Of a DNA stretch of 64,000 nucleotides, positions 1 through 64,000 are shown one piece after another. The stretch covers positions 124,001 to 188,000 of the forward strand of contig NZ_JFHE01000009.1 of assembly GCF_000698555.1 (NCBI RefSeq). Direction: 5' to 3'. The position numbers and the translations under genes are program-made. The stretch's first letter is position 1. Every line of letters starts with the position of its first letter. The notes beneath the pieces are model-generated. The model had not been told where the DNA came from and ran no database searches. It saw only the letters and a program-made list of their open reading frames with translations. This DNA comes from Caballeronia grimmiae. GTDB lineage: Bacteria > Pseudomonadota > Gammaproteobacteria > Burkholderiales > Burkholderiaceae.

Positions 1-606
1 CTGCCCTTCCAAGACCAGATAGCGGGAACGCACTTCCTCTCGCGAGCGCACGTGAACGCCGTCGTGCAGATGGCGGCCGATGCCGTTCACCGCAGTCAGC
101 AGTGCGGGATAGCGCAAGATCGAGAGCGACATCGCGTAGTAGCTGTCGAGATCCGGGTCGAGAATCAGGTTCGACTGATTACCGATGCGCGTTATCAGAT
201 CACGAGAGGCGGTCAGCGCCCGGTCCGTCGACGCGATCCTGAGTTCGCGTTCGAGCGCCATCGTCTGCAAAGCGGTTCGCAGCGCGTTGCTGGGCTCTGC
301 GCTTCCCATCTGCGCGCCGTATTGCTGCTCGGCAAGGATGAGCCTGTCGACCTCCGCATCGAGTTGCGCCGGCGTCGGCGGTTTGCCCGCGCCCGCCATT
401 GCGATGGACGTGATGCTATGTTCCACCTCGTGAACATACGCGTTGCCAACGATCTCCTTGTTCGAAAAATCAATCGCCAGATACTTTTCGTGAATCAGAA
501 TCCCGCTGATGTAGATCACCGCGCTGAGATCGAGCAGGTAGATGAGCAACAACTTGTGCCCCACGCGCAAACGCGCGAGCAGCTTGAAGAAAGGATTCCG
601 TTTCAT
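1..606 (-). CDS. Membrane sensor, probable methyl-accepting chemotaxis protein (N-terminal part, runs off left edge)
   Basis: The minus frame starting at ATG 606-604 stays open for all 202 codons to the window edge, so only the sensor half is visible. It begins with a short basic stretch, then a hydrophobic membrane segment (about residues 18-40), then a soluble, helical, probably periplasmic domain. That domain contains LILDPDLDSYY (about residues 146-156), a phrase I know from ligand-binding regions of chemoreceptors and some hybrid histidine kinases. No second membrane segment, HAMP or signalling domain is in view, so the output type is inferred. A sigma-28-like promoter at 711-737 favours a chemotaxis role. 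A GGDEF or histidine-kinase output is the main alternative. It is isolated from the nitrile module, whose last gene ends at 813. Confidence 0.6.
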   Translation of the reverse strand, partial: MKRNPFFKLLARLRVGHKLLLIYLLDLSAVIYISGILIHEKYLAIDFSNKEIVGNAYVHEVEHSITSIAMAGAGKPPTPAQLDAEVDRLILAEQQYGAQMGSAEPSNALRTALQTMALERELRIASTDRALTASRDLITRIGNQSNLILDPDLDSYYAMSLSILRYPALLTAVNGIGRHLHDGVHVRSREEVRSRYLVLEGQ

Positions 607-710
607 GGGCGAGACGTTTGGAGACGTGCGAGAAAAGTCATGCAGGCGGGCGCGTACAGGGCAGCGAATGGCCACCCACGATCATGTTCGCCCACCTATC
701 TATTACGCCT

Positions 711-737
711 CTTACGGCTCGCCAAAATTAACCTTTA
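711..737 (-). promoter_or_regulatory. Sigma-28 (FliA)-like promoter for the edge sensor gene
   Basis: Read on the minus strand, TAAAGGTT (737-730) is followed by an 11-nt spacer and GCCGTAAG (718-711). The flagellar sigma-28 consensus is TAAAGTTT-N11-GCCGATAA. The -35 half has one mismatch, the spacer is exact and the GCCG core of the -10 is kept, with three mismatches after it. It lies in an AT-rich patch about 105 nt upstream of the start codon at 606. A leader this long is a weakness of the assignment. Confidence 0.45.
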
Positions 738-812
738 ATTAAAATCTTAGTGCGCCGATTAGCCCCGAAGAAGTGCATGGCCATGCACGCGTTTAGTGCC
801 ATAAAGTCAGTC

Positions 813-1835
813 TCAGCGCACCATCTCGGGATGGCGAGACTCATGAACAGCACTAAGCGACTCTTGCTTGTTCATCGATCTGAACCGGTTGCGATAATCG
901 ACCGGACTAATCTGCAGACGGCGCAGGAACGTGCGCCGAAATTTGTCGGTGTCCTCGAAGCCGCATCGGTGTGCGATGACTCTTAGCGGCAAGTCCGTGG
1001 CTTCCAGGTAGCGCCGCGCGGCATCGATACGCGCATTGGCGAGATAAGTCATCGGCGTGATGCCGCAATCCTTGGCGAAGATGCGCGAGAGATTGCGCGC
1101 GCTCATATGCACGCGTTCCGCGAGCGACGCTACCGTATGATCCACATGCAGGTTATCCAACATGAATTGCTGGACCTCGATAGTCTGCGAACCAGGCGAA
1201 GCCTGCGTTTCCAGCAGTGGACTGAACTGGGACTGCCCGCCCGAGCGCCGCAGATAGACGATCAAATATTTCGCGACATCGAGCGCCATTTGCCGGCCGA
1301 AATCGTCTTCGATCATCGCGAGCGACAGGTCGATGCCCGCCGTGACACCGGCCGTCGTGTAGATGCTGCCGTCGCGAACGAAGATATGATCCGGCTCGAT
1401 GCGCGCCTTCGGAAAAGTGCTGGCGAGCCGGGGCACATCCATCCAGTGAGTCGTCACGAGTTTGTTGTCGAGCAGCCCCGCCGAGCCGAGGGCGAACAAC
1501 CCGTTGCAGATAGCGGACACGCGGCGGCACTGCCGATGCTGCGCGCGCAGCCAGGTGCTCAGCGCCGGGTCGTCGAAGGCGTCGAAGATGCCGAGCCCGC
1601 CCGGCACGATGATGGTGTCGAACTCCGGGCACGGATCGAAGATGGTACGGTCCGGCACGGTCGTCAGGCCGCTCGACGACTGGACGGTGCCGCGCGTCGT
1701 GCCGACCATCATCATTTCGTACTCGCACTCGCCTGAACTCAGCACCTTGACTTCGGCGAACGCATCCTTCGGCCCGGCGATGTCGAGCAGTTGAAATCCA
1801 GGAAAGACGAGCATTCCGACCTTGATGCGTTTCAT
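813..1835 (-). CDS. GlxA-type transcriptional regulator (DJ-1/PfpI domain plus AraC helix-turn-helix)
   Basis: This is a 340-residue protein. The N-terminal half (about residues 4-190) is a DJ-1/PfpI-like domain starting with GMLVFPGFQLLD and carrying the AICNG nucleophile-elbow segment. The C-terminal 100 residues are a double helix-turn-helix AraC domain (SLAERVHMSARNLSR, then an IAHRCGFEDTDKFRRTF-type second helix). Proteins of this architecture activate catabolic operons in response to small nitrogen compounds. The start ATG (1835-1833) overlaps the cbtA stop as ATGA, so it is translationally coupled as the last gene of the nitrile hydratase operon. By position it is the likely regulator of that operon; the inducer is unknown. 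Confidence 0.85.
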   Translation of the reverse strand: MKRIKVGMLVFPGFQLLDIAGPKDAFAEVKVLSSGECEYEMMMVGTTRGTVQSSSGLTTVPDRTIFDPCPEFDTIIVPGGLGIFDAFDDPALSTWLRAQHRQCRRVSAICNGLFALGSAGLLDNKLVTTHWMDVPRLASTFPKARIEPDHIFVRDGSIYTTAGVTAGIDLSLAMIEDDFGRQMALDVAKYLIVYLRRSGGQSQFSPLLETQASPGSQTIEVQQFMLDNLHVDHTVASLAERVHMSARNLSRIFAKDCGITPMTYLANARIDAARRYLEATDLPLRVIAHRCGFEDTDKFRRTFLRRLQISPVDYRNRFRSMNKQESLSAVHESRHPEMVR

Positions 1836-2617
1836 CGCGGATATCCGGATCCTCTGAGAACAGGCTTGCTCATGGGCATGCCTCGACGCGCGCGCGCCGC
1901 GCCGGGCAGCGTCATGCGTTCTGCCGCCACACCGAACGCGGCGCCGATGACCGTCCAGATAATCGCCTGCATGCCGATCGACGCCACCCGGAACTGCCAC
2001 AGCAACGAGGCGGGAAACTCGGCGGGCACTTCGTCGATAGCCGGCAACAGCGCGAGCATCGCAGCAGTCATGACCATGAAAGCGAGCAGACCGGCGAGCG
2101 TCGCGTTTGCATCGCCCCACTTGCGCGAGAGGAGTTGGCGCAAAGCTATCGACAGCAGTGTAATGGCGACGGAAATCCCCATGCAGAAAAAATAAAGCGC
2201 GGTGCGAACGCCGATGGTTTCCGGGGCGCCCACCGAAGGCGGATTCGCCGGATATTTTAGCGCCGGCTGCACCACCAAGGCGGTGAAAGCCGCGAGCGCA
2301 AGCCATGCCGCAAGCGGCCGCGCGCCCATGCTCCCCGCCCGTCCCCACGCATAAGCAAAGCACAACGCAAAGAGGCCACCGAATGCAGCGCCGTACGCGA
2401 GTACGCCGGTCAGCAAGCCCACGCCCGCTTGCGTTTCACGACTGACGATTTGAGACTCCGGTGCATCGCCGGCGTGAGCGTGCTCGTGGGCTTCACGGAC
2501 CTCGAAAGCGATCGCGCGTTCGACCTGCGGCTCGCCCGCCACGCGCGCGAAGCAGAACGCCAGCAGTCCCGCGATGAGGCCCACGAGCATGCCGCGCATC
2601 AACAGTTTGCCGACCAT
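1832..2617 (-). CDS. cbtA: CbtA-family putative cobalt transporter subunit
   Basis: This is a 261-residue integral membrane protein with about five to six hydrophobic segments. It starts MVGKLLMRGMLVGLIAG, and a His/Glu-rich loop after the first membrane helix (REAHEHAHAGD) is a plausible metal-binding segment. CbtA proteins are proposed cobalt importers that work with the small CbtB protein, often next to cobalamin or cobalt-enzyme genes. Here the cobalt enzyme is the nitrile hydratase just upstream. The start at 2617 was chosen because GAGGAG precedes it at good spacing. The stop overlaps the regulator start. Cobalt transport is inferred from family and context. Confidence 0.85.
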   Translation of the reverse strand: MVGKLLMRGMLVGLIAGLLAFCFARVAGEPQVERAIAFEVREAHEHAHAGDAPESQIVSRETQAGVGLLTGVLAYGAAFGGLFALCFAYAWGRAGSMGARPLAAWLALAAFTALVVQPALKYPANPPSVGAPETIGVRTALYFFCMGISVAITLLSIALRQLLSRKWGDANATLAGLLAFMVMTAAMLALLPAIDEVPAEFPASLLWQFRVASIGMQAIIWTVIGAAFGVAAERMTLPGAARARRGMPMSKPVLRGSGYPR

Positions 2618-2630
2618 CGTCGTCTCCTCG

Positions 2631-2840
2631 TCAGTGGCAGGGGAAGCCCAGCAGATGGCGTCCGTCGTGCACGAACTCGTGAATGGCGGTGCCCTGAAAG
2701 ATCGCGGTAGCACCCTGCTCCGCGCCGACGAAATAAAGCGTCAGCAACATCAGCAATTCGCCAAAGATCATCCACGGCAGCAGTTCGCGCAGCGGAATCG
2801 GTTCGAACGTGTCATTAGAATGCAAGACAGCTTGATTCAT
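2631..2840 (-). CDS. cbtB: CbtB-family small cobalt transporter subunit
   Basis: This is a 69-residue protein with one membrane helix (about residues 19-40) and a His-rich C-terminus, HEFVHDGRHLLGFPCH, the hallmark of CbtB proteins; it is thought to bind the metal or complete the CbtA channel. A strong GGAGG ribosome-binding site precedes ATG 2840. It sits 13 bases upstream of cbtA in the same operon, the usual CbtB-CbtA order. Its presence supports the cobalt-type assignment of the neighbouring nitrile hydratase. Confidence 0.88.
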   Translation of the reverse strand: MNQAVLHSNDTFEPIPLRELLPWMIFGELLMLLTLYFVGAEQGATAIFQGTAIHEFVHDGRHLLGFPCH

Positions 2841-2868
2841 GAAGTACCTCCGGAAGAGTCAGAAAAGG

Positions 2869-3204
2869 TTAGCGGCTGCGCGCCGCGACGATAGCTTCGA
2901 TCTCTCGGCGCGACAGCACGCCGCTCGTCTCGACCACGTTCAGCAGCGCTTCGAGAAAACGTTCGTAGTAGTCCCAGCGCGGCTGATTCGCGCATTCGAT
3001 TGCTTCCCACTTCGCGATGGACGCGATCAGGCTCTGGCGAAAATCCTCCCACTCGAAGCAGCCCGCCTTCGATAGCGAGAGTGCGAGGCCGAACACATCG
3101 CGCTCCCAGCGAGTGGTGAAAAGCAGTTTGCCGTCGAGACGCGGCGGCGAATCCGGTGCGCCGAGCATCGACGCGGCAGCGTATTCTTCGAAACGCGTGA
3201 ACAT
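2869..3204 (-). CDS. Nitrile hydratase accessory protein (P14K/NhlE type)
   Basis: This is a 111-residue protein with the features of nitrile hydratase accessory proteins, which resemble the N-terminal part of the beta subunit: a WERDVFGLALSLSK segment, then FEWEDFRQSLIASI, then YYERFLEALLNVV. Family members bind the alpha subunit, carry it through cobalt insertion and cysteine oxidation, and exchange it with the beta subunit (self-subunit swapping). The start at 3204 was chosen for the AAGGAG site seven bases upstream; an in-frame extension to 3243 has no such site. It follows nthA by 10 bases, matching the beta-alpha-accessory order of cobalt-type operons. Confidence 0.88.
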   Translation of the reverse strand: MFTRFEEYAAASMLGAPDSPPRLDGKLLFTTRWERDVFGLALSLSKAGCFEWEDFRQSLIASIAKWEAIECANQPRWDYYERFLEALLNVVETSGVLSRREIEAIVAARSR

Positions 3205-3214
3205 GGCACGCTCC

Positions 3215-3838
3215 TTAGCCCGCGGGCGCTTCGACGAGTGCAACGCCCATCATCGACTCGGGCGTAACGAGCGCGGCGAGTTCTTCCTCACTCAGATGCT
3301 CCGTGTTTGCGGGACGCTCGGGCACCACGAACCAGCGAATCTGCGCGCTGCTGTCCCAAACCTTCACCTCCTTCGTGGCGGGCACCTGTACGCCGAATTC
3401 CTGCAAGACGGCGCGCGGTTCGCGCACCCCGCGCGCGCGAAATACAGGGTCCTTGTACCAATAGGGCGGCAATCCGAGCACCGGCCACGGATAACACGAA
3501 CACAGCGTGCAGATGATCAGGTTATGCACGTTCGCATCGTTCGCGACCGCGGCCATATGCTCGCCTTCCGCGCCCGTCATGCCGAGCGGAAGCGAGAGTT
3601 CGGCAATTGCCTTCGGCGTGTCCTCGACAAGACGCCTCGCGTAGTCCGGATCGACCCATGCGCGCGCGACGATCTTCGCGCCGTTGAACGGGCCGGCCAT
3701 CGTCTCGAAGTGTTTGAGCACGACATCGACGGAGTCGGTGGCAATCACGCCTTTTTCGATCAGCAAGGCTTCCAGCGCCCGCACTCTGGCGGCGCTCGAT
3801 GCTTCGCGGTCGTCGGAAAATTCGAAGAGTTCGCTCAT
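3215..3838 (-). CDS. nthA: Nitrile hydratase alpha subunit, cobalt type
   Basis: This is a 207-residue subunit that holds the non-corrin metal and, with the beta subunit, hydrates nitriles to amides. The claw motif CTLCSC lies at residues 110-115 (Cys110, Cys113, Ser114, Cys115), followed by YPWPVLGLPP. Threonine in the second position of CTLCSC is the cobalt-type signature; iron-type enzymes carry serine there. Cys113 and Cys115 are the residues normally oxidised to sulfinate and sulfenate. Length matches the family. It lies between the beta subunit (31 bases upstream) and the accessory protein. The nearby CbtAB and CobW-type genes agree with a cobalt enzyme. The ribosome-binding site is weak (GAGCGA). 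Confidence 0.95.
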   Translation of the reverse strand: MSELFEFSDDREASSAARVRALEALLIEKGVIATDSVDVVLKHFETMAGPFNGAKIVARAWVDPDYARRLVEDTPKAIAELSLPLGMTGAEGEHMAAVANDANVHNLIICTLCSCYPWPVLGLPPYWYKDPVFRARGVREPRAVLQEFGVQVPATKEVKVWDSSAQIRWFVVPERPANTEHLSEEELAALVTPESMMGVALVEAPAG

Positions 3839-3869
3839 GGGTTCGCTCGTGGTTGGCTTGTATTCGGGT

Positions 3870-4613
3870 TCAGTCGGCTGCCAGTATGTAGGCTTCGTAC
3901 AGGTCCGCGTAAATCGTCGTGTTCGGCTCGCTCTTGCCCGGGCCCCAGATCGACGTGGCGTCGAAGGCAACGCGATACACAGGCATCGGCGCGCCGATAC
4001 CGTCCACGCCCGTCGAGACGAAATAGGAGAACGCGCCGGGATAGGCGAGATCCACCACGCCGGTCTTGTTGCGCAGATACCCGGGCAAGCGCGTGTGGTC
4101 CACCGCTTCGGGATCGGCGATACGCACGGTATCGCCCGCTCGAAAGCGCGCCGCGCCGTCGAGCGCGTGATAGCCCGAGTCGCCGTTCTGCAGATAGGCG
4201 TCGATCTGCGCGGCGAGTTCGGCATTGGGGCGATCGGGTAAAGGCGCGTCCGGGTGCGCGCTGTAGTGGGCGGTTTTCTCTGCGAGTTCCTCTGCCGACA
4301 CATACCCCTGATCGACGAAAAACTGACTGATGCCGCCGAGCCACTTCTCGTAGTAGCGATATTTGAAGTACTCGAACGGCTGCATGTCTTCGGCGCCGGT
4401 GCGCAGCGACGCCCAGGTCCAGTTGCTTTTGAAGGCGGTGGGCAGCGTATCGACCGGATAGCGATGCGGCGCGTCCGACAGATGCGCACTCTCCGCCATC
4501 ATGACCGTATGAATGCCGAAGATGCGCTCTTCCCACGGCTCGACGAATACGCGCTTTTCGGTGCTGACCGGCCCCAGATTTTCGATGCCGCCGAGATGAT
4601 GTTGCAGTTTCAT
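3870..4613 (-). CDS. nthB: Nitrile hydratase beta subunit
   Basis: This is a 247-residue subunit that begins MKLQHHLGGIENLGPV; nitrile hydratase beta chains typically open with a motif like this. It ends in an SH3-like barrel (FRAGDTVRI near residue 155, and IWGPGKSEPNTTIYADLYEAY near the C-terminus) that closes over the alpha-subunit metal site. It is slightly longer than many relatives. CGGAG lies seven bases before ATG 4613. Gene order beta-alpha-accessory is that of cobalt-type operons such as those of Rhodococcus rhodochrous. Confidence 0.95.
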   Translation of the reverse strand: MKLQHHLGGIENLGPVSTEKRVFVEPWEERIFGIHTVMMAESAHLSDAPHRYPVDTLPTAFKSNWTWASLRTGAEDMQPFEYFKYRYYEKWLGGISQFFVDQGYVSAEELAEKTAHYSAHPDAPLPDRPNAELAAQIDAYLQNGDSGYHALDGAARFRAGDTVRIADPEAVDHTRLPGYLRNKTGVVDLAYPGAFSYFVSTGVDGIGAPMPVYRVAFDATSIWGPGKSEPNTTIYADLYEAYILAAD

Positions 4614-4641
4614 GTTGTGCTCCGCTTAAGTAGAAACGGTC

Positions 4642-5145
4642 TCATCCAAGCCGATGCTCGCGTCTGAATTGCAGGGCTTCGCCAACCACTTCCGAAATGA
4701 AGCCGAAGACTGCGCCGGTAACGAGCGCGGCGGCCGCGACCAGCGCCGGATTGCCGATGCCCGCCGTGGTGATCGGCTTACCTGTGGCCACCATCGTGCC
4801 GACCGTCGAGGCGAAGCCCCAGACGATCGCAGGCAAGACGTCGAGCAGTTTGATCTTCGACGCCTGAACCATCGCCGCGCTGCCGATGCCAACCAGAACT
4901 GCCACCGCCATCGCGCCGCCGCTCGTCGTCGCAATGCAGAGCAAGGTAAGCGAAGCGATGACGAGTCCCGTGAGATTCGACGCCACGCTCTTGACGAAGC
5001 CCGCGCGCCCGCCGCCGAGCACGAAGAACGACGCCCACGCGATGAACGTCACCCAGACGGGAACCGGAAAGATCGTGCCGGTGAGCCATGTATCGACGAT
5101 CGCCAGTACGCCGATGCTCACCGTGTATGCCTCTGGCTTTTTCAT
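4642..5145 (-). CDS. DUF1097-family inner-membrane protein
   Basis: This is a 167-residue, very hydrophobic protein with about five membrane helices, for example VLAIVDTWLTGTIFPVPVW and a glycine-rich loop LGGGRAGFVKS. This is the pattern of DUF1097 (YcdZ-like) proteins, whose function is unknown. AAGGAG precedes ATG 5145. It lies between the CobW-type GTPase and nthB in the same transcription unit. A role in moving substrate, product or metal across the membrane is possible, but nothing in the sequence proves it. Confidence 0.75.
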   Translation of the reverse strand: MKKPEAYTVSIGVLAIVDTWLTGTIFPVPVWVTFIAWASFFVLGGGRAGFVKSVASNLTGLVIASLTLLCIATTSGGAMAVAVLVGIGSAAMVQASKIKLLDVLPAIVWGFASTVGTMVATGKPITTAGIGNPALVAAAALVTGAVFGFISEVVGEALQFRREHRLG

Positions 5146-5179
5146 GCGTAGCTCCTTGAAGAAGAAATGAATGAAGGCT

Positions 5180-6148
5180 TCAGTTCATGCAACTTAGAAG
5201 TCCATCGCGCATTCGCGCGGCGTCGATGTTGCGGCCGATCATCACGAAACGGCTCTCGCGTGTTTCGCCGCGCATCCACGCACGGCCGAACGTGGTGTCG
5301 AGCAACATATGCACGCTGTGAAAATGCAGGCGTCGCGGTTCGTCGTGCATGTTGAGCACGCCTTTCATGCGCAGAAGCTGTGTGCCTTGCGTTTGCACGA
5401 GCTGATTGATCCATCGGTTGAAACGCGTCGCATCGATGCCGCCGGGCACCACGATCGCGCACGATGCAATGCTGTCGTCGTGTTCATGATCGTGGCTGTC
5501 TTCGTCGAGCAGATTCGGCTCGATGGCGAGCAGGTTGTCGACCGAAAAGCTCCGCGTGCCGAAAAGCGCATGCGCGTCGATCCTGGAACGCTGCGCGTAC
5601 TCGATGCGTGCAGTCGGATTGAGCCGGCGAATCCCGGCGACGAGCGCATCGACGGCATCGGACGAAACGAGATCCGTCTTGTTGATGACGATGCGGTCCG
5701 CGAACACCACTTGCTCCCGCGCGATATCGTCATGAAGCTGGGCCCGCGCGTGCATCGCATCGACCACGGCGACGACCGATTCCAGCTCCACGCGCTCGCG
5801 CACGTCGGGATCGGCGAGAAAGGTCTGTAGCACCGGCGCGGGATCGGCGAGGCCCGACGTTTCGATGATGAGCCGCTCCAGGCGATCGCCGAAGCGCATC
5901 AACATGTCGCGCACGCTGGCGACGAGATCGGTGCGGACCGTGCAGCAGACGCAGCCGTTGTTGATCTCGATCACGGCGCTTTCATCGGCGACGATCAACT
6001 GGCCGTCGATACCGACTTCGCCGAATTCGTTCACGACGATGCCGATCTGCATCGGCCGCGTGGATTCGAGCAGATGATTCACGAGTGTCGTCTTGCCGGC
6101 TCCAAGGAAACCGGTAATGACGGTGGCAGGCACTTTGGCGGGTCGCAT
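5180..6148 (-). CDS. CobW/P47K-family GTP-binding metallochaperone
   Basis: This is a 322-residue G3E-family GTPase. The P-loop GFLGAGKT lies at residues 13-20, the metal-binding GCVCC motif at 65-69, a DLV/NKTD guanine-specificity motif near residue 155, and a C-terminal CobW domain carries the terminal third. Such proteins deliver Zn, Co or Fe to client enzymes; P47K/CobW-like members are activators of iron-type nitrile hydratases. Here it is the first gene of a cobalt-type operon that also encodes a P14K-type accessory protein, so a role in cobalt delivery to nitrile hydratase is likely. AAGGA lies eight bases before ATG 6148. Confidence 0.88.
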   Translation of the reverse strand: MRPAKVPATVITGFLGAGKTTLVNHLLESTRPMQIGIVVNEFGEVGIDGQLIVADESAVIEINNGCVCCTVRTDLVASVRDMLMRFGDRLERLIIETSGLADPAPVLQTFLADPDVRERVELESVVAVVDAMHARAQLHDDIAREQVVFADRIVINKTDLVSSDAVDALVAGIRRLNPTARIEYAQRSRIDAHALFGTRSFSVDNLLAIEPNLLDEDSHDHEHDDSIASCAIVVPGGIDATRFNRWINQLVQTQGTQLLRMKGVLNMHDEPRRLHFHSVHMLLDTTFGRAWMRGETRESRFVMIGRNIDAARMRDGLLSCMN

Positions 6149-6263
6149 GAGGGTTATCCTTCGCGTGCGTCGATTAGGAACGCTTACGCTTTAGCGGCTT
6201 CCGTTCCGATTTCCCGCGCTTGGCCGCCATCGGGCGATACTTGGCGCGGCGTGCCTGACCACA

Positions 6264-6297
6264 TGTCCGTTCCCTTCAAAAGCGACACGGACGGACA
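6264..6297. promoter_or_regulatory. Inverted repeat TGTCCGT...ACGGACA, putative operator
   Basis: TGTCCGT (6264-6270) and ACGGACA (6291-6297) form a perfect 7-bp inverted pair around a 20-nt spacer. GTCCGTTC at 6265-6272 is identical to eight bases of the right half of the larger palindrome at 6383-6411, which suggests two sites for one regulator. It sits about 120-150 bases upstream of the cobW start. Confidence 0.35.
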
Positions 6298-6382
6298 AAA
6301 ACGCAGGTAAGGCGACGAAACACATTGGTGCGCGACGCGCATCGCCGGAGTGCAGGCAATGCCCTCTTCTCGCCCGCCGATA

Positions 6383-6411
6383 CGAACGGACGCGACCAGC
6401 CAGTCCGTTCG
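6383..6411. promoter_or_regulatory. Perfect 9-bp palindrome CGAACGGAC-N11-GTCCGTTCG, putative operator
   Basis: The two arms at 6383-6391 and 6403-6411 are perfect inverted copies, with arm centres 20 bp apart, about two helical turns. That is typical of a dimeric regulator binding one face of DNA. It lies about 235 bases upstream of the cobW start and shares its core with the repeat at 6264-6297. The GlxA-type protein at the operon end or the AraC-amidase fusion are candidate ligands, by inference only. Confidence 0.5.
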
Positions 6412-6619
6412 GGAGCGTTTCGTGGACGTCATGGATAGATGGACAGGCCCGCTCGTCTCAGTCATGCAAGCGATGCACGCGAGCGACGTGATGCGGCACA
6501 GGTGGCTGCGCGTTCGTGTTTGAGTGGACCAATCAAGTCGTCGGACCGACAGGGGAGGTATCGAGGTCCTGAATCGCGCCGATCAACGCTTCATCCGTTC
6601 GATCTCAACCTGACGAAGA

Positions 6620-7870
6620 TCAACGCTTCCTGTAGTTCGCGAACACGTCCTTGCGGATCGAACCATGTACGCCCCAGTTCGCGTCGACCACCTGCGTCAC
6701 GCCGAAGTCCGCCGCTACCGACATCAGCGCTATGGCTTCGTCTTCGCTTAAACCATGCACCGTCATCAGGAAGCGGCGCAGCTTGCGAAAGGCATCGCGC
6801 ATGGCTTTGTCAAGGCTCGCATGCTGCGCCACCTCTACCTGTGCGTTAGTCCCGAGTTCGGCCAGATAGTTGGGGAACGTGAAGCCATATACCGACCATT
6901 GCTGATCTGTCTCGAGCAGCGGATGCGTGAGCCCTTCGAGCAGCGTGCCTTCGAGGTCCGCTTTCTTATGCAGGATGAATTCGAAGTCCCCCGTCAAGGA
7001 TGTTTCGATAGCCGTGCCGCCTAGCTCGCTGTCGCCCTGCGCGGCGTGCGGGTCGCCCACGGAGAAGAGCGCGCCCTCGACCGCCACCGGGTAATACATG
7101 GTCGCGCCCCGGCCGATGCGCCAGTCGTCGATGTTGCCGCCCGTATAGCTCGGCGGAATGGAACTGACGTAGTCCGCTTCGGCGGGCGCGACGCCCATGG
7201 TGCCGAAATGCAGTCGCGCCGGCACGCGGATATCCGGCAAGATGTTTTCGCGCTTCGTCACGAGCCGGTGATCCACCTGCACGCCGGGATAATCGATAGT
7301 CGCATGCACGATGCCATCCGGGTCGGTCTGCGGCGTCCACACATAGTTGTAGACTGCGCGCGCATACGGTTCGCCGGAAGTATCGAGTTCGAAGATGGTC
7401 ACCACTTCGCGCGGCTTCGGCTCCTCGATCAAATCGTGATACTGAAAGCCCCACGACGCGGCCACGTTCGAGCCGAAGCACTTGCCTGCGTGACATGCGC
7501 TGCAACTGGGCCGCGGCCTGACATCGAGGATGCGCACTTCGAGCACGTCGCCAGCTTCGGCGCCTTCGATTGCCACCGGACCGGTCAGCAGATGCACGCC
7601 CACGCCTTCGCCGGCGCCCAGGCGGAACGGTCCTTCGGCCGGACCCGCGCCGCGCCGCGAAACGGCCTTGTGCTCGCGCGTCCATTCGAACACGCTTTGC
7701 GCGCCCGGATCGCCCGCGATCATGCGCTCGTGGTCGTCGTTCGCGTGATGCGTCAGCGTTTCGATGGTGGCGCGGTCGCCCGACTTGAGCGTGAGGCGTG
7801 GTTCTACCCGTTTGCTGAAGTATCCCCAATGCACGGTGGATGATGAAACGGGCAGCGTGTAATGCTTCAT
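6620..7870 (-). CDS. Acetamidase/formamidase family protein
   Basis: This is a 416-residue enzyme of the FmdA/AmdA family, hydrolysing short amides to ammonia and a carboxylate. Recognisable segments are STVHWGYFS near the N-terminus, AGDPGAQSVFEW around residue 55, FGSNVAASWGFQYHDL around 133, and the C-terminal LMSVAADFGVTQVVDANWGVH. Length is normal. It is in the same orientation as the nitrile hydratase operon, so it would remove the amide formed there, giving nitrile to amide to acid. It follows the ABC importer genes at 7910-10393 by 39 bases and is probably co-transcribed with them. AAGGA precedes ATG 7870. A full-length relative is fused to an AraC regulator at 10684-13041. Confidence 0.9.
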   Translation of the reverse strand: MKHYTLPVSSSTVHWGYFSKRVEPRLTLKSGDRATIETLTHHANDDHERMIAGDPGAQSVFEWTREHKAVSRRGAGPAEGPFRLGAGEGVGVHLLTGPVAIEGAEAGDVLEVRILDVRPRPSCSACHAGKCFGSNVAASWGFQYHDLIEEPKPREVVTIFELDTSGEPYARAVYNYVWTPQTDPDGIVHATIDYPGVQVDHRLVTKRENILPDIRVPARLHFGTMGVAPAEADYVSSIPPSYTGGNIDDWRIGRGATMYYPVAVEGALFSVGDPHAAQGDSELGGTAIETSLTGDFEFILHKKADLEGTLLEGLTHPLLETDQQWSVYGFTFPNYLAELGTNAQVEVAQHASLDKAMRDAFRKLRRFLMTVHGLSEDEAIALMSVAADFGVTQVVDANWGVHGSIRKDVFANYRKR

Positions 7871-7909
7871 TGACTCGTCCTTGGCAAGTGGGTGTGTTAT
7901 CGATGTGAT

Positions 7910-9493
7910 TCAGTGCACGGTTTCGAGCGCACTGCCCGCGCCCATCACGTTGAGAAAGCGCGCCGTCAACGGATGATGCGGTCGCGTCAAAACCTGATGT
8001 GCAGGTCCGTCCTCCACGACGGTCCCGCCGCTCAGGAACACGACGCGGTCGGCCACTTCATCGGCGAAGCGCAACTGATGCGTCGAAATGATCATCGTCA
8101 GGCCATCGTCGAGCGCGAGGCGGCGGATCACTTCGAGCACTTCGCCCACGAGTTCGGGATCGAGCGCGGAAGTCGGCTCGTCGAGCAGCAGCACGCGCGG
8201 ATTCGGCGCCAGCGCACGCGCAATCGCCACGCGTTGTTGCTGGCCGCCGGACAGATGACGCGGCAGCGCATCGGCGCGATGCGCGAGGCCCACGCGTTCG
8301 AGCAGGGCATCCGCCCGACGCTCGGCATCGGCGAGCGTCGCGCCATGCACCCAGACGAGCGGCAATGCAATGTTCTCGCGCGCCGTCAGATGGCCGAATA
8401 GATTGAATTGCTGGAACACCATGGCGACGCCAAGACTCGCGCGCTCCTTCGCAAGCTCGCGCGGATTCATGCGCCGCCCGTCATCGCGAAAGCCGAGACG
8501 ACGTCCGCCCACGCGTATCTCGCCTTCTTCCCACTGTTCCAGATGATTGATGCAGCGAAGCAGCGTGCTCTTGCCCGAGCCGCTCGGTCCGAGCAACGCG
8601 ACGACTTCGCCCGAGCGGATGTCGAGATCGAAGCCATTGAGCACCGGCTGCTCGGCGTAATGCTTGTGTACGCCGCTTATCTGCACCGCGGTACTGTTAC
8701 GCGACAGCGCGTCGTAACGGCGTGCGCGGTCGCCAAGTGTGACGGGCGCCGGGACGAAGACAGGTGGCAGGTCGGTCGGGCCTGCGGGCTTCGTCGGTAC
8801 GGGCGGGCTCCGGCGTCGTCGCCAGAAGCCGCCGCGCGTGCTGGCGCGGTCCAGATCGAGCGCGCGTTCGATCATCAGTTGAATGGCGGCGATCGCGCCG
8901 GTCAGACACAAATACAAGAGACCCGACGCAAAGAAGATCGAAAAGAAGTCGAACGTCGACGATGCAAGCTGCGTGCTGCGCAAGGTCAGTTCACCCACCG
9001 AGATAACCGAAGCCAGCGAAGAGTTCTTCAACGCGCTGACGGTTTCGTTGCCGAGCGCGGGAATCATCGACCGAAGGGCCTGCGGCGCGATGATCCGGCG
9101 CATCAGCACGGAAGGCGTCATGCCGAGCGCCTGCCCCGCGAGCGTCTGTCCGCGATCCACGCCGAGCACGCCCGAGCGGAATATCTCCGCGATGAACGGC
9201 GCTTCGTTCGCGGCGAGCGCGAGGCCCGCCGCGCCGATGGCGCTCAGCTTGATGCCGATATGCGGCAGGGCGTCGTAGGCGAACACGAGTTGCAGAATCA
9301 GCGGCGTGCCGCGAAAAATCACCGTATAGCCGCGCGCGATGGCCGCGAGCGGTCCGATTCGGCTCAGCTGCATGGCGGCAAGGACGAGTCCCAGCACGAG
9401 GCCGCCCGCGAGTCCGAGCAAGGTGACGGTGATCGTGAAGCGGATGCCGTCGAGCAGATAAGGCAGGCCGAGATAGTGAAGGAACAGGTCCAT
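7910..9493 (-). CDS. Fused permease-ATPase of a polar amino-acid/amide-type ABC importer
   Basis: This is a 527-residue fusion. Residues 1 to about 215 are a HisM/GlnP-type permease with several membrane helices and the EAA-like loop (AGQALGMTPSVLMRRIIAPQA). A Pro/Arg-rich linker of about 50 residues follows. The rest is a GlnQ-type ATPase with Walker A GPSGSGKS, Q-loop FQQFNLF, signature LSGGQQQR and Walker B VLLLDEP. Permease-ATPase fusions of this type occur in Burkholderiaceae. It follows the binding protein by 18 bases and precedes the acetamidase, so the cargo is probably a small amide, amino acid or related nitrogen compound; specificity cannot be read from sequence. Confidence 0.9.
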   Translation of the reverse strand: MDLFLHYLGLPYLLDGIRFTITVTLLGLAGGLVLGLVLAAMQLSRIGPLAAIARGYTVIFRGTPLILQLVFAYDALPHIGIKLSAIGAAGLALAANEAPFIAEIFRSGVLGVDRGQTLAGQALGMTPSVLMRRIIAPQALRSMIPALGNETVSALKNSSLASVISVGELTLRSTQLASSTFDFFSIFFASGLLYLCLTGAIAAIQLMIERALDLDRASTRGGFWRRRRSPPVPTKPAGPTDLPPVFVPAPVTLGDRARRYDALSRNSTAVQISGVHKHYAEQPVLNGFDLDIRSGEVVALLGPSGSGKSTLLRCINHLEQWEEGEIRVGGRRLGFRDDGRRMNPRELAKERASLGVAMVFQQFNLFGHLTARENIALPLVWVHGATLADAERRADALLERVGLAHRADALPRHLSGGQQQRVAIARALAPNPRVLLLDEPTSALDPELVGEVLEVIRRLALDDGLTMIISTHQLRFADEVADRVVFLSGGTVVEDGPAHQVLTRPHHPLTARFLNVMGAGSALETVH

Positions 9494-9511
9494 ATGCCGA
9501 TGCTTCCGCGC

Positions 9512-10393
9512 TTACCTGGCAACGACGAGTTGCGGCGTCGCGAGATTCTCGACGCCGAGGCCCCACTTCTTGAGCAGCTCGGACTGCGCGCCGCTCTTCT
9601 GAATGGCGACGAGCGCGGCCATCACGGCATCGCGGAAATCGGGCTTGTCCTTCGGCACGCCGATGCCCACGAAGTACGGCAAGGTCACGGCAGTCGCTTT
9701 CTCAAGCTTGTCCGGATACGCCTTCACCGCCTGGTCGACTGTGTTCACGTCGTTGATGTACGTATCCGCGCGGCCCGCGAGAATGGCCTGGATGCAGTTG
9801 GCGTTGTTGTCGTAGAGCTGCACGGTGGCTTCGGGCTTGCCGGCCGACTTGCATTGCGGAGCCAGCGCCTGAATCAGCGGGACTTCCACATAGCCCGTGT
9901 TTTCGGCGGCGGTCGTGCCGCACATCGATGTGTTGATGCCGGTGATCTTCTTCGGATTGCCCTTGGCGACGAGTACGCCGTCGAACACCTTCGAGTACGT
10001 GATGAAGTCGGCGGCCTTGGCACGCTCCTCGGTCGCGTAGATATCGGAGATGACGATATCGGCCTGACCGCTCTGCAAGGTCGTGAGCAGCGCGGCGAAG
10101 GTCACGGGCTTGTAGGCCATCGTGAAGCCGAGACATTGCGCGATCAACTCGCCCAGATCGATATCGAAGCCGATGTACTTGCTCGGATCGTTCGGGTCGA
10201 GCGCTTCATAGCCCGGCGTATGTGGGTTGATTGCATTGGTGAGTGTCTTGCCCTTGAACTGCGGGTACTTCGCCTGCAACGCGCTGCACTCTGCGGGCGC
10301 GGCGGCGTGCGCCTGTCCCGCGAAGGCGAACAACACCGCGCACAGCGCGCCAAGTCCTGCGCGAGATAAACGGCCCACGAGATTCCTTTGCAT
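9512..10393 (-). CDS. Periplasmic binding protein of a polar amino-acid-type ABC importer
   Basis: This is a 293-residue secreted protein. The N-terminus MQRNLVGRLSRAG is followed by a hydrophobic core and an AHA-type signal peptidase site near residue 30. The mature part is a family-3 solute-binding fold (YIGFDIDLGELIAQCLG, then LTTLQSGQADIVISDIYAT, then ADTYINDVNTVDQAVK). AGGAG lies seven bases before ATG 10393. It heads the minus-strand transcription unit leading to the permease-ATPase and the acetamidase, and is divergent from the AraC-acetamidase gene at 10684. Confidence 0.9.
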   Translation of the reverse strand: MQRNLVGRLSRAGLGALCAVLFAFAGQAHAAAPAECSALQAKYPQFKGKTLTNAINPHTPGYEALDPNDPSKYIGFDIDLGELIAQCLGFTMAYKPVTFAALLTTLQSGQADIVISDIYATEERAKAADFITYSKVFDGVLVAKGNPKKITGINTSMCGTTAAENTGYVEVPLIQALAPQCKSAGKPEATVQLYDNNANCIQAILAGRADTYINDVNTVDQAVKAYPDKLEKATAVTLPYFVGIGVPKDKPDFRDAVMAALVAIQKSGAQSELLKKWGLGVENLATPQLVVAR

Positions 10394-10683
10394 CGATACG
10401 CTCCTGACGGCTGATGACGATTGACTTGCGATGCCCAGAGCGTAGGCGACCGAAATCTTGCGAACTTGACTGGCTGCGCACAACTGCTGGTATTGGCGTG
10501 CACGCTCATCCAAGAGCGCATGGCGCAGCGCGTCGCGTGACGCGCGCAAGTGCAGGCGTGCGCCGCGATGGCACATGTATGCACTGTCTTCGATACGCGA
10601 TGCACCCGGCGCCGCAACCATCGCGATGGCGTGAAGGTTGCTTTTGGAATGCTTTTCCTGCTTCGCCCACCGTGGAGTTTTCG
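10394..10683. promoter_or_regulatory. Divergent intergenic region between the ABC importer and the AraC-acetamidase gene
   Basis: About 290 bases separate the two divergent starts, enough for back-to-back promoters and a shared operator. I could not define -35/-10 boxes with confidence. Part of the region may be coding, because in-frame ATGs at 10579 and 10600 and a GTG at 10672 would lengthen the fusion protein; none has a ribosome-binding site. Confidence 0.35.
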
Positions 10684-13041
10684 TTGAACCTGTCGCGCTT
10701 CACCACCGAGTCGTATCCCGAGTTCGAACGCCAGCGTGAATGGAACGCGGCGCTCGCACGTCTCGGATGGCGCGGCAAGATCGAAGGCGGCGAACGCGGT
10801 TTGCACGGCACGCTGACATCGCGCGTATCGGCGGGCGGCATCGAATTCACGACCATCGCCTCGGCCGCGCAGACGCTGCAGATGAGCGCGGATCATGCGG
10901 ACAGTCTCATGCTGGTGCTGCTGATCGATGGCGACGCCACGCTCGTCGCCGATGGTCTGCGCGAGCGCGTGAGCCCGCATGACATCGCGTATGCAGCGCC
11001 CGGACAGAGCGCGTCACTGGTTTTCGCGGGACGCTTTCGCGCGTTCATCGTGCGGGCGCCCAAGAGCGCTTTCAACGCGCGCGTCATTTCGCCGCTCTCG
11101 CTGCGCGTGGCCTTGTTGCCGGGCGCGACGGGCATCGGCCACATCTTCTCGGGCTTTCTGCGTTCTGTCGTGGAAAGCCTCGAAACGCTGAGCGCGGAGG
11201 AGTTGCGTCCCGCCGAACTCGCACTCGCCGAAATGCTCGTGGCCTGTCTTGCCGGACAGGAACGCAAAGGTTCGTTCAACGGGCTGACGCCGCCGCAGTC
11301 GGCGTTGTTCGCGCGACTGTGCCGCTTTATCGAAACGCATCTCGCCGATTCAACGCTGAGCGTGGCCTCGCTCGCCAAAGACGAACGCGTGTCGCCGCGT
11401 TACGTGCAGAAGCTGTTCGAACTCGCCGGACAGAGTTTTTCGACTTATGTGCGCTCGCGCCGCCTCGAACGCTGCCGCGCGGAACTGGCCGATCCGCTCT
11501 CGGAGAAAGTCTCCATATCCGACATCTGCTTTCGCTGGGGCTTCAACGATCCGGCGCACTTCAGCCGCGTGTTCCGCGAGCGTTATGGCGCATCGCCTCG
11601 CACGTTCCGCCACGAAGCGAACCTGGAACTCGCGCGCCATCTCGTGCATTCGCTATCGCGCGGGCTGCCGGTGAACGCCGCAAGCCTGATCGCGCAAGCG
11701 CGCAGTGAGGAGACGGGCGACACGCTCGTCGCCGTGCGCGAAGAAAGCGATGCCGTGCAAGCGCGGCCCGCGCGGACGGGCGGCAGGCCGCGGCATCATT
11801 TGCTGCGCGCAACGGCGAACACGGTGCACTGGGGCTATTTCAGCCACGATCTCAAGCCCGCGCTCGAAGTCGCGAGCGGCGATACGGTGACGGTCGAAAC
11901 GCTTACGCAGCATGCTGCGGATGACTGGGACCGCATGATCGCGGGCGATCCCGGTGCGGAGAGCGTGTTCCACTGGACACCCGAACGCAAGAACGTCGAC
12001 CGTCGCGGCGCGGGCCCGATGAACGCCTCCATCTATGGACGCGGCGCGGGCGAAGGCTTCGGCGTGCATATCTGCACCGGGCCGATTGCGGTGACGGGCG
12101 CGCAACCGGGCGATGTGCTCGAAGTGCGCATCGTCGATATTCATCCTCGCCGCTGCAAGAATCCGAAGTTCCACGGCCGCGCGTTTGGCAGCAACGTCGC
12201 GGCGTGGTGGGGCTTTCATTATCGCGAGCTGCTCACCGAACCGAAGCCGCGCGAAGTCGTAACCATCTACGAGATCCACACGGACGATGCGCGCGACGAC
12301 AGCGCCTATGCGCGCGCCGTCTATAACTATCGCTGGACGCCGCAGCGCGATCCGTTCGGCGTGCTGCATCCGATCATCGATTATCCGGGCGTGCCGGTGG
12401 ATCACGCGAGCGTGGTCGAGAATCACGACGTGCTGAAGAACGTGACCATTCCCGTGCGGCCGCACTTCGGCGTGATCGGCGTGGCGCCGCAACAGAACGG
12501 TCTGATCGATTCGATTCCGCCATCGGCCTTCGGCGGCAATCTCGACAACTGGCGCGTCGGCCCGGGCGCAAGCGTGTTTCTGCCGGTCGGCGTGGCCGGC
12601 GCGCTCTTGTCAATCGGCGACCCGCATGCGTCGCAAGGAGATTCCGAGTTGTGCGGCACGGCCATCGAATGCTCGCTCACCGGCCACTTCGAACTGATCC
12701 TGCACAAGAAGCACACGCTTGCCTCGCAGTCGTTCGCGGACCTCACGTATCCGCTCGTCGAAACCGCCGATGAATGGGTGCTGCACGGATTCAGCCATCC
12801 CGACTATCTGGCCGAATTCGGCACCAGCGCGCAAAGCGAGGTCTATCAAAAGTCCACGCTGGATCAGGCCATGCGCGATGCCTTCATCAAGACTCGGCGG
12901 TTCCTGATGTCCACCAAGGGACTCACCGAAGACGAAGCCATCTCGCTGATGTCGGTGGCGGTGGACTTCGGCGTCACGCAAGTCGTCGATGGCAACTGGG
13001 GCGTGCACGCGATCATCCGCAAGGCGTTGTTCACGGATTGA
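10684..13041 (+). CDS. Fusion of an AraC-type transcriptional regulator with acetamidase/formamidase
   Basis: One uninterrupted frame of about 785 codons encodes two complete proteins. Residues about 1-315 are an AraC regulator: a beta-rich sensor half resembling AraC-binding-like domains, then a double helix-turn-helix (LSVASLAKDERVSPRYVQKL near 225-245 and ISDICFRWGFNDPAHFSRVF near 278-297). After a linker of about 50 residues, residues about 371-785 form a full-length acetamidase/formamidase, with NTVHWGYFS, AGDPGAESVFHW, FGSNVAAWWGFHYREL and the LMSVAVDFGVTQVVDGNWGVH end. It aligns along its whole length with the separate enzyme at 6620-7870. I chose TTG 10684 because GTGGAG lies six bases upstream; GTG 10672 and ATG 10600 or 10579 are alternatives. 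A DNA-binding enzyme sensing its own substrate is the obvious hypothesis. Confidence 0.88.
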   Translation: MNLSRFTTESYPEFERQREWNAALARLGWRGKIEGGERGLHGTLTSRVSAGGIEFTTIASAAQTLQMSADHADSLMLVLLIDGDATLVADGLRERVSPHDIAYAAPGQSASLVFAGRFRAFIVRAPKSAFNARVISPLSLRVALLPGATGIGHIFSGFLRSVVESLETLSAEELRPAELALAEMLVACLAGQERKGSFNGLTPPQSALFARLCRFIETHLADSTLSVASLAKDERVSPRYVQKLFELAGQSFSTYVRSRRLERCRAELADPLSEKVSISDICFRWGFNDPAHFSRVFRERYGASPRTFRHEANLELARHLVHSLSRGLPVNAASLIAQARSEETGDTLVAVREESDAVQARPARTGGRPRHHLLRATANTVHWGYFSHDLKPALEVASGDTVTVETLTQHAADDWDRMIAGDPGAESVFHWTPERKNVDRRGAGPMNASIYGRGAGEGFGVHICTGPIAVTGAQPGDVLEVRIVDIHPRRCKNPKFHGRAFGSNVAAWWGFHYRELLTEPKPREVVTIYEIHTDDARDDSAYARAVYNYRWTPQRDPFGVLHPIIDYPGVPVDHASVVENHDVLKNVTIPVRPHFGVIGVAPQQNGLIDSIPPSAFGGNLDNWRVGPGASVFLPVGVAGALLSIGDPHASQGDSELCGTAIECSLTGHFELILHKKHTLASQSFADLTYPLVETADEWVLHGFSHPDYLAEFGTSAQSEVYQKSTLDQAMRDAFIKTRRFLMSTKGLTEDEAISLMSVAVDFGVTQVVDGNWGVHAIIRKALFTD

Positions 13042-13120
13042 GCGCGGACTCGCGCTTCTTGCAGGTCGTGCTTCTGCCCGACACGGCCACGGTTTCCAGC
13101 AGGAGACTACGTCACCGCGT

Positions 13121-13326
13121 TCATCTGACCTCGACGCGATTACGCCCCGCCGCCTTTGCGTGATGCAACGCCCGGTCCGCGCGCCGCATGAGCGCATCCA
13201 CGTCGCGTTCGCCGGCCTCGCGTGTCGCCACGCCGATGCTCACCGTGAAAGGAATCGCCTTCACGCGCCAAACGTGCCCGACATCCTGCCGCTCCAGACG
13301 CCGGCGCAAGGCGCGTCCGCGTACGA
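13121..13326 (-). pseudogene. Diguanylate cyclase (GGDEF) C-terminal remnant
   Basis: About 65 codons remain. They match the end of a GGDEF domain: LRRRLE, then AIPFTVSIGVA, then DALMRRADRALHHAKAAGRN and a stop at 13121. The catalytic GGDEF loop itself is missing. The upstream side runs directly into a phenylacetate-CoA-ligase-like remnant in another frame at about 13326, so this is a deletion scar and not a working gene. Confidence 0.65.
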
Positions 13327-13640
13327 TGCAGCCGCGCGATGCCGCTCTGCGTGCACGCGACGTGATCGCCATACGGCGACGCGTTCTCCTGGCTTACGCG
13401 CAAGTCGTCCTTCCCGGTAAAGGGCATCTCCTGCAGCGTGTCTATCGTGATGTCCTCGCGGCCGGCCCAGCGCGCGCGTTTCGTCCGAAAGAACGCAGAC
13501 ATCGGGCGCAGATTCGGCCAGTGAGATGCCCATAGCGCATCGTGATGACGCCGCACTTCGTCGAGCGGGAGCGTCCCGAACGCTTCATCGAAGTAGACAC
13601 CGTGCGTCGGCGAATGAACTGCTACGTTAGGTGTGGTCCT
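13326..13640 (-). pseudogene. Phenylacetate-CoA ligase-like N-terminal remnant
   Basis: The minus frame reads YFDEAFGTLPLDEVRRHH near 13600-13545, then TIDTLQEMPFTGKDDLR and SGIARLH. This is the N-terminal pattern of PaaK-type adenylating ligases. No start codon is evident at the front. The ATP-binding and catalytic parts are absent because similarity stops at the junction with the GGDEF remnant. It is unlikely to be functional. Confidence 0.6.
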
Positions 13641-13654
13641 CTGCCGTGTTGGCG

Positions 13655-13795
13655 TTATTCGGCGCGGCGGCGTTTCGCGGCGCGTGCTTCGATCGCGGAC
13701 CGCTCGACGATTGCCCGCGCGCGGCTCGCGGTGCCGATGGGCCCGGCCGCATCGGTGGCGGCGATGTCGAACCGGTACAGCGCGCCGTCAAGTCG
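13655..13795 (-). pseudogene. Thioesterase-family C-terminal remnant
   Basis: Some 42 codons ending in TAA (13657-13655) read LYRFDIAATDAAGPIG, then ARAIVERSAIEAR and a basic tail. This resembles the C-terminus of small fluoroacetyl-CoA-type acyl-CoA thioesterases, which often accompany PaaK-like ligases. An in-frame TGA lies immediately upstream (about 13799), and there is no start. It sits on the same strand as, and just ahead of, the PaaK remnant, suggesting a lost thioesterase-ligase operon. Confidence 0.45.
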
Positions 13796-13813
13796 TCAGC
13801 AAGGCAAAGGAAG

Positions 13814-14794
13814 TCATGACAGCGCATGGTCCGGCAGCGTCGGCACGGCGCGCATGAGTGCCGGGCGAATCAGGTGATCGAGCACGCGGCGCGTGAGCGT
13901 GACGGTTTCATCGACGAAGTCCTTCCACTCGTCTTGCCGATGCAGCACGAAAAACTCGCGCCGCGCGAGTCGCCCTTCCGGCAGCGGCAAGACGGCGATC
14001 TCGTCGAGATAATGCCGCGCCTGCCACAGGCACAAGGGCGTCGAAATGGCGAAGCCGAGTTTCGCGCTGACGAGACTGAGCAGCGGATCGGTGGCATCGA
14101 ATTCGTATTGGCGCGGACTGTCGATGCCCAGATGCCGCGCGAAGCGATCGACCTGCTGGCCGATGACCGAGCGCGCCGTATAACGGATCAGCGGCAGCTC
14201 ATCGGCGAGCGCGCGCCACGCCGATGCATCGTGCGAAAGCGCCTCGCGTTCCTCGAGCCAGCCGCGCGACACCACGGCGACGAACGCCTCCGAGAACAAC
14301 GGCACCTCGACGATGCGCGTGTCGTTCAGCGCGGTCTGCGTACACACGACGACATCGACTTTGCGCGCGTGCATCTGCGCCGATAAACCGGGCGTCAGAC
14401 CCGACCACAACGCGATCTGCCGTGCGGGGCCGGACATCGCGCGGATCAGTTCGGGGCCGACGGTCGCCGCGAACGAATCCACGCAGCCGAGCCGCAAGGG
14501 CAGCGCGAGCGCGAGCGACGCATCGCCGATGCGCGCGCTCACCCGCTGCGCGTGATCGAGCAGCGGGCCGGCGAGCTCGAGCAGCGCGAGCCCCGCGCGA
14601 TTCGGACGCGGCGGACGGCTGTCGCGATCGAAAAGGCCCGCGCCCTGTTCGCGCTCCAGCGCCGCGATCGACTGGCTGACCGCGCTCTGGCTCAGACCGA
14701 GGCGGCGCGCCGCCGCCGTCATCGAGCCGGTCTCGCAGACCGCCACGAACGCCTGCAGCGCGCGCAGGTCGAGCGGAGTTGGGATGCGTCTCAT
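13814..14794 (-). CDS. LysR-family transcriptional regulator, divergent from the betaine-type ABC importer
   Basis: This is a 326-residue LysR protein. The winged helix-turn-helix is at residues about 10-70 (DLRALQAFVAVCETGSMTAA, LSQSAVSQSI), followed by a periplasmic-binding-protein-like effector domain (LGCVDSFAATVGPEL, ALWSGLTPGLS, FDATDPLLSLVSAKLGFAIS). The start at 14794 has GGAG five bases upstream. It is transcribed away from the importer operon at 15054, the usual arrangement for LysR control. It is clearly paralogous to the LysR at 27274-28275; the segments CVDSFAA, LWSGLTP/MWSGLTP and DTDPLLSLV-type stretches align. The two regulators bracket the quaternary-amine genes. Confidence 0.9.
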   Translation of the reverse strand: MRRIPTPLDLRALQAFVAVCETGSMTAAARRLGLSQSAVSQSIAALEREQGAGLFDRDSRPPRPNRAGLALLELAGPLLDHAQRVSARIGDASLALALPLRLGCVDSFAATVGPELIRAMSGPARQIALWSGLTPGLSAQMHARKVDVVVCTQTALNDTRIVEVPLFSEAFVAVVSRGWLEEREALSHDASAWRALADELPLIRYTARSVIGQQVDRFARHLGIDSPRQYEFDATDPLLSLVSAKLGFAISTPLCLWQARHYLDEIAVLPLPEGRLARREFFVLHRQDEWKDFVDETVTLTRRVLDHLIRPALMRAVPTLPDHALS

Positions 14795-15053
14795 CGAAGC
14801 TCCGTAATTCTGCCTATTCATGGCGGGCATGGGCGGCGCCCATCATGCATTCATCGGATGCGCGCGTTTCGCTTTATCAGCGGAAGCGGCGGGAACGAGC
14901 ATCAGTTTGCCTTATGCAAAATGGATGCGCGATGCCCGACTTATCCTGGCCGCGTCGGATTAGTGACAACAGATGTCGAGTTTGTGCCGGTTCTACCGAT
15001 TTTGGCCCGGTACATTCGACCAACGCTGGCATCGGGATGCGCGGGAGGCCGCA

Positions 15054-15776
15054 GTGGATACGCTGGTTTTTATCTGGAATAACGCGGCATCGATCGGGCA
15101 CATGCTGGTCGATCACGTGCTGCTCGTGCTGGCCGGGGTTGGCTGCGCGATCGTCACGGGCGTCGCGCTCGGCATCGTCATCACGCTCAACGAGCGGTTC
15201 GCGCGCGTCGTGCTCTATACCGCCGCGATGCTGATGACGATCCCGTCGATCGCGCTCTTCGGCCTGCTGATTCCGGTGCTGTCGCTGATCGGCCAGGGCA
15301 TCGGCTTTCTGCCCGCCGCCATCGCGCTCTTTCTCTATTCGCAGTTGCCGATCCTGCGCAACACCTACGCGGCGATCCGCAATCTCGATCCCGCGCTGCG
15401 CGAAGCCGCGCTCGGCATGGGCATGACGCCGTGGCAGCGGCTCTATCGCGTTGAAATGCCGATCGCCGTGCCGATCATCATGGCGGGCGTGCGCATGGCC
15501 GTGGTGATGAACATCGGCATCGCGGCAATCGCGACGTATATCGGCGCGGGCGGGCTCGGGCGGCTCATCAGCCGCGGCATTTCGCAGTCGGACCCGCGTC
15601 AGCTCGTGGCGGGCGCGGTGATTGTCGCGCTGCTCGCGATCCTCGCCGATCTCGGCCTCGCCGCGCTGCAATGGCGTCTTACGCCGCAAGGCATGCGGCC
15701 GCGCCGCGCGCGTTTTCTCTGGCGGCGCACCGCGCCTTTCACCAGCACGGCGGTCCAATCGGCGGAGGCACGATGA
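15054..15776 (+). CDS. Osmoprotectant/quaternary-amine ABC importer permease (OpuC/YehW type)
   Basis: This is a 240-residue permease with about six membrane helices. The EAA loop REAALGMGMTPWQRLYRVEMPIAVP and the AIATYIGAGGLGRLISRGI segment are typical of glycine betaine/choline importers of the ProW/OpuCB family. The GTG start at 15054 was chosen because GGGAGG lies five bases upstream; an upstream ATG extension has no such site. Its stop overlaps the ATPase start (ATGA). With 15773-18617 it forms a permease-ATPase-permease-binding protein operon. Confidence 0.9.
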   Translation: MDTLVFIWNNAASIGHMLVDHVLLVLAGVGCAIVTGVALGIVITLNERFARVVLYTAAMLMTIPSIALFGLLIPVLSLIGQGIGFLPAAIALFLYSQLPILRNTYAAIRNLDPALREAALGMGMTPWQRLYRVEMPIAVPIIMAGVRMAVVMNIGIAAIATYIGAGGLGRLISRGISQSDPRQLVAGAVIVALLAILADLGLAALQWRLTPQGMRPRRARFLWRRTAPFTSTAVQSAEAR

Positions 15777-16957
15777 TCGATCTTCGAAACCTGACGAAGC
15801 GCTTCGAGTCGCGCGGCGCGAAGCCGGTCGTCGACGATATCTCGATGACCGTCGAGGAAGGCGAACTGTGCGTGCTGCTCGGCCCGTCCGGCTGCGGCAA
15901 GACCACGACGCTCAAGATGATCAACCGCCTCGTGCAGCCGACCTCGGGCCAGATCCTGATCGGCGGCGCCGATACGGCGGGCTTCGACATCGTCGAGCTG
16001 CGGCGGCGCATCGGCTACGCGATCCAGCAGGTCGGCCTGTTTCCGAACATGACGGTCGCGGAGAACATCGGGCTCGTGCCGCAGATGCTCGGCTGGGACA
16101 AGCCGCGCATCCGCGCGCGCACGGAAACGCTGCTCGCGATGGTCTCGCTCGATCCGGCGACCTACATGCCCGCGTATCCGCGCGATCTGTCGGGCGGGCA
16201 GCAGCAGCGCGTCGGCGTGGCGCGCGCGCTCGCCGCCGATCCGCCGGTCATGCTGATGGACGAGCCGTTCGGCGCGATCGATCCGATCAACCGCACGTCG
16301 ATTCAGGACGAGTTCCGCCACATCCAGAAGAGCCTCAGGAAGACCGTGATGTTCGTGAGCCACGACATCGACGAGGCCATGAAAATGGGCGACAAGGTCG
16401 CAATTTTCCGCGACGGCAGGATCGAGCAGATGGCGAGTCCGGACGAACTGCTCGCGCGTCCGGCGAGCGCGTTCGTCGCGGATTTCGTCGGCGCCGACCG
16501 CGCGTTGAAGCGTCTGCGCCTGATGCGCGCGGCCGATGCGGCGCTGGAACCGGCGCGCGTCGCCCGCTGCGGTTTTCCGAGCGCGGATGCGCGTGCGCTG
16601 TTGCGCGATCATCTCGCCGATACGCTCGTCGTGCTCGACGCGCAGGACAAGCCCGTCGGCCATGTCGGTCCGATGGAACTCGCCGCCGGCGGCGCGACCC
16701 TCGACGCCGCGCAAGTGCGCGCGCTGCCCGCCGTCGTGCGCGCGAGCGACGACCTGCGCTCGGTCATGTCGATGCTGCTCGCGCACGGCGCAAGCTGGCT
16801 GCCGGCCGTCGACGCGGACGGACGCTTCATCGGTTACGTGACGCACGAACGCATCGCGTCGATGGCGCGCGGTGCGTGCGCGTCGGGCGAGGCGTCGCCG
16901 CACGCGATCGCGGCCGCGCCAGATGCAGCCGAACTCGCGATCGGAGCGGCGCGATGA
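15773..16957 (+). CDS. Osmoprotectant/quaternary-amine ABC importer ATPase with C-terminal CBS domain
   Basis: This is a 394-residue ATPase. Walker A GPSGCGKT lies near residue 38, Q-loop QQVGLFP, signature LSGGQQQR, Walker B VMLMDEPFG and switch His in VSHDIDEAMKMG. The C-terminal 130 residues, ending with a GYVTHERIASMA segment, are CBS-like; in OpuA/OpuC relatives such domains gate transport by ionic strength or nucleotide. ATG 15773 overlaps the previous stop, and its own stop overlaps the next start, so three genes are translationally coupled. Confidence 0.92.
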   Translation: MIDLRNLTKRFESRGAKPVVDDISMTVEEGELCVLLGPSGCGKTTTLKMINRLVQPTSGQILIGGADTAGFDIVELRRRIGYAIQQVGLFPNMTVAENIGLVPQMLGWDKPRIRARTETLLAMVSLDPATYMPAYPRDLSGGQQQRVGVARALAADPPVMLMDEPFGAIDPINRTSIQDEFRHIQKSLRKTVMFVSHDIDEAMKMGDKVAIFRDGRIEQMASPDELLARPASAFVADFVGADRALKRLRLMRAADAALEPARVARCGFPSADARALLRDHLADTLVVLDAQDKPVGHVGPMELAAGGATLDAAQVRALPAVVRASDDLRSVMSMLLAHGASWLPAVDADGRFIGYVTHERIASMARGACASGEASPHAIAAAPDAAELAIGAAR

Positions 16958-17670
16958 ATCCCCGCTTCGCGCGCATCGCGGCGGGCGCGGCGATCGCGCT
17001 GCTCTGCGCATCGGCGCGTGCGGACAACTGGTTTGCATCGATCGGGCAGTATCGCGCGGACATCGTGTATCAGGCGGGCCAGCAAATGCTGATGGTGCTG
17101 ATCGCGGGCATCGCGGCGATTCTCGTCGCGGTTCCGGTGGGCATCTGGCTGAGCCGTCCGGGCAACGGCCGCGCCGCGCATTTGGTGATGTTCACGCTCA
17201 ACGCGGGCCAGGCCGTGCCGAAACTCGCGATCCTCGCGCTCGCGATGAGCGTGCTCGGCATCGGCGCGAAGCCCGCAATTCTCGCGCTGTGGCTCGCCAC
17301 GCTGCTGCCCATTGCGATGAACACCTACGAAGGCATCCGCGCCGTGCCGCCCGCGATGATCGAGGCGGCCAACGGCATCGGCATGACGCAATGGCAGATT
17401 CTGCGCAAGGTCGAACTGCCGAACGCGATGTTCGTGATTCTCGCAGGCGTGCGAACGGCGCTCGCGATCACCGTCGGCACCGCGCCGCTCGCGTTTCTCG
17501 TCGGCGGCGGCGGGCTCGGCGAACTCATCTTCACCGGCATCGACCTGAACGATTTCCCGATGCTGCTTGCCGGCGCCATTCCGACCGCCCTCCTCGCGGT
17601 CGCCACCGACCTGTTCGTCGCGCAGCTGCAGCACTGGCTCGTGCCGCGCGGCGTCAGTCCTCAACGTTGA
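16954..17670 (+). CDS. Second permease of the osmoprotectant/quaternary-amine ABC importer
   Basis: This is a 238-residue permease. A signal-like first helix ends ASARADNW, followed by about five to six membrane helices. The EAA loop reads IEAANGIGMTQWQILRKVELPNA, and LAFLVGGGGLGELIFTGI follows as in its partner at 15054. Paired, non-identical permeases are normal for OpuC/Yeh-type systems. ATG 16954 overlaps the ATPase stop by four bases. Confidence 0.9.
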   Translation: MNPRFARIAAGAAIALLCASARADNWFASIGQYRADIVYQAGQQMLMVLIAGIAAILVAVPVGIWLSRPGNGRAAHLVMFTLNAGQAVPKLAILALAMSVLGIGAKPAILALWLATLLPIAMNTYEGIRAVPPAMIEAANGIGMTQWQILRKVELPNAMFVILAGVRTALAITVGTAPLAFLVGGGGLGELIFTGIDLNDFPMLLAGAIPTALLAVATDLFVAQLQHWLVPRGVSPQR

Positions 17671-17693
17671 TCCTTCTCCCGGAACCGAAGCCC

Positions 17694-18617
17694 ATGTTCA
17701 AGCCGCTTTTGTCACGCAAGCCGTGGTCGCGCCTCGTCGGCGCAACGCTCTTCGCGCTCGCCCTCGGCGCGTTCGGCGCGAGCCAGTCCGCGCGGGCGGC
17801 ATCGACCATCACCGTCGGTGGGAAGAACTTCACGGAGCAGGTCCTGCTCGCGGAAATGACCACGGAACTGCTGAAGGCGAAGGGCTTCGATGTCGTGAAG
17901 AAGGACGGCATGGGCAGCACGGTGCTGCGCCAGGCGCAGGAGAACGGACAAGTCGACGTGTACTGGGAATACACCGGCACGTCGCTCATCACCTACAACA
18001 AAGTCACCGACAAGCTCGATCCGCAGCAGACCTACGCGCGCGTGAAGGAACTCGATGCGCAGAAGGGTCTCGTCTGGCTCGATCCTTCGAAGGCGAACGA
18101 TACCTACGGCCTCGCGATGAACCGCGACGTCGCGCAGAAGCTCGGGATCGCGACGCTCAGCGATCTCGCGAAGGTGCTCAACAGCGGCAAGGCACTGACC
18201 TTCGCGTGCAATTCCGAGTTCTACGCGCGGCCCGACGGCCTGCGTCCGCTGGAAAAGGAATACGGGTTTCACTTCGAGCCGTCCCAGATCAAGCGGATGG
18301 ATTCGGGCCTCACATATCAGGCGCTCAAGGATCGTCAGGTCGACACCGCGCTCGTCTTCACGACCGATGGCCGCGTGCCCGCGTTCAACTTCATCGTGCT
18401 GCGCGACGACAAGAACTTCTTCCCCGCCTACGCGCTCACGCCGGTCGTGCGCAAGGCGACGCTCGACGCCAATCCGAAGCTCGCCGACATCCTCAACGCG
18501 CTCTCCGCCAAGCTCGACGACGCGACGATGGCGCGCCTGAACGCCGAAGTCGACGTGCAGAAGAAGTCGCTCAGCGACGTCTCGGGCGCGTTCCTCAAGT
18601 CCGCCGGCCTGCTCTGA
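17694..18617 (+). CDS. Osmoprotectant/quaternary-amine binding protein (OpuAC/OsmX type)
   Basis: This is a 307-residue secreted protein with a signal peptide ending near ARAASTI. The mature protein opens with ITVGGKNFTEQ, the canonical start of glycine betaine/choline/carnitine-binding proteins, and contains DVYWEYTGTS, a quaternary-ammonium cage region in relatives. It is 23 bases after the second permease. The exact ligand (betaine, choline, carnitine, proline betaine or another methylated amine) cannot be fixed from sequence. Confidence 0.92.
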   Translation: MFKPLLSRKPWSRLVGATLFALALGAFGASQSARAASTITVGGKNFTEQVLLAEMTTELLKAKGFDVVKKDGMGSTVLRQAQENGQVDVYWEYTGTSLITYNKVTDKLDPQQTYARVKELDAQKGLVWLDPSKANDTYGLAMNRDVAQKLGIATLSDLAKVLNSGKALTFACNSEFYARPDGLRPLEKEYGFHFEPSQIKRMDSGLTYQALKDRQVDTALVFTTDGRVPAFNFIVLRDDKNFFPAYALTPVVRKATLDANPKLADILNALSAKLDDATMARLNAEVDVQKKSLSDVSGAFLKSAGLL

Positions 18618-18620
18618 CCG

Positions 18621-19493
18621 ATGCGCGCGATGGAACCCTTGCTCGTCGCGGCGGCGCAGGTCGAAACGGTCGCCGGCGATCTCGCGGCGAACCTCGCATC
18701 GCATCGGCGAATGATCGAACAGGCGGCCGCGCGCGGTGTGCGGCTGCTCGTGTTTCCCGAGTTGTCGCTCGCCGGGCACGGGGCGGGCGAGCACGCGCTG
18801 AAGCTCGCCATCACGCGCGACGACCGCGTGCTGCTCGAACTCGCGCGCGACTGCACGTCGCTGTGCGCGGTCGTAGGCTTCATCGAGGAAGCGCCCGGCG
18901 CGTTGTTCTACAACAGCGTCGCGACGCTGCATGCGGGGCGCGTGGTGCACGTGCATCGAAAGATTGCGCTGGCGACATATGGCCGGCTCGACGACGGCAA
19001 GTTCTACGGACACGGCGAACGTCTCGATCAGTTCGCGTTGCCCGGCGATCCGCGCTGGCGCGTCGCGACGCCGATCTGCGCCGACCTGTGGAGTCCCGCG
19101 CTGATGCATCGCCTCGCGCGCGACGGCGCCACGTTGTGCGCCGCGCCGGTGAGTTCCGCCATCGAAGCCGTCGGCACCGGATTCGACAATCCGCGCGGCT
19201 GGGAGACCGTGTTGCGCGCGCATGCGCTCGTCTACGGCTTGCCGGTCGTGTTCGCGAATCGCGTCGGCCGGGAAGGCGCGCTGCATTTCTGGGGCGGCTC
19301 GCGCATCGTCGGTCCGCGCGGCGAAATCCTCGCGCAAAGCGAGTCGCCGTGCGAGGAGCTCGTCGTTGCATCGCTCGATTACGACGCTGTGCGCAACGCG
19401 CGTTTCGATCTGCCGACGGTCCGCGACGCCCGCGCCATCGACACGATTCTCGCGCAGCGCGCGCCCGGAAACGACATCGTGTCGGTTTCGTGA
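18621..19493 (+). CDS. Carbon-nitrogen hydrolase (nitrilase superfamily)
   Basis: This is a 290-residue enzyme with the Glu-Lys-Cys triad of the superfamily: Glu47 in FPELSL, Lys114 in HRKIAL, Cys153 in PICADLW. This fold hydrolyses nitriles or, more often, amides and N-carbamoyl compounds. It starts three bases after the binding-protein stop, so it belongs to the quaternary-amine operon and may release the substrate from an amide form or process a later intermediate. ATG 18630 is an alternative start. True nitrilase activity is unlikely from family distribution, but it cannot be excluded. Confidence 0.85.
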   Translation: MRAMEPLLVAAAQVETVAGDLAANLASHRRMIEQAAARGVRLLVFPELSLAGHGAGEHALKLAITRDDRVLLELARDCTSLCAVVGFIEEAPGALFYNSVATLHAGRVVHVHRKIALATYGRLDDGKFYGHGERLDQFALPGDPRWRVATPICADLWSPALMHRLARDGATLCAAPVSSAIEAVGTGFDNPRGWETVLRAHALVYGLPVVFANRVGREGALHFWGGSRIVGPRGEILAQSESPCEELVVASLDYDAVRNARFDLPTVRDARAIDTILAQRAPGNDIVSVS

Positions 19494-19578
19494 TCGGGTT
19501 GGTCGTCTGCCTGTTGGCATCGGCGAAAACGGCGGCAGACAATCGATTCAACTGATCGTTCGCACGGAGAGCATGACG

Positions 19579-20832
19579 ATGATCGACCCGACGCGCGTGC
19601 GCGCCGCCCTCGCGCAACGCCGCGACAATTTCTCGCTGCCGCAGCCGTTTTATACCGACGACGCGTTTCACCAGCTCGATATCGACGCGGTCTTCAACGA
19701 CGAATGGCTCTTCGCGTGCAATGTCTGCGAGTTGCGCGAGCCGGGCGATTATCTGACGCTTGAAATCGGTCCGACTTCCGCGATCGTGCTACGCGATAAC
19801 GACGGCGAGATTCGCGCGTTCTTCAATACGTGCCGGCATCGCGGCTCGCGCATCTGTCTCGATGAAAAAGGCCGCGCGCATCGCCTGACGTGCGCGTATC
19901 ACCAGTGGGTCTACGAACTCGACGGCTCGCTGCTGCATGCGCGGCAGATGCCCGCGGGCTTCGAGCGCGAAGCGTATGGCTTGCGGCCCGTGCATGTCGA
20001 AATCGTGTGCGGCATGGTCTATATCTGCCTCGCCGATACGCCGCCCGACATCGCGCGCTTTCGCGACGCCGTGACGCCGTACATCGCGCCGCATCAGCCG
20101 TGGCGCACGAAAGTCGCCGCCGTCTCGACGATGATCGAGGACGCGAACTGGAAGCTCGTCATCGAGAACAATCGCGAGTGCTATCACTGCGCCGGCAATC
20201 ATCCGGAACTGCTCGCGACGCTGATCGAATTCGCCCTGCCCGACGATCCCGCCGGCTCGGGCGACTTCCGTTTGCTGATGGACGCGCAAGCCGCGAAGTG
20301 GGAACGTCACGGCCTGCCTCATCTGCCCGCCGATGGCGGCGACGAGTTCCGCTGCATCCGGCTGCCATTTCATCGCGGCGCGGTGTCGTTCACGCCGGAC
20401 GGATCGCCCGCGTGCGCGAAGCTGCTCGGCGATCTCACCGAGCCGGATCTCGGTTCGGTGCGCATGTTCCGCGTGCCGAACAACTGGAACCACTTTCTCG
20501 CGGATCACATCATTCACTTCCGGATTCTGCCGCTGTCGGCGTCGCGCACGATGCTGCGCACGACTTGGCTCGTGCATGAGGACGCGGTCGAAGGCGTCGA
20601 TTACGACATCGACAAGCTGACCTCGGTGTGGAACGCGACCAACACGCAGGACGCGCGGCTCGCGGCAAACAATCAGCTCGGCGTCGGGTCCATCGCATAT
20701 ACGCCGGGTCCGTATGCGCCGTCCGAATTCATGCTGCGCAACTTCACCAACTGGTATGCGAACAAGCTCGCGTCGTATCTCGACGGCACGCATGCGCATC
20801 GTTCGATCGAACTGAAGGTGTCGAATGGCTGA
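19579..20832 (+). CDS. Rieske oxygenase alpha subunit, glycine betaine monooxygenase (GbcA)-like
   Basis: This is a 417-residue oxygenase. The Rieske cluster ligands are CRH at residues 85-87 and C105-x2-H108 (CAYH). The mononuclear iron triad is in the ECYHCAGNH stretch (Glu200, His203, His208). This layout matches oxygenases that N-demethylate quaternary amines with O2, such as GbcA, and also stachydrine and carnitine relatives. ATG 19579 was chosen because GGAGA lies eight bases upstream; ATG 19573 is nearly as likely. Its reductase overlaps at 20825. Glycine betaine is the first guess for substrate; proline betaine is a serious alternative. Confidence 0.87.
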   Translation: MIDPTRVRAALAQRRDNFSLPQPFYTDDAFHQLDIDAVFNDEWLFACNVCELREPGDYLTLEIGPTSAIVLRDNDGEIRAFFNTCRHRGSRICLDEKGRAHRLTCAYHQWVYELDGSLLHARQMPAGFEREAYGLRPVHVEIVCGMVYICLADTPPDIARFRDAVTPYIAPHQPWRTKVAAVSTMIEDANWKLVIENNRECYHCAGNHPELLATLIEFALPDDPAGSGDFRLLMDAQAAKWERHGLPHLPADGGDEFRCIRLPFHRGAVSFTPDGSPACAKLLGDLTEPDLGSVRMFRVPNNWNHFLADHIIHFRILPLSASRTMLRTTWLVHEDAVEGVDYDIDKLTSVWNATNTQDARLAANNQLGVGSIAYTPGPYAPSEFMLRNFTNWYANKLASYLDGTHAHRSIELKVSNG

Positions 20833-21892
20833 CGTGCTGATCGAAGCGCAGACACTAATCGTGTCCGACGAAGCGCAGGCGCGCACGCTCGAATGCATCG
20901 CCGTGCGCGATGAAGCGCCGGGCGTCAAGACGTTTCGCCTGCGCGATCCGCACGCGGACGGCGCGCGCCGCTTCGCGCCCGGTCAGGCGATGCTGCTCAC
21001 GCTCGATATCGACGGCGTGCGTCACGACCGCACGTTTTCGATCGCGTCGTCGCCCCTTGAGCGCGACGTGCTCGAACTCACGATCAAGGCGCAGGCGGAC
21101 GGCGTCGCCACGCGCTGGCTGCACGAGCGTCTGACGCCGGGAACGCACATCGACGCGCGCTATCCGCTCGGCCGCTTCACGCTCGACGCAGCGAACGCGG
21201 CGCCGCTTGCGTTTGTATCGGCGGGATCGGGCGCATCGCCGCTGATGTCGATGTTGCGCACGCTCGCGCATAGCCAGCCGGATGCGGATGTCGCGTGGCT
21301 GCATAGCGCGCGCAACGCCGCCGACATCCTTTTCGCCGATGAACTTGCGGCGCTTCAGTCGCGCATGCCGAATCTGACGGTCAGCGTGTGGCTGAGCGCG
21401 CCCGCGCCGGGCTGGTTCGGCTTGCGTGGACGCATCGCGCGCGGCACGCTCTGGGCGGTCGCGCCCGACTTCGGACGCCGCACGGTGTATTGCTGCGGAC
21501 CGGCGGGCTTCATGCAGAACATCCGGCAGATTCACGCGGCCGAAGGCGCACGACGCGCGGCGTTTCATATCGAGCATTTCGGGCCCGTGCCCGTCGAGGC
21601 GTCGCAACGCGATGTCTTGCCATCGCAAGACGCCGTTCATCACGCCACGCTGGGCGATAAACGCTTCGACGTGCGCGCGGGCGAAACGCTGCTCGTCGCC
21701 GCGACGCGTCAGCAAGTGGTGATTCCGTGCGGCTGCGCGAGCGGCTTGTGCGGCACATGCAAGGTGCGCCGCGTGTCCGGCGTCGTATCGATGCAGCACG
21801 CGGGCGGATTATCGGCCGCCGAGGAAGCGCAGGGCTTCATTCTCGCGTGCTCCAGCCGTCCATCCACCGACGTCGAAATCGCCTTCCGATGA
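20825..21892 (+). CDS. Reductase subunit of the Rieske oxygenase (GbcB-like flavoprotein with 2Fe-2S)
   Basis: This is a 355-residue electron-transfer protein. An FAD-binding ferredoxin-reductase domain (HDRTFSIASSP) is followed by an NAD-binding domain (FVSAGSGASPLMSML, YCCGPAGFM) and a C-terminal plant-type ferredoxin with the CGCASGLCGTC ligand cluster and a fourth Cys in ILACSSRP. It passes electrons from NAD(P)H to the oxygenase at 19579. It overlaps that gene by eight bases and shares ATGA with the next gene, implying tight coupling. Confidence 0.92.
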   Translation: MADVLIEAQTLIVSDEAQARTLECIAVRDEAPGVKTFRLRDPHADGARRFAPGQAMLLTLDIDGVRHDRTFSIASSPLERDVLELTIKAQADGVATRWLHERLTPGTHIDARYPLGRFTLDAANAAPLAFVSAGSGASPLMSMLRTLAHSQPDADVAWLHSARNAADILFADELAALQSRMPNLTVSVWLSAPAPGWFGLRGRIARGTLWAVAPDFGRRTVYCCGPAGFMQNIRQIHAAEGARRAAFHIEHFGPVPVEASQRDVLPSQDAVHHATLGDKRFDVRAGETLLVAATRQQVVIPCGCASGLCGTCKVRRVSGVVSMQHAGGLSAAEEAQGFILACSSRPSTDVEIAFR

Positions 21893-23250
21893 TGAAGCCA
21901 GCTCCGCCGCTTCAAGACGACGCCAGCCGCTTCACGCACGCGTTGCGCTTCGACATGCTGCCCGATGCCGTCGTGCGCGATGCGCAGCGCCGTCTGCTCG
22001 ACCTCTTCGCCGTCGCGGCGGCGGGCACATCGACGCGCATGTCGTCGATCGCGCGCGAACACGCGCTCGATTGCTTCGCGGCGGGCCGCACGCCCGCGCG
22101 CATGTTGTTCGACGGACGCATCGCGAGCGCGGCGGGAGCGGCCTTCGCGGGCGCGGCGACCATCGACAGTTTCGACGGCCACGACGGCCACGCGCTCACC
22201 AAGGGGCACGCGGGCGTCACCGTGCTGCCCGCGCTGCTCGCGATGACCGAACGCGTGCCCGGCATGAGCGGGCGCGAGTTCATCGTGCAGACGGTGCTCG
22301 GCTACGAACTCGGCACCCGCGCGGGCATCGCGCTGCATGCGACGAGCCGCGAATATCACACGTCGGGTGCGTGGAATGCGCTTGCGGCGGCGGCCATCGC
22401 GAGCCGCGCGCTCGGCTTCGACGTGCCGATGACGCGTCATGCGCTCGGCATCGCGGAGTATCACGGGCCGCGCTCGGACATGATGCGCTGCATCGATCAT
22501 CCGACGATGCTGAAGGACGGCTCGTGCTGGGGCGCGCTCGCGGGCATCAGCGCGGCGCTGCTCGCCTCGCGCGGCTTCACCGGCGCGCCGGCGACGACCG
22601 TCGAACGCGACGCGCCCGCGATGTTTGCCGATCTCGGCGAGCGCTGGGTGATCCTCGAACAGTATGTGAAGCCGTATCCGGTATGCCGCTGGGCGCATCC
22701 GTCGATTGCGGCGGCGCTCGCGGTGCGCGCGCAGGCCGCCTTCGACGCGGCCAGCATCGAACGTGTGGAAATCGAAACTTTCCACGAAGCGAAGCGCCTG
22801 TGGTCCGACGCGCCGCGCACCACCGAGGAAGCGCAATACGGCGTGCTGTTTCCCGTCGCCGCCGCGTTGCTGCATGGCCGCGTGGATGCGGACACTATCG
22901 GCGATGGAGGACTGATCGATCCCGCCGTGCGCGCGCTGCTGCCGCGCTTCGTCACGCACGAGCGCGCGGACTTCAACGCGGCGTTTCCCGCCGAGCGCTG
23001 GGCGCGCGTGACGGTCGAACTGCGCGATGGCCGGCGCCTCGACTCCGGCGCGATGCAGGCGAGCGGCGATCCCGCGCGCCCGATGACGCCCGAAGCCGAA
23101 CGCGGCAAGTTCCGCGCGTTGACCGGAGCGCGCTTCGGCGCACGCTTCGCAAGCGAACTCGAAGCCGCCGTCGACGCGCTCGCCGAACCTCACGCGAGCG
23201 CGTCGACGTTATGCGAACTCGTGCTGAACGCGCCCAACTTTACGCAATGA
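21889..23250 (+). CDS. MmgE/PrpD family protein
   Basis: This is a 453-residue protein of the MmgE/PrpD family, which includes 2-methylcitrate dehydratase, cis-aconitate decarboxylase and iminodisuccinate-epimerase-like enzymes. Typical segments are FDGHDGHALTKGHAGV around residue 100, an EYHTSGAWNAL motif near 155 and VKPYPVCRWAHPSI near 265. The start at 21889 shares ATGA with the reductase stop. Such an enzyme is unexpected in a betaine-demethylation operon and hints that the substrate or an intermediate is a branched or dicarboxylic acid. The reaction is not predictable here. Confidence 0.87.
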   Translation: MMKPAPPLQDDASRFTHALRFDMLPDAVVRDAQRRLLDLFAVAAAGTSTRMSSIAREHALDCFAAGRTPARMLFDGRIASAAGAAFAGAATIDSFDGHDGHALTKGHAGVTVLPALLAMTERVPGMSGREFIVQTVLGYELGTRAGIALHATSREYHTSGAWNALAAAAIASRALGFDVPMTRHALGIAEYHGPRSDMMRCIDHPTMLKDGSCWGALAGISAALLASRGFTGAPATTVERDAPAMFADLGERWVILEQYVKPYPVCRWAHPSIAAALAVRAQAAFDAASIERVEIETFHEAKRLWSDAPRTTEEAQYGVLFPVAAALLHGRVDADTIGDGGLIDPAVRALLPRFVTHERADFNAAFPAERWARVTVELRDGRRLDSGAMQASGDPARPMTPEAERGKFRALTGARFGARFASELEAAVDALAEPHASASTLCELVLNAPNFTQ

Positions 23251-23258
23251 GAGTCCCG

Positions 23259-24887
23259 ATGGACAACCAAGCCATGCAAACGCCCTTCTACGATCCCGCA
23301 TCCGTCGCGGGCAAGGCGCCGCCCGTCGATGAATCGACCGATCTGCTGATCGTCGGCGCGGGCCCGGCGGGCATCGCGGCTGCGCTCGAAGCGGCGGGAC
23401 GCGGAGTCAGCGTGACGCTCGTCGATGAAAACCCGGTGCCGCTCCACACGATGGGCGAGGACGTGCCGCTGCATTTCGGCGGCCGCATGGGCGCCGTGGC
23501 CGGCAACGCCAACGCGATGCTCGAAGCCATGCTCGCCGCGCGCCCCGAACTCGGCGATGCGCTGGAAGCGGGCGTCGACGTGAAGCTCGGCACGGCGGTC
23601 TGGGGCCTCTTTCCGCACGGCCCGGCGAGCGCGTGGATGGACACGCACGTTGCCGGTCTCGCCGATGCATCGCGTACGTGGCTCATCGGCTTCAAACAGG
23701 TGATCGTCGCATCCGGACGGCGCGACATGGGCCTCGCCTTCGACGGCTGGCAGCGTCCCGGCGTGATGGGCGCGAGCGCCGCGTGGCGGCTCGCCGTGCT
23801 CTACGGCGCACTCGATGCGCGCCGCGCCGTGCTGGTCGGCAGCGACACGCACGCGCTGAACATCGCCGTCGATCTGATGGCGCGCGGCGTGCGGATCGTC
23901 GCGGTGATCGAACAGTCCGATGCGATCGTCGGCGATGCCGCGCTCGCGTCGCAACTCGAAGCGGGCGGCGCGCGCTTGCTCACACGGCACGTCGTGCGGC
24001 ACGCGCGCGGCGATGCGTACGGCGTCACTTCGGTCGAAGCGGCATCGCCCCATGCGGACGCATCGGTCACGTTCGAATGCGATACCGTGCTGCTCGGCGT
24101 CGCCGCGCTGCCCGCGATCGAACTGCTCGAAGCGGCCGGTTGCGCCACGACATTCGATGCCGCGCGCGGCGGTCACGTCGCCAATGTCGATGCGATGCAG
24201 CGCACGTCGCTGCCGTTCGCGTATGCGGCGGGCGACTGCGCGGGCGTGTGGGCATCGAAGAGCCGCGATGACGGCATCGCGCGGGAAGAAGGCCGGCGCG
24301 CGGCGCGTTCGGCGCTCGATGCTCCGGGCGTTTGCGGCACCGCGCAGGTCACGGAGCCCGACGCGCCCGCGCACGACATCGCCGCGTCGCGCGTGGCGTG
24401 GGTGCGCGCGAGCGTGCTCGACGCGGCGGGCGAGCCGTTCGTGTGCCAGTGCGAGGAAGTCACTGCGCGCGAAATCCTCGACGTGCGTCCGCCGCGTTAT
24501 CTCGACTGGCATCCCGCCGACGCGGCGCACGACACGCGCGGCGTCGCCGGACTCGCACGCAGCGGCCCGCCGAATCCCGATGCGGTCAAGCGGCTCACGC
24601 GCGCCTGCATGGGTCCGTGTCAGGGCCGCCGATGCCGCGAACAAGTGGCGGCGCTGCTCGCGATCGGCTCCGGCTGCGCGCTGCCGCGCATTCCGCTCGC
24701 GACGTTCCGCGCGCCGGTGCGTCCGCTCGCGCTGCGGCAACTCGCGGACGTGGCCGAAGCCTCGTCGACGGGCTCGCATTGGGATAGCTGGTTCGGCATG
24801 GCGTCGCAATGGGTGCCGTTCTGGCGCGTCGATCCGCTGTATCGAGCGGGCACGCGGCAGACCGGAGAACCGGTGGCGAGCGAATAG
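23259..24887 (+). CDS. FAD/NAD(P)-dependent oxidoreductase with BFD-type iron-sulfur domain (opine oxidase A-like)
   Basis: This is a 542-residue protein. The N-terminal dinucleotide fold LLIVGAGPAGIAAALEAAGRG and a second nucleotide site with a TSLPFAYAAGDCAGVW flavin signature are followed by a C-terminal BFD-like 2Fe-2S domain with ligands CQCEEVT and CMGPCQGRRC. This is the large-subunit architecture of heteromeric opine, hydroxyproline and proline dehydrogenases (OoxA/HcnB-like). The likely partner is the DAO-type flavoprotein 58 bases downstream. ATG 23259 has a GAGAG site; ATG 23247 overlapping the previous stop is an alternative. No small ferredoxin-like third subunit was found next to it. 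Confidence 0.87.
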   Translation: MDNQAMQTPFYDPASVAGKAPPVDESTDLLIVGAGPAGIAAALEAAGRGVSVTLVDENPVPLHTMGEDVPLHFGGRMGAVAGNANAMLEAMLAARPELGDALEAGVDVKLGTAVWGLFPHGPASAWMDTHVAGLADASRTWLIGFKQVIVASGRRDMGLAFDGWQRPGVMGASAAWRLAVLYGALDARRAVLVGSDTHALNIAVDLMARGVRIVAVIEQSDAIVGDAALASQLEAGGARLLTRHVVRHARGDAYGVTSVEAASPHADASVTFECDTVLLGVAALPAIELLEAAGCATTFDAARGGHVANVDAMQRTSLPFAYAAGDCAGVWASKSRDDGIAREEGRRAARSALDAPGVCGTAQVTEPDAPAHDIAASRVAWVRASVLDAAGEPFVCQCEEVTAREILDVRPPRYLDWHPADAAHDTRGVAGLARSGPPNPDAVKRLTRACMGPCQGRRCREQVAALLAIGSGCALPRIPLATFRAPVRPLALRQLADVAEASSTGSHWDSWFGMASQWVPFWRVDPLYRAGTRQTGEPVASE

Positions 24888-24945
24888 CGGCGTCGTTTTT
24901 ACGTCGACATAACCAGGCCAATCACGCAATCGAAGGCGCGCAAGC

Positions 24946-26139
24946 ATGAACACATCGACAGCAGACAAACTCAAGGGCGCCTCGGTGGTCATCGTCGGCG
25001 GCGGCGTGACGGGGCTCTCCGCGGGATGGTGGCTCGCGCGCGAGGGCATCGACGTGCTCGTGCTCGAAGCGGGCATGATCGGCTGGGGCGCGTCAGGACG
25101 GAACGGCGGCGGCTGCTCGCATCATCACAGCCCGCTCTTCATGGAAGAACAACGACTCTGGCCGATGATGGACGACCTGCTCGGTTATCCGACGGAGTTT
25201 TGCCGCGAGCGCATCCGCATTGCGCTCGACGAGCAGCAGTTCAGGCTGTATCGCCGGGCGCTCGAAAACGGCGAGCATCACGGCCTGCGCTCCGAAGTGC
25301 TCGATGCCAGGCAGGTGCGCGAACTCGTGCCGCTTGCGGGCGACAACGTGCATGCCGGCTATTTCTATCACTTCGGCGGACATGCGAATCCGCATCGCAC
25401 GTTGCAGGCTTATGCGTGGGCGATGGAAGATCACGGCGCGCGCATCCTGCAGCATACGCCGGTGACAGGCTTCGTCACGCAAGGCGGGCGCGTAAGCGCC
25501 GTGCAGACACCGAACGAAGACTTCGCCTGCGATCATCTCGTGATCGCGGCCGGTCCGCATACGGGCGTGCTCGCGGCGCAACTCGGCATCGACGTGCCGC
25601 TCGCGGCGGCGCGCGCGGAGATGATCGTCACCGAGCCGCTTCCGCTGATGCCGCTCGGCGGCGTCGACGGCAACGGCCTCTACGGACGGCAGACGCTGCG
25701 CGGCAATCTCGCGTTCGGCGGCGGTCCGCACGAATGGATCGGACTCGATGACGTGCGCAACGTGCGTGCGCATTCGACGCCGCTTCAATGCAGCATCGCA
25801 GCACGGCTCGCGGCGCTGCTGCCGAAGGCCGCGCACGCGAAGGTCATCCGCAGTTGGGCGGGCTATATCGAGAACACGCCGGATGGACGGCCCGTGATCG
25901 ATCGTCCGGTTGCGCAAGAGAACGTGACGGTCGCGACGTTATCGAGCGTGGGCTTCGGCCTGTCGCCGGCGAGCGGCCACGCGATCCGCGATCTGGTCGT
26001 CGACGGGCGATGCGGATTCGCCGATCTCTCGTCGCTGTCGCTTGCGCGCTTCGCGCATCTGGAACCGCACTGGCGCGAACTTCAAGGCTGGCTGCCGCTG
26101 CCGCTGCGAGCCACGGCGCCAGTGCTCGAAACCGCATAA
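24946..26139 (+). CDS. FAD-dependent amine oxidoreductase (DAO family, sarcosine/dimethylglycine oxidase-like)
   Basis: This is a 397-residue flavoprotein with an N-terminal VVIVGGGVTGLSAGWWLAR Rossmann motif, then a GASGRNGGGCSHHH loop near residue 48 where related oxidases bind FAD, and a C-terminal GFGLSPASGHAIRDLV FAD segment. It should oxidise the C-N bond of a secondary or tertiary amine such as dimethylglycine or sarcosine. It probably acts with the protein at 23259. It is the last plus-strand gene of the operon and converges with the GlxA-type regulator, with only five bases between stops. Confidence 0.87.
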   Translation: MNTSTADKLKGASVVIVGGGVTGLSAGWWLAREGIDVLVLEAGMIGWGASGRNGGGCSHHHSPLFMEEQRLWPMMDDLLGYPTEFCRERIRIALDEQQFRLYRRALENGEHHGLRSEVLDARQVRELVPLAGDNVHAGYFYHFGGHANPHRTLQAYAWAMEDHGARILQHTPVTGFVTQGGRVSAVQTPNEDFACDHLVIAAGPHTGVLAAQLGIDVPLAAARAEMIVTEPLPLMPLGGVDGNGLYGRQTLRGNLAFGGGPHEWIGLDDVRNVRAHSTPLQCSIAARLAALLPKAAHAKVIRSWAGYIENTPDGRPVIDRPVAQENVTVATLSSVGFGLSPASGHAIRDLVVDGRCGFADLSSLSLARFAHLEPHWRELQGWLPLPLRATAPVLETA

Positions 26140-26144
26140 GCGCG

Positions 26145-27149
26145 TCACGATCTCGGCTGCGCCGCGCGCAACTCCGTCGGACTGATGCCGTACGCGCGAC
26201 GCACCCAGCGCGCCAGATGCGACGGCGACGCGAATCCCGTCGCCACGGCGACATCGGCGACGGGCACGCTCGAATAAGTCAGCATGTCGTGCGCGCGCTC
26301 CAGCCGCAACTGCACGTAATAGCGCGCGGGCGTCGCGTTCAGATGCCGCAGGAACAGACGCTCCATCTGCCGCGACGTCATGCCGATGGCCGAGCCGATA
26401 TCGTTGATCTGCAACGGCGTCTCGACATGCGCGCGCATCATTTCAATGGCCCGGCGGATGCCGCGCGGCAAACTCGCGTGATTCTGATCGCGCCAGCCGC
26501 GCTGATCGTCGGCGGTATCGCGCATGCGTTCGTGATGAAACTGATTGGCGACGCGCACCGCGAGATCGCTGCCCTGCTGAGTCTTGATGAGATGCAGCAT
26601 CATGTCCATCGCGGCGATGCCACCCGAGCACGTCATGCGGTCGCGATCGATCTCGAACAGCTTGCTGCTGCATATCAGATCGGGAAACGCCTCCGTGAAC
26701 GCGGGGAGATTCTCCCAGTGGATCGTGCAATGGTAGCCGTCGAGCAAGCCCGCAAGCGCGAGCAGATAGGTCGCCGTCGAAAGCGAACCAATGACCGCCT
26801 GCGTGCGCGCCGCGCGCTTCAACGCCGCGACGAAGGCCGGTTCGAGCGCGGGCGCGAGACGCAGGCCGCCGCAGACGAACACGTAATCGGCGTCCTTGTA
26901 GACGTCGTCGAACATGCGCGCCGCAAGCGCAATGCCGCTCGACGAATGCACCGGCTCGCCGTCGAGACTCACGAGCGTCCAGTCGTAAAGCGTGTCGCCC
27001 GCGAGGCGATTGGCCGAGCGCAGCGGCTCGATGGCGGACGACAGGCTCATCATCGACAAGCCGTCCGCGAGCAGAAACACGAACCGGCGCGGCCCGGCAT
27101 CGGACGAACGAGAGTGAGAGATCAAAGCGCGGCGCGTGAGATGGACCAT
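26145..27149 (-). CDS. GlxA-type AraC regulator, GbdR/CdhR-like
   Basis: This is a 334-residue regulator. A DJ-1/PfpI-like N-terminal domain (RFVFLLADGLSMMSLSSAIEPLRSAN, CSGGIAAMDMMLHLI) precedes a C-terminal AraC double helix-turn-helix (INDIGSAIGMTSRQMERLF, VADVAVATGFASPSHLARW). The overall pattern is that of GbdR and CdhR, which activate betaine and carnitine catabolism genes on sensing betaine-type ligands. GGAGG lies five bases before ATG 27149. It converges with the amine-oxidase gene and is divergent from the LysR at 27274. It probably controls the operon at 15054-26139. Confidence 0.88.
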   Translation of the reverse strand: MVHLTRRALISHSRSSDAGPRRFVFLLADGLSMMSLSSAIEPLRSANRLAGDTLYDWTLVSLDGEPVHSSSGIALAARMFDDVYKDADYVFVCGGLRLAPALEPAFVAALKRAARTQAVIGSLSTATYLLALAGLLDGYHCTIHWENLPAFTEAFPDLICSSKLFEIDRDRMTCSGGIAAMDMMLHLIKTQQGSDLAVRVANQFHHERMRDTADDQRGWRDQNHASLPRGIRRAIEMMRAHVETPLQINDIGSAIGMTSRQMERLFLRHLNATPARYYVQLRLERAHDMLTYSSVPVADVAVATGFASPSHLARWVRRAYGISPTELRAAQPRS

Positions 27150-27273
27150 GAAAACCTCCGCCTAAGCGAAGGCGCCTTGTTCGATGCGTCTGCCCGTCAT
27201 TATCGCCGCGAAAATACCCGTGCGAACAGAGCGCGACGAGGCTTATACGGCAGAATGGGCGCGGGAGGAAACC

Positions 27274-28275
27274 ATGCGAAACACTTTCGTCGGGGTAGAC
27301 CTGCGTGCATTGCAGGCGTTCGTCGCGGTCTGCGAAACGCGTTCGATGACCGAGGCCGCGCGCGTGCTGGGCGTCACGCAAAGCGCGGTGAGCCAGCTCA
27401 TCGCGGCACTCGAACGCGAACAGGGCGTGGCGCTGTTCGATCGCGAGTTCAGGCCGGTGCGGCCGAACGCGGCGGGCCGCATTCTGCTCGAACAGGCGGG
27501 CGCGCTGCTCGGACATGCGCAGGCGGTTTCGCATAACGTGCGCAACGCGACAAGCGAAGGTGCGCCGAGTCTGCGCATCGGCTGCGTGGATTCGTTCGCG
27601 GCGAGCGTCGGGCCGCATCTCGTGCAGCGCCTGTCCGATCGCATGAAGACGCTTTCGATGTGGTCCGGCCTCACGCCGACGCTGAGCGAACAACTCGCCA
27701 ATCGCGAACTCGATCTCGCCATCTGCACCGAAGCAACGCTCGATCCGCGCCGCGTCGAATTGCGTCCGCTGTTCTCGGAGACGTTCGTCGCCGTTGCGCC
27801 GAGAACGTTCGGCGCGGGCCGCAAGCCGCGCGACTTTCACGACGTCGTACGCGACCTGCCGCTGTTGCGTTACACGGGACGCTCGCTAATCGGGCAACAG
27901 GTCGAGCGGCTCGTCAGGCACATGAACTTCCATGCGCCCAACCGCTACGAGTTCGACGACACCGATCCGCTGCTCAGTCTCGTCGCGTCCGGTTTCGGCT
28001 GCGCGATCACATCGCCGCTGTGTCTCTGGCAATCGCGCGCGCATCTGCCGGACGTGACGGTCGTGCCGCTGCCCGCCACGCGCATCGGACATCGACACTT
28101 CTACATTCTCACGCGCCGCTCCGAATGGTCCGCGATGGCCGATGCCGTGTCGCGCGAGTCCATCGCCGTCGCGCGCGACGTGATCGCGCCGGGATTGCTC
28201 GCCGCCCTGCCCGGCATGCCCGCCGAACTGTTCGACGTCTACGCGCATGACCTCGATGCGCGCGGCGCAGCATGA
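27274..28275 (+). CDS. LysR-family transcriptional regulator, paralogue of the one at 13814-14794
   Basis: This is a 333-residue LysR protein with an N-terminal winged helix-turn-helix (DLRALQAFVAVCETRSMTEA, VTQSAVSQLI) and an effector domain sharing CVDSFAA, MWSGLTPTLS and DDTDPLLSLVASGFG with the LysR at 13814. The start at 27274 is supported by GGGAGG five bases upstream; an in-frame ATG at 27184 is less likely. It is followed by the SsuABC-like importer at 28405 in the same direction and is the likely regulator of that block. Confidence 0.9.
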   Translation: MRNTFVGVDLRALQAFVAVCETRSMTEAARVLGVTQSAVSQLIAALEREQGVALFDREFRPVRPNAAGRILLEQAGALLGHAQAVSHNVRNATSEGAPSLRIGCVDSFAASVGPHLVQRLSDRMKTLSMWSGLTPTLSEQLANRELDLAICTEATLDPRRVELRPLFSETFVAVAPRTFGAGRKPRDFHDVVRDLPLLRYTGRSLIGQQVERLVRHMNFHAPNRYEFDDTDPLLSLVASGFGCAITSPLCLWQSRAHLPDVTVVPLPATRIGHRHFYILTRRSEWSAMADAVSRESIAVARDVIAPGLLAALPGMPAELFDVYAHDLDARGAA

Positions 28276-28307
28276 AATTAGCGGAACTGCTTCAAAACAT
28301 AAGAGTT

Positions 28308-28322
28308 TCTGATTCGGTCAGA
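28308..28322. promoter_or_regulatory. Short inverted repeat TCTGA-N5-TCAGA, possible LysR operator
   Basis: Two 5-bp arms (28308-28312 and 28318-28322) flank TTCGG in the 129-bp gap between the LysR stop and the binding-protein start. The T-N11-A spacing style of LysR boxes is loosely met. Such short palindromes arise by chance, so this is only a candidate. Confidence 0.25.
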
Positions 28323-28404
28323 TGGCTTAATGGCCGGGCGACGTTCGCCACTACCATCGGAAACAGACCGCCGGACCCACCTCACATTCAGACAGGGCAT
28401 AACG

Positions 28405-29427
28405 ATGACAAGCAATCGCCGTACATTTCTGAAGCAGGCATCCTGGATCGGCGCGGCTGCGGCCACGGCGGGTTTCAGCGCGGGATTCGCGCCGCTCGCG
28501 CGCGCGGCGACGACCGTGAATTACGGCGGCTCGGCTTGGCTCGGCCACTACGCGGCGTATGTCGCGATGAAGACCGATATCTTTACGAAGCTCGGCATCG
28601 ACTGCCGCTGGCAATCGTTCTCGACGTCCTCGGCGCGCATGGGCGCGGTGATGGCGGGCAATATCGATATCGCGGGCACGGGCGTCGTCTCGGCGCTCGC
28701 GCTGATGGCCAACGGCGCGAAGCAGTTCCAGCTCATCTCCACGCCCAATAACTTCGGCAAGTCCGAAGGGCTGCTCGTGCGCAGCAGCGTGAAGTCGCTC
28801 GCGGATCTCAAGGGCAAGAAGATCGGCGTCACGTATGCATCGAGTTCGCATGTGCTGCTGCTCGACGTGCTGCGTCAGGCCAACATGGACCCGGCCAGGG
28901 ACGTGAGCATCATCAATCTGCCCGCGAACGAACTGCTTACCGCTTATCGCGGCCATCAGATCGATGCCGCCGCCGCATGGACGCCGACCTTCGACCGCAT
29001 CAAGGCGCTGCCCGACACCAAGCTCCTGCTCGACGATTCGTCGTTCTCGCTCTACAAGCCGTATCAACTGACGCCGGGACCGGACGTGCTGCTGGTGCGC
29101 ACGGCGTTCGCGAGCGCGCATCCCGAGGTGCCCAAGGCCTTTCTGCAAGGCATCGCGCAGGCCAGCGACATGATGACGCAAAGCCCCGAAAAGGCGGCGC
29201 CCATTCTGATGACGCTCACGAATCTGTCGGAAGACGAGCAACTGGCGATTCTCAAGCAGACGCAGTGGTATTCGCACGCGCAGCAGAAAGCGCTTTTCGT
29301 GGGCAGCGGCGGCAAGCCGGGACCGTTCGTCGATGGCGTTCAGAAGCTCTCCGACATGCTCGTCGATCTGAAGCAGATCGATCAGTCGCCGAAGGTAGCG
29401 GACTGGATCAACGCAACTTATCTGTGA
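28405..29427 (+). CDS. ABC binding protein of the nitrate/sulfonate/taurine (NMT1/SsuA) type, Tat-exported
   Basis: This is a 340-residue secreted protein. The N-terminus contains NRRTFLKQ, a twin-arginine motif, then a hydrophobic segment and a LARAATT cleavage region. The mature protein is a periplasmic fold of the SsuA/TauA/NMT1 class (VNYGGSAWLGHYAAYVA, FTKLGIDCRWQSF, LADLKGKKIGVTYAS). It is the first gene of a binding protein-permease-ATPase set. The substrate is unknown; context suggests another N-methylated or amino compound rather than a sulfonate. Confidence 0.88.
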   Translation: MTSNRRTFLKQASWIGAAAATAGFSAGFAPLARAATTVNYGGSAWLGHYAAYVAMKTDIFTKLGIDCRWQSFSTSSARMGAVMAGNIDIAGTGVVSALALMANGAKQFQLISTPNNFGKSEGLLVRSSVKSLADLKGKKIGVTYASSSHVLLLDVLRQANMDPARDVSIINLPANELLTAYRGHQIDAAAAWTPTFDRIKALPDTKLLLDDSSFSLYKPYQLTPGPDVLLVRTAFASAHPEVPKAFLQGIAQASDMMTQSPEKAAPILMTLTNLSEDEQLAILKQTQWYSHAQQKALFVGSGGKPGPFVDGVQKLSDMLVDLKQIDQSPKVADWINATYL

Positions 29428-29437
29428 GCCTCGACGG

Positions 29438-30208
29438 ATGGCATCGAATCGTAAATGGGCAGGCGGCGGCCTGCTCGTCGTCAGCGCGTGCTCGCTGATC
29501 GGCTTTCTGCTGCTGTGGGAACTCGTGTGCCGCGCGGGTCTCGTCGAAGCGGTCTTTCTGCCTGCGCCATCGCAAGTGCTGGCGCGCGGCATCCGCATGT
29601 GGAATCAGCATTCGCTCTTCGACAACGTGCTCGCGTCCACGCGCCGCGTGATGGTCGGCTTTCTCGCGGCGGCGGTCGTATCGATACCCCTCGGCATCAT
29701 GCTCGGCACGTCGCGTGTGGCGCGCGCGGTGTTCGATCCGCTGCTGTCGTTCCTGCGACCGCTGCCGTCAATGAGCTGGATTCCGCTTTCGCTGCTGTGG
29801 TTCGGCATCACCGAAACACAGAAGTACAGCATCGTTTTCATGGGCTCGTTCGCGCCCGCACTGCTGTATGTGATCGACGCGACGCGCAGCATCGATCCGA
29901 TCTTCATCCGCGCGGCGCGCAATCTCGGCGCGAACCGCTGGCAGGTCATGTTCGAAGTCATTCTGCCCGGCTGCATTCCGCAGATTCTGTCGGGCATGAA
30001 GGTGATTCTCGGACTCTCGTGGACTTGCGTGATCTCGGCCGAACTCGTCGCGGCGCAACAGGGTCTCGGCTTCATGATCATGAACGGACGCGAGTTCTTC
30101 CAGACCGATACCGTCGTGCTCGGCATGGTGCTCATCAGCATCACGGTGCTCCTGACGGATGCCGTGTTCCGGCTCATCGAACGCGGAGTGCTGTCATGGC
30201 AACGATGA
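29438..30208 (+). CDS. ABC importer permease, SsuC/TauC type
   Basis: This is a 256-residue permease with about six membrane helices. It contains the family loop FLRPLPSMSWIPLSLLWFGI, then FIRAARNLGANRWQVMFEVILPG (EAA loop) and GLSWTCVISAELVAAQQGLGFMI. It starts 10 bases after the binding protein, and its end overlaps the ATPase start by 13 bases. It belongs to the importer at 28405-30981. Confidence 0.9.
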   Translation: MASNRKWAGGGLLVVSACSLIGFLLLWELVCRAGLVEAVFLPAPSQVLARGIRMWNQHSLFDNVLASTRRVMVGFLAAAVVSIPLGIMLGTSRVARAVFDPLLSFLRPLPSMSWIPLSLLWFGITETQKYSIVFMGSFAPALLYVIDATRSIDPIFIRAARNLGANRWQVMFEVILPGCIPQILSGMKVILGLSWTCVISAELVAAQQGLGFMIMNGREFFQTDTVVLGMVLISITVLLTDAVFRLIERGVLSWQR

Positions 30209-30981
30209 ATCATCCGATGATCCGGCTCGAAGGCGTCGCGAAGCGTTATGGCGCGTTGGAGGTGTTGAAGGAAGTCGATCTCGATATCGCGAAGGGCGAG
30301 TTCGTCGTGCTGCTCGGCGCGTCGGGCTGTGGCAAATCGACGATGCTCAACATGATCTCCGGCTTCGAACAGCCGACGCAGGGCCGCGTGCTCGTCAACG
30401 GGAAGGAAGTGAAGGATGTCGAGCCCGCATGCGGCATGGTATTTCAGCAATACGCGCTCTTTCCGTGGAAGACCGTGAGCGAGAACGTCGCGTTCGGGCT
30501 GAAGATGCGCGGCGTCGGCAAGGCCGAAAGGCGTGAGGCGGCGCGGCGTCATATCGAAGCCGTCGGACTGAAGGGCTTCGAGGACAGCTATCCCGGCAAG
30601 CTGTCGGGCGGCATGAAGCAGCGCGTATCGATCGCGCGCGTGCTCGCGAACGATCCGGACGTCATGCTGCTCGACGAACCCTTCGCCGCGCTTGACGCGA
30701 TGACGCGGCAAGTGCTGCAGGAACAACTGCTGTCGCTCTATGTAAAGAGCGGCAAGACCATCGTCTTCATCACGCATTCCATCGACGAAGCGCTGATGCT
30801 CTCCACGCGCATGATCGTGATGGGCGCGAAGCCGGGGCGCATCGTGCAGGACATCCGCAACGATCTGCCGTTGCCGCGCAGCGCCGAAGTGCAGCTTTCG
30901 CCCGCGTATCTGGAGATGAAGAAATCGATCTGGGAAACGGTGCAGGCGGAAGTCATGAAGGGACTCGAAGGCGCTGCGTGA
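30196..30981 (+). CDS. ABC importer ATPase, SsuB/TauB type
   Basis: This is a 261-residue ATPase. Walker A GASGCGKS lies near residue 43, Q-loop FQQYALFPW, signature LSGGMKQR, Walker B VMLLDEPFAALD and switch His in ITHSIDEAL. ATG 30196 overlaps the permease gene. It completes the NMT1-type importer. The next gene, a flavin dehydrogenase, follows after about 100 bases. Confidence 0.92.
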   Translation: MATMNHPMIRLEGVAKRYGALEVLKEVDLDIAKGEFVVLLGASGCGKSTMLNMISGFEQPTQGRVLVNGKEVKDVEPACGMVFQQYALFPWKTVSENVAFGLKMRGVGKAERREAARRHIEAVGLKGFEDSYPGKLSGGMKQRVSIARVLANDPDVMLLDEPFAALDAMTRQVLQEQLLSLYVKSGKTIVFITHSIDEALMLSTRMIVMGAKPGRIVQDIRNDLPLPRSAEVQLSPAYLEMKKSIWETVQAEVMKGLEGAA

Positions 30982-31080
30982 AATCGCTTCTGCTTAGCAT
31001 CGTTTTCGCTTATGGATGCGGCATCGCGGCAGCGACGCGGCACACTGCATCATCATCCGCATGAGAAAGGACGCGCAACA

Positions 31081-32268
31081 GTGAATACCTATGACGTGGT
31101 GGTGATCGGGGCCGGCGTGATCGGCAGTTCCGTCGCGTTTCATCTTCAGAAGCTGGGCGCGAAAAGCGTGCTCGTGCTGGATCGCGCGACTATCGGCGCG
31201 GGCACGACGTCGCAATCGTCGGGCATTCTGCGCACGCATTATTCGGTGAAGGAGAACGTCGAGCTCGCGCGCAAGTCGTGGGCCGTGTTCAACGACTTCG
31301 CGGCCTATCTCGGCGATGACGAAGCATCGTGCGGCATCGTCAAGAGCGGCTATATGATCGTCGCGGCCGATGGCGACAAGGTCGAGCCGTTGCGCGCATC
31401 GCTCGAACAGCAGAAGAGCCAAGGCATTCCGCTCGAATTGCTGAGCGCGCAACAGGCGCACGAACTCATGCCGATCGCGCGTTTCGACGATGCCGCACTG
31501 ATCGGCTTCGAGCCCGAAGCCGGTTTCGCCGACGCCTATCTCACGGCGACGAGTTTCGCGCGCGCCGCGCGGCGCGGCGGCGTGACGATCCGCGAGAACG
31601 TCACGGTGAATCGCTTGCTGATTGAGAACGGCCGGGTGCGTGGCGTATCGACGAGCGCGGGCGATTTCGCGGCATCGATGGTGGTCAGCACGCAGAACAT
31701 CTGGACGCCGGAACTCGCGGGCTGGACCGGCGCGACGCTGCCGGTGTCGCCCGAGCGTCACGCGGTGCTCGCGCTCGAATGCGAAGGCGCGGCCTATACG
31801 TACACAATGCCGGTGTTCAAGGACCTCGCATCGCCGGGCATGCTGTATTGCCGCAGCTACGGCGGCAATCAGATGCTCGTTAGCGAAGGCACTGCTGGCG
31901 AGAAGCTCGGCACAGCGGACATCGAGCAAGGCGATATCTCGATGGATTATGTAGTCGAAGTCGGCGCGCAGGTCGCCGAACGCTTTCCGGCATACGAGGC
32001 GGCGGGCATCGCGTCGTCGTGGACGGGGGTGTATGACGTCACGCCCGACTGGAATCCCGTGCTCGGCGCGTTGCCGGGCATCGAAGGTCTCGTCGTCGGT
32101 TATGGCTTTTCGGGGCACGGCTTCAAGCTGTCGCCGACCGTCGGCAAGGTGCTCGCACAGGCCGCGCTCGGCTTGCCGACCGATGTGTCGCTCACGCCGT
32201 ATTCCGTCGAACGCTTTGCGACCGGCGCATTGCTGACCGGCAAATACGGCGTCGGCGCGGTGTCCTGA
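31081..32268 (+). CDS. FAD-dependent dehydrogenase (DAO family), probable electron donor to ETF
   Basis: This is a 395-residue flavoprotein with an N-terminal YDVVVIGAGVIGSSVAFHL dinucleotide motif, GAGTTSQSSGILRTHYS, and a C-terminal VVGYGFSGHGFKLSPTVGKVL FAD segment, as in sarcosine oxidase beta subunits and dimethylglycine-type dehydrogenases. The GTG start at 31081 is preceded by an AAGGAC-like site. etfB begins 51 bases after the stop, so its reduced flavin probably passes electrons to EtfBA and not directly to O2. It is distinct from the amine oxidase at 24946. Confidence 0.87.
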   Translation: MNTYDVVVIGAGVIGSSVAFHLQKLGAKSVLVLDRATIGAGTTSQSSGILRTHYSVKENVELARKSWAVFNDFAAYLGDDEASCGIVKSGYMIVAADGDKVEPLRASLEQQKSQGIPLELLSAQQAHELMPIARFDDAALIGFEPEAGFADAYLTATSFARAARRGGVTIRENVTVNRLLIENGRVRGVSTSAGDFAASMVVSTQNIWTPELAGWTGATLPVSPERHAVLALECEGAAYTYTMPVFKDLASPGMLYCRSYGGNQMLVSEGTAGEKLGTADIEQGDISMDYVVEVGAQVAERFPAYEAAGIASSWTGVYDVTPDWNPVLGALPGIEGLVVGYGFSGHGFKLSPTVGKVLAQAALGLPTDVSLTPYSVERFATGALLTGKYGVGAVS

Positions 32269-32319
32269 GGCGCGCGGCGCCGCGCTTTTCTCATCGGATT
32301 CGAACCAGGGAATGCAACC

Positions 32320-33069
32320 ATGAAGGTCATGGCAGCAGTGAAACGTGTCGTCGATTACAACGTGAAGGTCCGCGTGAAGGCGGATGGAAGCGGCGTGGAA
32401 ATGAGCAACGTGAAGATGTCGATGAATCCGTTCGACGAGATCGCCGTCGAAGCGGCCACTCGCCTGAAGGAAGGCGGGCACGCGAGCGAAGTGATCGCGG
32501 TGACGTGCGGTCCGGCGCAAACCACGGAGACGCTGCGCACGGCGCTAGCCATCGGCGCGGATCGCGGCGTGCTCATTCAGACGGACGCGGAATTGCAGCC
32601 GCTGGCCGTCGCGAAGTTGCTGAAGGCCGCGGTCGAGCGCGAACAGCCGCGACTCGTGATTCTCGGCAAGCAGGCCATCGACGACGACGCCGGTCAGACG
32701 GGCCAGTTGCTTGCCGCGTTGCTCGACTGGCCGCAGGCGACCTTCGCGAGTCACATCGAGATGGGCGCGGATACCGCCACGGTCACGCGCGAAGTGGATG
32801 GCGGTCTCGAAGTCATCCAGGTTGTGCTGCCTGCCATCGTGACGACGGATTTGCGCCTGAACGAGCCGCGTTACGTGACGCTGCCCAACATCATGAAGGC
32901 GAAGAAGAAGCCTATCGATACGCTGAGTCCCGCCGATCTCGGCGTCGATCCTTCACCGCGCCTGAAGACGCTGAAGGTCGTCGAACCGGCGGCGCGCAAA
33001 GCGGGCGTGCGCGTAAGCGACGTCGCCGCGCTCGTCGACAAACTCAAGAACGAAGCCAAGGTCATTTGA
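32320..33069 (+). CDS. etfB: Electron transfer flavoprotein beta subunit
   Basis: This is a 249-residue subunit that begins [20 protein letters not shown] and contains the [27 protein letters not shown] and [18 protein letters not shown] segments typical of EtfB; AMP binds this subunit. It lies directly upstream of etfA, whose start codon follows its stop with no gap. A dedicated ETF in a catabolic cluster points to a flavin dehydrogenase client, most likely the enzyme at 31081. Confidence 0.95.
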
Positions 33070-33999
33070 ATGAGCACACTCGTCATTGCGGATCACGACG
33101 GCGCGCGCCTCAGGGCGGCCACGCTCAATACGATCAGCGCCGCGCGCCAGTTGAACGCGCCCGTGCACGTGCTGGTCGCGGGTCACGATGCGCGCGGCGC
33201 GGCCGATGCCGCGAGCCGTATCGAAGGCGTGGATCGCGTCGTGCTCGTCGATGCATCGCATCTCGCCGATGGTCTCGCGGAGAACGTCGCCGCACAGGTG
33301 CTGATGCTCGCGCCGTCCCATACGCATGTGCTCTTTCCGGCGACGGCGTCGGGGAAGAACGTCGCGCCGCGCGTCGCCGCGAAGCTCGATGCCTCGCAGA
33401 TTTCCGATGTCATCGCCATTCACGACGCCGATACCTTCGACCGGCCGATCTACGCGGGCAACGCCATCGCCACCGTGCAATGCGATGACGCGATCAAGGT
33501 CCTGACGATCCGCACCACTGCATTCGATGCCGCGCCGTTGTCCGACGCATGCGCTCCCGTCGACACGAAAGAGGCCGTCGCGGGGACGCTGCGCGCGCGT
33601 TTCGTGCGTCGCGAGATGGCGGTGAGCGAGCGGCCGGAGCTTACGTCGGCGCGCATCGTCGTCTCGGGCGGGCGCGGCATGGGAAGCGCGGAGAACTTCG
33701 CGCTGCTCGATCCGCTCGCGCAAAAACTCGGCGCGGCGGTCGGCGCGTCGCGCGCGGCGGTCGATGCGGGTTTCGCGCCCAACGACTGGCAGGTCGGACA
33801 GACGGGCAAGATCGTCGCGCCGCAGTTGTATGTCGCGGTCGGCATATCGGGCGCGATTCAGCATCTGGCCGGCATGAAGGACGCGAAGGTCATCGTCGCC
33901 GTGAACAAGGACGCGGAAGCGCCTATTTTCAGCGTCGCGGATTACGGGCTCGTGGACGATCTGTTCGAGGCGGTGCCGCAGCTCGTGAGGGGGTTGTGA
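33070..33999 (+). CDS. etfA: Electron transfer flavoprotein alpha subunit
   Basis: This is a 309-residue subunit. The C-terminal FAD-binding domain has VVSGGRGMGSAENFALLDPLA, then GASRAAVDAGFAPNDWQVGQTGK, then AVGISGAIQHLAGM and VAVNKDAEAPIF, all diagnostic of EtfA. It passes electrons from the dehydrogenase flavin to ETF-ubiquinone oxidoreductase in the membrane. It starts immediately after etfB. It ends the island; the next 1.2 kb holds no clear gene. Confidence 0.95.
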   Translation: MSTLVIADHDGARLRAATLNTISAARQLNAPVHVLVAGHDARGAADAASRIEGVDRVVLVDASHLADGLAENVAAQVLMLAPSHTHVLFPATASGKNVAPRVAAKLDASQISDVIAIHDADTFDRPIYAGNAIATVQCDDAIKVLTIRTTAFDAAPLSDACAPVDTKEAVAGTLRARFVRREMAVSERPELTSARIVVSGGRGMGSAENFALLDPLAQKLGAAVGASRAAVDAGFAPNDWQVGQTGKIVAPQLYVAVGISGAIQHLAGMKDAKVIVAVNKDAEAPIFSVADYGLVDDLFEAVPQLVRGL

Positions 34000-35215
34000 T
34001 GGGCTGAGTCCCGTGGGATTGACCGCCTCCTGATCCTGCCTTGAAGCAGCGTGTCGATGCGCGCTTACTTCGTGTGGACTTGGTCTGCTGTCCCCGGCAT
34101 ATAACCGCCCTCCCGTGTTCATAGGCGACGAAAGCGCTAATTGTCGACGATGCCAACTGGCTTGACAGCGTTTCCGGAGCCGATCGAAAGATGCCGTTTC
34201 ACACCTTTCCGCGGCCCTCGCTTCCTTGGCTAGCTGTTACGCGAGGTCCGCCTGTCATCGACGACCAGCGCGCGTGTCGCCTCCCGACCCATAGGCGACG
34301 CTCGCACTGCCGTCGTCTCAACGTCGGCTATCGGAAGGTGAGCCGCCCCTCGCATCGACGTGCGGCGACAGCGATTGTCTGCGGCACAGAGAACCGGGGT
34401 GATCCCGCAGTGCCGCTGCCTCTTCTTCAACGCGTGAAAACGACGCATCACCAGCGCTCCATGGCGTCTTGCAGCGCGTGCACACAAGGTGGTTACAGTG
34501 GAAGCAGGCGTGGGTGGGCCGACGCCGGGCGAAGCCGCGAGTCCGGCATGGAAAGCGCCCGCCGTTGAACGGACGCGGTCAGCTGGGGATTTCATGGACG
34601 CGCTCGTGCTCATGGCGTCACATCCGACGGAGATGTCCGGTCGCAGCGGGATGCCGCGCCGCATGCCTATCGAGTTGTTTCGAGATGATGCGGAGTACCG
34701 GGGCGACGACTACCCCAGTCAGCCACGTTCGTTGCGGCTTTTGATTGCCATTTTCGCCCTGCGACCAACGGTGGCACCCTCGCCTGCCGGAAGGCGGCGC
34801 CGACAATCGAACTGGCCGATAAGTCGGTCGACGATAGGTTGGCGCAGCCGTTCGAACTCGATGCCAACGACGCTACATACCAGTGGAACGCCGCACGCGG
34901 TTATAACCCCTGTGCCTGACCTAGGGAGCGTGAGGCTGCGGTCCTCGCCATTAACGCCGCCGACAATGAGCGCTGTCCGCCGGAGACCGCTGATGGAGCG
35001 GGCTTGCAATTTGTGCGCAACGGCCGGCTGCTTCTAATACCTGGCAGCGAGGACACGTGCGGTCACGGTACGAACGTGCTGGCACGCTTTTACAAGCGGG
35101 AACTAAATGAACTGCTGCGAACGGCCCCACGCACAGGCGATCAACGCTTTGCGGTCGGATAACGTCGATAGTCCTGTAGCTCGCTGTTGCATGAATTGGC
35201 GCTAGCGTTTCTCTT
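34000..35215. other. 1.2-kb gene-poor region
   Basis: I see no supportable gene here. Several open frames of 60-180 codons exist on both strands, but none shows a family motif, a ribosome-binding site with matching start, or consistent codon-position bias. The sequence looks like decayed DNA between two accessory blocks. No transposase, integrase or tRNA edge was recognised, so how it arose is unknown. Confidence 0.5.
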
Positions 35216-35932
35216 CTAGCCAAAGAGGTTGTGCTGAATACCAATAAGATGCTCAGTAAGCGCCTTCACCGCTGCATCTGTGTCGCGGTCTCTGAGGGCT
35301 TCAACGATTTCACGATGCTGGGCCTCATATTCCTTGCGCCGTTCCGGAGTCAGCGAGCGCGCTTTAAGGCGCCCCCATTCGCCTTGCTCTCGCACGCGAT
35401 TCGTCAACTCAAGGATCTTGAGGAAAAAAGAGTTATGCGTTGCAAGTGCGAAAACTCGGTGGAGCTGACCGTCCCAATGCTCAAACTCCTCGATAGTCTG
35501 CGCGGCCTCCGAGCGCTCGATGCATTCGATCATCTTTGCGAAATCTGCGCCCGTCGCATTGCGGGTGATAAGCCGAGGCATAAGCGGTTCGATCAGGAGT
35601 CGCGCTTCCATCAGTTCAGCGGGACTCGTCTGGTCCTCCGGTGGCGGTTCTGCTCGCTCGCGAATCCTCGCAGGGAATGTACTGGCAGCCCCGGGCCGCA
35701 CGAAAGTGCCGCTGCCGACGGACTGCGTGATCAGTCCGCGCTCTTTCAAATCCTGGAGCACCCTCCGGACGGCCCCTCTCGATGCTCCAAACTGCTCGCT
35801 CAAAAGGCGCTCGGCAGGCAACTTCGCCCCTTCGCTCAACCGACCAGACGCGATCTCTTCACGCAGATACGCTGCCAGCGTCTTCGCGCCGGCCGCCCGA
35901 ACCGTGCTGCCACGACTGTCAACGTCGCTCAT
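35216..35932 (-). CDS. GntR-family (FadR/FCD type) transcriptional regulator
   Basis: This is a 238-residue regulator. The N-terminal winged helix-turn-helix (KLPAERLLSEQFGASRGAVRRVL, GLITQSVGSGTFV) is followed by an all-helical FCD ligand-binding domain (EARLLIEPLMPRLITRNATG, and HREIVEALRDRDTDAAVKALTEHL) with conserved metal/ligand-binding positions in its HWDGQLHR and ALRDRD segments. GGAG precedes ATG 35932 by seven bases. It is divergent from the flavin-monooxygenase stump and CMD genes, which it may control. Confidence 0.88.
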   Translation of the reverse strand: MSDVDSRGSTVRAAGAKTLAAYLREEIASGRLSEGAKLPAERLLSEQFGASRGAVRRVLQDLKERGLITQSVGSGTFVRPGAASTFPARIRERAEPPPEDQTSPAELMEARLLIEPLMPRLITRNATGADFAKMIECIERSEAAQTIEEFEHWDGQLHRVFALATHNSFFLKILELTNRVREQGEWGRLKARSLTPERRKEYEAQHREIVEALRDRDTDAAVKALTEHLIGIQHNLFG

Positions 35933-35946
35933 TCTTTTGCTCCAGT

Positions 35947-36126
35947 CTTTCGCACGGAAATGTCGCGGGCGATGTGCCCGCCATCAGCGACGGCGCGCAG
36001 CGACTGGCGCGCGGCATTGCCGCCATGCTGTTCGATGCTGACCGCGACCGGCATTTCGCTGCGCTCGAAGCCTTCGACAGAGCCGAGTTGCTCGGCGACG
36101 AATGGCGAGACGCGGACGCGCCTTAA
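35947..36126 (+). pseudogene. C-terminal stump of a probable flavin-containing monooxygenase
   Basis: About 58 codons ending at TAA 36124-36126 read HGNVAGDVPAISDG, then RLARGIAAMLF, then HFAALEAFDRAELLGDEW. This resembles the C-termini of NAD(P)/FAD-binding flavin-containing monooxygenases. There is no start codon, and the 5' part is replaced by the promoter side of the GntR gene. It is in the same direction as the CMD gene at 36146, 19 bases on, so it was probably the upstream gene of that operon. Confidence 0.5.
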
Positions 36127-36145
36127 CCTTTCTCAAGGAGCTTCG

Positions 36146-36661
36146 ATGATTCCCCCCCTCCGACTCTCCGACGACGATGTCGTCGCGCGGCTTGCCGGCA
36201 TTGCACCGCATGGCACGACGGCCGAGTTACGCGCCGCGCGCGGCGATGCATCACGCTTCACACAGGGCAGCTTCGATGCGCTGTTCGCACCCGATGCGAC
36301 AGGGCTTTCTCTCGACGAGAGATTGGCCGCAGCCGCCTATGCCGCACATTTTGCCCGCGCATATGATGCTGCGGACTTTTATCGGCAATCCATTGAAGCG
36401 GGCGACGTCCGACACGTGCTCGATTCATTCATCGCCGACGACTTGGCACCGGCCGGAACGGAAGCCCGGCTTACCGCGATTCTTGCGCATACGCGCGCGC
36501 TGAGCGTGCTCGACGCAAGCGCCGACCGGGCAGCGCTCGGCAAACTCGAGCACGTCGGGCTGTCCACGCCTGCCATCGTCGCGCTGTCGCAATTGGTGGC
36601 GTTCGTGTCATATCAGGTACGGGTCGTGGCAGCGCTGCGGGCACTGGAGGCGTCGGCATGA
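36146..36661 (+). CDS. CMD-domain protein, Avi_7170-like
   Basis: This is a 171-residue helical protein of the carboxymuconolactone-decarboxylase/AhpD superfamily, resembling the Avi_7170-type proteins found beside luciferase-like monooxygenases and peptide-type importers. It has no cysteine, so it lacks the CxxC redox pair and cannot be a classical peroxidase. AAGGAG lies five bases before ATG 36146. It overlaps the next gene by four bases; the two probably form a pair, perhaps a heteromer. The reaction is unknown. Confidence 0.75.
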   Translation: MIPPLRLSDDDVVARLAGIAPHGTTAELRAARGDASRFTQGSFDALFAPDATGLSLDERLAAAAYAAHFARAYDAADFYRQSIEAGDVRHVLDSFIADDLAPAGTEARLTAILAHTRALSVLDASADRAALGKLEHVGLSTPAIVALSQLVAFVSYQVRVVAALRALEASA

Positions 36662-37233
36662 TGCGCTCCCATGCATTCACTTCGCAGACGCTCGGATGGA
36701 CTTCGTGGCTGGACAAGGCGGACCTGTCGCAGGCCACGCCGGAGCAAATCGCCGTACTGGAAAAGAGTCATCCGCAGGCGAAGACGTCCGATTACTATCT
36801 TCTGCTGGCTCACGAGCCGCAGATCCTCGAACAGCGTTCGGGTGCGTTCAACAGCGTCATGTATGCGCCTCGCGGTCTGCCACGCGCCGAGCGCGAATTG
36901 GCCACCACGGTCGTGTCGCGCGTCAACGGCTGTGTGTATTGCGCATCGGTGCATGCGCAGCGCTTCACTCAACTCGCGAAGCGGGACGATGTGATCGCAC
37001 AGGTCTTCGCCGACCCGCAGACGGCCGGCACCACCGACCGCGAGCGCGCCATCGTGCGCTATGCAATCGATCTCACGCTCGCACCGGAATCGATCGATGC
37101 AGAGTCTGTCGCCGCACTCGCGGCGGCGGGGCTGACCCGGCCCGAGATCCTCGACCTGTCCTACGCGGTGGCGATGTTTGCGTGGGCCAACCGGCTGATG
37201 CTCACACTCGGAGAGCCGGTGCTTCCGGACTGA
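36658..37233 (+). CDS. Alkylhydroperoxidase-domain protein, Avi_7169-like
   Basis: This is a 191-residue AhpD-superfamily protein. The redox motif C92-VY-C95 followed by His99 (GCVYCASVH) is intact, so a thiol peroxidase or disulfide-linked role is chemically possible. It resembles Avi_7169-type proteins that co-occur with FMN-dependent monooxygenases. ATGATG at 36658 overlaps the preceding stop. It converges on the monooxygenase at 37281-38645. Confidence 0.85.
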   Translation: MMRSHAFTSQTLGWTSWLDKADLSQATPEQIAVLEKSHPQAKTSDYYLLLAHEPQILEQRSGAFNSVMYAPRGLPRAERELATTVVSRVNGCVYCASVHAQRFTQLAKRDDVIAQVFADPQTAGTTDRERAIVRYAIDLTLAPESIDAESVAALAAAGLTRPEILDLSYAVAMFAWANRLMLTLGEPVLPD

Positions 37234-37280
37234 AGCAAGAACGAAGCGCCGCACGCGGTCCGAAGCCCGCGTGTACGGGA

Positions 37281-38645
37281 TCAACCGCGCCGGAAACTCG
37301 CGCCGATATGCGGCGCCTGCAAACGCGCACCTTGCCCCAGCAACTTTTCGCGCAGCGTGCCTTCGGCGTAATGCTGCTTGTAGACGCCGCGCCGCTGAAG
37401 TTCCGGTACGAGGTATTGCACGATGTCGTGAAAGGTGCGCGGCGACTCGACCCAGGTCAGATTGAAACCATCGATGCCGGTTTCTTCGACCAGCGCCTGC
37501 AGTTCATCGGCCACTTGAGCGGCATCGCCGACCACGACCGCGCCGCGGCCACCGATCGACACGAACTCCACCGCGTCCCGCACGGTCCATTCGCGTTCCG
37601 GATCGAGTTTGCTGAACGACGCGAGCGCGGATTGTCCGGCGTCGGTATCGACATAGCTGAGCGTATCGTCCGGCCGGTAGCGCGACAGATCGATGCCGGT
37701 CCATCCCGACAGCAGCGCCAGCGCGCCCTCGTCGCTCGCGCGTTCTCGATACGCGGCGTAACGGGCTTGCGCGCGCTCGGCGGTTTCATCGACGATCACA
37801 GTGAGCATGGCGAACAGCAGCGCGCTGTCCGGTTCGCGCCCCGCCTCGCTCAGTGCCGAGCGGATGGCGCGCGCCGAACTGCGCAGACCATTACGCGTCG
37901 GCGCGCCGAGAAAGATGCATTCGGCATGCCGCGCCGCGAAGCGAGTGCCGCGCGCCGACCCGCCCGCCTGAAACAGCAGCGGCGTTCGTTGCGGTGATGG
38001 CTCACACTGAAAAATGCCTTCGCTATCGAAATAGCGGCCTTTGTGCTCGACAGAGTGGATGCGCGCAGGGTCGGCGTATATGCCACGTGATGCATCGCGT
38101 TGAAGCGCGGCATCTTCCCAGCTTCCTTCCCAGAGCTTGTAGCAAACCTCGAGAAACTCGTCGGCCCGATCGTAGCGCTCGTCGTGCGCGCGCAGTTCGT
38201 TCTGGCCAAGACTGCGCGCTCCGCTTTGCAGATACGACGTGACGACGTTCCAGGCCACACGTCCCTGGCTCAGGTGATCGAGCGTCGTGAACCGCCGGGC
38301 AAGCAGATACGGCGCCTCGTAGGCGACCGAAACCGTCACGCCGAAGCCGAGGTGCTGTGTTGCGTGCGCCATCAGCGGAATCAGCGGTACGGGGTCGTTC
38401 ATCGGCGTTTGCGCGGCGGTGCGCAATGCGGCGTCCGGACTGCCGCCGTAGACATCGTAGAGGCCGGTCACATCGCCCAGAAAAAGACCGTCGAACAGGC
38501 CGGCTTCGAGCGTTTGCGCAAGGTCGACCCAATAGCGCGTATTCAGATAGGAGACGGATTGGTCGCCCGGTGCGGTCCATTGACCAGGGGCAAGGTGGCC
38601 GACGCAATTCATCATGAACGCGTTGAGACGGATCTGGCGGGGCAT
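37281..38645 (-). CDS. LLM-class FMN-dependent monooxygenase, nitrilotriacetate monooxygenase (NtaA/SnaA/DszA) family
   Basis: This is a 454-residue TIM-barrel flavoenzyme. Segments typical of the family are FDGLFLGDVTGLYDVYGG near residue 50, TTLDHLSQGRVAWNVVTSYL near 120, the LGQNELRAHDERYDRADEFLEV stretch, and QRTPLLFQAGGSARGTRFAARHAE near 225. These enzymes use FMNH2 supplied by a separate reductase to cleave C-N or C-S bonds. It shares the family with the enzymes at 60624 and 62059. No flavin reductase gene is next to it. Its context of AhpD-like proteins and peptide-type importers suggests organosulfur or aminocarboxylate scavenging. Confidence 0.9.
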   Translation of the reverse strand: MPRQIRLNAFMMNCVGHLAPGQWTAPGDQSVSYLNTRYWVDLAQTLEAGLFDGLFLGDVTGLYDVYGGSPDAALRTAAQTPMNDPVPLIPLMAHATQHLGFGVTVSVAYEAPYLLARRFTTLDHLSQGRVAWNVVTSYLQSGARSLGQNELRAHDERYDRADEFLEVCYKLWEGSWEDAALQRDASRGIYADPARIHSVEHKGRYFDSEGIFQCEPSPQRTPLLFQAGGSARGTRFAARHAECIFLGAPTRNGLRSSARAIRSALSEAGREPDSALLFAMLTVIVDETAERAQARYAAYRERASDEGALALLSGWTGIDLSRYRPDDTLSYVDTDAGQSALASFSKLDPEREWTVRDAVEFVSIGGRGAVVVGDAAQVADELQALVEETGIDGFNLTWVESPRTFHDIVQYLVPELQRRGVYKQHYAEGTLREKLLGQGARLQAPHIGASFRRG

Positions 38646-38856
38646 GGGAGTCCGGGTAAAAATGGCTAACCCTAGAGTCTAAGGTTCGGGCCGCCCTGCC
38701 GTTTGACGATCTTTTCATACGCTTATGCGCTGACGCGATATAAGGAAATCGCGCGCGCCGGAATGCAAACTGCATTCGCCATGCAGTTGCGGGGCCCTCC
38801 ATAAACGAAGCGCAGATGATGTGCGAGGTGAGTCGCATCACCATCCGCGCTTTGCT

Positions 38857-40606
38857 TCAACGACGTCCCGACAGATGCTTCATTACCGAGACGAAGCGAT
38901 CTGCTTCATCGCACGTGTTGTAGAACGCGAGTGACGGCCGCACGGTCGCTTCCACGCCGAATCGCCGCAAAATAGGCTGCGCACAGTGATGCCCCGAGCG
39001 CACCGCGATGCCCTCTTCGTTCAGCGCCTTACCCACTTCTTCCGTCTCATACCCCTTCAACACGAAGGACAACACGCTCGCTTTATCCTTCGCCGTGCCG
39101 ATCAATCTGACACCGGGAATCGGCGCAAGCAGGTTGGTGGCATACGCGAGCAGATCATGTTCGTATCGCCCGATATTCTCGATGCCGATACGCGTGACAT
39201 AATCCAGCGCCGCGCCCAGACCCACCGCATCCGCGATATTGCCCGTCCCTACTTCGAAGCGATTCGGCGGCCCTTGGAACACGGTGCGTTCGAACGTGAC
39301 GTCCTGAATCATATTGCCGCCACCTTCCCACGGCGGCATATCTTCCAGCACGTCACGCCTGCCATACACCGCGTCGATGCAACGTCGGTCCAAAAACCTT
39401 GTGGCCCGAGAACACGAAAAAGTCGGCATCGATCTGCTGCACATCTACTCGCATATGCGATACAGACTGCGCGCCATCCACCAGCGCACGCGCACCCGCA
39501 CGATGCGCCATCGCCACGATTTCCTGCACCGGCACGACCGTGCCCAGCGCATTCGACGCCTGCGTCACGGATACGATCTTCACGCGTCCGTTGAGCATGC
39601 GCTGATACTCGTCGAGCTTCACCTGACCGGAATCATCGACGGGAATCACGCGCAGTTTCGCGCCCTTCAGCGCCGCGAGTTGCTGCCACGGCACGATGTT
39701 GGCGTGATGCTCCAGATGCGACACGATGATCTCATCGCCTTCGCCGACATTCTTCACGCCCCACGACTTCGCGATCAGATTGATCCCTTCCGTCGTGCCA
39801 CGCACGAAGATGATTCCATCCGTCGATGCCACGTTGATAAAGCGCCGCACGGTATCGCGTGCGCCTTCGTAGGCGTCGGCCGCGCGCCCCGCGATGGTAT
39901 GTGCCGCACGATGGATATTCGAATTCTCGTGCGCATAGCAATACGCGAGCCGATCGATCACCGCCTGCGGCTTCTGCGTGGTCGCGGCGTTGTCGAACCA
40001 GACCAGTTGCTTGCCGTTCACGCGCTCCTGAAGTATCGGGAAATCGCGACGAATGGCGTTGAGGTCGAATGGCGGATGCGCCGACGGCGCAAGCGGTTTG
40101 GCGTGCGTGCGCGAGTCGTCGGTGAAATAAAACGGCGCGGAGGCTGGTGCGACGGGTGGTTCCAATGACAACGACTTCAGGAAATCCTCGTTATGGAATC
40201 CAAACGATTCCGTATCGATCGATTTCAGGCCGTTGCGCTGCGGAAACGAAGGCTGACCGCCTTCACTCCAAAAATAATAGCCCGACGCCACTGCTTGCGA
40301 TGCCGCCGGACGTTCCGCCTCCACCGGTTCCGTACCGAGCGCGGCGCCACCAAAACGCGGTTCGAGCGCAGGCGCGACCGTTTGCACGAGATCCGGCACG
40401 CCGTCATGCGCAACCGCATGCGGGGCAAGCGCAGGCACGCGGTTCCCGAGCGCCAGCACATGAAGCGGTGACGAGGGCGCGAGATTCGCACCGGGCACTA
40501 TGCCTTGCGGGATCGCATTGCCCGGAATGCCCGTACCCGTCCCGCCCGGACCCGCTAGCGCGGACCCCGGCGGCGCAGGATTGCTGATGACGCTTTCGTA
40601 AAACAA
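38857..40606 (-). pseudogene. Cysteine desulfurase of the family-2A-encapsulin cargo type, broken by a frameshift
   Basis: The gene is split into two minus frames. The first (40606 to about 39380) has a Pro/Gly/Ala-rich, disordered N-terminal extension of about 180 residues, then a SufS-like fold starting FDLNAIRRDFPILQ and running to the PLP lysine motif SGHKVFGPT. The second frame continues the protein (VYGRRDVLEDMPPWEGGGNMI to the end) and includes the active Cys in RSGHHCAQP. One extra base, in GCAACGT around 39381-39383, accounts for the shift. The long disordered extension is the targeting region of encapsulin-2A cargo desulfurases. The apparent start (TTG 40606) lacks a ribosome-binding site. 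No shell gene is in the window. Confidence 0.8.
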
Positions 40607-40759
40607 GGCCGTCTATAGCCATCAAAATCAATTGTCCGAGGTGCGGTCCCGAAGCCGAACCAAGCAATTTTCATTTGTATAGAAGCGCGCATGCACGCCG
40701 GCCGCCGGCGATGATTTGCATTGCGCGCATTCGACGCTATCGATCCGAGAAACGCGTAT

Positions 40760-40788
40760 TTGGTCCGTCCGGTCGTGCTTTCTATACT
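40760..40788 (+). promoter_or_regulatory. Sigma-70-like promoter of groES-groEL
   Basis: TTGGTC (40760-40765) and TATACT (40783-40788) are separated by exactly 17 bases, close to TTGACA and TATAAT. It lies directly upstream of the CIRCE element at 40799 and about 75 bases before the groES start, so transcription would begin near the first arm of CIRCE. Confidence 0.65.
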
Positions 40789-40798
40789 CGCAGTTCCG

Positions 40799-40825
40799 TC
40801 AGCACTCGCCTCGTGAGAGTGCCAA
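40799..40825 (+). promoter_or_regulatory. CIRCE element (HrcA operator)
   Basis: TCAGCACTC (40799-40807), nine-base spacer, GAGTGCCAA (40817-40825). The CIRCE consensus is TTAGCACTC-N9-GAGTGCTAA, so each arm has one mismatch and the spacer length is exact. HrcA bound here would repress groESL at normal temperature. The hrcA gene is not in the window. Confidence 0.88.
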
Positions 40826-40863
40826 TTCAGATAGATCAACCGTAGCCGCCGGAGGAATAGCAG

Positions 40864-41157
40864 ATGAGTTTGCGTCCCTTGCACGATCGCGTGATCGTCA
40901 AAAGACTGGACCAGGAAACGCGCACTGCGTCAGGGATCGTGATTCCCGAAAGTGCAGCCGAGAAGCCCGATCAGGGCGAGATTCTCGCCGTCGGACCCGG
41001 CCGGCGCGATGCCGACGGAAAGCGCGTCGAACCGGATGTACAGGTGGGCGACCGCGTGTTGTTCGGCAAATACTCGGGACAGGCCGTCAAGGTCGATGGC
41101 AACGAACTGCTCGTGCTGCGCGAAGAGGACATCGTCGCAGTCGTGAACGCAAAATAA
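40864..41157 (+). CDS. groES: Co-chaperonin GroES
   Basis: This is a 97-residue protein with the full family pattern: [14 protein letters not shown], the mobile loop [15 protein letters not shown]-like stretch near residues 18-33, and [19 protein letters not shown]. It forms the heptameric lid of the chaperonin. GGAGG lies nine bases before ATG 40864. It is the first gene of the CIRCE-controlled operon, 12 bases before groEL. Confidence 0.97.
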
Positions 41158-42810
<1,653 letters not shown>

Positions 42811-42837
42811 TTCTGTCCGCTTGCCCGCTTCATGCAA

Positions 42838-42870
42838 CCCCGCGTCGCTTCGCGCGATGCGGGGCTTCTT
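42838..42870 (+). terminator. Rho-independent-type terminator after groEL
   Basis: CCCCGCGTCGC (42838-42848) pairs with GCGATGCGGGG (42854-42864) around a five-base loop, an 11-bp stem with a single G-U pair, followed by CTTCTT. It starts 28 bases after the groEL stop. The T-run is short, but the GC-rich stem makes termination likely. Confidence 0.75.
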
Positions 42871-42907
42871 ATATGCGAATACTCCGCCACCTGGACTGTC
42901 ACAAAAT

Positions 42908-43504
42908 TCAGGATGCCTTGAATAAATTCGCAATCGGCAGCGTGTGGGCGTAGACCACCCCGGCGCGCAGTATCACGGCGACTGCGTAGGCTTCGTCGAG
43001 TGCTCCCGGCAACACGCCGCTCTCTACAGCGCGCGTATGAAGCTGTGCGCGCAAGGCCTGATTGTCCTGTGCCTGCGCAACGGCGGCTGCCGTGACCAGA
43101 CGCAACGCAACGGGCAGCGTGTCGTCGCGCAATACTGCGCTTGCGAATTCATCGCGGCTCGCACCGATCGCCGTCTGCGTCAGCGCCGAATCAGGCTGCC
43201 CGACGCGCAGATCTTCGTCGATGCGCAACGTACCGCGACCATACGTTTCCAGCGCTGCCGTGATGTAGGACGCCGCGATCAGTTCGTCGAGCGACGCTCC
43301 GAGTCGTTTGGCAATTTCCGCGTGATGCTCGATGCAGTACTCGCAGCGCGTCGCCTGAGCGACCGCCACGGCGATCAGGTGTTTGTCGCGGCTCGATAAC
43401 AAGCCGTCATTCCAGTGCGGCTGCGAGAGGCGGCGAAACGCCTGCGCGTGGGCATTGCGCGTTTCGAGCGCGGCGAGTGAGCGGGCTTCGGCTTGATGGG
43501 TCAT
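42908..43504 (-). CDS. Carboxymuconolactone decarboxylase/AhpD-like protein
   Basis: This is a 198-residue protein of the AhpD superfamily with the redox motif C54-EY-C57 followed by His60-His61 and a SSRDKHLIAVAVAQ helix before it, as in alkylhydroperoxidase-like enzymes. The start MTHQAEAR at 43504 is the best match to the fold, although no clear ribosome-binding site is present; ATG 43555 would add 17 residues. It converges on groEL and is divergent from the binding protein at 43732, so it may share the latter's control region. It is the third AhpD-fold protein in this region. Confidence 0.82.
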   Translation of the reverse strand: MTHQAEARSLAALETRNAHAQAFRRLSQPHWNDGLLSSRDKHLIAVAVAQATRCEYCIEHHAEIAKRLGASLDELIAASYITAALETYGRGTLRIDEDLRVGQPDSALTQTAIGASRDEFASAVLRDDTLPVALRLVTAAAVAQAQDNQALRAQLHTRAVESGVLPGALDEAYAVAVILRAGVVYAHTLPIANLFKAS

Positions 43505-43731
43505 GGCGTGAAGATTGAGAGGAGTTCTGTGTCGCAGAGGCGAACCGTACACCATTCGTACGCATTGCGCAGTGCTGTTCGATGCACCACCGGTGCGCAT
43601 CGAACCGTCATATGCAGCGCAGATTTAATTGGTTCGGCATAGCGCGCTTTGTTGCTATCGTGCGGTCCCGCCCGTCCTGGAAAGTTATCGGACGCGCCAC
43701 GAACATTAAATCGATCCAAGGGGAATCACAC

Positions 43732-45357
43732 GTGTCCATCAACAGTTCGCCCACGCTCCTGCAGCGCTGGTCGCGGCCGCTCGCCATCGCGGCGCTTTTC
43801 CTCGCGGGCCTGAGCAGCGTTCATGCGCAGACGCCCAAACGCGGCGGCACGCTCACGGTCATCGCACAGCCGGAGCCGGTGATCCTGACGGCGGCTCTGA
43901 GCACGTCGTCGCCAACCGGCATCTTCAGTACGAATGTCTTCGACGGTCTTATCGAATACGACAATGCGTTTCACTTGAAACCCGGCCTTGCGGTGAAATG
44001 GGCGTTCTCGCCGGACGGCAAGACGCTGACGCTCAATTTGCGTCAAGGTGTGAAGTGGCACGACGGCAAGCCCTTCACCTCGGCAGACGTGAAGTGGACA
44101 CTCGAAAACGTCTGGAAGAAATATCATCCGCGCAATCAGGCGCTGTTCGCCAATGCGGAAAGCGTGGATACCCCCGACGATTACACCGTCATCGTGCATT
44201 TCTCGAAGCCTTCGCTCGCGGTGCTGAGTTCGCTCAACAGCAACGGCGCGCAAGTGCTGCCGAAGCATCTGTATGAAGGCACGGACATTCTCAACAATCC
44301 GTATAACAACAAGCCGGTCGGCACGGGACCGTTCATCTTCCGTAAGTGGGTGAAGGGTGACTACATCCTGCTCGAACGCAATCCGGACTACTGGGACAAG
44401 GGCAAGCCGTATCTCGACAAGGTCATCTACCGCGTGATTCCCGATGGCGGCGCGCGCACTGCCGCGCTCGAAAAGGGTGAAGTGCAATATGCGCCGCTCA
44501 GCCCGGTCCCCGCGCGCGATGCACAGCGCCTCGCCAAGCTGCCGACGCTCAAGGTCGATACCAAGGGTTACGAATGGCTCTCGCCGTGGCTGTTCCTCGA
44601 TATCAATAATGAGCGCCCGCAACTCAAGGATGCTCGCGTCCGACAGGCGCTTTATCTGGCCATCGATCGCAATGCGTATAACCGGGTGGTCTGGTCCGGA
44701 TTCGGGAAACCGGCGGTGAGCCCGGTGGTATCGACGCTGACCGAATTCTTCGAGCCGAACGTGCCGCAGTATCCGTACGATGTCGCCAAGGCCAATGCAC
44801 TGCTCGATCAGGCCGGCTACAAGGCGGGGGCGAACGGCACGCGCTTCAAGCTGACCATCGACTATCTGCCTTATGGCGATGAATTCCTGCGCAGCGCAGA
44901 ATTCATCAAGCAGGCGTTCAAGCGTATCGGTATCGATGCCGACATCCGCAATCAGGACACACCGACCTATACGCGCCGCATCTATGGCGACCGCGATTAC
45001 GACGTGACGATCCAATGGTATGCAGGCTTCTCCGATCCGCAAGTGGGCGTCACGCGTGAATATCAGTCGGACAGCATCGGCAAGAACATTCCGTTCACCA
45101 ATGGCTCGGGCTACCGCAATGCGCAGGTCGATCAATGGATCCGCGAAGCGCAGGCGTCCGGGGATCAGGCCGAACGCGTGAAACTCTTCAAGCAGTTTCA
45201 GCGTCAGGTGCAGACCGACCTGCCCTCGCTGCCGCTGCTCGAACTGCACTTCTTCACCGTGCATTCGGCCGATCTGAACGATACGGTCTCGGGCGTCGAT
45301 CAGGTCTACGGATCGTTCAAGAACGTCTGGTACACCGACCCGTCGAAGCATCCCTAA
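43732..45357 (+). CDS. Peptide-type ABC binding protein (solute-binding family 5)
   Basis: This is a 541-residue secreted protein. GTG 43732 is preceded by AAGGGGAA. The signal peptide ends near SVHAQTPKRGG, and the mature protein contains LRQGVKWHDGKPFTSADVKW and NPYNNKPVGTGPFIFRKWV, the standard family-5 motifs. It resembles the KPN_01854-type binding proteins that accompany luciferase-like monooxygenases and Avi_7169/7170 proteins. Permeases follow at 45361 and 46374. It is paralogous to the protein at 53641. The ligand is probably not a peptide, but sequence cannot tell. Confidence 0.9.
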   Translation: MSINSSPTLLQRWSRPLAIAALFLAGLSSVHAQTPKRGGTLTVIAQPEPVILTAALSTSSPTGIFSTNVFDGLIEYDNAFHLKPGLAVKWAFSPDGKTLTLNLRQGVKWHDGKPFTSADVKWTLENVWKKYHPRNQALFANAESVDTPDDYTVIVHFSKPSLAVLSSLNSNGAQVLPKHLYEGTDILNNPYNNKPVGTGPFIFRKWVKGDYILLERNPDYWDKGKPYLDKVIYRVIPDGGARTAALEKGEVQYAPLSPVPARDAQRLAKLPTLKVDTKGYEWLSPWLFLDINNERPQLKDARVRQALYLAIDRNAYNRVVWSGFGKPAVSPVVSTLTEFFEPNVPQYPYDVAKANALLDQAGYKAGANGTRFKLTIDYLPYGDEFLRSAEFIKQAFKRIGIDADIRNQDTPTYTRRIYGDRDYDVTIQWYAGFSDPQVGVTREYQSDSIGKNIPFTNGSGYRNAQVDQWIREAQASGDQAERVKLFKQFQRQVQTDLPSLPLLELHFFTVHSADLNDTVSGVDQVYGSFKNVWYTDPSKHP

Positions 45358-45360
45358 AAC

Positions 45361-46365
45361 ATGAGCGATCTCGGCTTATCCGGCCCGCAGCGCGCCGCAC
45401 GATGGGTGTCCGTCGCGCTGCGCCACGTCGTGCAACTCGTGGGCGTGGTGCTCGGCATCGCGGTGGTGAACTTCTTTCTGCTCAGACTCGCGCCGGGCGA
45501 CGCCGCTCAGGTCATCGCCGGCGAGTCCGGCGGGGCGTCGGCGGCGTATCTCGCCGCGCTGCGCCAGCAGTTCGGGCTGGATCAGCCGCTCTACGTGCAG
45601 TTCTTCAAGTACCTCGGTCATCTCGCGCATCTCGATCTCGGCTATTCGTTTCGCGAAGGCATGCCGGTGGCCGAACTGATCTGGCATCGAGTGCCCGCGA
45701 CTTTGCTGCTGATGGGCGCCGCCGTGCTGCTCGCTGCGCTGGTCGGCGTCATGCTCGGCGCACTGGCGGCGTGGTATGCGGGCAGATGGGTCGATGTCGT
45801 CATCTCTGCTTTGTCGCTGCTGTGTTTCGCGACGCCGTTGTTCTGGACCGGCCTGATGCTGGTGGTGGTGTTCTCCGTGTGGCTCGACTGGCTGCCGGTC
45901 GGCGGCATGCAGACCATCTCATCGGGGCTCAACGGTTGGGCGCATGTCGTCGACGTGATCCATCATCTGATTTTGCCTGCTGTCACGCTCGCGCTGTTCT
46001 ATGTCGCCACCTATGCGCGGCTGATTCGCGCGACCATCATCGAAGTACGGCGCGAAGATTACGTCCGTACCGCCATTGCACGCGGCGTGCGTCCCTGGCG
46101 TCTGTTTCGCGTGCACGTACTGCGCAATGCGCTGATTCCTTTCGTGACGATGCTCGGCATGCAGATCGGCTCGGTGATCGGCGGCGCGGTCGTGGTGGAG
46201 ACCGTGTTTTCCTGGCCCGGCCTCGGACGTCTTGCCTTCGATGCGCTGGTGCGCCGCGATCTTAACGTGCTGCTCGGCATCTTGCTCTGCAGCTCGGTCC
46301 TCGTCGTGCTGGTCAACTGGGCCACCGACGCCGTGAACCGCTGGCTCGATCCGCGCATCGTCTGA
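45361..46365 (+). CDS. Peptide-type ABC importer permease (DppB-like)
   Basis: This is a 334-residue permease with an N-terminal membrane anchor (GVVLGIAVVNFFLLRLAPGDAAQ) and about six helices. Typical DppB segments are LRQQFGLDQPLYVQFFKYL, then FATPLFWTGLMLVVVFSVWLDWLPVGG, and a C-terminal VVVETVFSWPGLGRLAFDAL. It starts three bases after the binding protein and pairs with the DppC-like permease nine bases downstream. Confidence 0.92.
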   Translation: MSDLGLSGPQRAARWVSVALRHVVQLVGVVLGIAVVNFFLLRLAPGDAAQVIAGESGGASAAYLAALRQQFGLDQPLYVQFFKYLGHLAHLDLGYSFREGMPVAELIWHRVPATLLLMGAAVLLAALVGVMLGALAAWYAGRWVDVVISALSLLCFATPLFWTGLMLVVVFSVWLDWLPVGGMQTISSGLNGWAHVVDVIHHLILPAVTLALFYVATYARLIRATIIEVRREDYVRTAIARGVRPWRLFRVHVLRNALIPFVTMLGMQIGSVIGGAVVVETVFSWPGLGRLAFDALVRRDLNVLLGILLCSSVLVVLVNWATDAVNRWLDPRIV

Positions 46366-46373
46366 GAACGTTC

Positions 46374-47225
46374 ATGTCCGATCTTTCGCTTACTCGTCTC
46401 ACCCGTTCCTGGCGCTGGCTGCGCGCACCGTCCGCGCTGATCGGTGGCGTCATGCTGGCGGGCGTGATCGCCGCGGCGCTGTTCGCACACTGGCTGCGTC
46501 CCGGCGACCCGCTCGAACTTGTCGCCGAGCCCTTCCTCCGACCTGGGCAGGATCCGGCCTTTCCGCTCGGCACGGACATGCTCGGGCGCGATATTCTGGC
46601 CGGGCTGCTGTACGGCGCGCGTGCGTCGCTACTGATCGCTGCTGCCGCAACGCTCATCAGTGTCGTGCTCGGTGTTCTGGCGGGCTTGTTCGGTGGATAT
46701 TTCGGCGGCTGGGCGGACCGCGAGATCAACCGCATCACGGTGTTTTTCCAGACCGTGCCGCCGTTCCTGTTCGCGCTCGCCATCGTCGCCATCGTGCAGC
46801 CCTCAGTGCTGACGATCGCACTTGCCATCGGTGTCACGTCCTGGCCGAATCTCGCGCGGCTGGTGCGCGCAGAAACTCAGAAGCTGCGGCATGGGGAAAT
46901 GGTTCAGGCCAGCATCGCGCTAGGGGCGAGCGACCTGCGAATCATCCTGTCGGAGGTGTTGCCGAACACGCTGACGCCGGTGCTCGTGTCCTCGACCTTG
47001 CTGGTGGCCACGGCCATTCTCACTGAGTCTGCCCTCGCCTTCCTTGGCCTGGGCGATCCCAACGTCGCAAGCTGGGGCAACATGGTCGGCGCGGGGCGCG
47101 AGGTCTTGCGCACGGACTGGTATATCGCGACGCTGCCCGGCATCGCGATACTGGTGACGGTGCTGGCGCTCAACCTGCTCGGCGATGGTCTCGCCGCGCT
47201 GTTCGGACTACGGGCGCAGCGCTGA
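46374..47225 (+). CDS. Peptide-type ABC importer permease (DppC-like)
   Basis: This is a 283-residue permease. It has an N-terminal helix, the periplasmic FPLGTDMLGRDILAGLLYGARASL segment diagnostic of DppC/OppC, an EAA-type loop (VQASIALGASDLRIILSEVLPN) and ALAFLGLGDPNVASWGNMV near the end. It is the last plus-strand gene here. The ATPase of the system is on the opposite strand and converges, with seven bases between stops. Confidence 0.92.
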   Translation: MSDLSLTRLTRSWRWLRAPSALIGGVMLAGVIAAALFAHWLRPGDPLELVAEPFLRPGQDPAFPLGTDMLGRDILAGLLYGARASLLIAAAATLISVVLGVLAGLFGGYFGGWADREINRITVFFQTVPPFLFALAIVAIVQPSVLTIALAIGVTSWPNLARLVRAETQKLRHGEMVQASIALGASDLRIILSEVLPNTLTPVLVSSTLLVATAILTESALAFLGLGDPNVASWGNMVGAGREVLRTDWYIATLPGIAILVTVLALNLLGDGLAALFGLRAQR

Positions 47226-47232
47226 AGCCGTG

Positions 47233-48939
<1,707 letters not shown>

Positions 48940-49130
48940 GAGAAGGTGACGGGCAAAGGCAGAGACCTTAGCAGAGCATACGCGCAAACTGAACTAACTA
49001 AATCTGCTAAACACAGTGCCCCAAAGGCCGTTCGGCATTCCACCCTCATCCGGCGACTGGCGCGCTAGACAGTTAGTTGCAACCTTGAACCTGACAGACG
49101 ATCAATCTCAGCGTACTTATTTAGGAATCT

Positions 49131-49361
49131 TTAGTGACCCGCCCGCTTGTTGCTCTGATCGATCCACAGCCGCGCCCAACGCCATGCGTAGGCGATGGCA
49201 TGATCGGCCTCGAAAAAGTAATCGAGTTCACTGAAGGTGAAAGAAGCGCCGAGCGGAGCCGATCGATTTTCGATAATCAGGTTTGCCGCGTACAGCCCAC
49301 TCGGAAGCACATCGGCCGATGGCGCGACTTCATATCCCTTGTAAAGCATGAAGAGTTCCAT
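49131..49361 (-). CDS. Small conserved-looking hypothetical protein
   Basis: This is a 76-residue protein, MELFMLYKGYEVAPSADVLP at its start and FFEADHAIAYAWRWARLWID near its end. The pattern of a short beta-rich start and a C-terminal helix with Trp/Arg residues resembles small Burkholderiaceae proteins of unknown function that I have seen annotated as DUFs. ATG 49349 (MLYKGYEV) is an equally good start. It is isolated, divergent from the porin, and nothing indicates its role. Confidence 0.6.
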   Translation of the reverse strand: MELFMLYKGYEVAPSADVLPSGLYAANLIIENRSAPLGASFTFSELDYFFEADHAIAYAWRWARLWIDQSNKRAGH

Positions 49362-49648
49362 GAAGCGCCTGCCTTGATGGCAGAAAACAAACTCATGCTA
49401 TTACCACGAAACAGCCTCAACAAAGAACTCTTTAGCCTTAGCAAATCTTCGGGTGCACCGATAGCACATTACCGATTGCGTTTATCCGGAAAGGAATCCG
49501 GCCGTTTTTGTTTTCAGCATCGCTTCGGATTACATACGACTCCTTACGGGCATTACAAATCAGAAATCGTTCGTTCGGCTACTGTCAACGCGACCGTAAT
49601 ATCCGGCTTCCCTCGAAACTCGGGGTTAACACTTAACTAAGGAAGCGA

Positions 49649-50839
49649 ATGAAACGAGTCGCACTCGCCGGCGCCGCCGGCTTATTGGCCGCTCTTCCGG
49701 GTATCGTCCACGCACAAAGCTCCGTCACGTTGTATGGGCTGGTCGACGCCGGTATCGCCTATACGAACAACCAGCGCGGCGCCTCGAATATCCAGTCGAC
49801 GAGCGGCAAGCAGAGCGGCAGCCGGTGGGGTCTCAAAGGCGTGGAAGATCTCGGTGGCGGCTACAAGGCTGTATTCACCATCGAAAATGGCTTCCGCATC
49901 AACGATGGCACGCTCGCTCAGGGCGGACGCGAGTTCGGGCGTCAGGCCTTTGTCGGTCTGGCGAAAACCGGTATCGGCACACTGACGCTCGGACGCCAGT
50001 ACGACCCGAACACCGACCTGCTCACGCCTTATGCCGGTCCTGGCTTCTGGTCGCCCGCCACGCATATCGGCGATAACGACAACCTGAACCAGACGTTTCG
50101 CATCAACAATGCGGCGAAGTTCAGAAGCGATACCATCGCGGGCTTCACGGTCGATGCACTGTATGCCTTCAGCAATCAGGCAAACGGCGGCGCGGGCACC
50201 GGCTTCGGCAACAACCGTGCGTGGGGCGTGGCCGCGAACTACGCCAACGGTCCGTTGTCGCTCGGCGCGGGCTACTACAAGCTCGATCATCCCGACACGG
50301 GCACGAATACGAGCGGCGCGATCGGCGGCGCATCCACCACGACGGGCGATGACTACAGCGGTGCGTTCTTCTATGGCCTGAACGGCGGCGTGAACCGTCA
50401 GCAAGTGGCCGTGGCGGGCGCGAACTATGCCATTGGCAGCCTGGCGACCGTCGGCTTCGCATGGAGCCATACGCAACTCGATTACAACGACGGCTCATCG
50501 CGCAAGTTCAATAACTACGACGTGAACGGCCGCTACAACCTCTCGCCATCGACCACGCTCGTGGGTGTCTACACCTTCACCGATGGCCGCGCCAACAGTC
50601 TGCCGGGCACCACGGGCACGCTGAAGCCGCGCTGGCACCAATTCACGTTGGGCGTGGACTACGCCTTGTCCAAGCGCACCGATGTCTACCTGTCCGGCGT
50701 GTATCAGCTCGCAGCAGGCGATGCGTCGACGCGCGTGGGCACCGGCTATCAGAAGATCGCGGCTATCGCGGATGCGGGCACGGCTTCGTCGACGAACCGG
50801 CAAGTAGCGGCGTTCGGTGGCCTGCGCGTGAAGTTCTGA
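49649..50839 (+). CDS. Outer-membrane porin (Burkholderia general-porin family)
   Basis: This is a 396-residue porin. The signal peptide ends near IVHAQSS, and the mature protein begins SSVTLYGLVDAGIAYTNN, the classic start of betaproteobacterial trimeric porins. GSRWGLKGVEDLGGGYKAVFTIENGF near residue 55 and FGRQAFVGLAKTGIGTLTLGRQYD near 95 follow. It ends in phenylalanine (LRVKF), the outer-membrane assembly signal. A 16-strand barrel is expected. AAGGAAG precedes ATG 49649. The 287 bases upstream hold only the promoter region. Confidence 0.95.
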   Translation: MKRVALAGAAGLLAALPGIVHAQSSVTLYGLVDAGIAYTNNQRGASNIQSTSGKQSGSRWGLKGVEDLGGGYKAVFTIENGFRINDGTLAQGGREFGRQAFVGLAKTGIGTLTLGRQYDPNTDLLTPYAGPGFWSPATHIGDNDNLNQTFRINNAAKFRSDTIAGFTVDALYAFSNQANGGAGTGFGNNRAWGVAANYANGPLSLGAGYYKLDHPDTGTNTSGAIGGASTTTGDDYSGAFFYGLNGGVNRQQVAVAGANYAIGSLATVGFAWSHTQLDYNDGSSRKFNNYDVNGRYNLSPSTTLVGVYTFTDGRANSLPGTTGTLKPRWHQFTLGVDYALSKRTDVYLSGVYQLAAGDASTRVGTGYQKIAAIADAGTASSTNRQVAAFGGLRVKF

Positions 50840-50962
50840 CGTGACAGCGTTGATTAGCGCGGCAGCGCGCGTGCTCATAAGCATCGAATAATTCGTTCGT
50901 TTGCCTGATAAATTGAGCGACGTATCGTCACGCGTGTAGTGGGTGGAAAGTAAAATGTCCTA

Positions 50963-51024
50963 ACGGCGGACCCGACAGCAACGGGGCACGCTTCGTGCGC
51001 AACGCCTACGTCGAGGTCCGCCGT
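50963..51024 (+). promoter_or_regulatory. Structured leader of the cold-shock gene
   Basis: ACGGCGGACC (50963-50972) and GGTCCGCCGT (51015-51024) form a perfect 10-bp inverted repeat enclosing 42 bases, inside which GCACG-CTT-CGTGC forms a second small hairpin. The structure ends 23 bases before the cold-shock start codon. It is placed to act as an RNA element controlling translation, by inference from known cold-shock leaders. Confidence 0.55.
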
Positions 51025-51047
51025 CGAAACCGGTGAAGGACACAGTC

Positions 51048-51251
51048 ATGGCAACGGGCACGGTGAAGTGGTTCAACGACGCGAAGGGATACGGACTCAT
51101 CACGCCGGATGACGGCGGCGACGATCTGTTCGCGCATTTTTCCGAAGTGCGCGCAGAAGGATTCAAGACGCTGCGTGAGAATCAAAAGGTAAATTACGAA
51201 GTCAAGCAAGGTCCGAAAGGAGGTCAGGCATCCCAGATCGATCCGCTTTGA
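51048..51251 (+). CDS. Cold-shock protein (CspA family)
   Basis: This is a 67-residue single-domain protein. It has RNP1-like [21 protein letters not shown] and begins [16 protein letters not shown], the CspA signature; it binds single-stranded nucleic acid and acts as an RNA chaperone. RNP2 is DDLFAHF. ATG 51048 was chosen because homologues start with [10 protein letters not shown] and GAAGGA lies seven bases upstream. A long inverted repeat occupies its leader. Confidence 0.95.
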
Positions 51252-51258
51252 GATGCCG

Positions 51259-51395
51259 TCAGGCGATGGGCCCCGCCTGCGTGATCGTGGAAATGAAACG
51301 CGCGGTGCGCGGGTCAGTTGGTTGACCGAAGAGTCGTCGTGACGGGCCCGCCTCCACGACAGCGCCGTTTTCCAGAAATACCGCGTCCTGAGCAA
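51259..51395 (-). pseudogene. C-terminal remnant of an amino-acid ABC ATPase
   Basis: About 45 codons read AQDAVFLENGAVVEAGPSRR, then QPTDPRTARFISTI, matching the end of GlnQ/HisP-type ATPases. All nucleotide-binding motifs are gone. At about 51396 the sequence switches to the binding-protein remnant in another frame, so an internal deletion removed the permease and most of both flanking genes. Confidence 0.6.
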
Positions 51396-51397
51396 TC

Positions 51398-51565
51398 GAT
51401 GCGGCCATCGTGATACGTGAACGGTGCGTAGGTCCCCTCCGTGCCGACGCGGAACACGCCTGCCGACTTGATTTGCGCGAGGTCATCGGCAGCCGATGCC
51501 GTGGCGGCGGCAGCAGCGTTGAACATCGTGACGAGCAGCACAGAACGGATGACTTCATGTCGGAC
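51398..51565 (-). pseudogene. N-terminal remnant of an amino-acid ABC binding protein
   Basis: The frame shows a signal-peptide-like stretch (RSVLLVTMFNAAAAATASAA) followed by DDLAQIKSAGVFRVGTEGTYAPFTYHD, the usual mature start of family-3 binding proteins, and then stops matching. The likely start codon (ATG near 51558, reading MKSSVL) is in a different frame from the body, so the gene is also frame-disrupted. It is fused by deletion to the ATPase remnant at 51259. Confidence 0.6.
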
Positions 51566-51629
51566 CTTTGTCAGCAAGAATGGCCGGAATTGGATGAGCG
51601 AACCACTGCCCGCGGCCGGTCGGCGAATT

Positions 51630-52067
51630 CTACCGGCGTTGCCTCGTGGCCCGATGATGCAATTCAGCAATGCAAAGCAAAAACGCGATCGACTTGGGAT
51701 TGGTCATGCTGACGACATAGCCTTTCTTCATCGCCAGCCAGCCCGATTCGAGCCGCTCCGTTTGCAGGATCAATGGACGCCGGGCGTGTCGGATCATCCT
51801 GGCTCCGACCAGAATCAGATAACCGGCACCGACGAGCCGAACGACGACGTCGAGCCAGAGCACGTGACTCAGCAATAGCCCCACGCCGGTGACGGCGATG
51901 ACTGCCCAGGTACCCGAAGCGGCGGCAAGACCGAGTCTGGTCATCACCCCTGCGCGACGCGAAACCATCGCCGAAGAAGTGACGATGGCGAAATTCGGGC
52001 CCGGGCTTGCGACGCTGAGCAGCAGCGCGCCTGCGAGCACGAGAAGAATGTGAATCTCATCCGGCAT
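51630..52067 (-). pseudogene. LysE-family exporter, 3'-truncated
   Basis: The protein starts MPDEIHILLVLAGALLLS and contains SVASPGPNFAIVTSSAMVSRR, the LysE/RhtB signature, then several membrane helices and MTNPKSIAF. The normal sequence is then lost, and the frame ends after a short unrelated tail at 145 codons, where relatives have about 205. The last helices are missing, and the break lies beside the collapsed ABC transporter remnants. It is probably non-functional. Confidence 0.75.
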
Positions 52068-52305
52068 GACGTGGTCCTCGAGGTCAGCGTGACTCACATG
52101 ATAGGCACGATCGGCGCGCCGATACCGCCCTGACCGATGAAATCCAGATATGCAATGCAACATAACGTCGTTCAGTTCGCCGCCGAACGCGATTAGGATC
52201 GAAACTCGTGGCGAACAAAGGGTTCATGAATCCGTTCGCACTCCGGGAGACTGGGGCGCACCCTGCCTCAGCTCGATGACTCCACGCCAGCACAGGTGCC
52301 CGTCG

Positions 52306-52536
52306 ATGATTTCCTACCACAACGGCGCTGCGATTCAGGCATCAGCAGTCCGCATGGGCAATCTGTTCATTGCCCGCGCTTCGATCCTCGAGGAAGACGG
52401 CGAAGCCACTTCGCTGGGCGATCTCGGTGTATTCGCCAACAAGAAGGGCGCGTGCCGATTCGCGGTTCGCTGCGCCGCCGCGTTCATCGACGGCGACGTC
52501 ATGCCGCTTCCTCCCTGCCGTATTGCTACGGCCTGA
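52306..52536 (+). CDS. Small hypothetical protein
   Basis: This is a 76-residue frame beginning MISYHNGAAIQASAVRMGN with a central EATSLGDLGVFANKKGACRFAVRCAAAFID. Composition is protein-like, and the layout resembles other short Burkholderiaceae proteins of unknown function. AGGTG lies about 11 bases before the start. There are no recognised motifs. It could be non-coding. Confidence 0.45.
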   Translation: MISYHNGAAIQASAVRMGNLFIARASILEEDGEATSLGDLGVFANKKGACRFAVRCAAAFIDGDVMPLPPCRIATA

Positions 52537-52686
52537 CGGGACAGAAGGGCTGAACGGGCCGGAACCGGACGATCCGTCGAAAGTCTGCGTGCTCACGCGC
52601 GAACCAGCGAGTCGAGCAGCCAGGCTTCGAGCCGTCGCGCGCCATCCGGCATTTCGCAGCAAGTCAGGCGATGCACGGCGATTGCG

Positions 52687-53385
52687 TCAGCGAAGATGGA
52701 GATCGAAGAACGCCAATACGCGTGCCCGGGCAGCTTCGGCGGCGGCCGGGTGATAGGGCGCAAAGCCCTGACGATCGAAACCATGTCCGGCGTCTGCGTA
52801 CGCCTCCACTTCGAGATTGATATTGCCCGATGCGCGCTGTTGAACGGCATCGATCACGGCCGGCGGCACCCACGGGTCGGTTTCGCCGAACAGATACAGC
52901 GACGGCTTGTTCGCGCGGGCGAGTTCATCGAGATGTGCGTCGCGACCGACACCGTAGTAGGACACCACGGCATCGACGGACTCGCGCGCGCCAGCGAGCG
53001 CCGCAATCCGGCCGCCCAGGCAATAGCCGAGCACGCCGACTGTCGCGCTCGCGCCCAGACGCTCGCGCAGCGCCTGTGCCGCCACACCGACGTCCGATAC
53101 CACCGCGTCCGTATTAACCGCCGCACCCTGTTCTCGCGCCGCGTCCGGCTGATCGTAGTCGTAATGTTTCCCCGGCGATTGCCGCCAGAACAAATCAGGT
53201 ACCAGCACCGCGTAGCCGAGCGCCGCATAACGTTGCGCTACGTCGTGCGCGAAGCTGTTGACGTTATAAACCTCCGGCAAGACGATCAGCCCGCGTCCGT
53301 TTTCCTTCGAATGCGCTTCAGGCGCAGCCAGAAATGCTTCGAAGCTGCGCCCGTCGCGGGTGGTCAGCGATATCCATTCAGACAT
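52687..53385 (-). CDS. Dienelactone hydrolase family protein
   Basis: This is a 232-residue alpha/beta hydrolase. The nucleophile Cys122 is in GYCLGG, with Asp170 (GETDPWVPP) and His201 (DAGHGF) completing the triad; Glu38 in LPEVY matches the Glu that activates the thiol in dienelactone hydrolase. It may act on lactones or esters. It stands alone between hypothetical proteins and the importer operon at 53641, so its substrate is unclear. Confidence 0.88.
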   Translation of the reverse strand: MSEWISLTTRDGRSFEAFLAAPEAHSKENGRGLIVLPEVYNVNSFAHDVAQRYAALGYAVLVPDLFWRQSPGKHYDYDQPDAAREQGAAVNTDAVVSDVGVAAQALRERLGASATVGVLGYCLGGRIAALAGARESVDAVVSYYGVGRDAHLDELARANKPSLYLFGETDPWVPPAVIDAVQQRASGNINLEVEAYADAGHGFDRQGFAPYHPAAAEAARARVLAFFDLHLR

Positions 53386-53640
53386 GTCATGTCTCTATCG
53401 AGTTGATGCAGTTCAGTCGCTCACTTGTGTCGTCGCGGTCCATCACGATAGCCTCGCCTGCGAGTGCCGCTAACTAAGCAATGTCGATATGCATATCGCA
53501 GGAGGCCTCGTGAATTTTGGCGGCCGCGACGTCCGGCTCGGCGCTTGCGTCACGCGCCGCAAAGCAAAGCTGTATTTCTCGTTTTCTCAAAGTCCGCTGC
53601 GCCGATACCATCCGCATACTTACAAAGCGGGGTATCGGAT

Positions 53641-55224
53641 ATGACGAACGGGGCGCGCAGACGTTTCCTGGGCTGGCTTCTTGCAGTGGCACTGATCGGC
53701 GCGGAGACGGTTGCCGTGGCCGCCGCGCCCGTCAGCGGAGGCACGCTGACGTGGATCGTCACGCCCGAGCCCTCGTCCATCGTTCCGCTCACCACCACCG
53801 CAGGCGGCAATGCCGAGATCGGCCCGAAGGTCGTCGAGGGCCTGCTTACTTACGACAAGGATCTGAATCCGAAGCCGCTGCTCGCCACCGCGTGGTCGGT
53901 CAGCAAGGACGGCCTGCACTATCGCTTCACGCTTCGACAAGGCGTGAAGTGGCATGACGGCAAGCCTTTCACGTCCGACGACGTGGCGTTCTCCATCCTG
54001 ACGCTCAAGCAGGTTCATCCGCGTGGCCGCAGCACCTTCGCCAACGTGACGGGCGTGGAGACGCCCGATGCTTATACGGCGATCATCGACCTGTCGAAAC
54101 CCGCGCCGTTTCTGCTTACCGCGCTGTCGGGTTCGGAGTCTCCGATCATTCCAAAGCACCTCTACGAAGGTACGGACATCGTCTCGAATCCGCATAACAG
54201 CGCGCCGATCGGCACCGGTCCGTTCGTCTTCAAGAAGTTCGTGCGCGGCGACCATATTCTGTTCGAACGCAATCCGGACTACTGGGATAAACCGAAGCCC
54301 TATGTGGACCGCGTGATCGTTCGCTTCATTCCGGATGCGGCAGCCCGCGCCGCCGCACTCGAAACCGGCGCGGCGAATCTGGGCGATCAAGCCATTCCGC
54401 TATCGGACGTGAAGCGCTTCAGCAGCCTGCCGAATTTTCACGTCGATACCACCAACTGGCCCTATGTCAGCAACCATCAGCAACTGATCTTCAATCTGGA
54501 CACGCCGGTCTTGAAGGACAAAGCCGTGCGGCGCGCGATCTCGCAGGCCATCGACGTCAACGCGCTGAACCGGGTGGTGTGGTACGGCTACGGAACAGTG
54601 TCGGCGGCGGCCATCGGCGTGGCCAACACGCGCTATCACAACGCCAACATTCACTACTTCCCCTACGATCCCGGCCAGGCCAACGCCGCGCTCGATCAAC
54701 TCGGACTCAAGCGCGGTCCGGACGGCAAGCGCTTTACGCTGCGCGTGCTATACAACCCGTTCCAAGACCCGCGCGCCGCCGATTACGTCCGGCAATCGCT
54801 CGCGCGTATCGGCATCGACGCGCAGATCCAGAGCTACGATTTCGGCACCTACGTGGTCAAGGCCTATACGGACCGGGCCTTCGACATCACCTTCGAAGCG
54901 CTTGCCAATGTGTTCGATCCGACCGTGGGCGTGCAGCGCGTGTTCTGGTCGAAGAACTTCAAGATCGGCCTGCCCTTCTCGAACGCTGCCCATTATTTCA
55001 ACCCCGAGGTGGACCGCCTGCTCGAAGCCGCGTCGGTCGAGACCGACGAAGGAAAGCGCCGTCAACTGTTCCTGCAATTTCAGCAGATCGTTCACGACGA
55101 CATTCCGTCGATCGAGTTCGGCGCCAATCCGAACATCACGATCGTGTCCAACAAGGTCAGAAACTATGCGCCGACCGGCGAGGGCCTGCGCGGCAACTTC
55201 GCAGACCTCTACATCGAAAAGTAG
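53641..55224 (+). CDS. Peptide-type ABC binding protein (solute-binding family 5), KPN_01854-like
   Basis: This is a 527-residue secreted protein. The start MTNGARRRFLGWLLAVALIG carries an RRRF pair that may be a Tat signal, and cleavage is expected near AAAPVSGG. The mature part has GGTLTWIVTPEPSSI, LRQGVKWHDGKPFTSDDVAF and NSAPIGTGPFVFKKFVRGD. It is paralogous to the protein at 43732 and heads the operon that runs to the right edge. A second, less related binding protein follows at 55400. Confidence 0.9.
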   Translation: MTNGARRRFLGWLLAVALIGAETVAVAAAPVSGGTLTWIVTPEPSSIVPLTTTAGGNAEIGPKVVEGLLTYDKDLNPKPLLATAWSVSKDGLHYRFTLRQGVKWHDGKPFTSDDVAFSILTLKQVHPRGRSTFANVTGVETPDAYTAIIDLSKPAPFLLTALSGSESPIIPKHLYEGTDIVSNPHNSAPIGTGPFVFKKFVRGDHILFERNPDYWDKPKPYVDRVIVRFIPDAAARAAALETGAANLGDQAIPLSDVKRFSSLPNFHVDTTNWPYVSNHQQLIFNLDTPVLKDKAVRRAISQAIDVNALNRVVWYGYGTVSAAAIGVANTRYHNANIHYFPYDPGQANAALDQLGLKRGPDGKRFTLRVLYNPFQDPRAADYVRQSLARIGIDAQIQSYDFGTYVVKAYTDRAFDITFEALANVFDPTVGVQRVFWSKNFKIGLPFSNAAHYFNPEVDRLLEAASVETDEGKRRQLFLQFQQIVHDDIPSIEFGANPNITIVSNKVRNYAPTGEGLRGNFADLYIEK

Positions 55225-55399
55225 CGACAGGCGGTCTGTCGACTCCGATCGTTCGTTAGCACGCCGGCCCCCATAACGATCGCACGAATCATTGGTTGTG
55301 CGGCAAGCCGCGCGGCCCTAGCCTCTTTCTTCTCTGCTGATCGCGGGCAAGCCGGCTTCGGCCTTGCCCGCTTCAGGCTCAACCGATTTTTTCCGTCCG

Positions 55400-57028
55400 A
55401 TGTCGACTACTCCTCCCAATTCCCCTGCCAGGCCACGCCGTCGGGCGGTACTTGCCGCAGGCGCCGCCATCGGCGTCGGCGCGATCACTTACGGTGTATG
55501 GCGCGGCGCCCGCTCTTCGGGCGTGGCATCGGCGGCCGCCGCCGGCGATGGCGGCACGCTCGTCGTAGGCTCGTATCAGGAACCGACCGTCTACGATCCG
55601 AATCATCAGTACTCTTGGGAAACCTATCGCGTCGATCGGCATATCTACGAATCGCTGCTGGCCGAAGATCTGTCGAAGCCTGCCGCGAAGGGACCGCCCG
55701 ATCTCGTCCCCGCGCTCGCCGAGAGCTGGCAGGTCAGCGACGACGCCACCACCTTCACCTTTCATTTGCGTCGCAACGTCAAATTCCACGACGGCACCGA
55801 TTTCGACGCCCATGCGGTGGAATTCAACGTACGCCGCTTCCACGATCCGGCTTTCGAGTTTTACGACGTGAAGGCAAATGCCTTCATGAAAGCCGTCTAT
55901 GGTGATCTCAAGTCGTTCGAAGTGCTTGACAGCCACACGATCCGCTACACCTTCAATCATCCGTTCCGCGACTTTCTGCGCATGTTGCCGCAGGGAAACT
56001 ATGTGTCCGGCATCTTCAGTCCGCAGGCGCTGAAGCGATACGGCCAGGACGGGCTGGCGCAGCATGCTACGGGAACCGGTCCCTTCCGGCTCGTCACACG
56101 CGTGCATGGCGAAAAAACCGAATTGGCACGCAACGATCAATACTGGGGCACGCGCGCCCATGTCGAGCGTGTCGTGTTCCGCCCGATCACCGACGACGCC
56201 ACCCGTCTTGCCGCACTACAGGCTGGCGAGATTGATATTCTCACCCGCACTCCGGCGGACGCGGTCGCAACGCTTACCGGCAGCGGCTACAGCGTGCCCG
56301 AGAGCGCGGGCGCGGGGCTGCTTTACCTCGGCTGGAATTTCCGCAATCGCTTTGCGCAGCAACTGCCGGTGCGTCAGGCGATCATCCAGGCAATCGACCG
56401 CGAAGGGCTGGCGAAGACGCTTTTCAAGGGTCATGCACTGGCGGCCTACAGCATTCTCAATCCCGGCAACACCGCCTTCGATCCGAAGCAGCGCGATTAT
56501 GCCTACGACCCCGAGGCCGCGCGCAGGCTGCTGGCCGGCGCAGGCTTCAAGGACGGCGACATCCGTTTCACGATCGCGACCGACGAGGCCAATCAGCCCA
56601 GCATCGAATGGATTCAGCGCGACCTCGCCAAGGTCGGCATTCATGTGGATATCCTGTCGCAGGAATGGCTGACCTACACGTCCAATCTGCCGAAGCTTGC
56701 GCCTGAAGTCGCCCTGACCAGCATGGAATGGGGCTTCGTCACGCCACTGTGGGTGCGGATCGTCTACCAGGGCTATGTGGTCTCGCGCGGCGGAGCGGAA
56801 CTGGTCGGCCTGGAGTTGAAGGAAGCGGTTGAAACCGCTTCGCGCGAGGTGGACGAATCCAAAGCCATCGCCGCATGGCAGCACGCCAATGGTCTGCTGC
56901 AGCAACAGGCCGCGACGGTTCCGCTGGTTTCCTTCACGCGATACTTCACGACCAGTGCGAAGGTTCGGGGCTTCAATGTGCCGGCGCAGAACTGGTACGA
57001 CCTGTCGCGCGTCTCGCTGTCGGCATGA
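55400..57028 (+). CDS. Second peptide-type ABC binding protein (solute-binding family 5)
   Basis: This is a 542-residue protein. ARPRRRAVLAAGAAIGVGAI at the N-terminus looks like a Tat-type or lipoprotein-like export signal. The mature sequence has GGTLVVGSYQEPTVYDPN, LRRNVKFHDGTDFDAHAVEF and HATGTGPFRLVTRVHGE. It is only moderately similar to the binding protein just upstream. Two binding proteins for one permease pair suggest a broadened substrate range. Its stop overlaps the permease start (ATGA). ATG 55400 was chosen over 55364 because the export signal then starts correctly. Confidence 0.9.
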   Translation: MSTTPPNSPARPRRRAVLAAGAAIGVGAITYGVWRGARSSGVASAAAAGDGGTLVVGSYQEPTVYDPNHQYSWETYRVDRHIYESLLAEDLSKPAAKGPPDLVPALAESWQVSDDATTFTFHLRRNVKFHDGTDFDAHAVEFNVRRFHDPAFEFYDVKANAFMKAVYGDLKSFEVLDSHTIRYTFNHPFRDFLRMLPQGNYVSGIFSPQALKRYGQDGLAQHATGTGPFRLVTRVHGEKTELARNDQYWGTRAHVERVVFRPITDDATRLAALQAGEIDILTRTPADAVATLTGSGYSVPESAGAGLLYLGWNFRNRFAQQLPVRQAIIQAIDREGLAKTLFKGHALAAYSILNPGNTAFDPKQRDYAYDPEAARRLLAGAGFKDGDIRFTIATDEANQPSIEWIQRDLAKVGIHVDILSQEWLTYTSNLPKLAPEVALTSMEWGFVTPLWVRIVYQGYVVSRGGAELVGLELKEAVETASREVDESKAIAAWQHANGLLQQQAATVPLVSFTRYFTTSAKVRGFNVPAQNWYDLSRVSLSA

Positions 57029-57972
57029 TCCGTACGATCCTACTGCGGCTGGTGCAAGCCATTCCGCTGTTCCTGGCGATCTCCGTTCTGGTGTTCGGGT
57101 CGGCGCATCTCGCGCCGGGCGATCCGATTTCGAACGCGTTGACCGGGCAAGTCTCGCAGGCGTCGATCGATGCCATCCGTCACGCCTATGGTCTGGACCG
57201 GCCGATCGTCGAACAATACTTCGTCTGGCTCGGACATTTCCTTTCCGGGCGATGGGGCGACTCGCTGGTGTTGCGCGTGCCCGTCGCCAGCGTGCTTGCG
57301 CCGGCCTTTCTCAATACCGTGTTGCTCACGCTCGCTGCCGTGGTGTTGTGTGTGGTGTTCGGCGTTGCGATCGGCGTATTCGCAGGCTTGCGTCACGGCA
57401 CGCGCGCCGATGCCATTTCCATGTTCGCTATTCAGCTCGGCCATAACGTCCCGATCTTCTGGCTCGGACTGGTGCTCGTCTGGCTGTTCTCGCTGAAGCT
57501 GCACTGGCTGCCCGCATCCGGCATCGCCGATCTGCGCGGCGACGGCGGTGCGCTCGACACGCTGCGCCATCTCGTGCTGCCGGCGTTTTCCGCCGCGGTC
57601 ATATCGATGCTGATTCTCGCCCGCCTGGTGCGCGCCAACACGATCGAGATCGTCCGCGCGGACTATGTGCGCACCTTCCGTTCGCTGGGATTTCCGCGCG
57701 GTGCGTTATTGCGCCGGCATGTCGGGCGCAATCTGCTCGCGCCGGTGGTCAACATGACCGGTCTTCAAATCGGCTATCTGCTGTCCGGCGTGATTCTGGT
57801 CGAGAACGTGTTCGCCTGGCCGGGACTCGGCTCGCAACTCTATGTGGCCGCCGCCGGGCGCGACTACCCGCTCGAACAGGCGGGCGTGATGCTGGTCGCG
57901 GCATGTTTCGTCACCGCCAATCTGGTGACGGACATCGCACTCGATCTGCTTAATCCGCGGCTCAGAACCTGA
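57025..57972 (+). CDS. Peptide-type ABC importer permease (DppB-like)
   Basis: This is a 315-residue permease with an N-terminal anchor helix (LFLAISVLVFGSAHLAPGDP), then IRHAYGLDRPIVEQYFVWLG, then HNVPIFWLGLVLVWLFSLKLHWLPASG and the C-terminal LVENVFAWPGLGSQLYVAA segment. This is the DppB pattern. It overlaps the preceding binding protein by four bases and is followed by the DppC-like partner at 58004. Confidence 0.92.
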   Translation: MIRTILLRLVQAIPLFLAISVLVFGSAHLAPGDPISNALTGQVSQASIDAIRHAYGLDRPIVEQYFVWLGHFLSGRWGDSLVLRVPVASVLAPAFLNTVLLTLAAVVLCVVFGVAIGVFAGLRHGTRADAISMFAIQLGHNVPIFWLGLVLVWLFSLKLHWLPASGIADLRGDGGALDTLRHLVLPAFSAAVISMLILARLVRANTIEIVRADYVRTFRSLGFPRGALLRRHVGRNLLAPVVNMTGLQIGYLLSGVILVENVFAWPGLGSQLYVAAAGRDYPLEQAGVMLVAACFVTANLVTDIALDLLNPRLRT

Positions 57973-58003
57973 GGCCATACGCGCCGTATCGTCGAGGACA
58001 TTT

Positions 58004-58918
58004 ATGCCGCATGCCGATCTTTCCGCCGCACCCATCGATGACACCTGCGCCGCTGCTCCCCACGGCGCCCCCGAGCGCCCGCAAGGCTGGCGCGACGCGC
58101 TGGCGAGACTCGCCGCCAACCGGCTGGCGCTGACGGGCGTCGCCGTGCTCGTAGTCGTGGCCTGCCTGTCGCTCGCTGCGCCCTGGCTCGCCCCGTACGA
58201 TCCCAACTACGCCGAACCCGCCGCACGGCTGGCGGGAATCGGCACGCCTGGTCACTCGCTCGGACTCGATGCCCAGGGCCGCGACCTCACGAGCCGGCTT
58301 TTGTGGGGCGGACGCACCTCGCTTGCCATCGTGGTCGCGGCCGTACCCGCCGCCTGCGTGGCAAGTCTGGTCATCGGACTGTTCGCGGGATACGCGCGCG
58401 GGCTTTGGGCCGTGCTCCTGATGCGCGCCATCGATCTATTGTTCGCCTTTCCGATGATCCTGTTTGCGATCAATCTCGCCACGGTGTTCGGCCCCGGACC
58501 TTTCACTGCGGGCGCCACCGTTCTGTTCAGCGCCCTGCCCTATCTCACGCGAGTCGTCTACGCGAACGTGCGCGCCGAACGGGAACGCGAATACGTCGAA
58601 GCCGCGCGTGCACTCGGCGCCTCCGGATTCACAATCGTCACGCGCGACATTCTGCCGAACGTCCTCACGCCACTGGCGGTGTATGGCACCACGTTGTGCG
58701 GCGGCATGATCGTGTTCCTGGCGGGCCTGAGCTATCTCGGTCTCGGCGTGCAGCCGCCCGCACCCGACTGGGGACGGATGGTGAGCGAAGGCGCGAAAGT
58801 CATGCTGTTCGGCGGTGCGCATGCCGCGACACTGCCGGCACTTGTCATCGTGATCGTTTCGCTGGCCTTCAACTGGCTGGGCGACGGTCTGCCCGACGCC
58901 CTCGACCCGCAAGGCTGA
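58004..58918 (+). CDS. Peptide-type ABC importer permease (DppC-like)
   Basis: This is a 304-residue permease with a Pro/Ala-rich cytoplasmic N-terminus, a first helix near residue 50 and the diagnostic LGLDAQGRDLTSRLLWGGRTSL segment. The EAA loop is VEAARALGASGFTIVTRDILPN, and the end carries FLAGLSYLGLGVQPPAPDWGRMV. It pairs with the DppB-like protein; the fused ATPase starts five bases after its stop. Confidence 0.92.
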   Translation: MPHADLSAAPIDDTCAAAPHGAPERPQGWRDALARLAANRLALTGVAVLVVVACLSLAAPWLAPYDPNYAEPAARLAGIGTPGHSLGLDAQGRDLTSRLLWGGRTSLAIVVAAVPAACVASLVIGLFAGYARGLWAVLLMRAIDLLFAFPMILFAINLATVFGPGPFTAGATVLFSALPYLTRVVYANVRAEREREYVEAARALGASGFTIVTRDILPNVLTPLAVYGTTLCGGMIVFLAGLSYLGLGVQPPAPDWGRMVSEGAKVMLFGGAHAATLPALVIVIVSLAFNWLGDGLPDALDPQG

Positions 58919-58923
58919 CGCAT

Positions 58924-60627
58924 ATGCCCCTTCTCGATATCGAACAACTCGAAGTGGATTTCATCGGCTCGCGTGGCGCTGAACCCGCCGTGCGTGGCGT
59001 CGACCTGTCGCTCGATCCGGGCGAGATCGTCGCGCTGGTCGGTGAGTCCGGTTCAGGCAAGAGTGTGACGGCGACCGCCATCAACGGTCTGCTGCCGGCA
59101 CGTACGGCGCGGGTGCGCGGCAGCATTCGCTTCGACGGCAAACAACTCGTCGGACTCGGCGAAGCCCAATTCGAGCCGATTCGCGGCGCGGGCGTCGCGA
59201 CGATCTTCCAGAATCCGCTGTCCTCGCTCGATCCGACCATGCGCATCGGCGATCAGCTTGCGATCACCGCGCAACTCCGTGCGCGGCTGACGCGCAGCGA
59301 GGCACTGAAACGGGCGCATGCCGCGCTCGCCGAGGTCGGAATCGACGATACGGCGCGGGTACTGCGGGCATGGCCGCATCAGTTGAGCGGCGGCATGCGC
59401 CAGCGCGTGATGATCGCGCTCGCCACGCTCAACCATCCGCGTCTGCTGATTGCCGATGAACCCACCACCGCACTGGATGCGGTGCTGCAAAAAGACATGC
59501 TTGGGTTGCTCACGCGGCTGAATCGTCAGCATGGCATGGCAATCCTGATCATCACGCACGACTTCGGCGTGGTCGCGGCGCTCAGTCAGCGAGTCGCGGT
59601 CATGCGGGCCGGGCGGATCGTCGAAACGGGGCGCACTGCCGATGTCCTGTCTGCGCCGAAGCACGCCTACACGCGCAGTCTCATCGATGCGGTGCCGGGG
59701 ATCGGCTTGCGGGCACGCAATCCATCGCCGTCACGCCGGCTCGGCGCGGTTTCGGCTCAGCCTCCGGCTGTTCCTGTTGCATCTGCGGACACCCCCGTTC
59801 TGCTCGAGGCACACGCGGTGTATCGCAGTTTCGTCTCGGTGAAATCCTGGCTGCCGTCCCGCACGCAACATTTCGACGCCGTCGCCGACGCCTCGTTCGA
59901 AGTCCGGCGCGGAGAAATCTTTGGCCTGATCGGCGCATCGGGCTCGGGGAAATCGACATTGGCGCGCGTGGTCGCGCATCTGCTGCCTGCCACGCGCGGC
60001 ACGGTGCGATTCGACGGCGCCGACCTCGCGACGCTCGATCACACCGCGCTCAAGTCCTTTCGCCGCCGCTTCCAGTTCGTGTTTCAGGACAGCGCATCTT
60101 CGCTCAATCCGCGCCGCACGCTGCTCGATCAACTGAGCAATCCCGCGTTGCGCCTCGGCGTGGCCCACGACCGTGCCCACGCACACACGCTGGCGCGCGA
60201 AGCGCTCGAACGCGTGGGCCTCGAAGCACGTCATCTTCACCGCTATCCGCATGCCTTTTCCGGGGGACAGCGGCAGCGCATCGGCCTTGCCCGTGCGCTG
60301 GTGGTTCGACCCGAATTCATCGTGCTCGACGAGCCTACCTCGGCCCTCGATGTATCGATCCAGGCGCAAATTCTCAATCTCCTGCTGGAACTGCGCGAGG
60401 CCCTCGGGCTGACGTATCTGTTCATCGGTCACAGCCTGCCGGTGATCGAATTTCTCTGCGACCGCGTGGCCGTCATGGAGCGTGGGCGCATTGTCGAAAC
60501 GCTCGATGCGCACGATCTGCGCGCGCACGCCACACATGCATCGACGTTGCGGCTGCTCGACGCCGTGCTGCCCGTGCGCACCGGCTCGCGGCGCGCACAC
60601 GCCCCGCTCACGGAACTGCTGTCATGA
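58924..60627 (+). CDS. Peptide-type ABC importer, fused double ATPase (DppD-DppF-like)
   Basis: This is a 567-residue protein with two ATPase modules: GESGSGKS near residue 40 with signature LSGGMRQR and [10 protein letters not shown], then GASGSGKS near residue 340 with [16 protein letters not shown] and [11 protein letters not shown]. It has the same domain plan as the protein at 47233. Its stop overlaps the monooxygenase start (ATGA), which ties import directly to the catabolic enzymes. Confidence 0.93.
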
Positions 60628-62012
60628 CCCGACGACAACTGATCTTCAACGCCTTCACCCATGTCACGCCGAACCATCACAGCCACGGTTACTGGCGGCA
60701 TCCCGAAGGACACGGCCAGCTCGACTACAAACGCCTGAAGCCGTGGCTCGAACTGGCAAGAACCGTCGAACGAGGTTGTTTCGACACGGTCTTTCTCGCC
60801 GATGTGGTGGGCGTGTATGACCGCTTTCGCGGCAACGGCGACACCGCCATCCGGACCGCGATGCAGTTTCCGAGTCTCGATCCGGCGAGCCTGGTTTCGG
60901 CACTTGCGGCAGCCACGGAGCATGTCGGGTTTGCGGTGACGAGTTCGGTGATACAGGATCATCCTTTCGACTTCGCCCGTCGCATGTCCACGCTTGATCA
61001 TCTCAGCGACGGACGCGTGGCCTGGAATATCGTCACGTCCTATCTCGACAACGCCGCGCGCAACTTCGGTCAGGACAAGCTCGAAGAGCACGACGAACGC
61101 TACCGCTGGGCCGAGGAATATGTCGAAGTCGCCTACAAGCTGTGGGAGGCGAGCTGGGAAGACGACGCGCTGGTCGCCGACGTCGACACAGGCGTGTTTG
61201 CGGAGCCGTCGAAGGTACGCAAGATACTGCATCGCGGAGCGCGCTACAGCGTGGAAGGACCGCATCTGGCCGAACCGTCGCCACAACGTACGCCCTTGCT
61301 GTTTCAGGCGGGCGGCTCGGAAGCGGGTCGCACGTTCGCCGCGCGTCACGCCGAGGCCACCTTCATTGCGGCACGCACGCCGGAAAGCGCCGCGAAGCAC
61401 GTCGCCGATCTGCGCTCGCGGGCCCGCGCATTCGGCCGGCGCGACGACGAGTTGAAGATCATCGTCTCGCTTGCGCCGGTGATCGGCTCGACGGAGCAGG
61501 AGGCGCACGCACGCCGTCGCGAGTTGAAGGAATGGCTCAGTCTCGAAGCCTTGCAGGCGTTCTACAGCGGCAGCCTAGGCGTCGATCTGTCCGATATCGA
61601 TCCGGGCCGTCCGCTTTCCGAACTGCTGCTGACCAATCACGTACGCGGCAACGTGCGCGCTTTCATCGAGGCCGCGCCCGATCGCACGGTGACGTTCGGC
61701 GATCTGCTGAAGGAAACCGTGTCGGGCCGCTTCGCAGGCACGCCCGAGCAGATCGCCGACGAAGTCGAACGCTACGCGCGGGCCGGCGTGGACGGCTTCA
61801 ACGTGGTGCCGGTCACGACGCTCGGCTGGTGGAGCGAATTCGTCGATCAGGTCGTGCCGGTGCTGCAAAAACGTGGCCTGATGCAGACGCACTACGCACC
61901 CGGCACGCTGCGCGAAAAGCTGCATGGGCGCGGGCCTTATCTGCCCGACCATCATCCGGCGCGGGTGCTGCGAGAGGTGGTGCGCAAAGATGCGGCGCAA
62001 CCGGCGCTCTGA
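60624..62012 (+). CDS. LLM-class FMN-dependent monooxygenase (nitrilotriacetate monooxygenase family)
   Basis: This is a 462-residue flavoenzyme of the NtaA/SnaA/DszA family. Segments are FDTVFLADVVGVYDRFRG near residue 53, STLDHLSDGRVAWNIVTSYLDNAARNFGQ near 122 and QRTPLLFQAGGSEAGRTFAARHAE near 227. It is translationally coupled to the ATPase. It is a paralogue of the enzymes at 37281 and 62059. FMNH2 must come from a reductase encoded elsewhere. Cleavage of an imported sulfone, sulfonate or aminocarboxylate is inferred. Confidence 0.9.
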   Translation: MTRRQLIFNAFTHVTPNHHSHGYWRHPEGHGQLDYKRLKPWLELARTVERGCFDTVFLADVVGVYDRFRGNGDTAIRTAMQFPSLDPASLVSALAAATEHVGFAVTSSVIQDHPFDFARRMSTLDHLSDGRVAWNIVTSYLDNAARNFGQDKLEEHDERYRWAEEYVEVAYKLWEASWEDDALVADVDTGVFAEPSKVRKILHRGARYSVEGPHLAEPSPQRTPLLFQAGGSEAGRTFAARHAEATFIAARTPESAAKHVADLRSRARAFGRRDDELKIIVSLAPVIGSTEQEAHARRRELKEWLSLEALQAFYSGSLGVDLSDIDPGRPLSELLLTNHVRGNVRAFIEAAPDRTVTFGDLLKETVSGRFAGTPEQIADEVERYARAGVDGFNVVPVTTLGWWSEFVDQVVPVLQKRGLMQTHYAPGTLREKLHGRGPYLPDHHPARVLREVVRKDAAQPAL

Positions 62013-62058
62013 ATCGATCGCGATACTCATCCCATTAACTTCCTCTCAGCGAGCATTC

Positions 62059-63399
62059 ATGACCCGCCCCACTCGACAGTTCGCACTCGGCGCTTTTCTG
62101 ATGCAAACCGGCCATCACATCGCGGGCTGGCGCCACCCAGAAGCGCAGGCCGATGCTGGCAGCAACTTCCGACATTACGTCGAACTGGCGCGCCTGGCCG
62201 AAGCCGCTAAATTCGACACGATCTTTCTCGCGGATTCATCCGGTGTGCGCTCGACGCATTTGCCCTCGCTCGCGCGCACGGCCCGCAGCGACTTTTTCGA
62301 TCCGGTCACCTTGCTGGCAGCGCTCGCAGCCGTGACCGAACGTATCGGTCTGATCGCGACGGTCTCCACGTCTTTCCATGAACCGTATAACGTCGCGCGC
62401 CGCTTCGCCACGCTCGACCAGATTTCCGGTGGCCGCGCGGGCTGGAATCTGGTGACGTCCAGCAGTTCGAGCGAAGCGCAAAACTTCAATCGCGACGCCC
62501 TGCCGGATCACGCCGAACGATATGAGCGCGCGGCCGAATTTCACGATGTCGTGCTGGGTCTGTGGGATTCGTGGGAAGACGACAGCTTCGTGCGCGACAA
62601 GGAAAGCGGCATCTATTTCGATGCGGACAAACTGCATGTGCTCGCGCATCGCGGCAAGCATTTTCATCTACGCGGGCCGCTCAACGTCAATCGTTCGCCG
62701 CAAGGGCGGCCGGTGGTGGTGCAGGCGGGGGCATCGGAAGACGGCCGGGCGCTCGCGGCCCGCACCGCCGAAGTGATCTTCGTCGCACATCAGACCTTCG
62801 ACGAAGCCCGGGCGTTCTACGCCGATATCAAGGGCCGCCTGCCGGCTTATGGCCGCGAACCCGACGATGTGAAGATCATGCCGGGCATCTTCCCGGTGGC
62901 CGGGCGTACCCAGGCCGAAGCCGAGGAGAAATTCGAAGCGCTGCAATCGCGCGTGGACCCGGCGGTCGGCATTGCGTTGCTGTCCACGGTGATCGGCGGA
63001 GTCGATCTGTCCGGCCACGATGTCGATGGTCCGATCCCCGAACTGCCGGAAACCAACGGACCCAAGAGCCGCCAGCATCTGCTGGTCGAACTCGCGCGGC
63101 GCGACAAACTGAGTATCCGCCAGCTTTATCTGCGCATCGCCGGGGCGCGGGGTCATCAGCAGGTAGTCGGCACGCCTGCGAGCATTGCAGACCAGTTGCA
63201 GCAATGGTTCGAGGAAGGCGGTGCGGACGGCTTCAACATCATGGCGCCGTGGTTCCCCGGCGGGCTGGCGGAATTCATCGACCTGGTGCTGCCCGAACTG
63301 CGCCGCCGCGGACTCTTTCGCAACGAATACAGCGGCCACACGTTGCGCGAGCATCTCGGACTCAAACGTCCCGCTCACGCAAGCGCCGCGACCGTCTGA
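62059..63399 (+). CDS. LLM-class FMN-dependent monooxygenase (nitrilotriacetate monooxygenase family), second in operon
   Basis: This is a 446-residue flavoenzyme. Segments are FDTIFLADSSGVRSTHLP near residue 53, ATLDQISGGRAGWNLVTSSSSSEAQNFN near 120 and QGRPVVVQAGASEDGRALAARTAE near 215. It is less like the enzyme at 60624 than that one is like the enzyme at 37281, judged by eye from these motifs. Two such monooxygenases in tandem imply two substrates or two sequential oxidations. The SfnB-like gene follows after 35 bases. Confidence 0.9.
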   Translation: MTRPTRQFALGAFLMQTGHHIAGWRHPEAQADAGSNFRHYVELARLAEAAKFDTIFLADSSGVRSTHLPSLARTARSDFFDPVTLLAALAAVTERIGLIATVSTSFHEPYNVARRFATLDQISGGRAGWNLVTSSSSSEAQNFNRDALPDHAERYERAAEFHDVVLGLWDSWEDDSFVRDKESGIYFDADKLHVLAHRGKHFHLRGPLNVNRSPQGRPVVVQAGASEDGRALAARTAEVIFVAHQTFDEARAFYADIKGRLPAYGREPDDVKIMPGIFPVAGRTQAEAEEKFEALQSRVDPAVGIALLSTVIGGVDLSGHDVDGPIPELPETNGPKSRQHLLVELARRDKLSIRQLYLRIAGARGHQQVVGTPASIADQLQQWFEEGGADGFNIMAPWFPGGLAEFIDLVLPELRRRGLFRNEYSGHTLREHLGLKRPAHASAATV

Positions 63400-63434
63400 A
63401 CCCGTATCGACATTTCTCAAAGGATTGAATCATC

Positions 63435-64000
63435 ATGACTCAGGCAACTCTGCCGCCGGCACTCGACGAACAGGCGATCGACGATCCGCTGTCCGCGTGG
63501 GGCGCGCCGCCCAGCGAACGCTACGAAGAACTGGCGAACCGCTTTCGCCCGCTGTTCGCGCGCATTCGCGACAGCGCCGTCGAACGCGATCTGGAGCATC
63601 GTCTGCCGCACGATGAAATCAAGTGGCTGCGTGAAGCCGGATTCCCACGTCTGCGACTGCCCCGCGATCAGGGCGGCGTCGGTGCAACGCTGCCCGAGTT
63701 GTTCGGATTGCTGATCGAACTCGGCGCCGCCGATACCAACGTGGTCAATGCGGTGCGGGCGCACCTGGGTTTCGTCGAAGACGTGCTGACGGCGCACGAG
63801 AAGGAATGGCAGGCGCATTGGCTCGGCCTGCTCGCGCAGGGAGCGCTCATCGGCGCGGGACTCTCGGAGGCCGGGACGGCAAAGGTCGGCACGTTCGCCA
63901 CCGTGCTCTCGCGCACGCCGCAGGGGCTGAGGCTCAACGGCAAGAAGTTTTACACCACCGGCTCGCTGTTTGCGGACTGGGTGGCCGTCGCGGCACAGGA
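63435..64000 (+). CDS. SfnB/DszC-like acyl-CoA-dehydrogenase-fold enzyme (5' part, runs off right edge)
   Basis: The first 188 codons are present. The N-terminal helical domain (PHDEIKWLREAGFPRLRLPRDQGG) and the start of the beta domain (GAGLSEAG, GLRLNGKKFYTTGSLFADWVAVAA) match acyl-CoA-dehydrogenase-fold flavoproteins. The FYTTGSLFADW wording and position after luciferase-like monooxygenases fit the SfnB/DszC group of FMN-dependent sulfur-acquisition oxygenases and not beta-oxidation enzymes. AGGA precedes ATG 63435. The C-terminal half is outside the window. Confidence 0.82.
   Translation, partial: MTQATLPPALDEQAIDDPLSAWGAPPSERYEELANRFRPLFARIRDSAVERDLEHRLPHDEIKWLREAGFPRLRLPRDQGGVGATLPELFGLLIELGAADTNVVNAVRAHLGFVEDVLTAHEKEWQAHWLGLLAQGALIGAGLSEAGTAKVGTFATVLSRTPQGLRLNGKKFYTTGSLFADWVAVAAQ

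Follow-up and report, generated by a model that had tools for sequence, protein, structure and literature searches.

Beside a gene for a separate amidase, one open reading frame joins a complete AraC-type regulator to a complete acetamidase/formamidase, which raises the questions of whether this frame is a genuine single gene and what an enzyme would do on a transcription regulator. The frame lies in a 64,000-nucleotide stretch of DNA (hereafter, the window; Table 1).

A single gene for an AraC regulator and a complete amidase

The original prediction described one frame with an AraC sensor, a double helix-turn-helix (HTH), a linker and a complete amidase, and Pfam matches and end-to-end alignments agree with this. 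The Pfam domains are AraC_binding_2 (residues 46–188, 1.8e-10), HTH_18 (230–310), HTH_AraC (268–310) and FmdA_AmdA, and both 3b9t and the separate amidase encoded at 6620–7870 (59%) align with the amidase part over its full length. The N-terminal sensor/dimerisation domain and the double HTH that define the AraC/XylS family are both present, the amidase part has the profile and the fold of PF03069, and an enzyme fold and a DNA-binding domain share one chain, as in trigger enzymes. The formamidase FmdA equivalog model NF045496 gives the fusion 59.5 bits against a curated cut-off of 500, and the separate window amidase is likewise below it (61.9 bits). The TTG start codon at 10684 follows a GGAG box that is found in 12 of 13 aligned relatives, L053 being the exception. 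Residues 313–370, which number 58 in the window protein, range from 49 to 97 in length among 49 fusions; the mutual placing of the two halves in the predicted model (pTM 0.55) was left out of the analysis.

Table 1. Coordinates of the genes, protein domains and regulatory elements in the window
Feature	Position	Strand	Remarks
Nitrile hydratase alpha subunit	3215..3838	-	Local neighbour
Nitrile hydratase beta subunit	3870..4613	-	Local neighbour
CobW-family GTPase	5180..6148	-	Probable metal chaperone; local neighbour
Separate cytoplasmic amidase	6620..7870	-	FmdA_AmdA; 416 aa
ABC importer	7910..9493	-	Permease and ATPase in one protein; 527 aa
Periplasmic binding protein	9512..10393	-	SBP_bac_3
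-10-like TACGCT of the importer–amidase operon	10439..10444	-	19 nt past the operator
Candidate AraC operator	10464..10491	-	Direct repeat, 22-bp period; ACCAGC ... TCAAGT
Operator core	10464..10481	-	GTGCGC-N6-TCAAGT
NtrC-like dyad	10559..10575		5' of the sigma54-type promoter; 9/12 consensus bases
Sigma54-type -24/-12 promoter	10627..10642	+	TGGCGTGAAGGTTGCT
Shine-Dalgarno GGAG of the fusion	10674..10677	+	Ahead of the TTG start
AraC–amidase fusion gene	10684..13041	+	785 aa; 85.9 kDa; one open frame
AraC_binding_2 sensor/dimerisation domain	10696..11283	+	Residues 5–200; CuxR, BgaR and AraC fold matches
AraC double helix-turn-helix	11296..11619	+	Residues 205–312; invariant residues; dN/dS 0.055–0.19
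Linker	11620..11787	+	Residues 313–368; variable, probably flexible; pLDDT <50 at 317–366
FmdA_AmdA amidase domain	11788..13038	+	Residues 369–785

The fusion is a genuine single gene and not an error. The frame is intact in same-genus relatives at 97–98, 91, 80, 78, 74, 73 and 72% identity, and over all relatives compared it remains so as identity falls from 98% to about 45%, which shows that no stop is hidden near the junction. Nor did an internal translation start at the junction find support, in agreement with the earlier remark that no ribosome-binding site is visible there: an ATG with a GGAG, GAGG or AGGA box occurs at the junction in none of 49 fusions, and a GTG or TTG with such a box occurs in 9 of the 49, scattered and within the range of seven control segments (2–27 of 49).

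Both the HTH and the amidase are under purifying selection. In seven fusion pairs (NG86; dS exceeds 1, near saturation, in some of them), dN/dS is 0.02–0.08 for the amidase, 0.06–0.30 for the sensor and 0.18–0.74 for the linker (one pair not computable), with the HTH values given in Table 1. Mean identity to the window protein over 48 fusions is 75% in the amidase, 61% in the HTH, 38% in the sensor and 27% in the linker; among 49 fusions, no residue is invariant in positions 1–200, and many are in the HTH and the amidase.

Distribution, neighbours and ancestry of the fusion

The same two-domain architecture was sought elsewhere and found to be kept in many genera, so that homologues are not always two genes, although unfused pairs of AraC and amidase genes do occur. 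Of 398 genomes of the family, 64 have a match at 1e-60 and 59 have the fusion by counted rows; 57 of these give one alignment, two (G307 and G130) give two collinear pieces within a single open frame, and the remaining five matches are to a lone or partial amidase only. A class sample of 369 genomes yielded only the window's own genome and one lone amidase. In a phylum sample, the amidase part was matched in 17 of 398 genomes, eight of which, the own genome included, have it fused. The fusion is thus common in the family and patchy outside it, with fewer occurrences among the remaining Beta-, Alpha- and Gammaproteobacteria. Among plasmids, 15 of 17 matching records span at least 80% of the query.

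For comparison of loci, the best 80 of 204 relatives were used (hereafter, the best 80 loci), a choice that favours fusions, so that the family and phylum samples are less biased; near-identical loci were retained in the counts of intact fusions, partner amidases, sigma54 elements and tandem operators. These best 80 loci come from Caballeronia, Paraburkholderia, Pararobbsia, Variovorax, Delftia, Rubrivivax and Aquabacterium, and further from Pseudomonas, Methylophaga, Ancylobacter, Parvibaculum, Rhizobiaceae and others. The fusion is full-length and in a single frame in 77 of them; in the other three, L075 (Burkholderia sp. E7m39) is frameshifted, L096 is a second, decayed copy in Burkholderia turbans, and L100 is cut by a contig end. 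A further locus, L010, was considered as a distant fusion and rejected: its gene (L010:1384-2079) encodes a Tat-exported amidase with an internal deletion, a still open frame of 231 aa and no AraC part.

As had been pointed out, the fusion gene is divergent from the importer and amidase genes, a position that suits a local regulator. A second FmdA_AmdA gene is present in 72 of the best 80 loci, a count in which the second match of L096 is its own fragment and the partner of L103 is cut; the partner is an approximately 416-residue cytoplasmic enzyme, a short enzyme or a Tat-exported enzyme. The binding protein is found at more than 40% identity in 42 of the best 80 loci, and the importer that combines permease and ATPase in a single polypeptide recurs next to the fusion in many loci. 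The link to nitrile genes that the original prediction drew looks local. CobW, DUF1097 and nitrile hydratase genes lie 3' of the window amidase gene, and the nitrile hydratase alpha subunit has a CTLCSC motif that we take to be of the cobalt type; a 322-residue gene at the place of CobW clusters in only two of the best 80 loci (L047 and L048).

Other neighbours vary. In Paraburkholderia, a RidA-like gene (L067:10394-10858) or a polysaccharide-deacetylase-like gene (L059:10516-11415) directly follows the fusion, each hinting at a substrate route. Within the window, positions 14973–20832 hold, as judged by eye, a betaine-type ABC importer followed by a carbon–nitrogen hydrolase (18621–19493), as well as a glycine-betaine-monooxygenase-like protein that scores under its NCBIfam cut-off; this is possibly a separate cluster for betaine use.

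A tree was built from 173 amidase domains, of which 85 are fused and 88 stand alone. All fused domains lie on one side of one branch (SH-aLRT 97), and they group with 21 stand-alone enzymes, mostly Tat-exported (97). This one clade beside Tat-exported enzymes indicates that the fusion is probably old and arose once. Rows L055_st2 (remote), L100_st0 (cut by a contig end), L075_st0 (the frameshifted fusion) and L110_st1 were removed before this tree was built; in an earlier tree with these rows, where L100 and L075 were labelled stand-alone, the label needs three changes. Both are quick trees without bootstrap. The same position beside Tat-type enzymes led to rejection of the idea that the local partner amidase was recently duplicated to give the fused domain.

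The AraC parts do not support a single clade of fused forms: on a tree of 111 of them (95 fused and 16 unfused), the label needs four changes. Unfused AraC genes beside short amidases (L040 and L181–L184) nest among fused ones near Parvibaculum, and given the single origin on the amidase side they may be read as having lost the amidase domain, which suggests that at least one lineage can do without this domain. The pairs of L181 and L183 have a metabolic setting different from that of the fusion, next to an apparent ferredoxin-type reductase (by eye) and next to a protein that weakly matches carnitine dioxygenase.

The fused domains could also be compared with stand-alone ones residue by residue. 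Conserved columns, defined as those kept in at least 95% of 69 long and 90% of 19 short stand-alone domains, number 101, and 81 of these are kept in at least 95% of the 85 fused domains. All 85 fused domains retain H462, D477, H594, N619, D621, D646, H648, Q651, D653, E655 and Q766, of which H462, D477, H594, N619, D621, D646, H648, D653 and E655 may be catalytic. The available portions of PMC5341072 and PMC10781810 name no catalytic residues for PF03069. Position 409 is Gln in 81 of 85 fused domains (Q409 in the window protein) and His in 88 of 88 stand-alone ones; position 597 is Thr in none of 85 (V597 in the window protein) against 85 of 88; and position 599 is Gly in seven of 85, the window protein included, against 88 of 88. 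The fused amidase has therefore retained its core while residues beside conserved histidines have shifted. Such shifts would fit altered turnover or ligand sensing, and the retained core residues would fit plain catalysis equally well.

Conserved elements upstream of the fusion and of the importer–amidase operon

The general consensus sequences of sigma54 -24/-12 promoters and of NtrC sites were used for searches upstream of the fusion gene, where the conserved island in aligned regions ends about 40 bp 5' of the start codon. A -24/-12 element, as is required of a sigma54-transcribed gene, precedes the fusion. Of 78 loci from the best 80, 47 have the pattern TGGYRYN-N4-TTGC at a distance of 47–132 bp upstream of the fusion start and 31 do not; in controls with the same pattern, random segments gave a mean of 0.9 and a maximum of 3 of 77, and the reverse strand gave 2 of 78. 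Over the 1.33 Mb of the best 80 loci, 48 of 89 pattern matches are located at a fusion start, 46 before intact fusions and two before the broken L075 and L096, which still have the element. In the co-directional operons of L067–L073, the element lies between the amidase and the fusion, and hence serves the fusion. The window element matches the pattern perfectly, and with one mismatch allowed there are four matches in 64 kb where seven are expected, so that the support comes from conservation and not from the single match.

Of the 48 sigma54-type elements, 31 are preceded by an NtrC-like dyad that agrees with the consensus at 9 or more of 12 bases, compared with 38 of 480 control segments; such dyads are mostly absent from Comamonadaceae-type loci. 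These dyads suggest that NtrC would act on the sigma54-type promoter of the fusion.

A second conserved element lies before the importer–amidase operon. A motif search in 30 upstream regions of importer operons returned GTGCGC-N6-(A/T)CAAG(T/C), with log-likelihoods of 250 (width 18) and 355 (width 24) against 57–62 and 74–79 for three shuffles each, which preserve base composition only and had 25 starts against 60 for the real search. All of the 25 sites examined, which are the first of a list of 43, have a second CAAG with at least three of four bases exactly 22 bp upstream; at any other offset of 10–30, at most five of these 25 do. A -10-like hexamer follows about 19 nt after the operator in most sites.

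Among the best 80 loci, 37 of the 42 with an importer have the tandem site at the promoter of the binding-protein gene, and 10 of the 17 sorted as Tat-type (three of them fragments) have it ahead of the amidase. The 1.33 Mb of the best 80 loci contains 66 tandem sites, 53 of which lie ahead of the binding protein or the partner amidase; of the other 13, eight are in five Parvibaculum loci and are perhaps further targets. These operator-like sites away from the amidase (L080, L081, L083, L095 and L119) are 3.4–4.4 kb (minus strand) and 0.6–1.6 kb (plus strand) into the locus. No tandem site was found in the fusion loci L186, L187 and L188 or in the unfused loci L040 and L181–L183, and L184 has only weak ones. 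Half-sites in L181 and L183 had suggested an operator common to unfused AraC loci, an idea that was dropped when the 22-bp repeat was made a requirement.

Genome-wide searches bear on the specificity of this element. The core pattern matches the own genome once (10464–10481), and this match by itself proves little because the backward control has six. Two regions had been proposed as DNA targets of the fusion protein; 10394–10683 contains this conserved candidate operator, and 6149–6619 has no strict match. With an extended pattern, 54 genomes yielded 15 perfect sites, none of them farther than about 4.5 kb from a fusion. Of the 26 fusion genomes, 15 have such a site and 11 do not; the 28 fusion-free genomes have none. 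With one mismatch the pattern is unspecific (28 of 54 genomes, nine of them fusion-free). Since the extended pattern was built partly from these loci, only its absence elsewhere is independent. Together with the 22-bp direct repeat being the typical operator form of AraC proteins, the location of these sites leads us to infer that the fusion binds the candidate operator.

Possible role of the amidase domain

The reading that we favour, with a confidence slightly better than even, is that the fusion acts as a local activator of transcription for amide use, made via sigma54, with the amidase fold as a ligand-recognition module; confidence is lowered because the window protein retains G599. Under nitrogen shortage, the sigma54 promoter, probably with NtrC, would cause the fusion to be made. 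An amide would then be recognised, more likely by the fused amidase fold or else by the AraC sensor, bringing the protein into an activator state in which the AraC part would occupy the 22-bp direct repeat immediately ahead of the -10 element in the amidase or importer–amidase promoter. Activation of this sigma70-type promoter would lead to amide uptake and hydrolysis. The amidase domain would most likely serve ligand recognition, with or without a slow turnover that resets the signal. A more specific version is somewhat less likely than not: the amidase domain, with its shifted near-constant positions, would bind the amide and signal to the AraC part, slow hydrolysis would clock the signal off, and the sigma54 promoter would add nitrogen status, giving an AND gate.

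Three other explanations can be set against this reading. If the AraC sensor alone senses the inducer, the fused part could be an ordinary amidase tethered by a flexible linker without any signalling; the retention of the core residues in every one of the 85 fused domains, a linker of variable length and low model confidence, the complete AraC_binding_2 domain and the occurrence of unfused AraC–amidase pairs would all agree with this. We consider it unlikely, as a separate amidase is already encoded in 72 of the best 80 loci, which makes a second ordinary copy on the regulator hard to explain, the join has persisted across three classes as one clade, and positions 409, 597 and 599 are shifted in most fused domains. 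The kept amidase core, the sensor domain and the partner enzyme or importer alongside would equally suit a self-limiting activator, whose AraC domain senses the amide and whose active amidase destroys it near the promoter as a built-in off-switch. This is improbable, since a few regulator molecules would hardly deplete a diffusible amide in a cytoplasm rich in the partner amidase.

The candidate operator might instead belong to another regulator while the fusion acts on genes elsewhere, given that the operator was recognised by its conservation and that L186–L188 carry the fusion and have no tandem site. We regard this as the least probable reading, because 53 of 66 tandem sites in the best 80 loci lie ahead of the partner operon or amidase, importer-free loci too have the site in front of Tat-type amidases, no perfect extended site occurs in the 28 fusion-free genomes, and AraC proteins typically use a 22-bp direct repeat.

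Proteins that join a DNA-binding domain to an enzyme fold are a known kind, Ada and PutA among them. Trigger enzymes of the PutA type, with catalysis and DNA binding in one chain, couple the state of the active site to DNA binding, and the fusion, which the original prediction likened to them, resembles them in its domain architecture. The fusion differs from AraC/XylS activators such as AraC, FeaR and CuxR by a complete 417-residue C-terminal enzyme domain after the HTH, and few known regulators, to our knowledge, carry a whole enzyme beside a complete AraC regulator. From the 3b9t-like Tat-exported subfamily of PF03069, the fused domain differs in having no export signal, in being joined to a DNA-binding protein and in the residues at positions 409 and 597, which have shifted (as has 599 in most fused domains, the window protein excepted). 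In Klebsiella, the regulator Nac is made by NtrC/sigma54 and drives sigma70 promoters; unlike the fusion, it belongs to the LysR family, acts globally and has no enzyme domain. MocR/GabR proteins, as far as the available part of the source describes them, likewise join a DNA-binding domain to a whole enzyme fold, which serves as the sensor (PMC5320631), but they have GntR-type DNA binding, an aminotransferase fold and no separate AraC sensor. In the formamidase cluster fmdCABDEF of Methylophilus methylotrophus, the regulator is separate and putative according to the part of PMC10781810 available, whereas that in the window is fused to the amidase.

No published description of an AraC–acetamidase/formamidase fusion was found in the open-licence literature, in line with the earlier view that the system is undescribed; within the accessible text of that literature, AraC, acetamidase and formamidase came up together only in connection with Listeria and bile. 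In databases, the architecture is present as unnamed entries, ‘acetamidase/formamidase family protein’ or ‘AraC family transcriptional regulator’, and in annotated plasmid records the regulator half is mostly hidden under the former name.

Natural controls accompany the fusion: relatives both with and without the join, partner amidases of three kinds, and an operator and a promoter that are candidates located to the base. These make the question of an enzyme domain as sensor directly testable. An amide biosensor is a possible use. The proposed role would explain how amide use is controlled in a number of soil and plant-associated bacteria.
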